From contig DATGJN010000058.1 in the NCBI GenBank assembly GCA_035295165.1, forward strand, positions 1-41,885: a DNA stretch of 41,885 nt, in the 5' to 3' direction. A program made the position numbers and the translations under genes. Source of the DNA: a bacterium (GTDB lineage Bacteria > Sysuimicrobiota > Sysuimicrobiia > Sysuimicrobiales > Segetimicrobiaceae). Under the pieces are notes generated by a model. That model was not told the origin of the DNA. It did not search any database and saw only the letters and a program-made list of their open reading frames with translations. Positions 1-41,885 of the stretch are shown piece by piece (position 1 is the stretch's first letter; each line of letters begins with the position of its first letter).

Positions 1-1
1 C

Positions 2-785
2 GTTGGCTGGCATGCGGTCCCGCGGCGGATTGCGCTCCTCCTGACCTTCACGGTCGTGGGAGGGGTGATCGTGGGCGGCACGGTGCTCTTCATCCGCGCC
101 GAACGGGCCATTGCCACATTGCCTGAAGCGGTCGGCGCCGGGCTTGCCGAAAGGGGTGGTGCCTACGTACCTCTGGACGCGATGTCGCCCTGGCTCGTCA
201 AAGCCGTGATCGCCGCAGAGGACCAATCGTTTTGGACCAATCCCGGGATCAGCTTTGAGGGGATGGGACGGGCCCTCGTCGTGAACGTCGAACGCCGTGC
301 GTTTGCCGAGGGCGGCAGCACGGTCACCCAGGAGCTCCTTCGCGACCGGCTGCTCGGTCCCCGTAAGACACTCGGCCGAAAGCTTGTCGAAATTGCGTAC
401 GCGCTCCTGGCGGCTCGGCGCTATTCCAAGACTGAGGTCCTGACACTGTTTCTCAACCAAGCCTATTTCGGGCACAATGCCTGGGGGATCGATGCCGCAT
501 CCCGGACCTTCTTCGGCCTGCCGCCACGGAAATTGACCCTCCCACAAGCGGCTCTGCTGGCCGGGGTGCTCCAGGCGCCCACTGCGCTCGATCCGTTCCG
601 CTTTCCGATCGCGGCACGTCGGCGGCGGAGCGAGGTCCTCGACGCGATGGGTCGCGCGGGCTACATCACGCGCGACCAGGCTCGTCAGGCTAACAAGGCG
701 TCGCTTGGGCTTAGAAGATCAGGCAAGGAATCCCCCGCGCCGCCGATCGGTTCACCGTTTTCGCTGACCGAACGTCCCGGTCGAG
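2..785 (+). CDS. GT51 peptidoglycan transglycosylase, 5' partial
   Basis: Glycosyltransferase-51 domain that polymerises lipid II into glycan strands at the outer face of the membrane. The frame is open to the left edge, so the start lies outside the window; the first in-frame GTG (56) sits inside the membrane helix (ALLLTFTVVGGVIVGGTVLF region) and is unlikely to be the true start. Family motifs follow in order: AAEDQSFW with the catalytic Glu, GGSTVTQEL, a basic RKLVEIAYALLAAR helix, FLNQAYFGHNAWGI, and LPQAALLAGVLQAP. No transpeptidase domain follows, so it resembles a monofunctional transglycosylase (MtgA-like) or the front half of a class A PBP. The frame then runs without a stop into the first segment of the broken dedA gene (formal stop at 1117), so the true C-terminus is unclear. 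Confidence 0.8.
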
Positions 786-1365
786 GAACCATCATCACCA
801 ACCTGACCGGCGTCGCCGCAGGATTGGTATCGCACTTGAGTGCTGGTGGGTATGATCCTCGAAAGCGCCGGGGTCCCCTTTCCAAGCGAGGTGATTGTGC
901 CGCTTGGGTCCTGGCGAGCAAAGACGACCAAGGCCCCGGAGCCGTCGTGACCGCGGTGCCATCGGGAACGGCACCGGCTCTTGGATCGGATACGGCGTCG
1001 GTGCAGCGATTCGGCGTGGATGGCAAGGCGGCCGCTGGCTGCGTCGCTCCCACTGGGAAGCTGCCGAACGCTGGTTCCACCGCTGCGGCGACCGGGCAGT
1101 GTTTCTCGGTCGCCTAATCCCGGCGGTGCGTATCTATAGATCCTTTCCTGCCGGCGATCTCTTCATGCCGGCCAGACGATTCACGGCCTACACGGTCGTC
1201 GGCTCGCTGATCTGGTACGCTGCCCTGGCGACCGGCAGTTCCTTCCTACGATCAAGGTGGGGCGTGATTGAGCCGCTGTTCCGCGGCGACGCGCTTGCCA
1301 ACTTTGCGTTCGGGGCAACAGGTCTCATCTGCTGGTACGTTCGCCGGACGCTACGGCACAACTGA
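786..1365 (+). pseudogene. DedA-family membrane protein, frameshifted
   Basis: DedA proteins are polytopic membrane proteins; several act as undecaprenyl-phosphate flippases. The homologous sequence is spread over three frames. Frame 2 holds the N-terminal segment (TIITNLTGVAAGLVSHLSAG). Frame 3, from the ATG at 852, holds MILESAGVPFPSEVIVPLG and ends at a TGA at 948-950. Frame 1, from about 950 to the stop at 1363, holds GTGSWIGYGVGA, GDRAVFLGRLIPAVRIYRSF, PAGDLFMPARRF and the last helices. The FLGRLIPAVR and PAG motifs are family hallmarks. A GAGGAA box precedes an ATC where an ATG would be expected (about 791). At least two frame changes make an intact product unlikely, although sequencing or assembly error could mimic this. 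It lies between two other lipid-carrier/cell-wall genes. Confidence 0.7.
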
Positions 1366-1426
1366 CGGCCGTTCTCAAGGTCGCGCATCGCAGTTCTGGG
1401 ACGCCACGAAAGGGGGAATGACGTTC

Positions 1427-2263
1427 GTGTCACCAATCGCACTTGCCGTCCTCGCCGGGATCGTCCAGGGTGTCGTCGAGTGGTTGCCGGTGAGCAGCAA
1501 GACAATGATCACCCTGATCTTTGCGGCGGCGGGCTACTCCTTTGGGACCGCGTACGTGTTAGGGTTGCTCGCGAACATGGGGTCTTTTGCCGCCGCCCTG
1601 TGGTATTTCCGGCGAGACATCATAGGCGCACTGCGTGGTCTTCGCCAGCCATGGGCCGATACGGACGGCGCGAAGACCCTGCGTTACCTCGTGCTCGCCA
1701 CGCTGGCGACCGGCGCGGTTGGGATACCAGCGTACGAGCTGGCGAAGCACGTGCTGTCGGCCGCGACGGGGGCCGTGGCCATGTTCGCGATCGGAGGAAT
1801 GTTATTGGTTACCAGCGTGATCAACACCCGCCGCGAGCGGCTCGCCCGCGCCGCCGCCCATGAGGGGAAGCACGAGGTGCCCGGGACGGTCGGTTCGTTG
1901 GTCGTCGGAGCGTGCCAGGGAATCGCCGCATTACCGGGCGTCAGCCGTAGCGCTATGACGGTGACACCTCTTCTGCTCCGAGGCTACGATGCGAAAGCGG
2001 CGCTGCGCTTCTCCTTCTTGCTCGACGTCCCGGCCCTGCTGGGCGCGGGGCTTGTGCCACTCGTCGTTGAACACGGCGGCAGCCGCGCGATGAGCAGTGT
2101 CGGTCCGGGGCTCCTCGTCGCCCTGCTGGCCGTTTCCGTGGTGGTCAGCTTCCTCACCATCGACGCCGTCCTCCGTGTAGCGGCGCGCCTTCGCAGCTCG
2201 ATCATCACTCTTGTGATCGGCCTGCTGACTATCGCGTCGGCACTGGCGTTCGGGTTGCGTTAA
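1427..2263 (+). CDS. uppP: Undecaprenyl-diphosphatase UppP/BacA
   Basis: Integral membrane phosphatase that converts undecaprenyl pyrophosphate to the monophosphate, regenerating the lipid carrier for peptidoglycan and other surface polymers. The two family signatures are present: GIVQGVVEWLPVSSKT near the N-terminus and ALPGVSRSAMT in the middle, with about seven hydrophobic segments. The EWLPVSSKT form, instead of the usual EFLPVSSSGHL, is reminiscent of archaeal-type UppP. Start choice: the Shine-Dalgarno AGGGGG (1411-1416) is one base from the ATG at 1418 but ten bases from the GTG at 1427, so GTG is preferred (278 aa). It follows dedA and the transglycosylase on the same strand, forming a lipid-carrier cluster. 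Confidence 0.85.
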   Translation: MSPIALAVLAGIVQGVVEWLPVSSKTMITLIFAAAGYSFGTAYVLGLLANMGSFAAALWYFRRDIIGALRGLRQPWADTDGAKTLRYLVLATLATGAVGIPAYELAKHVLSAATGAVAMFAIGGMLLVTSVINTRRERLARAAAHEGKHEVPGTVGSLVVGACQGIAALPGVSRSAMTVTPLLLRGYDAKAALRFSFLLDVPALLGAGLVPLVVEHGGSRAMSSVGPGLLVALLAVSVVVSFLTIDAVLRVAARLRSSIITLVIGLLTIASALAFGLR

Positions 2264-2293
2264 CGTCAACGAGCCCAGTGCACCGAGTCTAAA

Positions 2294-2838
2294 TTGTGCA
2301 TGTATGGCGAACCTCCGAGCGTGAAGCTGTCGTCGGCCGATCATGACGCGCTGGATGCGCTCGTTCGGCCCGGCACCGTCGAAGCCCGCCTGGCGCGGCA
2401 TGTCCGCACCGTCTTGCTCCTCGAGGCGGGACCTTCCATGCGCGTGACCGCCGAGCGGGTGGGGTTGGCGCCGCGGATGGGCCAGCACTGGACGCGGCGG
2501 TTCCTCGAGGGGGGGCTCGCCGGGTTGGGAGATGCCCCCCGCCCCGGACGCCTCAAACTCATTCCGCTCAGCAACGAGGCCCGCATCATGGCCGAGATGC
2601 AACACCGGCCACCGGGGCCGCGAAGTCAGTCGTCGAGCCGGACGATGGCGGCCCGCCATGGCGTCTCGCAGAGTTTTGTCACCCGCCTGTGGCGCCGCCA
2701 TGGGTTGCAACCGCACCGCGTGGCGGCCTACGTCGGCAGTCCGGATCCCGACTTCGAAGCCAAGGCGGCGATCCTCGGGTTGTATCTCCAGCCGCCCGCC
2801 CATGTCGTCGTCCTCTGCATCGATGAGAAGAGTCACAT
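2294..2838 (+). pseudogene. IS630-family transposase fragment
   Basis: The N-terminal part of an IS630/Tc1-type transposase. Two helix-turn-helix regions are visible (around RVTAERVGLAPRMGQHWTRR and MAARHGVSQSFVTRLWRRHG). The sequence then reaches VVLCIDEKS, where the first Asp of the DDE catalytic triad lies. Similarity stops right after this motif, and the following bases (from about 2838) are antisense to a tyrosine integrase, so the catalytic core and the right end are missing. It cannot be active. I see no convincing terminal inverted repeat on the left. The junction shows that the integrase element and this IS were joined by insertion or deletion. Confidence 0.8.
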
Positions 2839-2839
2839 C

Positions 2840-3874
2840 ATATTCGTGGCGCAAATCATGCCAGCGGATCGGCTGACGCACGCCGACGCGCAGCTGCGCG
2901 GCGCGCCACTGGCGCTTGAGCCAGTTTCCACCCGCGAGCGGCGTGATCCCGTCTTTCGAGAAGACGTACCCATGGGGCCGCGCCTGCTGGAAAATTCGGC
3001 GGACGAGTGGACTCAGGTCAATATCCCGGATCGACTGCTGGGTCTTGGGCGTCTGGGGAACGCGGCGGTAGAGCGAGCGCGTGATCCGCAGGTGATTGTG
3101 GGTGAATTCGATATCCTCGTCTCGCCGGATCGCGATCTGCTCGGACCAACGAACGCCGGCGAGTGCGGCGACGAGCACGGCATCGCGGACGGGCGGACGC
3201 AGCTCTTCGACCGCGCGGACGAAGTCCGCGGGTTCGAGCACCGGTGGCCGACGCTCGCGGGGCCCCTCTTGGGGGAGGTGCCGGCGGCGCAGGATCCCCC
3301 GCAGCGGATTGCTCGGCAAGAGCTCGTAGTCGGCGGTCGCGACCTCCAGGATGGCGGCGAGCAACGCGACCGCGTTCTTGATCGTCTTCGGCGATAGGCG
3401 GGGGCGGTGGGGGTTGGGACGGGTGCGGCTACAGGCTGTCCGTTGCTACTGCGTTTTCCCGGCGATGAACCCTTTCGCCATCGCGCGCGTGATCACCGCG
3501 AGCGGTAGGTCAGCGAATGCCGGCAGGAGATGGTGCGTGAGCAATGATTCGTACGAGCGCCGAGTGGCGGGTTTCAGGTGGATGGCACTCTCTGGCCGCC
3601 AAGTGTGCTCGACGAACTCGCGAAACGTCGGCACGCGCCGACGCCGGAGGCCCAGCCTTCCCGATTCGATGTCGGCGACCCGCAGCGCGCGGACGGTCAT
3701 GGCTTGACGATAACTCCGCCCTGCGGGTTCCCGATGGCGGCGCCCCTGACGGTCGTAGTAACTGATCCACCAGACCCGGCCGCGACGGTACACTCCCGGC
3801 ATGCGGCGCGCTGCTGGCCGCGGCGCCTCTTGATGCACAGGGCCAGACGGTTTCGCAGCATTCTGGTCTGTCAT
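2840..3874 (-). pseudogene. Tyrosine integrase, interrupted and 3'-truncated
   Basis: Site-specific recombinase of an integrated element. Start chosen at ATG 3874 (MTDQNAAK), preceded by an AAAGG box. The order is an N-terminal AP2-like arm-binding region (GVYRRGRVWWISYYDRQGRR), a SAM-like core-binding domain (FVEHTWRPE...LPAFADLPL), then the catalytic domain with AGVRWSEQ (first Arg), PKTQQSIRDI (Lys) and WHDLRH (HxxR). There are two lesions. An in-frame TAG at 3446-3448 splits the gene 28 codons before the next Met of the same frame. The frame also leaves integrase homology just after HDLRH, at the IS630 junction, so the Tyr nucleophile is absent. It lies directly downstream of the excisionase-like gene, the usual xis-int order. 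Confidence 0.8.
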
Positions 3875-3881
3875 TGTGCCT

Positions 3882-4100
3882 TTACTCTCCTGTGGCATAG
3901 CGATTCAAGAACGCTTCGATGTCGTTCAGGCGAAATCGCAACTGCCTCCCAACCCGATGGGCACGCAAGCGACGTGCCCACACGAGCTCGTAAATCCGAT
4001 CCTCCTTGACGGCCAGGTAAACAGCAACCTCTTTCACCGTCCAGAGACGGGGAAGGGTCGAAGTCTCGCGTCCGTCTGCAGGTTTGGGCTCTGTGCTCAT
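3882..4100 (-). CDS. Excisionase/AlpA-type HTH DNA-binding protein
   Basis: Small (72 aa) winged-helix DNA-binding protein of the HTH_17/excisionase family. The core reads LWTVKEVAVYLAVKEDRIYE followed by a wing and the characteristic RVGRQLRFRLNDIEAFL, which typifies excisionases and AlpA-like regulators that bend DNA for integrase. Start at ATG 4100 after GAAGGA; a longer frame to 4193 exists but lacks a ribosome site. Its stop lies 7 bases before the chosen integrase start, indicating co-transcription. With the integrase dead, any remaining role would be regulatory only. Confidence 0.75.
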   Translation of the reverse strand: MSTEPKPADGRETSTLPRLWTVKEVAVYLAVKEDRIYELVWARRLRAHRVGRQLRFRLNDIEAFLNRYATGE

Positions 4101-4170
4101 GCGTCCTTCGCCCCTTAGACCGGCTGAACTCCGTGCCAGGGTACGGCGGGGGGTTGCATCCCGCGCGCCG

Positions 4171-5106
4171 TCATGCTCGACGCTGACCTCCATCCGGTGG
4201 CGTGGAACGGCAGACGGCCACGATCTTCCCGAGATATAGTGGCCGGGCCGCCCACACGGCCCAGTACTGATGATGTTCCTCCAGGGTGTCTCCCGGCGAC
4301 GTTTGAGGTACCGGATCCCACTTCAACTCATTAATCGTGCCACCGTATTGTCGGATCCCATAGACATTGCCGGGGGCGCGAACGACCACCCAATCCCCGA
4401 GTTCCGGTCGGAGCTTCGGGTCAAAGAATACGACGTCTGCGGCGACGATGCCGGCCGCGCGAGCGTCAGGATGACCCTTCGTCACGAACAACAGCCGTAG
4501 ATCGGTAGAGAGGCGTGTCTCGGCAAGGAACCGATCAAGCAGCCGGGGATCAGGTCGCCGGCGGTATTGAAATGGTAGTGGACCCCGCCAGGAGATAAGT
4601 CGATATCGCTCGACTCGCGTACCCGCACGTGCGGGCGCAGATGTTGCTTCGTTCGATGTCAGTTGGATCTCCTCGAGGAAACGCTCAAGTTCCTGTCGAT
4701 CTTGCTCAGTGGTGATACTCGTGTCCTCGAGCGACCGTGCGCCTGTCGACTGAGGATGATCGAAGCGCGCTTGCAGAGCGTCTAGCGCCCTGGCCGCCTG
4801 AAGGATGCTTGCCTGGATGGCCGCGAGCTGGTCTCGAACGTCGTCGGTGGAGACTGGTTCCTTGGCGGCGAGAAGACGATCCAGGGGGGACCGGAGGTGG
4901 CCCGCGATGCGCTGAAGGATCGGGATCGGGATCCGCCTGGCGCCTCGCTCATAGCGAGCGATCGTCGGTTGCTTCACGCCGAGAGCCTGCGCCAGTTCGG
5001 CCTGCGTCTGGCCCGCCCGCCGGCGTTCCTCGCGGAGCCGACGGGCGATTTCCGTGTGGACCACTCGGGGAGGCTTGCTTACGCTCTCCTGACGTGGCTC
5101 GTCCAC
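4171..5106 (-). CDS. XRE-family repressor with degenerate S24-like domain
   Basis: DNA-binding repressor of the type that maintains prophages and integrative elements. GTG start at 5106 with AGGGGGG six bases upstream; 311 aa. Residues about 20-76 form an XRE helix-turn-helix (QTQAELAQALGVKQPTIARY). A variable linker follows, then residues about 206-258 resemble the LexA/CI peptidase fold (GIVAADVVFFDP, LGDWVVVRAPGNVYGIRQY). The Ser expected after the conserved Gly is replaced (GHPDA), and the Lys of the dyad appears to be Arg (GIRQY), so self-cleavage is unlikely. That reading is inferred by eye. It is transcribed toward xis-int and divergently from the ParA remnant, the normal layout of a repressor in a mobile element. 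Confidence 0.75.
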   Translation of the reverse strand: MDEPRQESVSKPPRVVHTEIARRLREERRRAGQTQAELAQALGVKQPTIARYERGARRIPIPILQRIAGHLRSPLDRLLAAKEPVSTDDVRDQLAAIQASILQAARALDALQARFDHPQSTGARSLEDTSITTEQDRQELERFLEEIQLTSNEATSAPARAGTRVERYRLISWRGPLPFQYRRRPDPRLLDRFLAETRLSTDLRLLFVTKGHPDARAAGIVAADVVFFDPKLRPELGDWVVVRAPGNVYGIRQYGGTINELKWDPVPQTSPGDTLEEHHQYWAVWAARPLYLGKIVAVCRSTPPDGGQRRA

Positions 5107-5187
5107 AACTAACCCCCCCTACGGTATCGGTATTTCATTCCATCCATCTGGTCCGGATGGGCCCACCGGTAACTTTGGAGGCTCGTC

Positions 5188-5226
5188 GTGCATATTGTGA
5201 CCGTCTACGCTCGCAAAGGTGGGGTG
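5188..5226 (+). pseudogene. ParA-like ATPase, N-terminal remnant
   Basis: A GTG start (5188) with a strong Shine-Dalgarno (GGAGG, 5176-5181, spacing 6) encodes MHIVTVYARKGGV, the first strand and the start of the deviant Walker A motif (KGGVGKT) of ParA/Soj ATPases. Homology ends exactly after KGGV; the next codons (Ala-Thr-Trp-His) do not continue the motif. The frame drifts on to 5379 without further similarity. It is divergent from the XRE repressor. I read it as the right-hand breakpoint of the deleted mobile element; only about 13 residues support the identity. Confidence 0.5.
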
Positions 5227-5255
5227 GCGACATGGCACGCTATGTCGTCCGGTCT

Positions 5256-5290
5256 GAATCTAGGACACTTTGTTCCCACTGTGAATCTAG
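5256..5290. repeat. Direct repeat GAATCTAG, possible element-end remnant
   Basis: The octamer GAATCTAG occurs at 5256-5263 and 5283-5290, both preceded by TG or CTG. The spacing of 27 bases and the position right after the ParA breakpoint would fit a remnant of an insertion-sequence end that carries repeated transposase sites, but nothing else identifies such an element. The remaining bases up to 5443 show no supportable gene. Confidence 0.25.
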
Positions 5291-5443
5291 AAATCTTCGA
5301 CACAGCTCGCCGGGCCGGGACTCCGCCGCCGCCATCGCCAAGGGACACAGCCTCCTGCGATGACAGTTGCGCCCGGTAATCGTCGGCGCGCTCGCAATGA
5401 AGAGCATGGCGTTGAGGTCCCGCTTGCGCGCCAGATGTTTCTC

Positions 5444-5473
5444 TTGACGAATCCGCGAGAGATCAAGTATCAT
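5444..5473 (+). promoter_or_regulatory. Promoter of the GntR locus
   Basis: TTGACG (5444-5449), an 18-base spacer and TATCAT (5468-5473) fit a sigma-70-type promoter. Transcription would start near 5480, a few bases before the operator and about 30 bases before the gntR start. Confidence 0.55.
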
Positions 5474-5484
5474 GGTATCACTTA

Positions 5485-5502
5485 ATCCTGTAATAACAGG
5501 AT
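5485..5502. promoter_or_regulatory. GntR/HutC operator (inverted repeat)
   Basis: ATCCTGT (5485-5491), the spacer AATA and ACAGGAT (5496-5502) form a perfect 7-bp inverted repeat. Its centre (GTAATAAC) matches the GTnTAnAC pattern of HutC-type operators. The right arm includes the AGGA that serves as ribosome site for gntR, and the repeat sits just downstream of the predicted transcription start. A bound repressor would therefore block elongation of the whole locus, suggesting autoregulation. Confidence 0.6.
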
Positions 5503-5508
5503 GACATT

Positions 5509-6300
5509 ATGGAGTTGAATCTACCCCCCACGCCGATCGAACGGACAAACCCCACGCCCTACTATGCGCAGCTTGCCGCCATACTCCGCCGAAGAGTGGA
5601 TGCAGGACAGTGGAAAATCGGCGACCAGCTCCCGTCCGAAGCCGAACTCGAACAAGCCTATAGCGTCTCGCGCACCGTCGTGAGACAGGCGTTGACTGTC
5701 CTCACCAACGAGGGTTTGGTCGACCGCCGAAAAGGCAAGGGCACGTTTGTCGCGGAGCGCAAGTATACCCCGGCCCTGTTTGAAACCCTGGCCAGTTTCT
5801 ACGACGAGATGGCCGCCCGCGGCCATCCCCCGGTATCCAAGATCCTGACGCTGCGGAGAGAACCCGCACCCCACGATGCGGCCAAAGCCCTCCAGTTGCC
5901 AGAGGGCGCATCCGTGATCAAGCTGCGACGGCTGAGGTCCGTCGACGACACGCCCGTGGTACTCTCCACCAGCTTTCTCCCGTATGCGCTGTGTCCCGCA
6001 CTCCTCGAGGAAGACCTGTCGCGGGCATCGCTCTATAAGTTTCTCGAGACAAAGTACGCGTTCGAGATCGCAACCGGCATCCGCCGCATCGAAGCCGTCG
6101 CCGCCGGACGGGACGACGCGCACATGTTGAAGATCAAGACCGGGGCGCCGCTGCTCGTTGTGCAGACCACGACGTACCTCCGCGACGGCCGGCCGGTGGA
6201 TTTCTCCATCTCCAAGCATCGGGCGGATCGGACTCAGTTTGAAACGCACCTAATCCGTTCGCCACGGCCGAGATCGCTGTCCGCGGTGGCCGGCAGATGA
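5509..6300 (+). CDS. GntR-family (HutC/UTRA) transcriptional regulator
   Basis: 263-aa regulator. Residues about 17-82 form the GntR winged helix (QLPSEAELEQAYSVSRTVVR, then GLVDRRKGKGTFV). Residues about 105-250 form a UTRA effector-binding domain (LRSVDDTPVVLSTSFLP, LLVVQTTTYLRDGRPVDFS), which in this family binds sugar phosphates, amino sugars or related metabolites. ATG at 5509 with AGGA seven bases upstream. Its stop overlaps the next start (ATGA at 6297-6300), so it is translationally coupled to the ABC genes it probably controls. An effector made from the imported substrate is likely, but its identity cannot be read from sequence. Confidence 0.9.
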   Translation: MELNLPPTPIERTNPTPYYAQLAAILRRRVDAGQWKIGDQLPSEAELEQAYSVSRTVVRQALTVLTNEGLVDRRKGKGTFVAERKYTPALFETLASFYDEMAARGHPPVSKILTLRREPAPHDAAKALQLPEGASVIKLRRLRSVDDTPVVLSTSFLPYALCPALLEEDLSRASLYKFLETKYAFEIATGIRRIEAVAAGRDDAHMLKIKTGAPLLVVQTTTYLRDGRPVDFSISKHRADRTQFETHLIRSPRPRSLSAVAGR

Positions 6301-7178
6301 CGGTCGCGAGACAGCGGGGGCAGACGCCAGTAGCGGCTTCCGTGGGGGACACACCGTCCGGCGGGTCGACTGTGCTGGCCCACCCCAAGATCCTGATCGA
6401 AGACGTCATGTTCGAATATCCTGATCCTCGGTCGGACGCGCGACTGCGGGCGCTCGACGGGGTGACGATCCGCGTGCGGAAGAATGAGTTCTTCTGCGTC
6501 CTCGGCCCGAGCGGCTGCGGAAAGTCGACGCTGCTCTACTTGATCGCCGGCCTGCAGCGTCCGACCCAGGGGCGGATCTTGGTCGACGGCACGCCCGTCA
6601 AAGGCCCCGGGGCTGATCGGGGTCTCGTCTTCCAAGAGTACGCGCTCCTGCCCTGGCGGACCGTGCGCGAGAACGTCGGCTTGGGCCTCAAGATCCGCGG
6701 GGCCCCGCAGGCCGAGCGCGACGCGATCGCACGCGCTTTCATCGAACTCATCGGGCTGCGGGGTTTCGAGGACAAGTTCCCTCATGAGCTGTCCGGCGGC
6801 ATGCGGCAGCGGGTCGCAGTCGCGCGCACGCTGGCCAACTCGCCGCAGGTGGCGTTGATGGACGAGCCGTTCGCGGCCGTCGACGCCCAGACGCGCACCA
6901 CCCTGCAGGAAGAACTTACCCGCATCTGGTCCCAGACGAAGGTCACCGTGTTCTTCGTAACCCACAACGTCGACGAGGCGATTTTCCTCGGAGACCGGGT
7001 GCTCGTGATGACGCCCCGCCCGGGCCGCGTCCAGGGCATTGTCACGGTCAATGTGCCCCGCGAGGAGCGCCAGTGGGCCACGCTCGAGCGGGACCCGCGG
7101 TTTGTCGGGCTCAGGAGCCAGCTCAACGAGATGATCCGCCAGTCCGCGGTCCCAGCCGATGGCCATCGCGATCACTAG
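6297..7178 (+). CDS. ABC transporter ATPase, nitrate/sulfonate/taurine type
   Basis: Cytoplasmic ATPase of an SsuB/TauB/NrtD-like importer, 293 aa with a roughly 30-residue N-terminal extension. The motifs are complete: Walker A GPSGCGKST (70-78), Q-loop VFQEYALLPWRTV, signature LSGGMRQRVAVARTL, Walker B VALMDEPFAAVDA and H-loop FVTHNVDEA. The start overlaps the gntR stop by four bases, and the end overlaps the downstream permease by 20 bases, so this is one operon. Related subfamilies move nitrate, sulfonates, taurine, riboflavin or pyrimidine precursors; sequence alone does not choose among them. Confidence 0.9.
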   Translation: MTVARQRGQTPVAASVGDTPSGGSTVLAHPKILIEDVMFEYPDPRSDARLRALDGVTIRVRKNEFFCVLGPSGCGKSTLLYLIAGLQRPTQGRILVDGTPVKGPGADRGLVFQEYALLPWRTVRENVGLGLKIRGAPQAERDAIARAFIELIGLRGFEDKFPHELSGGMRQRVAVARTLANSPQVALMDEPFAAVDAQTRTTLQEELTRIWSQTKVTVFFVTHNVDEAIFLGDRVLVMTPRPGRVQGIVTVNVPREERQWATLERDPRFVGLRSQLNEMIRQSAVPADGHRDH

Positions 7179-7989
7179 CACCGTGCTGAGCCGCCCCGCC
7201 CGTTTCGCGGCGCGGCACCCGTCGCTGACGACGATCCTGAAAAACGTTGGCCCGTTCGTCCCGCTGCTCGCGCTGTGGCAGGTGCTCGTGTGGCTCCGGG
7301 TGTCGCCTCCGAGCTTCCTCCCCGCCCCGGCGTCGCTCGTGCCGGCGTTTACGTCGCTCGCCGAGCGGTCGAATCTCTTCGGGCAACTGTCACTCACCGT
7401 GTACCGCGTCGCCGCGGCCGCGGCGATCGGCCTGGGCGCTGGCGTGCTGCTGGGCGCCGCCGTCGGAACGAGCCGGACTTTGTACACATCGCTCCGGGGC
7501 ATCATCGACTACCTACAGGCAGTCGGCGAGATCGGATGGCTCCCGCTCTTCATCATCTGGTCCGGCTTCAACGACCGGACCATCATCCTGACCGTGGCCT
7601 ACACGATCTTCTTCCCGGTGTTCTATGGGACGGTCTCCGGCCTACTCACCGTCCCCAAAACCCTCAGCGACTCTGTCCTCACCCTCGGCGGTGGCCGCTG
7701 GCATGTCCTGCGGGAGGTCCTGCTACCGGGCGCACTCCCGGCGATCATTACCGGCCTGCGCGTCGGGATGGGCTTCGGCTGGCGCACGGTCATCCTGGCC
7801 GAAATGCTGGTGGCCCAAGCCGGGCTCGGCGTCCTGATGTTCCAGGCCCGCTCGTTCTTCCGCGTGGACTGGGTGCTCGTCGGCATGGTGTTGAGCGGCA
7901 TGCTCTGGCTACTGACGGACCGGTTCGTGCTGCTGCCCCTCGAGGCGCACACCATCCAGCACTGGGGCATCCAGGTGGTGGAGGCGTAA
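7159..7989 (+). CDS. ABC transporter permease (SsuC/TauC type)
   Basis: 276-aa inner-membrane permease with about six hydrophobic segments and the BPD-type EAA loop (GGGRWHVLREVLLPGALP) that docks on the ATPase. The start lies inside the end of the ATPase gene. It is clearly a paralogue of the next gene: both share the GGxRWxVxREVLLPGALP loop and a GLGVLxxQ...FFR segment, so the importer probably uses a heterodimer of permeases. The GWRTVILAEMLVAQAGLGVL stretch is typical of the nitrate/sulfonate/taurine family. Confidence 0.9.
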   Translation: MAIAITSTVLSRPARFAARHPSLTTILKNVGPFVPLLALWQVLVWLRVSPPSFLPAPASLVPAFTSLAERSNLFGQLSLTVYRVAAAAAIGLGAGVLLGAAVGTSRTLYTSLRGIIDYLQAVGEIGWLPLFIIWSGFNDRTIILTVAYTIFFPVFYGTVSGLLTVPKTLSDSVLTLGGGRWHVLREVLLPGALPAIITGLRVGMGFGWRTVILAEMLVAQAGLGVLMFQARSFFRVDWVLVGMVLSGMLWLLTDRFVLLPLEAHTIQHWGIQVVEA

Positions 7990-7993
7990 CCGC

Positions 7994-8812
7994 GTGGCCA
8001 CCGCCACTCCTGCAATCCCGTCCGGATTCCGCCCAAGCGGCGCGCGCCTGCTCGTGCTCCGCACCCTCCCGTTTGCGATCGCGGTGGTCGCCTGGTGGGC
8101 CGCCACGACACCATGGGGCGGCGTACCGCGGTATGTCCTCCCATCGCCAAGCGCCGTGTTCCAGGACGCGGTCGACCTCGCCCGCCAAGGCGTGCTGCTC
8201 GACGCGGTGCTGTCGAGCATTACCCGCATGGTGGTTGGGTTTCTGGTCGGCGCAACGCTCGGGATCACCTTCGGGATTGTCGTGGGCACGAACCGCGCGG
8301 TGGCGGCGTTCTTCATGCCCCTGGCGCGTTTCTTCCAGGCAATCGCGGGAGTGATCTGGATCCCGCTCGCGGTCCTGTGGCTCGGGATCAGCTGGCGGAG
8401 CGTCACGTTCATCATCTTCAACACCGTGTTCTTCCTCGTGTTCTACAACACGCTAATGGGCGTGCAGACCGTGCCCCGAACCCTGCGCAACTCGATCCTG
8501 ACGCTCGGAGGGAGCCGTTGGGACGTGATCCGCGAGGTGCTGCTCCCCGGAGCGCTGCCGAGCATCCTCGTCGGCCTGCGGGTCGGCGTGGGGTACGGCT
8601 GGCGGTCCCTCATCGCGGCGGAGATCATTGCGAGCGGTCAGGGGCTCGGCGTGCTGATCTGGCAGGGGGAGCGGTTCTTCCGCATCCCGGATATCGTCGT
8701 GGGCCTGTTCCTCATCGGGCTGATCAGCCTGTTCATGGACCGGCTCGTGTTTGCCCCACTCCAGGCACGCACCGTTGAACGCTGGGGCACGACCGCGGGC
8801 GCGCCCCGCTAA
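7994..8812 (+). CDS. ABC transporter permease, second subunit
   Basis: 272-aa permease of the same family, starting at GTG four bases after the preceding stop. The EAA loop reads GGSRWDVIREVLLPGALP and is followed by GWRSLIAAEIIASGQGLGVL. Membrane segments cover most of the chain after a short basic N-terminus. Two permease genes per importer are less usual in this family than one, and the close similarity of the pair suggests duplication followed by specialisation. Confidence 0.88.
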   Translation: MATATPAIPSGFRPSGARLLVLRTLPFAIAVVAWWAATTPWGGVPRYVLPSPSAVFQDAVDLARQGVLLDAVLSSITRMVVGFLVGATLGITFGIVVGTNRAVAAFFMPLARFFQAIAGVIWIPLAVLWLGISWRSVTFIIFNTVFFLVFYNTLMGVQTVPRTLRNSILTLGGSRWDVIREVLLPGALPSILVGLRVGVGYGWRSLIAAEIIASGQGLGVLIWQGERFFRIPDIVVGLFLIGLISLFMDRLVFAPLQARTVERWGTTAGAPR

Positions 8813-8892
8813 CCATTTGCGGGCCCATCGTACCGCACGTGCATGGCGCACGCGACGTATCAAGGTTCGTGAGTCGCCAGAGGAGGTGCGAA

Positions 8893-9951
8893 TTGGAAAC
8901 GCGACGCTCGGCTCTCACACTGTCGCTCGTTCTGGCGTGTTTGGTGCTGCTGGCCGGAGGGGGCACGGCGGCCACGCTCGATGCCCCCATCACGGTGACG
9001 TCCGGCGGCCTGTGCATCTGCCACGCGCCTCTATACGTCGGGATCGCCAAAGGGATCTTCGCGAAGGACGGAGTGAACTTGCGCGTGCTTCGTGTGGCCA
9101 GCGGGTTTGAAGGGCTGGCCGCCCTGCAGACCGGAAGCGCTCAGGTCGCCGACGCGGTCCCCGCCGTCGCGGCGCAAGCAATCGCGCAGGGCATCGACGT
9201 CAAAGCGGTGCTGCCCGCGAACGGCGACGCGACCGGGACGGTCCCGACGGACAACTACTTCGCGGTGATCGCGCGGCCCGGGCGCGGCATCCGCTCCGAC
9301 CACCTCGAGGACCTCAAGGGCAAGACGATCGGGCTCCCCGTGGGAACCGTGGCGCACCAATACCTGTTCTACGCGGCGCAGGCCAAGAACCTGGACCCGC
9401 AAAAGGACTTTCGTCTGCAGAACGTGTCGCCGGCCGACCTGCCGAGCGCTCTGCAGAGTGGGTCGGTGGACGCCATCGTGTCGTGGGAACCGATACCGTT
9501 GCAGGCACTCAGCATGATGAAGGACGCGGTCGTCGTGGCTCGAGGCGGCAACCACATCCAGTACCTGTTCTTCCGCTGGATGTCGTCCCGGTACGTCGCT
9601 ACGAATCCCGGGACGACGAAGCGCTTCGTTGCGGCGTTCGCCGAATCGGCCCAGTATACGCGCGAGCACCCTGACGAGGCGGCCGACATCGTCGCCAAGG
9701 AGTTTAATGGGCTGGACCGCGGCGTCATCCGCCAGTCCCTCCGCTATCTCACCTTCGACATGCGCGTGTCCCGTGCAACGATGGACGCGGCGCAACAGGG
9801 GCTCGACTTTGCCTCGAAGATCGGCGCCCTCAAGCAAACACCGTCACTCAACTCGATGCTGGATCTCCGCTACCTCAACCAGGTGGTCAAGGAAGATCCG
9901 AAGATCTTCAGCGACCTGCCCGCGATCCCGCGCGCCCTTGTCCTCCCGTAG
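8893..9951 (+). CDS. ABC substrate-binding protein, NMT1/SsuA-like
   Basis: Secreted ligand-binding component of the preceding importer. Start chosen at TTG 8893 because AGAGGAGG (8878-8885) is eight bases upstream and the signal peptide (RRSALTLSLVLACLVLLAGG) follows directly; a frame back to 8839 has no such site. The mature part shows the family pattern: GLCICHAPLYVGIAKGIFAKD, GSAQVADAVPAVAAQAI, LKGKTIGLPVGTVAH and ALQSGSVDAIVSWEP. The ligand pocket carries a Cys-Ile-Cys-His segment that I do not associate with a known ligand. The family binds small anionic or heterocyclic compounds; the ligand here is unknown. Confidence 0.85.
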   Translation: METRRSALTLSLVLACLVLLAGGGTAATLDAPITVTSGGLCICHAPLYVGIAKGIFAKDGVNLRVLRVASGFEGLAALQTGSAQVADAVPAVAAQAIAQGIDVKAVLPANGDATGTVPTDNYFAVIARPGRGIRSDHLEDLKGKTIGLPVGTVAHQYLFYAAQAKNLDPQKDFRLQNVSPADLPSALQSGSVDAIVSWEPIPLQALSMMKDAVVVARGGNHIQYLFFRWMSSRYVATNPGTTKRFVAAFAESAQYTREHPDEAADIVAKEFNGLDRGVIRQSLRYLTFDMRVSRATMDAAQQGLDFASKIGALKQTPSLNSMLDLRYLNQVVKEDPKIFSDLPAIPRALVLP

Positions 9952-9967
9952 CCGCCGCGAGTTCGCC

Positions 9968-10750
9968 GTGGGCTCAGACCTGTTCGACCTCACCGGCCGG
10001 ATCGCGGCGGTCTGCGGCGGAGCGGGCGGCATCGGCGGCCGCGTCGCCGCGGGGCTCGCTCGACAGGGGGCATCGGTGGCTGTCGTCGATCTCGACGAGG
10101 AAGGCGCCGGGCGGGTGGCGCACGACATCCAGGCCCTCGGCGGGCGCGCGACTGCGGTCTCGGCCGACATCGCGACGTCGATCGCGGCCACCCGGTGCGT
10201 GGACGCGGTCGTCAAAGAGCTGGGGGCGCTCGACGTGCTCGTGAACGCGGTCGGCTTCAACATCTTCAAGCCGGTGCTCGAGCTCACCGACGACGAGATC
10301 CAGCGCTTGGTGTCGCTCAATCTCACCTCGGCGCTTCTGATCTCCCGGGCCGCGGTTCCGGCGATGCGACGCCGCGGGGGTGGGAAGATCATCAACTTCG
10401 CATCGGTGACGGCGCTGTTTGGCAGCCCAGGGCAGAGCGTCTACGCGGCGGCGAAGGCCGGGCTCGTGAACCTGACAAAATCGATGGCGCTCGAGTGGGC
10501 CCCGTACCACATCCAGGTGAACGCGGTGTCGCCGGTGATGACGGAGACGGCGATCAACGCTGCTTGGCTCGCCGCGAACCCGGACCGCAAGGCCGGGATC
10601 GCGTCCGCGATCCCGGCGGGACGGCTTGGCCGCCCTGACGACCTCGTTGGGCCCGTGGTGTTTCTTGCCAGCCGCGCGTCCGACTTTGTGCTGGGCCAGA
10701 CGCTCTACGTCGACGGCGGGACCGGTGCCGTGCACCCGCTGCTCAAATGA
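9968..10750 (+). CDS. Short-chain dehydrogenase/reductase
   Basis: NAD(P)-dependent oxidoreductase of the classical SDR family, about 260 aa from GTG 9968; an open frame extends upstream inside the previous gene but lacks similarity. The cofactor loop is CGGAGGIGG (16-24), with Asp41 at the end of the second strand suggesting NAD preference. Further motifs are LVNAVG in place of NNAG, Asn118, Ser146 and the Y159-AAA-K163 pair. The C-terminus ends in GQTLYVDGG. The pattern is like gluconate 5-dehydrogenase and other sugar-alcohol dehydrogenases; in this locus it probably oxidises or reduces the imported compound. Confidence 0.85.
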   Translation: MGSDLFDLTGRIAAVCGGAGGIGGRVAAGLARQGASVAVVDLDEEGAGRVAHDIQALGGRATAVSADIATSIAATRCVDAVVKELGALDVLVNAVGFNIFKPVLELTDDEIQRLVSLNLTSALLISRAAVPAMRRRGGGKIINFASVTALFGSPGQSVYAAAKAGLVNLTKSMALEWAPYHIQVNAVSPVMTETAINAAWLAANPDRKAGIASAIPAGRLGRPDDLVGPVVFLASRASDFVLGQTLYVDGGTGAVHPLLK

Positions 10751-10762
10751 GGCGGCACTGAG

Positions 10763-11689
10763 ATGCGGATCGTCGTCATGGGAGCGGGCGGGCTGGGCTC
10801 GAAGTTCGGTGGGCTCCTGGCCGAGCACGCCGACGTCTGGCTGGTGCATCGACGACCGGCCCACGTCGAGGCGATCGAGCGACATGGGCTCCGGATCCGG
10901 CGGGATGGCGCCGAGCGGATCGTGAGCCCGCGCGCGACGACCGATCTCCGCGGGCTAGGAACCGTGGACGTCGTACTGCTGCTGGTCAAGTCATACGACA
11001 CTGACGGCGCGGCCGAGGCGATCGTGCCCTTGCTCGGCCGGCACTCGCTTGTCGTCACGTTCCAGAACGGCCTCGGCAATCTCGAGACGCTCGCCGGGCG
11101 CGCCGGCGCTGCCCGAAGCGCGCTCGGCGTGACGTTCCAGGGCGCCACGCTGGCGGGGCCCGGAACGGTCATCGACACCGGCCATGGACCAAGCTATCTC
11201 GGCGGGGCGCCGGCGAGCGCGGACCGGGTGTCCGCGCTCGCGGAGCTCCTTACTCGCGCCACCATTCCGACGGAGGTCGTCGCCAACGTGGAGGGCTTGC
11301 TGTGGGCGAAGCTCGCCGTGACCGCGGGAATCAACGCGGTCGCCGCGGTGCTGCGCGTGCCGAACGGGGTGCTCGGCCGTGTGGCGGAGGCGAAGCAGTT
11401 GTCGCTGCGCGCGATCGACGAGACCATGGCCGTCGCGGAGGCGCGCGCGATCCGTTTGGCGTTCGATCCGCGCGAGCGATTCGAGTTGGTCACAGCAGCG
11501 ACCGCGGACATGCGGTCGGGCACGCTGCTCGATGCGATGCGCGGACGGCGGACGGAGGTGGACGCACTCTCCGGCGCCATCGCGGCAGCCGGACGCGCGG
11601 CGGGCGTGCCCACGCCCGTCAACGAGGCACTGTGGTTGATGGTGAAGGCGATCGAGGCCACGCACACGTTCCGCGTGGCCGAGGCCTGA
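10763..11689 (+). CDS. Ketopantoate reductase-like (PanE/ApbA) oxidoreductase
   Basis: 308-aa NADP-dependent reductase. The nucleotide loop is GAGGLGS (7-13). K76 in LLVKSYDT, the QNGLGN motif near 101, and K183/N191 in LLWAKLAVTAGINA correspond to the conserved residues of 2-dehydropantoate 2-reductase. ATG at 10763 after AGGCGG, 12 bases from the SDR stop. Pantothenate synthesis is the textbook role, but placement inside a catabolic and transport locus, beside an SDR and without other pan genes, makes reduction of another 2-keto or hydroxy acid at least as likely. Confidence 0.85.
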   Translation: MRIVVMGAGGLGSKFGGLLAEHADVWLVHRRPAHVEAIERHGLRIRRDGAERIVSPRATTDLRGLGTVDVVLLLVKSYDTDGAAEAIVPLLGRHSLVVTFQNGLGNLETLAGRAGAARSALGVTFQGATLAGPGTVIDTGHGPSYLGGAPASADRVSALAELLTRATIPTEVVANVEGLLWAKLAVTAGINAVAAVLRVPNGVLGRVAEAKQLSLRAIDETMAVAEARAIRLAFDPRERFELVTAATADMRSGTLLDAMRGRRTEVDALSGAIAAAGRAAGVPTPVNEALWLMVKAIEATHTFRVAEA

Positions 11690-11707
11690 GGAAGGGGCAA
11701 TCATCCA

Positions 11708-12928
11708 ATGAGCCGGCTTGGCACGCTGCTCAATGACTATGCGAACAAGCGGGTGCGGACGCTTATCGCCCTGCATAGCGGCACGTCCGCGGACGGCATC
11801 ACGGCGGCGCTCCTGCGCGTCGAGGGATCGCAGGACACGGCCCGAGCCACACTGGTCCGTTGCCAGGGGTTTCCCTACCCGTCCGCGTTCCGCGAGAAGC
11901 TCGCGGAACTGTTTGCCCGGGAGACCGCGACGGTGCCCAAGTTCGGACAGGCGCACTTCTACCTCGGCGAACTGTTTGCCCAAGCGGCGCAGGGCATCGC
12001 CGCGGAGGCCGGCGTCGAAATTGAGACGGTCGACGGCATCGTCTGCTCCGGACAGATCACGTTCCACATCCGGCGCGGGCAGGACGCCCGCGACCGCTGG
12101 CTCGGGGCGGAGGAAATCCCCGCGGCCCTCGATACCGGGGAAGGCAGTGTGATCGCCGAGCGCACAGGCCGCCTCGTCGTCACCAACATGCGGAGCCGCG
12201 ACATGGCCGCCGGCGGCCAGGGGAACCCCCTGGTCGTGTACGGGGACTGGGTGCTCTTCCGCCATCCGACGCTTGCGCGGACGGTCCTGAATATCGGCGG
12301 CATCGCGAACCCCACGATCCTGCCGCCGGGAGCGCGCCTCGACCAGGTGCGGGCGTTCGACACCGGCCCCGGGAACATGATCATCGACGCCCTCATCCAT
12401 CGGTTCACCGAGGGGCGCGAGGAGTACGATGCCGGCGGCGCTCGCGCGAGCCGCGGTCACGTGGACCCGGCCCTACTGGAATGGCTGATGACGCACGAAT
12501 ACGTCCGCCGCCGTCCGCCAAAAACGACCGGCCGTGAGGTGTTCGGTCGCCCCATGACCGACGCGCTGCTGCAGCGGATCGGGGGACGCGCGATTGCAGA
12601 AGACGACCTCCTGGCCACGGTCACGGCCTTCAGCGCGGAGTCCATTGCGCACAACTACCGAGAGTTCGTGCTGCCCGAGCAGCGGGTGGACGAGGTGCTC
12701 GTGTGCGGCGGCGGCACCCACAACCAAACCCTCTTGCGGATGCTCCGCGAACGGCTGGCCCCGATCCGCGTGGGCACGGTCGCCAACGCGGACGTTCCGG
12801 TGGACGCGCGGGAAGTCATGTGCGTCGGTATCATCGGCAACGAGACCCTGCTCGGCGAGCCTGGAAACGTCCCATCGGCCACCGGGGCTCGACGCCGCGT
12901 CGTGATGGGACAGATCACGCCGCCCTAG
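11708..12928 (+). CDS. anmK: Anhydro-N-acetylmuramic acid kinase family protein
   Basis: ASKHA-fold kinase, 406 aa. Canonical AnmK hydrates the 1,6-anhydro bond of anhydro-MurNAc and phosphorylates O6 in one step. Conserved blocks are GTSADG (25-30, phosphate loop; usually GTSMDG), CSGQITFH, SRDMAAGGQGNPLV with D165 as the likely catalytic base, NIGGIANPTILPP, FDTGPGNMIID (217 onward), PKTTGREVFG and VLVCGGGTHNQTLL. Fungal levoglucosan kinase belongs to the same superfamily, so another 1,6-anhydrosugar is possible. It sits in an import and processing operon rather than beside murein-recycling genes (no MurQ, NagZ or AmpD here), which argues for an exogenous anhydrosugar substrate. That last point is inference. 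Confidence 0.85.
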   Translation: MSRLGTLLNDYANKRVRTLIALHSGTSADGITAALLRVEGSQDTARATLVRCQGFPYPSAFREKLAELFARETATVPKFGQAHFYLGELFAQAAQGIAAEAGVEIETVDGIVCSGQITFHIRRGQDARDRWLGAEEIPAALDTGEGSVIAERTGRLVVTNMRSRDMAAGGQGNPLVVYGDWVLFRHPTLARTVLNIGGIANPTILPPGARLDQVRAFDTGPGNMIIDALIHRFTEGREEYDAGGARASRGHVDPALLEWLMTHEYVRRRPPKTTGREVFGRPMTDALLQRIGGRAIAEDDLLATVTAFSAESIAHNYREFVLPEQRVDEVLVCGGGTHNQTLLRMLRERLAPIRVGTVANADVPVDAREVMCVGIIGNETLLGEPGNVPSATGARRRVVMGQITPP

Positions 12929-12970
12929 TGACGGCCCAAGGCAGCCTGAGGTGCACGAGAGGAGACCATC

Positions 12971-14797
12971 GTGAAACAGCTCGAGACCGGTACTGTGCGT
13001 GCCACGTTCCTGCCGTCTGCGACCGTGTCCGTCGACGCGTCGGGCGATTGGACGGTCGTGGTCGAGATCGCCGACGGCAGCGTGGAGCGGTTCGGCGGCG
13101 TCCAGGTGTATATCCCGCCGGGGTGGACGGTCCCGCAACTCGATGATGCGACAAAACCGGGCTATGTATCCGTCATCGGCCGCACGGCCGCGCGGGTGAG
13201 CACCCGTCTCCACACGTGGCGGTGGATCACCGCCCAGGTGGATGAGGGCCGACTCGTCCCCGGTGACGCGCTCGAGTTCCACTATGGGGGGGCTGGGGGC
13301 GCCCGGGCGCCGCGGGTTTCCAACGAAGCGACGGAGTTCACGATCCTCGTCGATCCCAGCGGCCTTGGCAACTACGACCCGCAACCAGGATCGCCGGTCG
13401 TCCGGACGACGCCCGGACCGGCGGTCGGCTTCGAGGTGGTGACGCCCTCCGTCCTGCAGACCGGAGAAACAATGACGGCACGCGTGAAAGTCGTGGACGC
13501 GCTCGGCAATCTTGTGCCGGCGTCCGGCGAGGTCGACGTCGTGCTGGCGACAGATGGTCGGACGCCGGTCCAGCAGACCGTGACGCTTGACGCCCGCGCG
13601 GCGGCAGCCCCCTGGCCAGTCGCGGTCTCCGCGGAGGGGGTGTGGCGCGTCGAGGTGCGCGACCGTCACACGGGCCGCGCCGGCCGCAGCCCGGCCGTGC
13701 TCGTGGAGCGGGCGCCTGAGATGCGCCTGTTCTGGGGCGACATCCACGGGCACTCCGCAGCGTCGGACGGCGCGCTGAGCCCGGACGAGTACTACACGTT
13801 CGCGCGGGACGTGTCCGGCCTCGACTTCTGCGCCCTGACCGATCACGACGACGTCGGCCACAATTCCAACGTCCCAGACCACTCGAAATTCATGACCCAA
13901 GAGGTATGGCAAGAGCTGCAGACCGTCACGAACCAATACAACGCGCCCGGGCGGTTCGTGACGCTCGTCGGGTTTGAGTACAGCCAGATCGAACTCGGCA
14001 TCGAGGGGCACCGCAACGTGTACTACCGCGGCGCCTCGGGCCCGTTACTGCACGACCGCGATCCGAGATACAATACGCCGACGAAGCTGTTGCGGGCCCT
14101 GGCCAGCCTCGACGCGCTGGTCATCCCGCACCATCCGCTGCACTACATGAGCTGGGAGCACGATCCTCGGAGCCAGCGCCTGGTCGAGGTGTACTCGATG
14201 TGGGGCTCCTCTGAGGACCGGAAGACCGGCGACGCCGCGTTCACCGGCAAAATGGTCAGCCCCGGGTCCGGCATTGCGTTCCAGGAGTACCTCGCGCGGG
14301 GTTACAAGCTCGGCGTGACGGCGGGCGGCGACAACCACGACAGTCGCCCCGGGCGCCGTGGCGCCACCGACCGCTGGCGGAAAGGGAAGATGGCCCAGCC
14401 GCCGGGGCTCGTGGCCGTCTATGCTCCGGATCTGACGCGTGAAGCGGTGTTCGACGCGCTCTGGGAGCGGCGCTGCTACGGCACGACCGGGCAGCGCATC
14501 CTCGTGGACTTCCGCGTGGAGGGGCAGCGCATGGGAGCGGAGGTGACACGTCCCGAAACGGCGCATCCGCGCATCGCATGCTGCGTCCTCGGCGAGACCG
14601 CGTTGGCGTCCGTCGAGCTGCTCAGGAACAATCGAGTCGTGCAGACGTGGACACCTGACGCCGAAGAGCTTGCCGTCGAGTGGAGAGACCCGTCACCGGT
14701 CGGCGCGGGGTGCATCTACTACGTCCGCGCGCGGCAGGCCGACGGTGGGCGCGCGTGGTCAAGCCCCATCTGGCTCACGCCTGAGGAGCGCCGGTAG
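12971..14797 (+). CDS. DUF3604/PHP-type metal-dependent hydrolase
   Basis: 608 aa from GTG 12971, with GAGGAGA upstream. The first roughly 250 residues are beta-rich, with an immunoglobulin-like region (ETMTARVKVVDALGNLVPAS). From about residue 250 a PHP-type domain carries metal ligands: WGDIHGHSAASDG, ALTDHDD, LVIPHHPLH and TAGGDNHDSRPG. A small beta-domain closes the protein. No obvious signal peptide, so probably cytoplasmic. DUF3604 proteins often sit with sulfatases and sugar transporters; their reactions are poorly known (phosphoesterase or amidohydrolase-like). Its stop abuts the next start, so the sulfatase-fold enzyme is translated together with it. Confidence 0.8.
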   Translation: MKQLETGTVRATFLPSATVSVDASGDWTVVVEIADGSVERFGGVQVYIPPGWTVPQLDDATKPGYVSVIGRTAARVSTRLHTWRWITAQVDEGRLVPGDALEFHYGGAGGARAPRVSNEATEFTILVDPSGLGNYDPQPGSPVVRTTPGPAVGFEVVTPSVLQTGETMTARVKVVDALGNLVPASGEVDVVLATDGRTPVQQTVTLDARAAAAPWPVAVSAEGVWRVEVRDRHTGRAGRSPAVLVERAPEMRLFWGDIHGHSAASDGALSPDEYYTFARDVSGLDFCALTDHDDVGHNSNVPDHSKFMTQEVWQELQTVTNQYNAPGRFVTLVGFEYSQIELGIEGHRNVYYRGASGPLLHDRDPRYNTPTKLLRALASLDALVIPHHPLHYMSWEHDPRSQRLVEVYSMWGSSEDRKTGDAAFTGKMVSPGSGIAFQEYLARGYKLGVTAGGDNHDSRPGRRGATDRWRKGKMAQPPGLVAVYAPDLTREAVFDALWERRCYGTTGQRILVDFRVEGQRMGAEVTRPETAHPRIACCVLGETALASVELLRNNRVVQTWTPDAEELAVEWRDPSPVGAGCIYYVRARQADGGRAWSSPIWLTPEERR

Positions 14798-16201
14798 ATG
14801 AACGTCGTGCTGATCGTCATCGACACCCTGCGCGCCGACACTCTCGACAACACCACGTACGGGCGGCCGATGACACCGCGCATGACGGCGCTCGGGAACC
14901 AAGGCGCGGTGTTCACTGCCGCGTATCCCGAGTCGCTGCCGACGGTGTGCGTCCGCCGCGCGCTCCACAGCGGCCGGCGAACGTTCCCCTTCCGAAACTA
15001 CTTTCCGCGCAAGGGTGATCCCGTGCAGCTGCCGGGTTGGCAGCCGATGGCGGAGGACCAACCCACGGTCGCGGAGATCTTGCTTCAGGCCGGGTACCGG
15101 ACGGCGCTCGTGACGGACAACTGGCACCTAGTGAAACCATCGATGAACTTCCTGCGGGGCTTCACCGAGTGGAATCTCATCCGGGGCCAGGTCCTCGACT
15201 TCTACCGATCGAGGCGTCCCAACTGGGATCTCAGCCCCTTCACGGTGGATCAGATGGAGGGGAGTGCCGCGGTCGCGATGCTCCAGCAGCATCTCGCGAA
15301 CAACGCCGACCGACGCGGCGAGCAGGACTGGACCCCGGCGCAGGTTTTCAGCCGCGCCTCGGATTGGCTCACGGAGAACGCCGGGGCCGGCCCGTTCTTT
15401 CTGTGCATCGACTCCTTCGATCCCCACGAGCCGTGGGACCCGCCGCAGCGCTACGTGGACCAGTACGCGCACGGCTATACCGGCAAGCGGATCATCTCGC
15501 CGATGTACGGCCCCTGCGACTATCTGACCGCGGACGAGCTTGCGTACTGCCGCGCCTTGTACGCCGGCGAGGTCACTCTCGTCGACCACTGGCTCGGTGT
15601 GTTCCTGGACCGGCTCGAGGCGCTCGGCCACGGCACCGATACGTTGGTGGGCGTCATCTCGGACCACGGCATCAGCATTGGCGAGCACGGACTCGTGGGG
15701 AAGCTACCGTGGGGCTTGTACCCTGAGGTGATGACGAACGTTTTGATGCTCCGCGCCCCCGGAACGATCCCCGCCGGTACGCGCGTGGATGCCCTGGTCG
15801 GCAACTACGATCTGATCCCGACGATCTTTGATCTGGCACAAATCGCCGCGCCCCCGCTCGACGGCCGCACGCTGCGGCCGCTCATCACGGGGGAACGAAC
15901 GCGGCATCGCGAGTTCGTGACGTCACGTTTCTGGGACTACGTCTGGTATCGCGACGCTCGGCACTGGTACATCGCCCGCACGGACGGCGCGGCCCCCCAG
16001 CTCTTCGATCTCGAATCGGACCCGCGTTGCGAGCGCAACACGGCGGCCGCGCAGCCGCAGGTCGCGCGGGCGCTGCACGCGCGCATCCTTGAGGACGCGG
16101 GAGGCGAGCTGCCGACGTACGGCCCCATCCCGGTGAGCGCGCTCGGCGCCCCCTGGTACAAGCAGTTCCAGATGAACCTGCAGCGCGGTCGCCCGGACTA
16201 G
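14798..16201 (+). CDS. Sulfatase-fold hydrolase lacking the formylglycine motif
   Basis: 467-aa alkaline-phosphatase-superfamily hydrolase without signal peptide. The metal site is recognisable: D9 in LIVIDTLRAD, and Asp-His in VISDHGISIGEHG near 290. The nucleophile region reads ESLPTVCVRRALHSGR (45-60). The sulfatase signature Cys-x-Pro-x-Arg is not met. The best alignment puts Thr49 at the nucleophile position and Cys51 where Pro is expected (T-V-C-V-R). A Thr nucleophile is typical of phosphodiesterase, phosphatase or phosphonate-monoester branches rather than formylglycine sulfatases, so desulfation should not be assumed. It directly follows the DUF3604 gene and precedes the sugar importer. 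Confidence 0.8.
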   Translation: MNVVLIVIDTLRADTLDNTTYGRPMTPRMTALGNQGAVFTAAYPESLPTVCVRRALHSGRRTFPFRNYFPRKGDPVQLPGWQPMAEDQPTVAEILLQAGYRTALVTDNWHLVKPSMNFLRGFTEWNLIRGQVLDFYRSRRPNWDLSPFTVDQMEGSAAVAMLQQHLANNADRRGEQDWTPAQVFSRASDWLTENAGAGPFFLCIDSFDPHEPWDPPQRYVDQYAHGYTGKRIISPMYGPCDYLTADELAYCRALYAGEVTLVDHWLGVFLDRLEALGHGTDTLVGVISDHGISIGEHGLVGKLPWGLYPEVMTNVLMLRAPGTIPAGTRVDALVGNYDLIPTIFDLAQIAAPPLDGRTLRPLITGERTRHREFVTSRFWDYVWYRDARHWYIARTDGAAPQLFDLESDPRCERNTAAAQPQVARALHARILEDAGGELPTYGPIPVSALGAPWYKQFQMNLQRGRPD

Positions 16202-16212
16202 GACGACGAACG

Positions 16213-17139
16213 ATGAGCGTTTCCGCGACACCCCGGCACGATCCCGATGGCATGCAGGGCCGCAGTCTCGTCCGGCAGGCGGCCGGGTATTTTTGGTTCC
16301 TCGCGCCGGCGCTTGTCGTGCTGGCCGTGCTGTCGATCGTGCCCGTCCTGCTGACGTTCTATCTCGGCTCCACCGATCTCGCCCTCGCCAAGCCCGGGTC
16401 CGGCCACTGGATTGGCCTCGGCAATTACACCACGATGCTTCGCGACGCGTACTTCCGCTCCTCGGTCGTGGTCACGCTGGTGCTGATCGGCGTGCCGGTC
16501 GCCCTCCAGATGCTGCTAGGGCTTGGCCTCGCGCTGCTGCTGCATACAGACTACCCGATCATCAAAGTGCTGCGCCCACTGTTCATCACACCGATGGTCA
16601 TTCCACCGGTCGTGGCCGGACTCATGTGGAAGATTCTGTACCTCCCGAACCTCGGCGGGCTGAACTATCTTCTGGGCCTCGCCGGGATACCGCCCGTGTC
16701 GTGGTTCAGCAGCGCGCTGATGGCGACCGTGGCCATCATTATCGTCGCCACCTGGGAAGACACGCCGTTTGTGATGCTCTTGGTGCTTGCGGCACTCGAG
16801 TCGCTGCCATCGGAACCGATCGAAGCCGCGATCGTGGACGGTGCGAGCGCATGGCAGCGGTTCTATTCGGTCGTCCTGCCGATCATCCGCCCGGTGCTGC
16901 TCACCGCGATGATCTTTCGCCTGATCGGCAGCCTGGGGATCTTTCCGGTCATCTACGTGCTCACGCAGGGTGGCCCCGGGCGGTCCACCGAGGTACTGAA
17001 CTACTACGCGTACACGCAGGGATTCACGTTCCTGAACATTGGCTACGCCAGTGCGCTCGCGGTCGCGTTGCTGGTCCTGGTCTTGGCGCTGAGCCTGGTG
17101 CTGACGACCGCTCGGCTGCGGGAGGGGGTCGCCGGATGA
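16213..17139 (+). CDS. Sugar ABC transporter permease (MalF/UgpA-like)
   Basis: 308-aa CUT1-family permease with about six membrane helices after a 30-residue cytoplasmic lead. The EAA loop is EAAIVDGASAWQRFYSVVLP, and the ending TQGGPGRSTEVLNYYAY is typical of MalF/UgpA/LacF-type subunits. ATG at 16213, 11 bases after the hydrolase stop, with AGGA upstream. It forms the membrane pore with the next gene. The cognate ATPase (MsmX/UgpC-like) is not in this window, as is common for CUT1 systems that share one ATPase. Confidence 0.9.
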   Translation: MSVSATPRHDPDGMQGRSLVRQAAGYFWFLAPALVVLAVLSIVPVLLTFYLGSTDLALAKPGSGHWIGLGNYTTMLRDAYFRSSVVVTLVLIGVPVALQMLLGLGLALLLHTDYPIIKVLRPLFITPMVIPPVVAGLMWKILYLPNLGGLNYLLGLAGIPPVSWFSSALMATVAIIIVATWEDTPFVMLLVLAALESLPSEPIEAAIVDGASAWQRFYSVVLPIIRPVLLTAMIFRLIGSLGIFPVIYVLTQGGPGRSTEVLNYYAYTQGFTFLNIGYASALAVALLVLVLALSLVLTTARLREGVAG

Positions 17140-17966
17140 GCCACACGCGGCGCTCGCGGCTGTCGTCGTTCGCGCTCCAGACCCTCGCGGCGCTCTGGGC
17201 CGCAATCACCCTGTACCCCTTTTTCTGGCTGCTGACGTTGTCGTTGAAGACGCCGGTGCAAGCCTTTGCCATGCCGCCGGTCTGGATCTTCACGCCGACG
17301 GTTCAGAACTACACTGGATTGGGCGCTGCAAACTTCCTTGGACCGTTCCGCAACAGCCTGATTATCGCACTCAGCACGGTCGTCGCCTCGCTTGGGCTCG
17401 GTGTCCCCGCGGCCTACGGCTTCTCCCGGGCACGGTTCCGAGGGCGCCGGCCGGCACTCTGGGCGATCCTGATCATCCGAATGGTGCCGGGGATGACGTA
17501 CATCATCCCGTTCTTCATGATCTACCGACGCCTTGGAATGCTGGACACTCCGCAAGCGCTCATCATCCTCTACACGCTGTTCAACGTCGCGCTGGTAATC
17601 TGGACGATGCAGGCGTTCTTCGACGAGGTCCCGCGCGAGCTCGAGGAGTCGGCGTGGGTAGACGGCGCGGGACTGTTCCAGGCATTCGTGCGAATTCTCC
17701 TGCCGGTCTCGGGACCGGCTCTTGTCGCGACGGCCATCCTGTGCTTCCTGTTCTCCTGGAGCGAGTTCCTGTTCGCCCTGGTCATCACCCAAAGCGTAGC
17801 CGTGACGGCGCCCGTGGCTATTACCGGGTTCCTCGCGTACCAGGGTGCGGACTGGGGGAAGATTGCTGCGGCGACGATCCTGTTGCTCGCACCGGTGCTG
17901 ATCTTCGGATTCGCCATGCGAGCGTTCCTGTTGCGCGGCCTGTTGGCGGGAGCCGTCAAGGGATGA
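17136..17966 (+). CDS. Sugar ABC transporter permease (MalG/UgpE-like)
   Basis: 276-aa second CUT1 permease. Start at ATG 17136 overlaps the previous stop (ATGA), the usual coupling of such pairs; a longer open frame back to 16293 is only a shadow of the first permease. It shows the MalG pattern: YPFFWLLTLSLKTP near the N-terminus, PAAYGFSRARFRGRR, the EAA loop EESAWVDGAGLFQAFVRILLP, and SWSEFLFALVIT after it. Ligand specificity lies in the binding protein that follows. Confidence 0.9.
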   Translation: MSHTRRSRLSSFALQTLAALWAAITLYPFFWLLTLSLKTPVQAFAMPPVWIFTPTVQNYTGLGAANFLGPFRNSLIIALSTVVASLGLGVPAAYGFSRARFRGRRPALWAILIIRMVPGMTYIIPFFMIYRRLGMLDTPQALIILYTLFNVALVIWTMQAFFDEVPRELEESAWVDGAGLFQAFVRILLPVSGPALVATAILCFLFSWSEFLFALVITQSVAVTAPVAITGFLAYQGADWGKIAAATILLLAPVLIFGFAMRAFLLRGLLAGAVKG

Positions 17967-18113
17967 CCGGCATACGCCGTCCGGGCGCTATCATCGCGGC
18001 GTCGACGCGGGGCCGGCCGCCCGGACTCTCGCGCTCCCACCGGTCCGACGATCCAGCTTCGACTGACGCGTACACAGCCACGAGAAGGACAGAGTAAAAG
18101 GAGGCGACGGTCG

Positions 18114-19526
18114 ATGACCTTGAACCGAAGAACGCTGCTCCGCGCGATGGCGGTATCCGGGGCGTCGCTGGCACTGGGGACCCGTTTTGGTGAAGGCCTC
18201 GCAAATGCCGCGGCGCCCGCGGCCGGAACCGGGTTCAGCGCGATCCCGGCGAGCGCGCTGTCCAGGTACGGTGGGATCGACGTGCGCGCGATGATCATCA
18301 AGTTCTTTTACACTGACGGCCTGGTGCCGCAGCTTCCTATGTTTCAGAAAACCACCGGGATCAATGTAGCGATCAACCAGTTCGGCGTGTCGGAGGAATT
18401 CACTAAGGCCGACTTCGAGCTGGCGAGCGGAACCGGCTCGTATGAAGTGGTGTCCCTCTACATGGGCAGCTTCCAGCGCGCCGTTCGTGCGGGGTGGATC
18501 GTTCCCCTCGATCTGTACATCGATAACCCAGATCTGACGAACAAGCCAGCCCTCGATGTGCCGGACTTTTTTGCCGGCGGTCTGAACGCGTTTCGGTACC
18601 AGGGGAAGCAGTACGGGCTGCCGACAATCATCGGGCTCCAAGCGATGTACGTGCGCTCGGATCTCCTGGCCAAAGCCGGCATCAAGACGCCACCGCGCAC
18701 GTTCGCTGAGCTCCTGGCGGCGGCGAAGGAACTCCACAACGGGAACGCGGTGGCCGGGATCGCCATGCGGGCGGTTCGTGGGCGCGGGCAAAACGTGTGG
18801 TCCAATCTGCAGTTTTTGTACGGGTACGGCGCGCCGCTCGTGAAGAATTTCCCAACGGACATGCATCCGAACGTTGACTCGGCCCAAGCCATCGACGCCG
18901 TGACGTACCTCACCAACATCCTCGGCAACTACAGTCTGCCCGACGTTGGGAGCGTTCAGATGGAAGACGCCGTCACCAACTTCAATGAGGGCCGGGTGGC
19001 TATTCTGATTGAAGGTGTGCCGCAGATCGGGCGGATTGTCGATCCGAAGCAGTCCAAGGTGGTCGACGTGATCGACGTCGCTGTGGTGCCGGGCGGACCC
19101 GCGGGTACCTTCCCGCCAGTTGACGCCCACGCATGGGTGATTCCCGCGTCCTCCAAGCACAAGGAGGCCGCGTGGCTCTTTGCCAACTGGGCGACGAGCC
19201 GCGACGTGCAGCTGCAGGCGGGGCTCCAGGGGCCAGACTCCGTGCCAACCCGCAAGTACGTCACGCAGGTCCCGGCTTTCCGGCAAAAGTGGAGTTACGC
19301 GAAGGGCGACTGGCTCCGCACATACGAGAAGACCCTGACGCTGCGTAGCAGCTACTACGGCTCGCCGACGTACTTCCTGCCAATCCCCGAATGGCCTGAA
19401 TTCGAAGATCGGTTGTCCGTGGCGCTCTCCGAGGCTCTCACCAAGGCTAAATCGCCCGCCCAAGCCATGCGGGACGCACAAGCAGATCTGACGGACCTGA
19501 TGAAGAAAGGTGGTTACTTCAAGTAA
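18114..19526 (+). CDS. Sugar ABC transporter binding protein, Tat-type signal
   Basis: 470-aa extracellular solute-binding protein (family 1). ATG at 18114 with AAAGGAGG nine bases upstream. The N-terminus NRRTLLRAMAVSGASLALG has a twin-arginine motif and a hydrophobic stretch, so export may use the Tat pathway. The body shows the SBP_bac_1 pattern: KTTGINVAINQFG, ALDVPDFFAGGLNAFRYQGK, YGLPTIIGLQAMYVRSDLLA, NEGRVAILIEGVPQIG and AAWLFANWATS. It ends the locus and is followed three bases later by a long hairpin. A 147-base gap before the gene holds no other gene. Confidence 0.88.
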   Translation: MTLNRRTLLRAMAVSGASLALGTRFGEGLANAAAPAAGTGFSAIPASALSRYGGIDVRAMIIKFFYTDGLVPQLPMFQKTTGINVAINQFGVSEEFTKADFELASGTGSYEVVSLYMGSFQRAVRAGWIVPLDLYIDNPDLTNKPALDVPDFFAGGLNAFRYQGKQYGLPTIIGLQAMYVRSDLLAKAGIKTPPRTFAELLAAAKELHNGNAVAGIAMRAVRGRGQNVWSNLQFLYGYGAPLVKNFPTDMHPNVDSAQAIDAVTYLTNILGNYSLPDVGSVQMEDAVTNFNEGRVAILIEGVPQIGRIVDPKQSKVVDVIDVAVVPGGPAGTFPPVDAHAWVIPASSKHKEAAWLFANWATSRDVQLQAGLQGPDSVPTRKYVTQVPAFRQKWSYAKGDWLRTYEKTLTLRSSYYGSPTYFLPIPEWPEFEDRLSVALSEALTKAKSPAQAMRDAQADLTDLMKKGGYFK

Positions 19527-19528
19527 GG

Positions 19529-19555
19529 GACGTCGGGCGCCACGCGCCCGACGTC
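19529..19555 (+). terminator. Hairpin ending the GntR locus
   Basis: GACGTCGGGCGC (19529-19540), loop CAC, GCGCCCGACGTC (19544-19555): a perfect 12-bp stem that begins three bases after the stop of the last gene. No U-tract follows, so it may act as an imperfect terminator or as a 3'-end stabiliser. Confidence 0.65.
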
Positions 19556-20366
19556 GGCCGACGGTTCAAGCGAGCCAGCGTCACGTCGACACGGGTGCCG
19601 CCACCCCATTCGGTAGGCGGTACTCGTTGTCATGTATGCTCTGGCTAGTTGCCAAAGTGGGCGCCTTGCGCTTCGAGCGCGGCAGAGCACGACGGCTTCG
19701 CGCATCGCATGCAGCGCCGGCCTCAGTGGGATGGCAACCGTCGCGATAGTTGTTGGTCACTGACGGGTGGGGGAGCCGCGCTCGATGGTCAGAGGAGCGA
19801 CGTCGGCGGGTCCCGGAGGCCCGAGCGAGTCGACGCCGCGTAGCGTTTTACCATGCGGGAGGAGCAGTTGCCAACGCGTCGGCTCGGCAGCGAGGGCAGC
19901 CTCGCAGCTGGTTCTGGGATGAGCCTCTGCTTTTCCCGGCCCTCTGGCGAGCCGAATCGCCGGAACCCTTAATTTCATTGGACTGGTGGAGACGACGGGA
20001 TTCGAACCCGTGGCCCCCTGCTTGCAAAGCAGGTGCCTTAACCCCCTCCTGCAGCCCTTGCAAGTCAAGCGTTCTAGAAGGGTGAGCATCTGCTTTGACG
20101 CGCCATGTGACCACGATCCACCACCTCCTTGCTTTGGGGTTATCGGTATTGGCCAGGCACATAGAACTCTTCCGGCGCATCTGGGGCCTTCAGCGTCACC
20201 TCACACCGTCTGCCTCAGCATGCTCTTAGGCGGGCGCCCCGGGTTCTGCTTTTTGGCCCACCTCGCCTCCTACTCGACGAGCGCCTACACATCGCGAGGA
20301 CCCCCATCGACGGTGTGCAGTGAACTCCAGCGCTGGGCGACGGATACTCGGTCGCTTGGCCGGAGA
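19556..20366. other. Gene-poor stretch carrying a tRNA scar
   Basis: Apart from the tRNA-Ala fragment at 19984-20036 I see no supportable gene. Open frames here on both strands are rich in Arg, Ser and Pro, lack ribosome sites, and one simply translates the tRNA piece (giving the familiar false GHGFESRRLHQ peptide). Confidence 0.5.
19984..20036 (-). pseudogene. 3' fragment of tRNA-Ala(UGC), probable att site
   Basis: On the minus strand the sequence is a perfect 3' part of tRNA-Ala. It has the anticodon arm CCTGC-TTTGCAA-GCAGG (stem halves at 20029-20033 and 20017-20021, anticodon UGC), a variable loop, a T-arm containing GGTTCGAATCCC, and the 3' acceptor strand ending CTCCACCA at 19984. The 5' side is not a tRNA: no D-arm, and no GGAGACG to pair with the acceptor. 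Such fragments, from the anticodon loop to the 3' end, are what integrating elements leave at one attachment site. No intact tRNA-Ala is present in the window. Confidence 0.7.
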
Positions 20367-20564
20367 TCAGGGTGATCGTCCACTGGCCAACCTGGCAACA
20401 TGCCCCTCGCCCAAGACGACCTGATTTTCGAAGAGCACAGTGCGTACCTTCACGGGGCGGCTGGATATCGGGACGACCCAAAGAGGTTGCTCGTCCGCGG
20501 CCACCGCCCCCGCTCCAACGAAGACCATTCCCGCGATCAGCATCACGACGCGCAGCGCGGTCAT
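20367..20564 (-). CDS. Small secreted protein of unknown function
   Basis: 65 aa from ATG 20564, which has AGGAGGA about ten bases upstream; a longer frame to 20594 starts before this ribosome site. Residues 1-23 (MTALRVVMLIAGMVFVGAGA) form a signal peptide with a VAA-type cleavage site, followed by a short exported chain (PLWVVPISSRPVKVRTVLFE). I do not recognise a family. The good ribosome site and clean signal peptide are the main support. Confidence 0.5.
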   Translation of the reverse strand: MTALRVVMLIAGMVFVGAGAVAADEQPLWVVPISSRPVKVRTVLFENQVVLGEGHVARLASGRSP

Positions 20565-20635
20565 GATTGCGGGTTCCTCCTGGCGTGGCGCCATCTCGCG
20601 AGCACGACCTTGCGGGCAGCCCAGTCGAGTCCCAG

Positions 20636-21307
20636 CTACGCCGTTTTCGCGGGCGGACCAGGTTGGGGGGTAGGGGATGGTTGAGGTGCGCCGGGCAACG
20701 GGATGGGGATCTGAAGGGTCACAGACTGTGTGTGTCTCCCCCAGGCCGTGCCCCGGGCGTCCTCGAAGACTTTGTAGAAGGGGGTCTTTTCTAGGAAGAA
20801 CTCATACTGGTTGCGCAAACTTCGGACCAGGTCGAAGAGCCCAGGAACGTCTTCCGTGAATGTCACCGGCAGGCCAAGTCCACGGGCCTTTTCCCGGCTG
20901 ATACTGCGTCCGTGGCTCTTCTGGTGGTCGTAGTCCCCGAAGACTCGACCACGGTCTTGACCTGCTCGTCGTCCTCTCCGCACTTGAGTGCGTATGCGCT
21001 TAGCCCAGCGCCCCGCAAGCTCGCGGGACAGTTCCTCCGCGCTCTTGCAGAGCTCTAGCGTGTGGAGGTCATACTTGCTCAACAGGGGCATATACGCGGT
21101 CAGGGCGCGCGGTCCCTCAGCCGTCAGCCGTTTCTCAACTGTCTCGAACGCGCGGCGCAGGAGGTCCGGCAGGACCGCGGCCGGGATGAGATAGCCGGAC
21201 AGGCCCAAGGGCATCACCCGGTAGTCATGGGCCTCCAACATCCGCGCGACGATTTCTTGAGCAATCTCCGGACTCGGCGCCCGTCGGCGTAGGCTGACCT
21301 GGGACAT
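20636..21307 (-). CDS. Unknown, like the C-terminal part of SDH-type ClpP-fold protease
   Basis: 223 aa with an excellent ribosome site (GGAGGTGATT, eight bases before ATG 21307), so the start is secure. The chain is helical and charged. Segments such as PLLSKYDLHTLELCKSAEEL, then SHGRSISREKARGLGLPV and KVFEDARGTAWGRH, recall the C-terminal half of serine-dehydrogenase-proteinase (SDH_sah/ClpP-class) proteins, where a His-containing motif precedes an 'eA+.lGlpV' helix. The N-terminal part that would carry the catalytic Ser is absent. The tail is Pro-rich (PLPGAPQPSPTPQPGPP). Either a truncated relative or a non-catalytic partner; similarity was judged by eye. Confidence 0.55.
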   Translation of the reverse strand: MSQVSLRRRAPSPEIAQEIVARMLEAHDYRVMPLGLSGYLIPAAVLPDLLRRAFETVEKRLTAEGPRALTAYMPLLSKYDLHTLELCKSAEELSRELAGRWAKRIRTQVRRGRRAGQDRGRVFGDYDHQKSHGRSISREKARGLGLPVTFTEDVPGLFDLVRSLRNQYEFFLEKTPFYKVFEDARGTAWGRHTQSVTLQIPIPLPGAPQPSPTPQPGPPAKTA

Positions 21308-21760
21308 GGCAAATCACCTCCGTCGCTCAGTCTATCGGCGATGCGCGGAGGCCCCAAGACATCGGTGTCACAGCCAAGCCTGGCGCAGGACCGACGTGCC
21401 TCGCATGGAGGGCCAGTGCGGCGGAGGGACGAGCCGTCGTCCCCCACCACCAGGGTGGAACCGGGGGGCGTGAGGGCTCCTCCCGCGATGCCGCGCGACG
21501 GGCGCAGGGTGGACGTTCGCCGACGATCCTGCTGCTTCGGCCCCGGTGCTGGCGGAATCGGTCGCGCTGCGGCGGTTGCCCACGGCGTTCTTGCCACACG
21601 GTTGGACAGTCCGGCGGGATCTCACGGGCGGTCTGTTCCTGGCCGGGCATCGCGCCGTCACGCGGGTAGTCGAATGCGGTGTCGGGCAACGGGGGGGCAC
21701 AATTTGGGCACAAATCCTGATCGGGCCGTGAGGAAACACTAGGAAAATCAGGGGATTGCT
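21308..21760. other. Intergenic stretch without a supportable gene
   Basis: Overlapping open frames on both strands have low-complexity Arg/Pro/Ser content and no ribosome sites. One minus-strand frame contains a CPNC motif but lacks any other sign of being real. Confidence 0.4.
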
Positions 21761-21851
21761 TGGCGGAGGGGGTGGGATTCGAACCCACGGACCCCGGTTA
21801 AAGGGTCACGGTTTAGCAAACCGTTGCCTTGGACCGCTCGGCCACCCCTCC
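21761..21851 (-). tRNA. tRNA-Ser(GCT)
   Basis: A complete class II tRNA on the minus strand. Acceptor GGAGGGG pairs with CCCCTCC, followed by discriminator G and encoded CCA. The D-arm is in GCCGAGCGGTCCAAGGC, the anticodon arm is ACGGTTTGCTAAACCGT with anticodon GCU, a long variable arm (GACCC...GGGGTC) follows, and the T-arm is GTGGG-TTCGAAT-CCCAC. The long variable arm identifies serine. Confidence 0.95.
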
Positions 21852-22124
21852 GGCCGCCTGGCTTTCCTATCCTACCCGTCCGGGGTAGTCTTGACAAGGG
21901 TGTACGGGACCGATTGCAACTGCACCGCGCTATTAGCACTTTCTAGCGTGCCCCCCGACCGGATACAGCACAGACAACATCTGCTACACGGCGTCTCCCT
22001 GCATTTGATGTGGTGGCGAGGTGCTGTTCGTGGAGAGAGGATAGAGACCTTCCTGCAGCGCTTGCTGCGACCCCACGCGGCCCCAGTGTTCCAGCCATAC
22101 CGACGAATCCGCGGGACAAATGAA

Positions 22125-22550
22125 ATGAGCAGGCCTCCGATGCTCAAAGAATTCGCGATGCTCGGAAGCCTGCTGGACATGGCTGTCGGGATCATTCTCG
22201 GCGTGGCCTTTGGCAGCATCATATCCTCGCTCGTGAACGATATCATCACGCCGCCGATCGGTCTCCTTCTCGGCGGGATCGACTTCGCCAACCTGTTCAT
22301 CACACTCAGGGGAGGACCGTTCATCTCCGTGACTGCAGCCAAAGCGGCCGGAGCGCCGACGATCAGCTACGGGATCTTCATCAAGACAGTCATCAACTTC
22401 ATCATCATCGCGTTTGTCGTTTTCCTCGTAGTCAGGCAGGTCAACCGGATGCAGAGAAAGCCTGGGGCACCCCCCGACGACGAAGCCGTACCCGTACTGC
22501 TTGTCAACCATCCTGCTCAAGGCGGTGCGCTGCCCGAATTGTACGTCTGA
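22125..22550 (+). CDS. mscL: Large-conductance mechanosensitive channel MscL
   Basis: Membrane channel that opens under extreme tension to release solutes on osmotic downshock. 141 aa from ATG 22125 ([13 protein letters not shown]); a second candidate ATG is at 22140. The signature N-terminal amphipathic helix and TM1 follow ([20 protein letters not shown], then [20 protein letters not shown]). A periplasmic loop, TM2 ([20 protein letters not shown]) and a short charged tail complete it. A longer open frame to 21756 overlaps the tRNA and is a shadow. It stands alone, 270 bases from tRNA-Ser on the opposite strand. Confidence 0.92.
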
Positions 22551-22832
22551 TTCGGGAGCGGCATAACCACGGATTTATTCGAACAGGCGTCACTGCCTGA
22601 TAGCCTGCTGGCGGGGTCCAAGTACTGTTCACTCCCGCAGGAGAATTCTCTCCGTGCGCCTGAGCACGACCCTCCTGTGGCTTCGTCACGTCTATCTGAC
22701 TCATCCAGTCCTGATACTCGTCGCGCCGGCGGCACAGACAATCCCGTGATTCCCGTTCGAATTTGCCGTGCCGATTGATGCCGCGAGTGGTCCCGCAACA
22801 CGGAGTGACGGAAAGTGGAGTTCAGATTTGAT

Positions 22833-23039
22833 TTAGCGGACAACCGGTAAATCCGTTGTCCTGATCTCATGAGAGATGTGCCTGAGGACGTTCTTGGCTT
22901 CGTCCTCAGTGTTGAAGGACCGGATGAGCAACTTCTCCCCGGACGCAAACACGAGTACTAGCGACGTTCCCTCGGCGCCGATTTGCCGGACCTGGTCTAG
23001 ATTGATCAGCATCCGTTCGTTGCCAGCGTTGAGCCACAT
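22833..23039 (-). CDS. Small conserved-looking protein, unknown function
   Basis: 68 aa (MWLNAGNERMLINLDQVRQI...). ATG at 23039 follows GGGGGTGG. The sequence alternates strands and ends in a helix (SFNTEDEAKNVLRHISHE), a pattern I associate with small beta-alpha proteins with 'INLDxVxxI...SGxxLxI' repeats found in many bacteria with unknown role. No signal peptide or membrane segment. Amino-acid composition is balanced, unlike shadow frames nearby. Confidence 0.6.
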   Translation of the reverse strand: MWLNAGNERMLINLDQVRQIGAEGTSLVLVFASGEKLLIRSFNTEDEAKNVLRHISHEIRTTDLPVVR

Positions 23040-23104
23040 CCAACCACCCCCGAGGATGTTAGTCCCAGAAGGGTTCGGAGTATCGCCACTCTCTCCCGCT
23101 TGAG

Positions 23105-23126
23105 CGCGCCGCCTTCGGGCGGTGCG
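23105..23126. other. UUCG-tetraloop hairpin
   Basis: CGCGCCGCC-TTCG-GGCGGTGCG forms a 9-bp stem (one G-U pair) closed by a TTCG loop between the divergent genes at 22833-23039 and 23296-23517. No U-tract follows on either strand, so a role as terminator is uncertain. Confidence 0.35.
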
Positions 23127-23295
23127 GAAAACCCCCGGGGGAGTCAGTTCGGAACCGGTTCGTCATGTCGGGGGTCATGACGGGCACGTTCCGGTTGTTC
23201 GGCGCCGCGGCCCTGCCGAACGCCTTAAGGATGTCTGGTCCACCATCCTGGTCGGGTACTAAACGTACTAAGGGCCGGTCACGGGGGGTGACGCC

Positions 23296-23517
23296 ATGCC
23301 TCTGGGGTCGTTCGTTCGGAGACTACTGGCGCAAGGTCGCGATGAGGAGGCCATCCGGACACTCGAGGACGCCATGCGCGCGCCGAACGATGCGTGCCGG
23401 TTGGAAGCGGCGATCGTTATTCGTGATCTGACTGGTGGATCGGTGACGCCAGATCTACGGTCTCAGATCCTAGACGAGGCCGAACGAATCCGAGTGGAGT
23501 CACGTGAGCGTCACTGA
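23296..23517 (+). CDS. Small helical protein, unknown function
   Basis: 73 aa, ATG at 23296 after GGGGGGTGAC. The product (MPLGSFVRRLLAQGRDEEAI onward) is predicted to be all helix, with a TPR/HEAT-like pattern (AIRTLEDAMRAPNDACRLEA) and a charged C-terminus. No family recognised. Balanced composition and a ribosome site support it as a gene. Confidence 0.5.
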   Translation: MPLGSFVRRLLAQGRDEEAIRTLEDAMRAPNDACRLEAAIVIRDLTGGSVTPDLRSQILDEAERIRVESRERH

Positions 23518-23711
23518 GAACGGCTTGTATGGGACGCTTTATCAGAGCCGTCCCGGCGTGGGGTGACCGTCACGGACGAGCCAGACTCCGCCCGGACCTC
23601 GAACGGTTATGGCGGCGGGCACCGGTGAATTTGCCGAGGAGACGCAGGTCCGGAGAGCATCAAGGCGTTCGTTCGGCAGGACTGTCTCACCGACAGCATG
23701 AACGCTTGATC

Positions 23712-24014
23712 GTGAACAGGAATGGCTTCCGAAAGGTTAGCTCAGAGCAGGCCCGCCAGCAGACCATCACCGCGCTTCTACACCTACGCGATGGGTGTAT
23801 TCGCATGGCGAAGGACTCGCTCTCCGCCGGAGAATGGCGCGCCGCGCTCACGTGTCTGGATAAGGCGGCCATATACAACGATCAACGCACGGCGCTGGCA
23901 CGAGGGGGTGACGCGTCTCGTGGGTACTGTCTTATCCACACGATCCTAGCCACATTGTCCAGAAATCGCACGAACCAAGTTTCCGGATTGTGGCGCAACA
24001 TTGGTGTGTGCTAG
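23712..24014 (+). CDS. Hypothetical small protein (doubtful)
   Basis: From GTG 23712 the frame encodes about 100 residues. The first 70 look protein-like and helical (SSEQARQQTITALLHLRDG, SLSAGEWRAALTCLDKAAIY), while the last 30 do not. There is no clear ribosome site, and an upstream extension of the frame to 23529 is Arg-rich and unlikely. It may be a decayed helical protein. Confidence 0.3.
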   Translation: MNRNGFRKVSSEQARQQTITALLHLRDGCIRMAKDSLSAGEWRAALTCLDKAAIYNDQRTALARGGDASRGYCLIHTILATLSRNRTNQVSGLWRNIGVC

Positions 24015-24191
24015 AAGTAGTGATGGAGGCGCAACCCTCCGGCGAGAAACCCGGCTTCAACGCTCGGGCACCCAGTCAGGCGTACTTCGGGAGGTCTCCG
24101 GAGAACGACTGACCGGGCGGCGCAGGCGACAAGACGGTGAGAAGCCGGGTTGGGGTGAGCGCCTCCCGACTTTCCTGGGCCGGGTGAGAGC

Positions 24192-24350
24192 GTGGCGATC
24201 GCGCCGAAGACGCTGAAGTCGTGCGAGCTGTCCGACGCCTATCTCGCAGCGTTACGTGATGCGACGGTGTTGCTCACACGCTACTTCTTCGATGCGGTGA
24301 ATGACTTGAGTAAGGGCGTGTCCCTCGAGGATACCTGGATGGCCGAATAG
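24192..24350 (+). CDS. Possible 52-aa protein
   Basis: GTG 24192 to TAG 24350 encodes a helical peptide (AIAPKTLKSCELSDAYLAAL, then TVLLTRYFFDAVNDLSKG). A weak GGTGAGAG lies upstream. Composition is balanced and unlike the surrounding shadow frames, but nothing is recognised. Confidence 0.3.
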   Translation: MAIAPKTLKSCELSDAYLAALRDATVLLTRYFFDAVNDLSKGVSLEDTWMAE

Positions 24351-24455
24351 CTCCCGTCACGGTATCGGATATCGTACGATGAGGCATGGCCATGGCATCT
24401 ATCTGAACCCACGAGGCCGGGCTACCGCGATCGGTGCGAGCGGACCCGACCGCAT

Positions 24456-25058
24456 CTACGGCGATAGGCGTTCGATGCGCCAGCGGTCCCCGTCCAGCGT
24501 GTAGCGGAGGCGGTCGTGGAGCCGGTTGGGCCGACTCTGCCAGAACTCGAAGCCCCCGGGAACCAAGCGGTACCCGCCCCAGTACGGCGGGCGCGGGATC
24601 TCGTGGTCGCGGTGCTCCTCGGTCAGCGCTCGGACGCGTTCCTCCAGAATCTGACGCCCGGCGATCGGTTCGCTCTGCCGCGACGCCCACGCCCCGATCT
24701 GGCTGTCGCGGTGGCGTCCACGAAAGTACGCATCCGATTCCTCGGGAGACGTTCTGACCACGACGCCCTCGGCTCGGACCTGACGTCCGCTTCGCGCCCA
24801 GTAGAACAGCGCGGCGGCGGCGGGGTTCTCCGCAAGTTCCCGCGCCTTGCGGCTCTCGTAGTTGGTATAGAAAACGAGGCCGCGCTCGTCGGCCCCGTTG
24901 AGGAGGACGGTCCGCACCGACGGTCTGCCGTCCCGCGTGGCGGTGGCGACGATCATCGCGGCGGGGAGCCGCAGTCCCTCGCGCACCTCGGCGTCCAGCC
25001 ACACGCGAAACTGGATGAATGGATCCGGACTGATGTCACCCTCGCTCAGGCTGCCCAC
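24456..25058 (-). CDS. pdxH: Pyridoxamine 5'-phosphate oxidase
   Basis: FMN enzyme that oxidises pyridoxine or pyridoxamine 5'-phosphate to pyridoxal 5'-phosphate, the last step of vitamin B6 salvage. 200 aa from GTG 25058, with AGGAGG five bases upstream. Family motifs are contiguous: RPSVRTVLL, LVFYTNYESRKARELAENP, AALFYWARSGRQVR, EGVVVRTSPEESDAYF, SQIGAWASRQSEPI, RPPYWGGYRLVPGGFEFWQ, RPNRLHDRLRY and the terminal WRIERLSP. All expected FMN- and PLP-binding positions appear intact. The gene stands alone, flanked by gene-poor DNA. Confidence 0.93.
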   Translation of the reverse strand: MGSLSEGDISPDPFIQFRVWLDAEVREGLRLPAAMIVATATRDGRPSVRTVLLNGADERGLVFYTNYESRKARELAENPAAAALFYWARSGRQVRAEGVVVRTSPEESDAYFRGRHRDSQIGAWASRQSEPIAGRQILEERVRALTEEHRDHEIPRPPYWGGYRLVPGGFEFWQSRPNRLHDRLRYTLDGDRWRIERLSP

Positions 25059-25311
25059 AAACGCCTCCTAGAACCTCGATGACCTCGACGTGCGCTCTCG
25101 AACCAACTTGTAGCGTACGAGACGCCGCACCCGAGTGCAAGGTCGAGTGGTACCCGCGGGGTCGGGCCGCGGGTGCGGGAACGCTCGGGTCCTGCGTCTG
25201 AACGCTGCGCCAGAGCGCGGCGGCGTGGTTGCGAGCCCGGCGGTCCCTCTCTAGAATGAGGACGGGCCGGCGGTCGTATCGAGACGAGTCCGGACCGGGC
25301 GGGGAGCCGGG

Positions 25312-26892
25312 ATGTTGAGAGCGCTGGCGCTACTGGTCGCGTGCGGGATGCTGGCGTGCTTGCCGTCGAGGTTCGCGGGGGCGGGGCCGGCCCCGGGCAC
25401 GCTGGTGCTGGTTGTCTCGGACAATCCTGACAATCTCAATCCCTATCTCCACAGCCTGCTCGCCAGCCAACAGATCTACCGGTTTGTCTTCGACAGCCTG
25501 TACCGGGTCAACGGCCAGGGCGTATGGGAGCCGGCGCTCGCGACCCACGAACAGATCAGCGCGGATGGCCTGGTCTGGACGTACACGCTGCGCCCCGGCG
25601 TTCGCTGGTCTGACGGGCGGCCGTTCACCTCTGCCGACGTCAAGTACGTTTGGCAGCTCACGGTCAACAAGGACGTGCATGTCAGCTACGCGACCGGATT
25701 CGACAGGATCGCGGCCGTGGATACTCCGACGCCCGCCGCCGTCGTCTTTCACCTCAAGACACCCTATGCGCCGTTTCGGGAACAGGTCGTGGGAGCGCCG
25801 ATCGTGCCGCAGCACGTGTTCGGCGGGCTCTCAGCGGATCAGATCAATCACGCATCCTTCAATCAGAAGCCGGTGGGTACGGGCCCGTTCATGGTGTCCG
25901 AGTTCATCAACGACGATCACGTGACGCTTGCGGCCAACCCGTACTACTGGGGGACTCAGCCCAAGTTGCGGCGGATTGTCATCCGGATCGTGCCCGACCA
26001 GAACACCCAGGTGAACCTGCTGCGGGCCGGCGATCTCAGCGTCCTCGAAGGCGTCCCGCCCGCGCGTCTCGACGAGGTGCGCCGGTTCCCCGGTGTGACG
26101 CTTCAACGGTACCTCTCGTCGGTGTACGCGCTCGTCCAGCTCGATGAGTACCAGTTTCTCCAAGACGTGAGGGTCCGCCAGGCACTCGACTTCGGGACCC
26201 CCAAGGCGTCGATCATCAAAAACATCATGCGCGGGCAGGCGGACCCTGCGGTGAGCGACATGGTGCCGAACGGGCCGTGGGCGAACCGGCGTCTCTCGCC
26301 ACGATCCTACGACCCGGCCCGCGCGCGCGCTCTCCTGCGCGACGCGGGATTCGTGCCCGGCGCGGACGGCTACGTCGTGAAGAACGGCGTACGGTTGGAC
26401 ATCCCGCTGTGGACGGTGTCGTCGCGGCTTTACTTCGTGCAGGCGATGCAATTGATCGCACAGGCGTGGCGCGCCCTCGGCGTCTTCACCGAAACCCACG
26501 CCGTCAGTTCCGCCGCGCTGTTCGGCCAGAACGGGCCGCAGTGGAACGGGAAGGACGCGGCGCTGATTTTCTCGTGGGGGCAGGGCGTCTTCCCCGAGAA
26601 TCGCATCAACTGGGCGTCGGCCTACATCCCCGCGGACGCCAACAGCCCCGGGGAGAACGCGGAACGGTATCGCAGCCCCGAGATGGACGGATTGCTTGAT
26701 CAGGCCGATCGGGCCGTGAATCCGGCGCGGCGACGGGCGATCTACGCGCAGATCCAGACGCTCGAGTACCGGGACGTGCCGGTCGTCTTCTTATTCTGGT
26801 ACGTTAACAACGACGCGGTCGCGGCGAACGTGTTCGGGTACACGGCCACGACGTTCGGCACCACGCTTCCGGAGATGTGGAGCACGCGATGA
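25312..26892 (+). CDS. Peptide-type ABC transporter binding protein (SBP_bac_5)
   Basis: 526-aa periplasmic or lipid-anchored binding protein of the DppA/OppA family, ATG 25312. The N-terminus (MLRALALLVACGMLACLP) is a signal peptide with possible lipobox cysteines at 11 and 16. Family features are NPYLHSLLASQQIYRFVFDS, LRPGVRWSDGRPFTSADVKY, NQKPVGTGPFMVSEF and DVRVRQALDFGTPKASII. The ligand could be a peptide, an oligosaccharide or another larger compound; the family is broad. It is followed after 88 bases by two permease genes on the same strand. Confidence 0.88.
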   Translation: MLRALALLVACGMLACLPSRFAGAGPAPGTLVLVVSDNPDNLNPYLHSLLASQQIYRFVFDSLYRVNGQGVWEPALATHEQISADGLVWTYTLRPGVRWSDGRPFTSADVKYVWQLTVNKDVHVSYATGFDRIAAVDTPTPAAVVFHLKTPYAPFREQVVGAPIVPQHVFGGLSADQINHASFNQKPVGTGPFMVSEFINDDHVTLAANPYYWGTQPKLRRIVIRIVPDQNTQVNLLRAGDLSVLEGVPPARLDEVRRFPGVTLQRYLSSVYALVQLDEYQFLQDVRVRQALDFGTPKASIIKNIMRGQADPAVSDMVPNGPWANRRLSPRSYDPARARALLRDAGFVPGADGYVVKNGVRLDIPLWTVSSRLYFVQAMQLIAQAWRALGVFTETHAVSSAALFGQNGPQWNGKDAALIFSWGQGVFPENRINWASAYIPADANSPGENAERYRSPEMDGLLDQADRAVNPARRRAIYAQIQTLEYRDVPVVFLFWYVNNDAVAANVFGYTATTFGTTLPEMWSTR

Positions 26893-26980
26893 TCGCCGCA
26901 CCACGACACGGCGGGCGCGCGCGCGGCCGCTCCGAGGCGGGGTACCTCCCGCCGGCGGTCGCGCGGCGGTAGCGCAGCCT

Positions 26981-27931
26981 ATGGCGACGTACGCGGCACG
27001 CCGCGTCGCGCAGGCGGTGGTGCTGCTCCTGCTCGTGTCCTGCGTCAGCTACGCGATCATGAACGTCGCGCCGGGCGGCCCGCTTGCGATATACCTCCAC
27101 AACCCTCAAGTCACACCGGACCGGATCGTCGTCCTGCGGCACCAACTCGGCCTCGACCGTCCGTGGTACGAACGCTACCTCGCGTGGGTGGGGGCGCTGC
27201 TGCGGGGGCAGTGGGGCGACTCGTACTACACGGGACGGCCCGTGCTCACGATGATCGGCGAGCGCCTGCCGGCGACGCTGGCGCTGATGCTGAGTGCGTT
27301 CGCTCTGTCGATTGCGCTGGCCTTTCCGCTGGGTGTCTTCGCCGCCACGCACAAGTATTCGTGGGGCGATACCCTGCTGTCGTTCGGATCGTTTTTCGCG
27401 TGGGCGATGCCGACATTCTGGTTCGGGCTGATGCTGCAGCTTGTGTTTGCGGTGCGCTGGCGGCTCCTGCCCGTCGCTGGGATGCATGAGATCGGGGACA
27501 CGTCGTCGCTCGACTTGCTGCGCCATCTCGTGATGCCCGCGATCGTGCTGGGCCTCGGCTCGATCGCCAGTTGGAGCCGGTATCTGCGCAGCAGCGTCCT
27601 GGAGGTGCTCTCGCAGGACTACGTACGCACGGCCCGCGCGAAGGGGCTGCCGCGCTGGCGGGTCCTGGACCGGCACGTCCTGCGCAACTCCCTGATCCCA
27701 ATGGTGACGCTGATGGGCCTGGACCTGCACGCGCTGTTCAGCGGGGCCGTCATCACGGAGTCGATCTTCGGGTGGCCGGGAATGGGGCGGCTGTTTCTCG
27801 AAGCGCTCAACAACCGCGATTACCCGGTGCAGATGGCAGGGTTGCTGATCAGCGCGGCGCTCCTCGTCGCCGGCAACCTGCTGGCCGACCTGTCGTACGC
27901 CGTGCTCGACCCGCGGATCCGGTATGTGTAG
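26981..27931 (+). CDS. Peptide-type ABC transporter permease (DppB-like)
   Basis: 316-aa permease, ATG 26981. The N-terminal helix begins AQAVVLLLLVSCVSYAIMNV, followed by a periplasmic loop with LGLDRPWYERYLAWVGALL and GDSYYTGRPV. The EAA loop DYVRTARAKGLPRWRVLDRH and a terminal LADLSYAVLDPRIRY complete the DppB pattern. It overlaps the next gene by eight bases, so the two permeases are translationally coupled. Confidence 0.9.
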   Translation: MATYAARRVAQAVVLLLLVSCVSYAIMNVAPGGPLAIYLHNPQVTPDRIVVLRHQLGLDRPWYERYLAWVGALLRGQWGDSYYTGRPVLTMIGERLPATLALMLSAFALSIALAFPLGVFAATHKYSWGDTLLSFGSFFAWAMPTFWFGLMLQLVFAVRWRLLPVAGMHEIGDTSSLDLLRHLVMPAIVLGLGSIASWSRYLRSSVLEVLSQDYVRTARAKGLPRWRVLDRHVLRNSLIPMVTLMGLDLHALFSGAVITESIFGWPGMGRLFLEALNNRDYPVQMAGLLISAALLVAGNLLADLSYAVLDPRIRYV

Positions 27932-28781
27932 CACCGTCGTGACGCCGCGGACGCTCGCGTGGACGCGCTTCCGCCGCCACCGGGCCGCCGTCGCCGGTGC
28001 GGCGGCGCTCGTCCTGATCGCCGGTGGGGCGGTGTTCGCCCCCCTGTTGACACCGTACAGCCCCACGCTGCTCGATCCCGATCACGCGTTTGCCTCGCCG
28101 AGCGTGCATCACCCGCTCGGCACGGACGATCTCGGCCGCGACGAACTGGCGCGGGTGCTGTACGGCGGGCGCGTCAGTCTGTTGGTGGGGTTGGCAGCGA
28201 TGCTGCTCGGCGGTGCTATCGGCGTCGTCCTGGGATCGCTCGCCGGCTATCTCCGCGGATGGGTCGATACCGCCGTCATGCGCCTCGTCGACCTGGTCCT
28301 TAGCTTCCCGGCGATCTTCTTGCTGTTGATCCTGCTCAACTGGACCGGCGGCCGGGCACCCGTCCTCATGATGGTGGGGTACCTGGGGTTGTTCGGCTGG
28401 ACCGGACTCGCGCGCATCGTGCGCGCGGAGTATCTGTCACTGCGCGAGCGGGAGTTCGTCGATGCCGCGCGCGCGGGCGGCGCTGGCGTGCGACGGATCG
28501 TGTTTCGCCACATCCTGCCGAACGCCATGGCCCCGATCCTGGTGCAGGCCGCGTTCGCCGTCGCCGGCGCGATGCTGGCCGAAGCGGCGCTCGACTTCCT
28601 CGGGTTCGGTCTGCCGCCAGAGATCCCGACGTGGGGCAATCTGATGACTCAGGCGGAAACCTACCTGACCTCGAACCCCGTCCTGGTCATCGCCCCCGGG
28701 GCGGTCGTGACGGCGACGGTTGTTGCCGTCTTCTTCATCGGGGATGCGCTGCGGGACGCGCTGGACGTCCGAGCGCATTGA
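27924..28781 (+). CDS. Peptide-type ABC transporter permease (DppC-like)
   Basis: 285-aa permease. ATG 27924 lies inside the end of the previous gene. A membrane helix near the N-terminus is followed by the diagnostic HPLGTDDLGRDELARVLYGG, five more helices and the EAA loop EFVDAARAGGAGVRRIVFRH. The C-terminus ends DALRDALDVRAH, usual for DppC. No ATPase gene (DppD/DppF) follows; the next element is the riboswitch. Confidence 0.9.
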   Translation: MCSTVVTPRTLAWTRFRRHRAAVAGAAALVLIAGGAVFAPLLTPYSPTLLDPDHAFASPSVHHPLGTDDLGRDELARVLYGGRVSLLVGLAAMLLGGAIGVVLGSLAGYLRGWVDTAVMRLVDLVLSFPAIFLLLILLNWTGGRAPVLMMVGYLGLFGWTGLARIVRAEYLSLREREFVDAARAGGAGVRRIVFRHILPNAMAPILVQAAFAVAGAMLAEAALDFLGFGLPPEIPTWGNLMTQAETYLTSNPVLVIAPGAVVTATVVAVFFIGDALRDALDVRAH

Positions 28782-28869
28782 GCCGAGACGCTCGACCCGC
28801 GCCCGGGATCACGTGACAAATGCGAGCTTCTTGGGGATAATAGAGGTTGGTAGCCGCGTAAGGCACAGC

Positions 28870-29000
28870 GGTATGCCGAATCCTCGGCGTTGCCGGGGAG
28901 CGGGGGACCCAGGTTCTTGGGGCGTAGCCTGTGTGTGCACAGGCGGGGCAGTCTCTCGGCCCGAGCCCGTCAGCTAACCCCGTAGGCAACGAGAGAAGGC
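28870..29000 (+). ncRNA. c-di-AMP riboswitch (ydaO/yuaA type)
   Basis: The aptamer is recognisable from its conserved blocks: TGCCGAATCC (28874-28883), GAGCGGGGGACCCAGG (28899 onward), TTGGGGCGTAGCC, and CCGAGCCCGTCAGCTAACC (28961-28979) with CGTAGGCAACGAGAGA after it. Stems can be drawn: P1 TGCC/GGCA (28874-28877 with 28985-28988), a hairpin CCTCGGC-GTT-GCCGGGG (28882-28898), and GCCTGTG-TGTG-CACAGGC (28927-28944). This matches the ydaO RNA class that senses cyclic di-AMP. It lies about 110 bases upstream of a trehalose-6-phosphate synthase/phosphatase gene with a terminator between them, so ligand binding should lower otsAB expression. Confidence 0.9.
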
Positions 29001-29014
29001 CGACCGGGCCGTGG

Positions 29015-29050
29015 ACCACCCGGAGACCTTCTCCGGGTGGTTCTGTTTTG
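29015..29050 (+). terminator. Riboswitch expression-platform terminator
   Basis: CCACCCGGAG (29016-29025), loop ACCTT, CTCCGGGTGG (29031-29040), extended by an A-T pair, then TTCTGTTTTG: a strong intrinsic terminator 24 bases after the aptamer and 67 bases before the otsAB start. This is the usual arrangement for a transcriptional OFF switch of the ydaO class. Confidence 0.85.
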
Positions 29051-29107
29051 TGCATGCGCGGCCACGCCCCCGGTCCTGGGCAACTCTCGGGTGTGGAGGT
29101 GTACATG

Positions 29108-31486
29108 ATGGCGATCGAACAAACGCGCCTGCAGCGGCTGGATGACATTCTGAACGGCCGCGAACTGGTGATCGTCAGCAACCGCGAGCCGTACACGCAT
29201 CGGACCGGGCCGGGCGGACCCATCGTGGAGCGGCCGGTCGGTGGCCTCGTGGCTGCGTTGGATCCGGTCATGCAGGTGACGTCGGGGACGTGGATCGCGT
29301 GGGGAGACGGGGACGCCGATTTTGACGTCACCGACGCGCACGCCCGCATTCGAGTTCCGGACGATCATCCCCGGTACACGCTCAAACGGATCGCGCTCTC
29401 GAGGCAGGAAGTCGACGGCTACTACTATGGCTATGCGAACCAGGTGCTGTGGCCGTTGTGCCACACGGTGCTCGATCAGATCCGCATCCGCGCCCGGTAC
29501 TGGGACACATACCAGGCGGTCAACCAGCGCTTTGCGAAGGCCGTCGCCGCCGAGGCGCCCGGCGGCGCGATCGTGTGGCTGCACGATTATCATCTGGCGA
29601 CGTGCCCGCGCGTGCTCCGGCGGCTTCGTCCGGACCTCTTCCTCATGCAGTTCTGGCACGTCCCGTGGCCGGCCTGGGACGTGTTTCGCGTCTGCCCGGA
29701 TCGCGTGGAGCTGCTCGACGGCCTGCTGGCAAACGATCTGTTGACGTTCCAGCACGAACGTCACGCGGAGCACTTCCTGGAGTGCGCGCAGCGGGACCTC
29801 GGCGCCCGCATCATCGGACGGACTGTGGAGTACGCTGGGCGGCGCACGCGCGTTGAAGCGTTCCCGATCAGCGTGGACGTTCCCGCATTGGACGAGGTGG
29901 CCCGTTCGTCCCAGACCGACCGGTGGGTGGACGGCTTGAGCCGGCTCCTCGGCCTCGATGGACGGCGGGCGATCCTGAGCGTCGACCGGCTCGACTACAC
30001 GAAAGGAGTGCTCAAGCGGCTGCGGGCGATCGATCAACTGTTGACGCGGCACCCCGAGTACCGGTCGCGCGTCGTGTTCATTCAAAAGATGGCCGCCAGC
30101 CGGGGACAGATCAAAGTGTACCGCGACCTGCGGGTCAAAGTCGAAGAGCGGATCGAGCGTCTCAACGCCGCGTACGGGACGGGCGACTGGCTTCCGGTCA
30201 TTGCCCTGCCCGATCCACTCCCTCCGGCGGGCATGGCAGCGCTGTACCGGTTGGCGGATGTCTGTGTCGTCAGCGCGGTTCAGGACGGGATGAACCTTGT
30301 GGCCAAAGAGTTCGTCGCCTGTCAGGTGAGCGAGCCGGGGGCCCTGCTGCTCAGCGAGTTCACCGGTGCACACGACGAACTGATGGGCGCCGTGTCGATC
30401 AATCCGTACGATGCCGGAGGCTGCGCCGCGGCGATCGCCCGCGCGCTTGAGATGCCCGCGGAGGAACGGCGGCAGCGCATGGACCACCTCCGCGGTCACC
30501 TCATCGCGCACGACGTGTACCACTGGATGGGCAAACATCTGGAGGCGGCGGCTCGTCTGATCGACGCGGGCAGGTTGGTTCGGCCGAAGGCCGAGACCGT
30601 GACCGCGGTCGGGCGCGCGGCCGCATCCAACGGCCGCCCGCTCGCGCTGTTCCTGGACTTCGACGGCACGCTCGTGCCGTTTGACGAGGATCCTACACGC
30701 GTGCGTCTGCTCGAGAGCACGCGGGCGACGCTCACGCGGCTTGCGGCGCGTCCTCACGCGCTTGTGTCCATCGTCAGCGGGCGCTCGGTCGAGGATTTGC
30801 GCGACCGCATCGGCCTCGACAACATCGTGTACGCGGGGAACTACGGCCTCGAGATCTCGGGACGTGGGCGCTCATGGGTGCAGCCGGAGGCCGAGCGGGC
30901 CCGCGCGGCGCTCGAGGCGTGCGGCCGACGGTTGGAGCGTCGGCTGCGCGTGATTCCTGGCGCGTGGCTCCAGGACAAAGGGTTGACGCTCACCGTGCAC
31001 TACCGCCACACGCCGAACGCGTTCATCGAACGAGTCCGCGATGCGGTGTTCGAGGAAAGCGGACAGGCACCCGCAGGACACATCGCTGTGCACCTCGGCA
31101 CGTACGCGTTTGAGCTCCGACCGGACGTGTCGTGGAACAAAGGGTCCGCGGTGCGCAGGATATTGACCGAGACGTTTGGCGACGTGTGGTCAACTCAGGT
31201 CCATCCCATCTTCATTGGAGATGACCTGGCTGACGAGGATGTGTTTGTTGCCCTCGCGGAGCCCGCCGTCACCGTCAAAGTGGGGCACCAGCCTCCGCAG
31301 ACGGCGGCGCGGTATCGCGTGGCCGGGGTCGACGACGTCCATCGGTTGCTCTCGGTGCTGGAGATGGCGCCTGGTGTGGGAAACGGAAACGGAAACGGGC
31401 GGCGGAACGGGATCGCAGATCTGCGCGAGGACGTCAGCCGCGGCGCGCGCCCCTTCGACGCTCGATTTGCTAAGGCCTCAAACTAA
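29108..31486 (+). CDS. otsAB: Fused trehalose-6-phosphate synthase/phosphatase (OtsA-OtsB)
   Basis: 792-aa bifunctional enzyme making trehalose from UDP- (or GDP-)glucose and glucose-6-phosphate. The second of two adjacent ATGs (29108) is seven bases from GGAGGT. The N-terminal GT20 domain has LVIVSNREP, RPVGGLVAAL, WLHDYHL (about 158-163), SVDRLDYTKG (about 292-300) and DGMNLVAKEF (about 392), so donor and acceptor residues look intact. The C-terminal HAD phosphatase starts near 510 with DFDGTLVPF (D517) and continues with IVSGRS, YAGNYGLEI and GDDLADEDVF (about 704). A tail encoded partly by three GGAAAC repeats (31379-31396) ends the protein. A glucosylglycerol-type product cannot be excluded. 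It is controlled by the c-di-AMP riboswitch just upstream. Confidence 0.92.
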   Translation: MAIEQTRLQRLDDILNGRELVIVSNREPYTHRTGPGGPIVERPVGGLVAALDPVMQVTSGTWIAWGDGDADFDVTDAHARIRVPDDHPRYTLKRIALSRQEVDGYYYGYANQVLWPLCHTVLDQIRIRARYWDTYQAVNQRFAKAVAAEAPGGAIVWLHDYHLATCPRVLRRLRPDLFLMQFWHVPWPAWDVFRVCPDRVELLDGLLANDLLTFQHERHAEHFLECAQRDLGARIIGRTVEYAGRRTRVEAFPISVDVPALDEVARSSQTDRWVDGLSRLLGLDGRRAILSVDRLDYTKGVLKRLRAIDQLLTRHPEYRSRVVFIQKMAASRGQIKVYRDLRVKVEERIERLNAAYGTGDWLPVIALPDPLPPAGMAALYRLADVCVVSAVQDGMNLVAKEFVACQVSEPGALLLSEFTGAHDELMGAVSINPYDAGGCAAAIARALEMPAEERRQRMDHLRGHLIAHDVYHWMGKHLEAAARLIDAGRLVRPKAETVTAVGRAAASNGRPLALFLDFDGTLVPFDEDPTRVRLLESTRATLTRLAARPHALVSIVSGRSVEDLRDRIGLDNIVYAGNYGLEISGRGRSWVQPEAERARAALEACGRRLERRLRVIPGAWLQDKGLTLTVHYRHTPNAFIERVRDAVFEESGQAPAGHIAVHLGTYAFELRPDVSWNKGSAVRRILTETFGDVWSTQVHPIFIGDDLADEDVFVALAEPAVTVKVGHQPPQTAARYRVAGVDDVHRLLSVLEMAPGVGNGNGNGRRNGIADLREDVSRGARPFDARFAKASN
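31379..31396 (+). repeat. Three tandem GGAAAC hexamers
   Basis: An in-frame (GGAAAC)3 tract encoding Gly-Asn dipeptides in the flexible C-terminal tail of OtsAB. It could vary in copy number between strains. Confidence 0.7.
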
Positions 31487-31658
31487 GAACTTCACCGACT
31501 GTGGGCCGGCGGCCTGAGGGCCGGTTCTGGGGGCATTAGGTCCGCTGTGTCGGCAGGGGCGACGGCCGGCTCCGTCGGCGGACGCCGCAGGTCCGGGGTG
31601 TCGGGGATTCGTCGAATCCGATCATCCTGGGCCTGCGGCCCAGGGTTGCGCTCGCGCG

Positions 31659-32183
31659 TTACTGCGCCTGTTGGAAGATCGTCTTGTACTGCCCCGGGTT
31701 AAACACGAAAATCGCTGAGACGCGGCTCCCGAGCGCTCCCGATTTATCCACGAGAAACGCCACGCCGATGTGATCATACACCAGCGTATCGTCGTCCTCA
31801 TGGCTGTCCACGCTGTCCTCGTGCCCGTACGCGGTGCGCACGGAATCCATGTCTGTTCCCGCGGCGACCCCCTTGTCCGTGCGATATCCGTCGTCCAGGG
31901 ACACAACGAGCGCCACGACCTTGCTCGAGTCCTTGTCTGCGATCGCGCCGAGTCGCTTCAGTGGCCAGAAATATGCGGTCAGATTACTTCCGGGAATGTC
32001 GTCCTCCGAGTGAATCGGCCCGAGGGACGTGACCATGTCGGTGACGTTCTGCCCGAGTCGGAAACCTCCGACCGCCTGACCGGGGGAGATCGGCCCCGGG
32101 ATCGGGGCACCCTGGGCGGACGCGCCCGCGCCTGCGGTCGCGACCATCAGCAACGCCAGCGTGATCCCGAACAACCGCCGCAT
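31659..32183 (-). CDS. Secreted protein of unknown function
   Basis: 174 aa from ATG 32183 (MRRLFGITLALLMVATAGAG), preceded by a G-rich ribosome site; a longer frame to 32207 starts before it. The signal peptide ends near ASAQG. The mature part carries two similar motifs: PGQAVGGFRLGQNVTDMVTS, then, after a stretch with VVALVVSLDDGY, GVAAGTDMDSVRTAYGHED. This repeated 'G.. lG...d.V...G' pattern is seen in SmpA/OmlA-like and other exported two-repeat proteins, but I cannot assign a role. Rich in Asp and Glu near the end. Confidence 0.65.
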   Translation of the reverse strand: MRRLFGITLALLMVATAGAGASAQGAPIPGPISPGQAVGGFRLGQNVTDMVTSLGPIHSEDDIPGSNLTAYFWPLKRLGAIADKDSSKVVALVVSLDDGYRTDKGVAAGTDMDSVRTAYGHEDSVDSHEDDDTLVYDHIGVAFLVDKSGALGSRVSAIFVFNPGQYKTIFQQAQ

Positions 32184-32318
32184 GTCCCCCCGCCTCCTCC
32201 TCATCACGTACCCTCCGCGTCCGTTTCATGCCGCGGGCCGCAGGACCTACGTCTTCTCTCAGGGCAACGGGGCCCCGTGCGACCGTATTCCCCGACCCGA
32301 TCAGCCGCGCCTCTCCGC

Positions 32319-32347
32319 TTGAGATGCCTGGAGAAACCGTGTACTAT
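32319..32347 (+). promoter_or_regulatory. Promoter of tRNA-Arg
   Basis: TTGAGA (32319-32324), a 17-base spacer and TACTAT (32342-32347), 35 bases before the mature tRNA. Spacing is optimal for a sigma-70-type promoter. Confidence 0.55.
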
Positions 32348-32381
32348 TTGCTAGTATTGAACGTGCCGTGGTTGACTGTAC

Positions 32382-32457
32382 GCGCCCGTAGCTCAGCGGA
32401 TAGAGCGCCGGACTACGAATCCGTAGGTCGGGGGTTCAAATCCCTCCGGGCGCGCCA
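32382..32457 (+). tRNA. tRNA-Arg(ACG)
   Basis: A complete 76-nt tRNA with encoded CCA. Acceptor GCGCCCG pairs with CGGGCGC, discriminator G. The D-arm is in GCTCAGCGGATAGAGC, the anticodon arm CGGACTACGAATCCG has anticodon ACG (read as ICG), and the T-arm is GGGGG-TTCAAAT-CCCTC. An integrase remnant lies about 190 bases downstream, which suggests the gene has served as an attachment site while staying intact. Confidence 0.95.
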
Positions 32458-32521
32458 CCCTTTAATAGCAATAGTTTGCGCACGAAGGGGGGTGCGAGTC
32501 AAGACAGAAAGTCCGTAGGTC
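32420..32521. repeat. 10-bp direct repeat shared with tRNA-Arg
   Basis: TCCGTAGGTC occurs inside tRNA-Arg (32420-32429, anticodon-stem 3' side) and again at 32512-32521, 55 bases past the tRNA. Because an integrase remnant follows, this could be a decayed attachment core; chance cannot be excluded for ten bases. Confidence 0.35.
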
Positions 32522-32641
32522 AGGTAAAATATCCGTCCGAGGCGCTAGAATCAGGCTGTCAGAACGGACGCACAGACGCCCGTCACAGTCTGGTCACATT
32601 CCCCGATTTTCTCGACCCTTCCGGGAAGCGTCACCGGGGAC

Positions 32642-32953
32642 GCCGAGGCCGAGACGCGACCCGCCCTGCCGAAGTCCACGAAAGCGTTAGCCGAAGCGTT
32701 CCTGCTCCAAAAGCGGATTAACGGGTGTACAGAAGGCACGCTCGAAACCTATAACCGCTGGCTGCCGAAACTCGCCGCCACGTGTTCGACAGTTGACGAC
32801 CTCGACCCGCTCGCGCTGACGACGTTCTCTTCTGATACGATTCTGGAATCCCAGAGAGGCCGTTTTTCCACGCGTAGACGAGGAGTTAGGGGCGACGCGC
32901 TGTCTACCTACGGGTTTCGGTCTTGCGCGCGTCTGCGGGCACGTTTTCGGTAA
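32642..32953 (+). pseudogene. Tyrosine integrase remnant (core-binding domain)
   Basis: One open frame reads LPKSTKALAEAFLLQKRING, then TEGTLETYNRWLPKLAATC and DDLDPLALTTF. This is the SAM-like core-binding domain of a tyrosine recombinase. After that the similarity fades through an Arg-rich stretch and the frame stops at TAA 32951-32953. No start codon with a ribosome site is found, and no catalytic domain follows, so the gene is dead. Its position just downstream of tRNA-Arg is the usual place for the integrase of a tRNA-targeting element. Confidence 0.55.
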
Positions 32954-33207
32954 CGAATGGACGGGAGGCTACAGCGCGTGGTCCATGTTCTCTAGGATCG
33001 CGTCCGCAACTCCGCGCCGACATACGTGCGAAGCCGCCCCGGTTTGTTCCCGCCGATCTTGCCACGCGGCGTCCGGGGGCCTCTTGTGGGAGGTACCCGG
33101 AAACCCAAAATGGAAAGTTCGAATGAGGCTGGCTCAAAGGTCCACGGAGCCTCGCGGTCGCGATTCACAATCCAACTCGTCGTCTTTCGATCAGAGAGGG
33201 GTGAACT

Positions 33208-33972
33208 ATGGCCGGGATGCTTGAGGGAAAAGTCGCGCTGATTACCGGTGGCGGCCGCGGCATCGGACGGGCGACCGCGGTACTATTTGCTCGCGAAGGC
33301 GCTCGGGTCGCAGTCGCCGATATCTCCGCTGACGGCGTCAAGGAGACAACAGGGCTGATCACCAAATCTGGAGGCGAAGCGACGGGGGTCGTCGCTGACG
33401 TGAGCAAGCCTGCAGACGTCTCGGCCATGATGACGGCTACCCTCAATGCCTTCGGACGGCTCGATTGCGCGTTTAACAATGCCGGGATCAACGGGACTCT
33501 GGCGGGTGTCCGCGGCAAACTCACGGCCGAATGGCCCGAAGACGCCTTCGACAAACTCATTCAGGTAAACCTTAAGGGCACCTGGCTGTGCATGAAGGCG
33601 GAACTTGAACAAATGGTCCAGCAAGGCTCTGGATCGATAGTTAACGCCGCTTCCCTCGCCGGGTTGACGGGCTTCCCGACTACGGCGGCGTACGCCGCGA
33701 GCAAGCACGGAGTCGTAGGCCTGACCAAGACCGCAGCGATTGAGTACGCCCCGAAGGTCCGCGTGAACTGCGTCTGCCCAGGATGGATCAATACGGAGAT
33801 GGTCGCGGAAACGATCGCGCGGCGCGGTGCCGAACTCTTGGTCAGAGTTCCCTTTCGCGAGTTTGGTAAACCGGAGGATGTCGCTGAGATGGTGTGCTGG
33901 CTGTCGTCCGACCGTGCGCGCTTCGTCGTCGGAGGAGTCTTCACAATCGATGGCGGCTACATGGCGAACTAA
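33208..33972 (+). CDS. Short-chain dehydrogenase/reductase
   Basis: 254-aa classical SDR. ATG 33208 with AGAGGGG six bases upstream. The motifs are complete: TGGGRGIG (13-20), D38 at the end of the second strand (NAD-type), NNAG (90-93), N121, S149, Y162-AAS-K166, and the C-terminal GGVFTIDGGYMAN. It stands alone between the integrase remnant and a gene-poor region, so context gives no substrate. It differs clearly from the SDR at 9968-10750 and is not a recent copy. Confidence 0.88.
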   Translation: MAGMLEGKVALITGGGRGIGRATAVLFAREGARVAVADISADGVKETTGLITKSGGEATGVVADVSKPADVSAMMTATLNAFGRLDCAFNNAGINGTLAGVRGKLTAEWPEDAFDKLIQVNLKGTWLCMKAELEQMVQQGSGSIVNAASLAGLTGFPTTAAYAASKHGVVGLTKTAAIEYAPKVRVNCVCPGWINTEMVAETIARRGAELLVRVPFREFGKPEDVAEMVCWLSSDRARFVVGGVFTIDGGYMAN

Positions 33973-34235
33973 ATCAAGTGAAGGAGCAAGGGCGCGGGGC
34001 GTTCATTCTCCGACTCATGGTAGGTCGCTTCGAGGTTGAGCACGTCTGGTGCTGGCACCGATCTGCTCCTTTCAGTACCGAGCACTAGCGTTCAGCGCGC
34101 AGGGCACGCAAACACCCGCCCGCTGCGTCCGATCCGCACGGGGCGTGCGGTCTCGGGTCTTTCCCGGCGGCGGTGCCGAGCGAACCTATGGGACGTCTCA
34201 GGCCGGATTGAGCGCCACCGCCGAGAAATCGTTGA

Positions 34236-34478
34236 CTATGGACTTGGGACTTCATGTTCTACGGTGACGTCGCCGAGTGACTTCACGATCCACGACGTGA
34301 AGCGCTGGAGTCGGGCGTGCTCGTCCGCCTCTTTGATTGCCGGAAACACGCCGAGCATCCCCCCGTCCGCAAGCAAGAGGAACACGGATGGCGGATAAGC
34401 GCTCAACAGTCGCATGCGGACGGCGTTGTAGAGTTTCCGCTCGCCCTCGAAGGTGGTCGCGATATCTGCTGCGCTCAT
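34236..34478 (-). CDS. Small protein of unknown function
   Basis: 80 aa (MSAADIATTFEGERKLYNAV onward) from ATG 34478, with GGAGG about 15 bases upstream. A mixed alpha-beta pattern with a hydrophobic strand (PPSVFLLLADGGMLGVFPAI) and a final helix. No family recognised. Composition is balanced compared with the Arg/Ser-rich shadows around it. Confidence 0.45.
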   Translation of the reverse strand: MSAADIATTFEGERKLYNAVRMRLLSAYPPSVFLLLADGGMLGVFPAIKEADEHARLQRFTSWIVKSLGDVTVEHEVPSP

Positions 34479-35037
34479 GCCGGTTTCACGCCTCCGGTTG
34501 TGCCGGGTGTGCCGCCGGGACCTGATTGGCTGCGCGTGCCCGAGTTCCCGTCGTTGTCAGGGGGCGTCCGACGAGTGTCGGCTCGTGACATGCCGTGTTC
34601 GCCGCTCGCGTGTTCATCCCAGTTGGTCGGAAAGGCATCTACGGGCAACTTACTCTTGCCGCGTCGCGTCGCTATGATTAGCGCCGCTCGTGGGTGCCCG
34701 CAGGCCCGCCGATCCAGTCCATGTTGATATCGTCAGCGGCGGATCGGTCTGCGCGGTTGCCTTGGTGTGCCGTTGTATCGCGCCTACCCTCGCCCTTGCC
34801 GGGGGCGCGCATGCTCGGACGATGGGCCTTGCCGACGTTCATGCGACGGCCTGGCTCCTGATTGGCCGCGAGGGTCCCGAGGCAGTCTCGGACGCCCGAC
34901 GATGTGTGGGTTCACCCCGCTCGGATCGATCCCGCTGCTTCGGAGGTCTATTTGGGAGCCCGTGCACGGCGCGTGCCCGATGGACAGCACGGATCTCGGC
35001 GATGCTGGTGGAGCCGCGGTGAGTCGCCATCGAGGCG
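34479..35037. other. Intergenic stretch without a supportable gene
   Basis: Open frames here are Arg/Cys/Ser-rich on both strands with no ribosome sites. No tRNA, strong terminator or recognisable protein remnant was found. Confidence 0.4.
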
Positions 35038-35313
35038 TCACGGAAGGCGAAACGCCCACGCGGACTGCTTGAGTCGCTCCTCCAGGAGCGCGATGTGAGC
35101 ACCGTGCTCGTCGAGTTGCCCCAACAGCCAGCGCATGTCGCGTTCCGCCTCCGGATGGTGCGAGAGGTACGCCCAGCGGTCGAGCTTCTCCTTGATGTCG
35201 CGGAGGCGTTCAGCGTCGGTCACGACGGGAGGTTCCAGGTGTTCGGTGATCACGTCCTGCCGAACACCGGAAGAATCGTGCCATTTCCCCGGCTCTCGTT
35301 CGGCGTGCTTCAT
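35038..35313 (-). CDS. Small coiled-coil-like protein, unknown
   Basis: 91 aa. The C-terminal 60 residues are helical and charged (TDAERLRDIKEKLDRWAYLS, then LLGQLDEHGAHIALLEERLK), consistent with a short coiled coil. The start is uncertain: ATG 35313 has no ribosome site and GTG 35223 would give the helical part only. No family recognised. Confidence 0.45.
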   Translation of the reverse strand: MKHAEREPGKWHDSSGVRQDVITEHLEPPVVTDAERLRDIKEKLDRWAYLSHHPEAERDMRWLLGQLDEHGAHIALLEERLKQSAWAFRLP

Positions 35314-35364
35314 CGCAACGGCGTTGACAGGGCCGAACGAGGGTTCCTATAGTGACCATTAGGT

Positions 35365-35511
35365 TTGCCGACGCGCCCCGCCCGAACCCTCGAGGCGGAC
35401 ACCGAAGCGCGGGAGGGGCTGATCGTCGCGGCGCTCAACGCGGTCCACACGGCGCTTAAGCGCGGCCGGGACGTTCCTCCGACGCCGGTGGTCAAGGCCG
35501 CGTTGGCGTAG
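35365..35511 (+). CDS. Possible 48-aa peptide before the Nudix gene
   Basis: TTG 35365 to TAG 35511 encodes a helical peptide (TLEADTEAREGLIVAALNAV, then PPTPVVKAALA) that ends nine bases before the Nudix start. Weak start context. It may be a small upstream gene or simply a spurious frame; its balanced composition is the only support. Confidence 0.3.
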   Translation: MPTRPARTLEADTEAREGLIVAALNAVHTALKRGRDVPPTPVVKAALA

Positions 35512-35519
35512 CGTCGACC

Positions 35520-36116
35520 GTGTACTTGCCGTTTCCCAGTGCCGTCCGCGCCGAGCTTGAGCTGCTTGGCACTCGCGTGGGCGTCCCCCGCACACACATC
35601 GTGCCCCTCGGCGCGAATCGTTTTCTTGCCAACGCCGCAACGACGCGTCCAGGAGAGGTGTGCATGGCGATCCGCGTCGCGTCCGGCGGGTTCCTTGCGA
35701 TCACCAAGGAGTACTACCCGCCGAACCTGTACCGGTTACCCACGGGCGGGATCCGTCGAGGGGAGCCCGTGCTTGAGGCGCTGCACCGCGAGGTGCGTGA
35801 GGAAACCGGGCTGAACAGCCCCGTTGTTACGCTCGTTGCGATCATCGGGTACCACGATGGCAGGGTCTTGTCCGAATTCTTCACCTGGGTCTTTCTGCTG
35901 GAGGCAAGAGATGAACCGCGGGCCGAGGACCCCGACGAACGCATCGCCGGGTTCCGTATCGTCGCCCTGGACGAGCTCCCGGAGATCGCGGCCCGGCTGG
36001 AAGGCCTGCCCGACGACTACTCCGCGGAGTTCGAGCGCTCGTGGGCCGAGTGGGGGCGCTTCCGCGGGGCGGCTCACCGTGTGGTGCGGGAAGTCCTCAC
36101 GGACCTCGGGCGCTGA
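35520..36116 (+). CDS. Nudix hydrolase
   Basis: 198 aa. Hydrolyses a nucleoside diphosphate linked to some other group, using divalent metal. The Nudix box is complete at G76-L98 (G-x5-E-x7-REVREETGL). The domain begins near residue 44 (GEVCMAIRVASGGFLAITKE), which argues for a start upstream of the well-placed ATG at 35664 even though that ATG has the better ribosome site (AGGAGAGG); both are possible. The substrate cannot be read from the box. The C-terminal helix (SAEFERSWAEWGRFRGAAH) is outside the core fold. Confidence 0.85.
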   Translation: MYLPFPSAVRAELELLGTRVGVPRTHIVPLGANRFLANAATTRPGEVCMAIRVASGGFLAITKEYYPPNLYRLPTGGIRRGEPVLEALHREVREETGLNSPVVTLVAIIGYHDGRVLSEFFTWVFLLEARDEPRAEDPDERIAGFRIVALDELPEIAARLEGLPDDYSAEFERSWAEWGRFRGAAHRVVREVLTDLGR

Positions 36117-36187
36117 GATGGACAACGCGGTGCGGATGTAGGCCGAATGCTATACTGTATGCATCACGGTACAAGGGAGCGTGATGG

Positions 36188-36370
36188 GTGAAGCGACCAA
36201 ACTACAACGCTGCGAAACGAGCACGAGAATTGAAGCAGAAAGCCAAGCGCGACGCGAAGCTCGCACGCAAGCAATCTCGTTCCGACACAACGTCGCCCGC
36301 CACGGAACCGACGTCACCAGCTTCCGATCCCGCCGAGCAAGACCGCGCGACCTCGGGCACAGGAATATGA
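36188..36370 (+). CDS. Small basic protein of the KRPNYNAAKR type
   Basis: 60 aa from GTG 36188. The N-terminal half (MKRPNYNAAKRARELKQKAK) is a short, very basic helix resembling small conserved proteins of unknown function that start 'K.NY..AKR.RE...K.K..K'; the C-terminal half is Ser/Thr/Pro-rich and disordered. Its stop overlaps the next gene's start (ATGA at 36367-36370), so the two are coupled. A different-frame start at 36181 that would extend the downstream gene through this region is therefore rejected. Confidence 0.65.
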   Translation: MKRPNYNAAKRARELKQKAKRDAKLARKQSRSDTTSPATEPTSPASDPAEQDRATSGTGI

Positions 36371-37143
36371 CCCTGCGGGGACGGGAACTGGCCCCGGAGG
36401 CGCGCGCCCAGATCACCAAGATTCGCGCGGCCGCCCGAAAGGGCTTGGGCGCCACGGAGATCGCGGAGCTCTGCCAGTTTCCGATCGCGGTCGTCAACCG
36501 GGTCCTCGCGCCGGCGAACCACGGGCGGCTGTCGAACCCCGCGGAGATTCTCACCCTGCGCACCGTACCGAACGGGCACGCGGCGGCGGACGTGCAGCTC
36601 TATTGGGTGGGATTCCTGACGGCCGCCGGGCGTATCTCCGGCCAGGGTCCGTCCATGGCGGTCGTCGTGACGTTGGGCGACCGGGCCGAGAAGCATATGA
36701 CGAAGTTCATGGAGGATATCACGGGCCCGCGGGTGCGTCAGGAGTACTGTCAAAGCAGCCTGCTCGGATGGCAGGTGTATGTCCGGGAGCCCAGCCTGTG
36801 CCACGCGCTGATGCCGTGGGGGATTCCGTCCGATTTTCACGGCGAAGACCCGGCGTTGCTCGACGACATCCCGAACGACCTGATCGCGCCCTTTCTCGCC
36901 GGATACCTCGATGGAAATTGGCCGGCATCCACGTTTCCTCGCAGCGGGCGTCTGACGCTGCACGGGACTCCGGATGTGTTGTCGGCCGTCAATCGCGTGC
37001 TTCGGCGGTGTTGGGGGATCTCCGAAGGGAAAATCACGCTCCAGCCGCCGCGGGCGACTCTCCGTTACCCGACGCAGCGGGTCGATCAGCAGATTTGGGA
37101 TCGCGTTCGCCAACACGCGTCGCGGAAACGGCAACTCGCGTAG
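36367..37143 (+). CDS. HTH-LAGLIDADG protein
   Basis: 258 aa from ATG 36367. Residues about 8-50 form a helix-turn-helix (ARAQITKIRAAARKGLGATE, then IAELCQFPIAVVNRVL). The rest resembles a two-repeat LAGLIDADG fold: motif one YWVGFLTAAGRIS (79-91) and motif two LIAPFLAGYLDGNW (172-185). The usual acidic residue of motif one is Ala (TAAG), while motif two keeps Asp (YLDGNW), so nuclease activity is doubtful. It is not inside an intron or intein. The domain set recalls WhiA, which has LAGLIDADG first and HTH last; here the order is reversed. A DNA-binding regulator is the most likely role. Confidence 0.65.
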   Translation: MTLRGRELAPEARAQITKIRAAARKGLGATEIAELCQFPIAVVNRVLAPANHGRLSNPAEILTLRTVPNGHAAADVQLYWVGFLTAAGRISGQGPSMAVVVTLGDRAEKHMTKFMEDITGPRVRQEYCQSSLLGWQVYVREPSLCHALMPWGIPSDFHGEDPALLDDIPNDLIAPFLAGYLDGNWPASTFPRSGRLTLHGTPDVLSAVNRVLRRCWGISEGKITLQPPRATLRYPTQRVDQQIWDRVRQHASRKRQLA

Positions 37144-37677
37144 CTTCCACTGGCACCCGAACGTGCCGGCGGCCTTGTTGACGACGGCCGGCGTCGCCGC
37201 GAGCGGGGCACAACTGCGGATTGTGCGTCGTGTCCCATTGGTCGTCCAAGTGCCAGTGGGACCGGACTGAAACGCACGGTATCCTGTCGCCCATCGCGGC
37301 CACGGTAACTCTCCGAAGGACATCGGGTCGGAGGTTCGTCGACACGCACGCGCGGACCGCGCACGTGTCGGCGAGTGCGCCAAGATCGTCCCGCGATCAA
37401 CGCGCATGCCGGGCGTCGCCGTTCCGACGGCGATGGCCTCCGCCACCGCCTCCGATCTCTTCGATCCTCGCCAGCGATTGTCGCCGACGCCTCTGTGCTC
37501 CTCATCGCGCTCGGGGTCCGTATGCTTCCCCGGGTGGGGCATGGTCAGATCCCGTCTGTCGGACCGGACACGGTGGTTCGCGTGTGCGTGCCGTGCGGCG
37601 AACGACCGAGGGCAGGTGCAGGGATACCCGACGTGATGCGCAATTAGTGAACCCTGGCGTTGCGAAGGAGGGAAGAG
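37144..37677. other. Intergenic stretch with inverted repeats, no gene
   Basis: Open frames here are Arg- and Pro-rich shadows without ribosome sites. The left part holds a 113-bp block bounded by inverted repeats (listed separately) and internal GC-rich complementarity. Confidence 0.4.
37147..37259. repeat. 113-bp block bounded by 10-bp inverted repeats
   Basis: CCACTGGCAC (37147-37156) and GTGCCAGTGG (37250-37259) are perfect inverted repeats. Between them lie GC-rich self-complementary pieces (GCCGGCGGCC ... GGCCGGC). It follows the HTH-LAGLIDADG gene by three bases. It could be a structured 3' end, a miniature element or chance. Confidence 0.35.
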
Positions 37678-39015
37678 ATGGGATGTCGCGCAACACGGCG
37701 GGGGTGGGTCGTCCTTGTCGTCGCGGTGTGCTGCGGCTTCGCGTTCATACCCGCGTACGCGACGGACGGGAGCCTCGTGGTGGCCGCCCTCCGTACACTG
37801 GATCAGAACTACGTCAAGACGGTGGACGACGTTGGGCTCCTGAATACCGCGATCGGGGCGTTGCGGACGGCGACCGACCTCGACACCGCTGCGCTGTCCG
37901 ACATTCCACAAGGGACGCCGGAAGGGTCCGCGTCGCGCATGTTCCTCGCCGTGTTCGACCGCGCGGTTCAGGCGGGGAAGGGGGGATCGGCCGAGGATCT
38001 GGCCCAGACCGCCACTCGCGCGATGCTGGCGTCGTTGCACGATTCCCACGTGAACTACTACACGGCCGCTGCCTTTGCGGAATTCCAGCGAAATCTCGCG
38101 GGTCAGGCGAGCTACGCGGGCATCGGGGTCTTCGTTAAGAGCATCAAGGACACCGACGGCACCACCGTGGCGTTTGTCGCCGCCGCCTTTCCGGGCGCGC
38201 CGGCGGCACGGGCCGGGCTCCAGCGATTCGACCGGATCCTGCGGGTGGACGGGAAGGATGTCAGCGGCATGACGGCGGGTGAACTCGTCCCGCTGCTTCG
38301 CGGGTCTGCGAGCTCCGCGGTCAGCGTGACGGTGCAGCGGCGCGATCGGACGCTCACGGTTTCCGTCGTGCGACAGGCGATTCAAATCCCTCCGGTCGAC
38401 GCGTACTTCATCCGGCCCGGTGTGGCCTACGTGCGGTTGCTCGCATTTCCCAGGGGCGCCGGGCACGACATTCGGAGCGCCCTCCGCTCCCTCGCGTCGC
38501 GGGGGGCCATCTCATCGGTGATTCTCGACCTGCGGAACAACGGGGGAGGATTGATCAAGGAGGGGAGCATCGTCGCCGGCGCGTTTCTGCCGCCGGGGAC
38601 GCTCCTGGCGCACACGGTGGAGCGTGCACGACCGCCCACCGAGATTACGTCGACGGGTACGCCCATCGTCGATCGCGGCCGGCTGGTCGTGTTGATCGAC
38701 GACGGCACGGCTTCGACGGCGGAGTTGCTCACGGCCGGGCTGCGTGATGCACATCGTGCGACGCTCGTCGGCGACAAGACCGCAGGCGCGCTCGGCGTGG
38801 CCATGCGGTATGCGTTGCCCGACGGCGGCATCGAGGTGACCGTGTCCCAGGTGACCGGTCCGCAGCACGAACAGATCGAGGGGGTCGGCATCACCCCGGG
38901 GGTCCAAGTGGCCCTCACGGTCGCCGAGGTCGCTCGGGGTGAGGACGGTCAGCTGGAGGCGGCGCTGAAGAGCCTGGGGGTGGCCGAGATCTTCTCGGCG
39001 GCGTCCGCGGCCTAG
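37678..39015 (+). CDS. S41 family C-terminal-processing peptidase
   Basis: 445-aa exported serine protease of the CtpA/Prc family. ATG 37678 with AGGAGGGA six bases upstream. The signal peptide is GWVVLVVAVCCGFAFIPAYA. A helical N-terminal region is followed by a PDZ domain (SYAGIGVFVKSIKD, AARAGLQRFDRILRVDGKDV) and the catalytic domain: VAYVRLLAF, SSVILDLRNNGGGL, the nucleophile in DDGTASTAELL (S346) and the general base in GDKTAGALG (K367). The Ser-Lys pair is intact. It may trim C-termini of exported proteins; the small secreted proteins downstream are possible but unproven substrates. Confidence 0.9.
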   Translation: MGCRATRRGWVVLVVAVCCGFAFIPAYATDGSLVVAALRTLDQNYVKTVDDVGLLNTAIGALRTATDLDTAALSDIPQGTPEGSASRMFLAVFDRAVQAGKGGSAEDLAQTATRAMLASLHDSHVNYYTAAAFAEFQRNLAGQASYAGIGVFVKSIKDTDGTTVAFVAAAFPGAPAARAGLQRFDRILRVDGKDVSGMTAGELVPLLRGSASSAVSVTVQRRDRTLTVSVVRQAIQIPPVDAYFIRPGVAYVRLLAFPRGAGHDIRSALRSLASRGAISSVILDLRNNGGGLIKEGSIVAGAFLPPGTLLAHTVERARPPTEITSTGTPIVDRGRLVVLIDDGTASTAELLTAGLRDAHRATLVGDKTAGALGVAMRYALPDGGIEVTVSQVTGPQHEQIEGVGITPGVQVALTVAEVARGEDGQLEAALKSLGVAEIFSAASAA

Positions 39016-39248
39016 GCCACAGACGCCGCCCACGGGAGCCGCGCACGGTCTGTGCGGGTGCGCCGGGGCCACGACGGCCGCGCGTTCACGAGATCTTCGC
39101 GATGTCTTCATCAGCCATTCACGCGATCTCGATAACTCCGCGCAATGATACCGCTAGAGGCGGATGGAGTCTATCGTCCGGAAGGGAGGTGAGCACAGCG
39201 CCGAGCATCACGGCGCCAGGGCGGTCAGAAACGGGATGCCTCGTACCG

Positions 39249-39270
39249 GCCGGCCGAGTCATCGGCCGGC
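39249..39270 (+). other. Leader hairpin before the secreted-protein gene
   Basis: GCCGGCCGA-GTCA-TCGGCCGGC forms a perfect 9-bp stem 20 bases upstream of the ATG at 39291. It could influence translation or mRNA stability. Confidence 0.35.
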
Positions 39271-39290
39271 TCACCGTGGGAGGGGCGATT

Positions 39291-39653
39291 ATGCGCACGT
39301 TCATCGGTACGCGACTGGCACCGATAGCGCTCGCCGCAGCGGCCTGTGTCTCGCTTGGCGGCATGCCTGTGCAGGCGGCGGTTCCGAGTACGGGGGTGAC
39401 GGCGCAGTACTACCGGCCCCCATCGTCCACGTACGGCGACCGTAACTGGGGCTGGTATCACCAGCAGTGGATGGCGCAGTGCGCCACGCGGGCGGACCGC
39501 TACGACCGTTGGGGACGAGACCGGCGGAGCGACAACTGGTGCGCGAACAATCAGCGGTTCCGACGAGGCAATCCAGACGGGCAGTGGCGCTACGATCATC
39601 CGTGGGACTCGGGGCGGGGCCCCGATCACCCTTGGGATCACGGGAACCACTGA
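39291..39653 (+). CDS. Small secreted Trp/Arg/Asp-rich protein
   Basis: 120 aa from ATG 39291 (GGGAGGGG upstream). Signal peptide MRTFIGTRLAPIALAAAACV ... PVQAA; the mature part is highly polar, rich in Trp, Tyr, Arg, Asp and Gly (GDRNWGWYHQQWMAQCATRA, DRRSDNWCANNQRF, HPWDSGRGPDHPWDHGNH). Two Cys could form a disulfide. Low-complexity exported proteins of this kind are often surface-associated; no function can be assigned. Confidence 0.55.
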   Translation: MRTFIGTRLAPIALAAAACVSLGGMPVQAAVPSTGVTAQYYRPPSSTYGDRNWGWYHQQWMAQCATRADRYDRWGRDRRSDNWCANNQRFRRGNPDGQWRYDHPWDSGRGPDHPWDHGNH

Positions 39654-39738
39654 GTCGATCGGGCGGACGGTTCACGCGTGAGGCCCTCGGTGGCGCGGGG
39701 GCCCACTTCCGAGGCGGGCGCTGTGACGGACGCGCCGC

Positions 39739-40107
39739 TCAACACCCGCCTTTGGCGGGTTCGAAGATGCAGTACGTGGCGTTGGCCCCCGGGGCCCAGA
39801 CGACGGTTCGTACGGTCTGCCGCTGGTGGTCGGCCGGATCGCTGACCACCGTTGCGCCGACGTGATGCGTGCCGGAGGGCGCGGTTCCGTAGATCGAGTG
39901 GCCTGGCTCTGCGGAGCCCTGCGCGGACTGGTCGATGAAGAACGTCACCGTGGCGTCCGGGAGTTGGTTCCACATCCGGACGCACACATAGGTCGGATGA
40001 GGCTGGCTGCAGGGCGGAGGAAACCCGGAGTCAGACTGTGGCCACGCGATCGTCGCCGGCCCGGCGATCAGCGACAGGAGAAGCAAGCTTGCGGCGATCC
40101 TCCTCAT
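39739..40107 (-). CDS. Small secreted protein, unknown function
   Basis: 122 aa, ATG 40107 with AGAGGAG seven bases upstream. Signal peptide MRRIAASLLLLSLIAGPATI; the mature chain has four Cys (PPPCSQPHPTYVCVRMW, ATYCIFEPAKGGC) and a beta-rich middle (NQLPDATVTFFIDQSAQGSA). Probably a small disulfide-bonded exported domain. It is convergent with the gene at 39291-39653 and downstream of mscS on the same strand. Confidence 0.65.
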   Translation of the reverse strand: MRRIAASLLLLSLIAGPATIAWPQSDSGFPPPCSQPHPTYVCVRMWNQLPDATVTFFIDQSAQGSAEPGHSIYGTAPSGTHHVGATVVSDPADHQRQTVRTVVWAPGANATYCIFEPAKGGC

Positions 40108-40173
40108 GACCGCTCCTCTCTGGGCGCCGCGGTGCGCGTTCGCGCAGGACGGTCCGTTCGCAAGGACCCCATC

Positions 40174-41211
40174 CTACCGCCGTTCGACTGTGCCGAGGCG
40201 TGGCAAGGCAGCGGCGCCCGCGTCGTGCAGCGAGATGCCCGTCTCGGATCGAAACCGCACGCCCTCGGCTCGGTACCGAGCGTGCAGCCGCTTTACAAAC
40301 TCGTGCTTCACGGCGTCCTGGCTGCCGATGTCTTGCGCCCTCAGCACCACGGTGAAATCGATGCTGGCATCCCCGAACGTGTGATACCGGAGGACCGGCT
40401 CAAAGCCGCGCACGCTGCCCTGTGCGTCCCGCAGCACCTCGCGCGCGACGTCGAGTGTGATCCGCTCCACGGCGGCGAGGTCGCTCTCATAGCTGACGCC
40501 CATCCGCACGGGCACGGCGATCTCGCGATCCGGCTCGTAGTAGTTCGTGACGGTCGCGGACGCCAACTTGGCGTTGGGCACGATGATCATGTTGTTTGGG
40601 CCCTCTCTGATCTTGGTGCTCCGCCACGTGATGTCGATGATCGTCCCCTCTTCGCCGGTATTGAGCTTCACGTAGTCGCCCGGTCGGATCTGGCGGGCGG
40701 TGATGATATACAACCCGGAGAACAGGTTGGCGAGGGTCTCCTGCAGGGCAAGCGCGACCGCTAACCCGCCGACGCCGAGCGCGGTCAGGATCGGCGTGAC
40801 CGCGATGCCGAGCGACTGCAGACCGATGAGCGCCCCCACCAGAAACACGAGCAACTGAGTGAAGTTCGTGATAATCGTGGGCGACAGCATGTCCGGGCCG
40901 CGCCCGTGGCGGTACAGATGACGGCTGTACAGGCCGACGGCCCCCGCGGCGATGCGCGCCACGACGAGCGTCACCGATGCGATCGCGACGATGACGAGGA
41001 GTTTCTGAGACAGTCGGGACCACTCGGGTGCGATGCGCGCGCTCAGCACGGCGCCGTACAAGCCTACCGCCGCGCCCCAGACGAACACGACGCCCCGGAG
41101 CGCGGCGACGACGAGATGCTCTACGCCCCCTTCGCGGCGGGCGACGTACCTGGCTATCCGTGGGAGGATCGCTCTTTCGACGATCAATCCCGCCACGACG
41201 CCGCCGAGCAC
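40174..41211 (-). CDS. Small-conductance mechanosensitive channel (MscS family)
   Basis: At least 345 aa. Four hydrophobic segments precede the MscS core: pore helix TPILTALGVGGLAVALALQE then TLANLFSGLYIITARQIRPG, the beta-domain GDYVKLNTGEEGTIIDITWR and NNMIIVPNAKLASATVTNYY, and a C-terminal alpha-beta domain. Start problem: GTG 41211 has no ribosome site and falls inside the first membrane segment. The frame continues upstream as SDIIDANVWIPPAAFVLGG to an in-frame TAA (41284-41286), and four codons before that is an ATG (41298) with GGAGAGAG upstream. Either a non-AUG start near 41256 is used or a nonsense codon has arisen at codon 5. Confidence 0.85.
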   Translation of the reverse strand: MLGGVVAGLIVERAILPRIARYVARREGGVEHLVVAALRGVVFVWGAAVGLYGAVLSARIAPEWSRLSQKLLVIVAIASVTLVVARIAAGAVGLYSRHLYRHGRGPDMLSPTIITNFTQLLVFLVGALIGLQSLGIAVTPILTALGVGGLAVALALQETLANLFSGLYIITARQIRPGDYVKLNTGEEGTIIDITWRSTKIREGPNNMIIVPNAKLASATVTNYYEPDREIAVPVRMGVSYESDLAAVERITLDVAREVLRDAQGSVRGFEPVLRYHTFGDASIDFTVVLRAQDIGSQDAVKHEFVKRLHARYRAEGVRFRSETGISLHDAGAAALPRLGTVERR

Positions 41212-41459
41212 GAAGGCGGCTGGTGGAATCCAGACATTCGCGTCGATGATGTCGCTCCCGGGTGGGGCGTCTCGCCGTCCGTCTTAGTGACGACGCATCT
41301 TGGCTCTCTCCACGATCCTACGTGATCTTACCCACGATGTCGATGCGGCAAAGCAGCTGGAGATCCGCTGTCCGGCCGCGACCTCGCGCGAGCCCGCGGC
41401 ACAAACCGGCCGGGACGGCCGTATATATAGTAGGATAACGTCGGGATAGGAGGATCGCG

Positions 41460-41885
41460 GTGCGGCACGTCGGGTTCGAAGCGCGTCGTCTCGCCCGCCA
41501 TCCGGGGAGCCTCATGGGTAGCGTGTGGCACGTCCTGCGTTGCAGGCAATCGTGGCGGGCGCTCGTCACGGCCGTCGTGATGGCGGTCGGCGTGCTCGGT
41601 GGGATCACGGGTGCGCCCCCGGGGCTCGCCGAACGGGGTCATGGGGCGATCGTCGATGCTGAAGCTGCGGCTGTCTCTCTCTCGCGCGCGGAGGTCCTCG
41701 GAGTATGGCACTGGTGGTGTTGCGGAGGACGGCATGGCTCTCTCACGCTCACCGTGACACCGGGTGGGGACGTTACCGGGTACATGGATCAGCTCGGGCT
41801 GGCCGGAACCACGCGGATTCAGGGTGTGCGTGTGCATGAGAATACCCTTGTGCTCAGCCGGGCGGTTGGCGCCGATTGCGTGCAG
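41460..41885 (+). CDS. Secreted protein, 3' partial
   Basis: GTG 41460 with AGGAGG six bases upstream opens a frame that stays open to the window end (142 codons visible). After a basic N-terminus (residues 1-34) comes a hydrophobic signal or anchor (ALVTAVVMAVGVLGGITG) and then an exported domain: VLGVWHWWCCGGRHGSLTLT, VTPGGDVTGYMDQLGL, TTRIQGVRVHENTLVLS. This last pattern (beta-strand 'G.itG' repeat) resembles small exported beta-sandwich domains that bind or sense surface ligands. No family is assigned and the C-terminus is missing. Confidence 0.6.
   Translation, partial: MRHVGFEARRLARHPGSLMGSVWHVLRCRQSWRALVTAVVMAVGVLGGITGAPPGLAERGHGAIVDAEAAAVSLSRAEVLGVWHWWCCGGRHGSLTLTVTPGGDVTGYMDQLGLAGTTRIQGVRVHENTLVLSRAVGADCVQ

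Follow-up and report, generated by a model that had tools for sequence, protein, structure and literature searches.

A predicted c-di-AMP riboswitch upstream of a fused trehalose-6-phosphate synthase/phosphatase gene, conserved in an uncultured bacterial phylum

Cyclic di-AMP is best known as a limiter of potassium and osmolyte uptake, and the locus described here raises the question of whether its control also reaches the making of a compatible solute. A sequence-only reading of the window (the whole 41,885-nucleotide stretch of DNA analysed) had placed a ydaO-class aptamer, an intrinsic terminator and a complete otsA-otsB fusion in direct series at 28870-31486, a span that proved correct to within 6 bases, and had proposed that c-di-AMP would act there as a direct brake on compatible-solute production. 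Our computational analysis identified the aptamer, the terminator, a set of competing helices, the gene, a conserved association between aptamer and gene, and a CdaA gene in the same genome. The features of the locus are as follows.

28813-28841, forward strand: promoter-like site GTGACA-17-GATAAT, 10 of 12 consensus matches
28864-29003, forward strand: c-di-AMP (ydaO/yuaA) riboswitch aptamer, RF00379 covariance-model match
28952-28958, forward strand: aptamer loop TCTCTCG, 5' half of the pseudoknot, exact complement of tail CGAGAGA 28990-28996
28990-28999, forward strand: switching tail CGAGAGAAGG, whose partner is the aptamer loop (bound) or the terminator arm (unbound)
29004-29023, forward strand: inner antiterminator helix, CCGGG 29004-29008 with CCCGG 29019-29023, from a constrained fold
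29013-29043, forward strand: intrinsic terminator, 14-bp stem with loop CCT, then TGTTTTGT
29027-29033, forward strand: CCTTCTC, terminator loop and 3' arm, antiterminator partner of GAGAAGG 28993-28999
29044-29051, forward strand: U-rich tract of the terminator
29095-29099, forward strand: ribosome-binding site GGAGG, from the sequence
29105-31486, forward strand: otsA-otsB fusion, predicted bifunctional trehalose-6-phosphate synthase/phosphatase, 793 aa, from domain and family matches

The proposed aptamer withstood the Rfam search that had been suggested as its check: RF00379 matches 28864-29003 over its full length (model 1-134 of 134) with 89.6 bits, where the gathering score is 38, and an E value of 7.9e-20. 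A scan of the whole 4.79-Mb assembly gave no second match. The core motifs of the aptamer are intact and normal for the class, its tail pseudoknot is present, and an expression platform follows it in the 5' leader; the terminator of that platform was likewise recovered as a 14-bp stem followed by TGTTTTGT. We considered GCGUAG at the GUGAAU positions of the aptamer as a binding-site change and rejected it, because similar variants are common in RF00379. The promoter-like site upstream (1 found versus 0.1 in shuffles) puts the expected transcription start near 28848, and most relatives, though not all, have a site with 8-10 matches out of 12 ahead of the aptamer. The locus forms a compact unit in which a single promoter, aptamer and terminator precede a single bifunctional gene.

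The gene itself likely begins at ATG 29105, which sits 5 nt past the GGAGG at 29095-29099; the program-listed open reading frame 28931-31486 was rejected as its extent because its start falls within the aptamer. That the fusion is complete, as proposed, is borne out by a glycosyltransferase family 20 domain (GT20, PF00982, residues 20-481) followed by a Trehalose_PPase domain (PF02358, residues 516-739), and by a score of 647.6 bits against NCBIfam NF011071 (bifunctional T6P synthase/phosphatase), above the cut-off of 634. An alignment with solved T6P synthases spans the OtsA half from one end to the other and shows the motifs R-L-D-Y-x-K-G and D-G-M-N-L-V conserved, and the HAD motif DFDGT is present in the translation. 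Together these features support trehalose-6-phosphate synthase/phosphatase as the predicted activity. Haloarchaeal bifunctional OtsA-OtsB proteins (NF011071) have the same domain order and length and share 37-49% identity with the fusion, which, unlike them, has a c-di-AMP riboswitch upstream. The OtsA-OtsB fusions returned by a genome scan (L024-L081) were archaeal, mostly haloarchaeal, except for two MAGs of the same genus, hinting at an old gene transfer, although the scan patterns may favour archaeal fusions.

Structurally, the leaders present a competition for the aptamer tail between the pseudoknot and an antiterminator, with the terminator as a third structure. In the window, 28952-28958 pairs with 28990-28996 in the pseudoknot, and GAGAAGG at 28993-28999 pairs with CCTTCTC at 29027-29033 in the antiterminator; native pairing beats partners swapped among genomes in both cases (p 0.006 and p 0.0025, respectively, neither corrected for relatedness). 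Changes on both sides preserve the antiterminator, which reads GAGAAGG:CCTTCTC here, GAGACG:CGTCTC in G005, and GAGAGC:GCTCTC in G021, G033 and G040, and a helix of 5-9 bp is possible in 18 of 18 non-redundant terminator-bearing leaders. Two of these terminators (G017 and G020b) were missed by automatic detection, also in the swap tests, and were found by motif. The inner helix at 29004-29023 occupies the 5' arm of the terminator, and an inner helix sequestering that arm is present in most relatives' leaders. The aptamer was not recovered by minimum-energy folding of the whole leader, since nearest-neighbour methods have no means of handling pseudoknots; the switch was therefore examined on the expression platform alone and by partner swapping. 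There the terminator folds at -35.2 versus -21.9 kcal/mol for the antiterminator, and the unconstrained fold favours the terminator; the choice between them must therefore be kinetic, made during transcription. Since the tail held by the pseudoknot is the antiterminator strand, ligand binding predicts termination, that is, an OFF switch.

The ligand could be supplied by the host, whose genome encodes one DAC-domain protein of CdaA type (with the CdaA N-terminal domain), directly followed by a YbbR/CdaR-like gene; we take the host to make c-di-AMP on the presence of this synthase gene, not on detection of the nucleotide. TreS (907.6 bits) and TreY (897.4 bits) are encoded on another contig of the genome than otsAB, the RF00379 scan of the whole assembly placed no aptamer at either, and a search of the assembly for TreT found none. 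Consequently, c-di-AMP would brake the OtsAB route alone and not all trehalose synthesis. The proposal of a direct brake on compatible-solute production is thus supported for the OtsAB route, where sequence and phylum-wide conservation agree with the predicted OFF logic, and not for TreS and TreY, which lie outside this control.

Across 43 genomes of the window's GTDB phylum, all belonging to one order, 20 aptamers were found in 17 genomes and counted as 19 non-redundant ones, because the leader regions of G040 and G027 are identical. An otsAB unit lies downstream of 16 of the 19: in 12 directly (G000, 001, 002, 003, 005, 006, 017, 020, 026, 037, 039 and 041) and in four within larger operons, namely brkB-otsAB in G021 and G040, treT-brkB-otsAB in G033 and treT-mscS-otsAB in G023. 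The remaining three precede a CBM48/AMPK1_CBM protein (G017), an ABC transporter (G020) and a G8-domain protein (G041). By genome, 16 have both aptamer and OtsA, one the aptamer alone, 12 OtsA alone and 14 neither (Fisher p 0.0012), and in the window's own family of 12 genomes the six with OtsA are exactly the six with the aptamer (p 0.002). No aptamer was detectable in the 12 genomes with OtsA alone, and a search for weak aptamers around aptamer-less OtsA genes matched only an aptamer already counted. Evolutionarily, the aptamer is clustered on a tree of 29 OtsA-OtsB proteins (5 changes versus 9.8 with shuffled labels): it is missing from the three most distant proteins and scattered over the remaining clade, a pattern that requires at least 4-5 gains or losses and fits an old association followed by several losses.

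Some of these genomes carry further features worth recording. The G023 operon (G023:C22, L095) is a putative unit uniting two trehalose-making enzymes with a mechanosensitive channel. The G017 aptamer of the non-otsAB group (G017:C285, L083) is the second in its genome, upstream of a gene for a small glycogen-binding protein (AMPK1_CBM/CBM48), and the second aptamer of G020 (G020:C35, L092) precedes a solute-binding ABC transporter and then an MGH1-like, mannosylglycerate-hydrolase-like glycoside hydrolase, an arrangement suggesting that c-di-AMP governs both uptake and degradation of a solute resembling mannosylglycerate or glucosylglycerate. A second otsAB copy in the G037 genome (G037:C174, L097) has no aptamer. 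The identical leader regions of G027:C62 and G040:C126, whose assigned genera differ, likely reflect contamination or misbinning.

Beyond the phylum, a varied set of about 340 bacterial genomes yielded 66 aptamers in 39 genomes, and none of the 66 lies near an OtsA gene, though 12 of the 39 aptamer-bearing genomes have one; the otsAB association is thus 16 of 19 within the phylum versus 0 of 66 near otsA elsewhere (Fisher 1e-14). BLAST searches of the DNA downstream of 40 of these aptamers gave no OtsA, OtsB or TreT match. A Pfam search covering most of the first genes returned chiefly potassium transporters (KdpA, KUP and TrkH), permeases for amino acids, and hydrolases of the M23 or NlpC/P60 type, the targets expected of the RF00379 class.

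From its class membership and anatomy, we infer that the RNA binds c-di-AMP and terminates transcription in response, and the locus is very probably a transcription-terminating OFF switch on trehalose synthesis, the direction of the response and its effect in vivo being read from the same evidence. Under this model, otsAB transcription would start near 28848. At high c-di-AMP the aptamer would fold, the pseudoknot 28952-28958 : 28990-28996 would hold the purine tail, no antiterminator could form, and the terminator at 29013-29051 would leave otsAB untranscribed. Once c-di-AMP drops, as expected at low potassium or turgor, the tail would pair with 29027-29033, the inner helix would take the 5' arm of the terminator, and polymerase would read through, allowing the OtsA-OtsB fusion to make trehalose-6-phosphate and then trehalose.

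Alternatively, the switch may respond to c-di-AMP as proposed while the fused enzyme makes another glucoside, such as glucosylglycerol. GT20 takes in glucosylglycerol-phosphate synthase too, the fusion matches TIGR02398 at 304 bits (below cut-off), and its acceptor-side motif reads FWHVPWPAWD versus FxHxPFP in solved OtsA. We nevertheless consider a product other than trehalose unlikely, given that both the NF011071 match, at 647.6 bits, and the T6PP match exceed their cut-offs and that TreT, a dedicated trehalose synthase family, occurs within the riboswitch operons of G023 and G033. More improbable still is an aptamer of opposite sign, with ligand turning the gene on, or one acting mainly on translation. 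Such an arrangement is brought to mind by G037, whose leader has no terminator and whose aptamer tail falls where the ribosome would bind; yet binding would turn otsAB off there as well, the tail captured by the pseudoknot elsewhere is the strand that the antiterminator needs, and known switches of the class are OFF (PMC6488665 and PMC10117811).

To a decayed or ligand-altered aptamer that sits beside otsAB through descent alone, without regulating it, we give the least credence. The repeated gains or losses that the tree demands would suit it, but the core motifs survive in every one, or almost every one, of the 19 leaders, terminator and antiterminator co-vary across families that are highly different elsewhere, and the leader persists while operon content varies. 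Regulation of otsAB by a terminating OFF switch accounts for the locus best, and at the level of the lineage we consider it probable that the c-di-AMP riboswitch has shifted in this uncultured phylum from mainly governing solute import to mainly governing trehalose synthesis. The regulon would be ancestral and lineage-wide, comprising otsAB and, in some genomes, treT, mscS and brkB, and through it c-di-AMP would repress the making of a compatible solute at the RNA level.

How does this compare with known systems? The locus resembles the ydaO/yuaA class (RF00379) in aptamer sequence and structure, tail pseudoknot, terminator-type platform and the osmotic theme of its target, and departs from it in that the usual targets serve potassium or osmolyte import or are cell-wall hydrolases, whereas here the target is compatible-solute synthesis. 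In the kdpFABC switch of Bacillus thuringiensis, c-di-AMP binding to an RNA of this class terminates transcription (PMC6488665); both loci have a single aptamer, an intrinsic terminator and c-di-AMP-promoted termination (predicted here), but the B. thuringiensis switch controls potassium import and is laboratory-tested, whereas ours is known from sequence. The ydaO-like switches of Streptomyces rpfA and cell-wall hydrolase genes (PMC10117811) share the aptamer class and the OFF logic through premature termination and have peptidoglycan hydrolases as targets; the consulted passages of that review contain no link between riboswitch and trehalose. A 2013 regulon survey gives transporters and cell-wall enzymes as ydaO-yuaA targets (PMC3766115). 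Our searches of the open full-text literature turned up incidental co-mentions only, and no description of trehalose synthesis under a c-di-AMP riboswitch, although the gene lists of Block 2010 and Nelson 2013 may hold one. The riboswitch class, the OFF logic and bifunctional OtsAB are already known, and the interest lies in the conserved, lineage-specific change of target, in which one riboswitch class is reused on different genes toward the same physiological end. If correct, this would extend c-di-AMP control to compatible-solute production in a lineage that has seen little laboratory study.

Elsewhere in the window, on the reverse strand, a tRNA-Ala(TGC)-like gene at 19984-20058 (Rfam 36 bits, ARAGORN call) has apparently lost its D arm and is probably a degraded copy.
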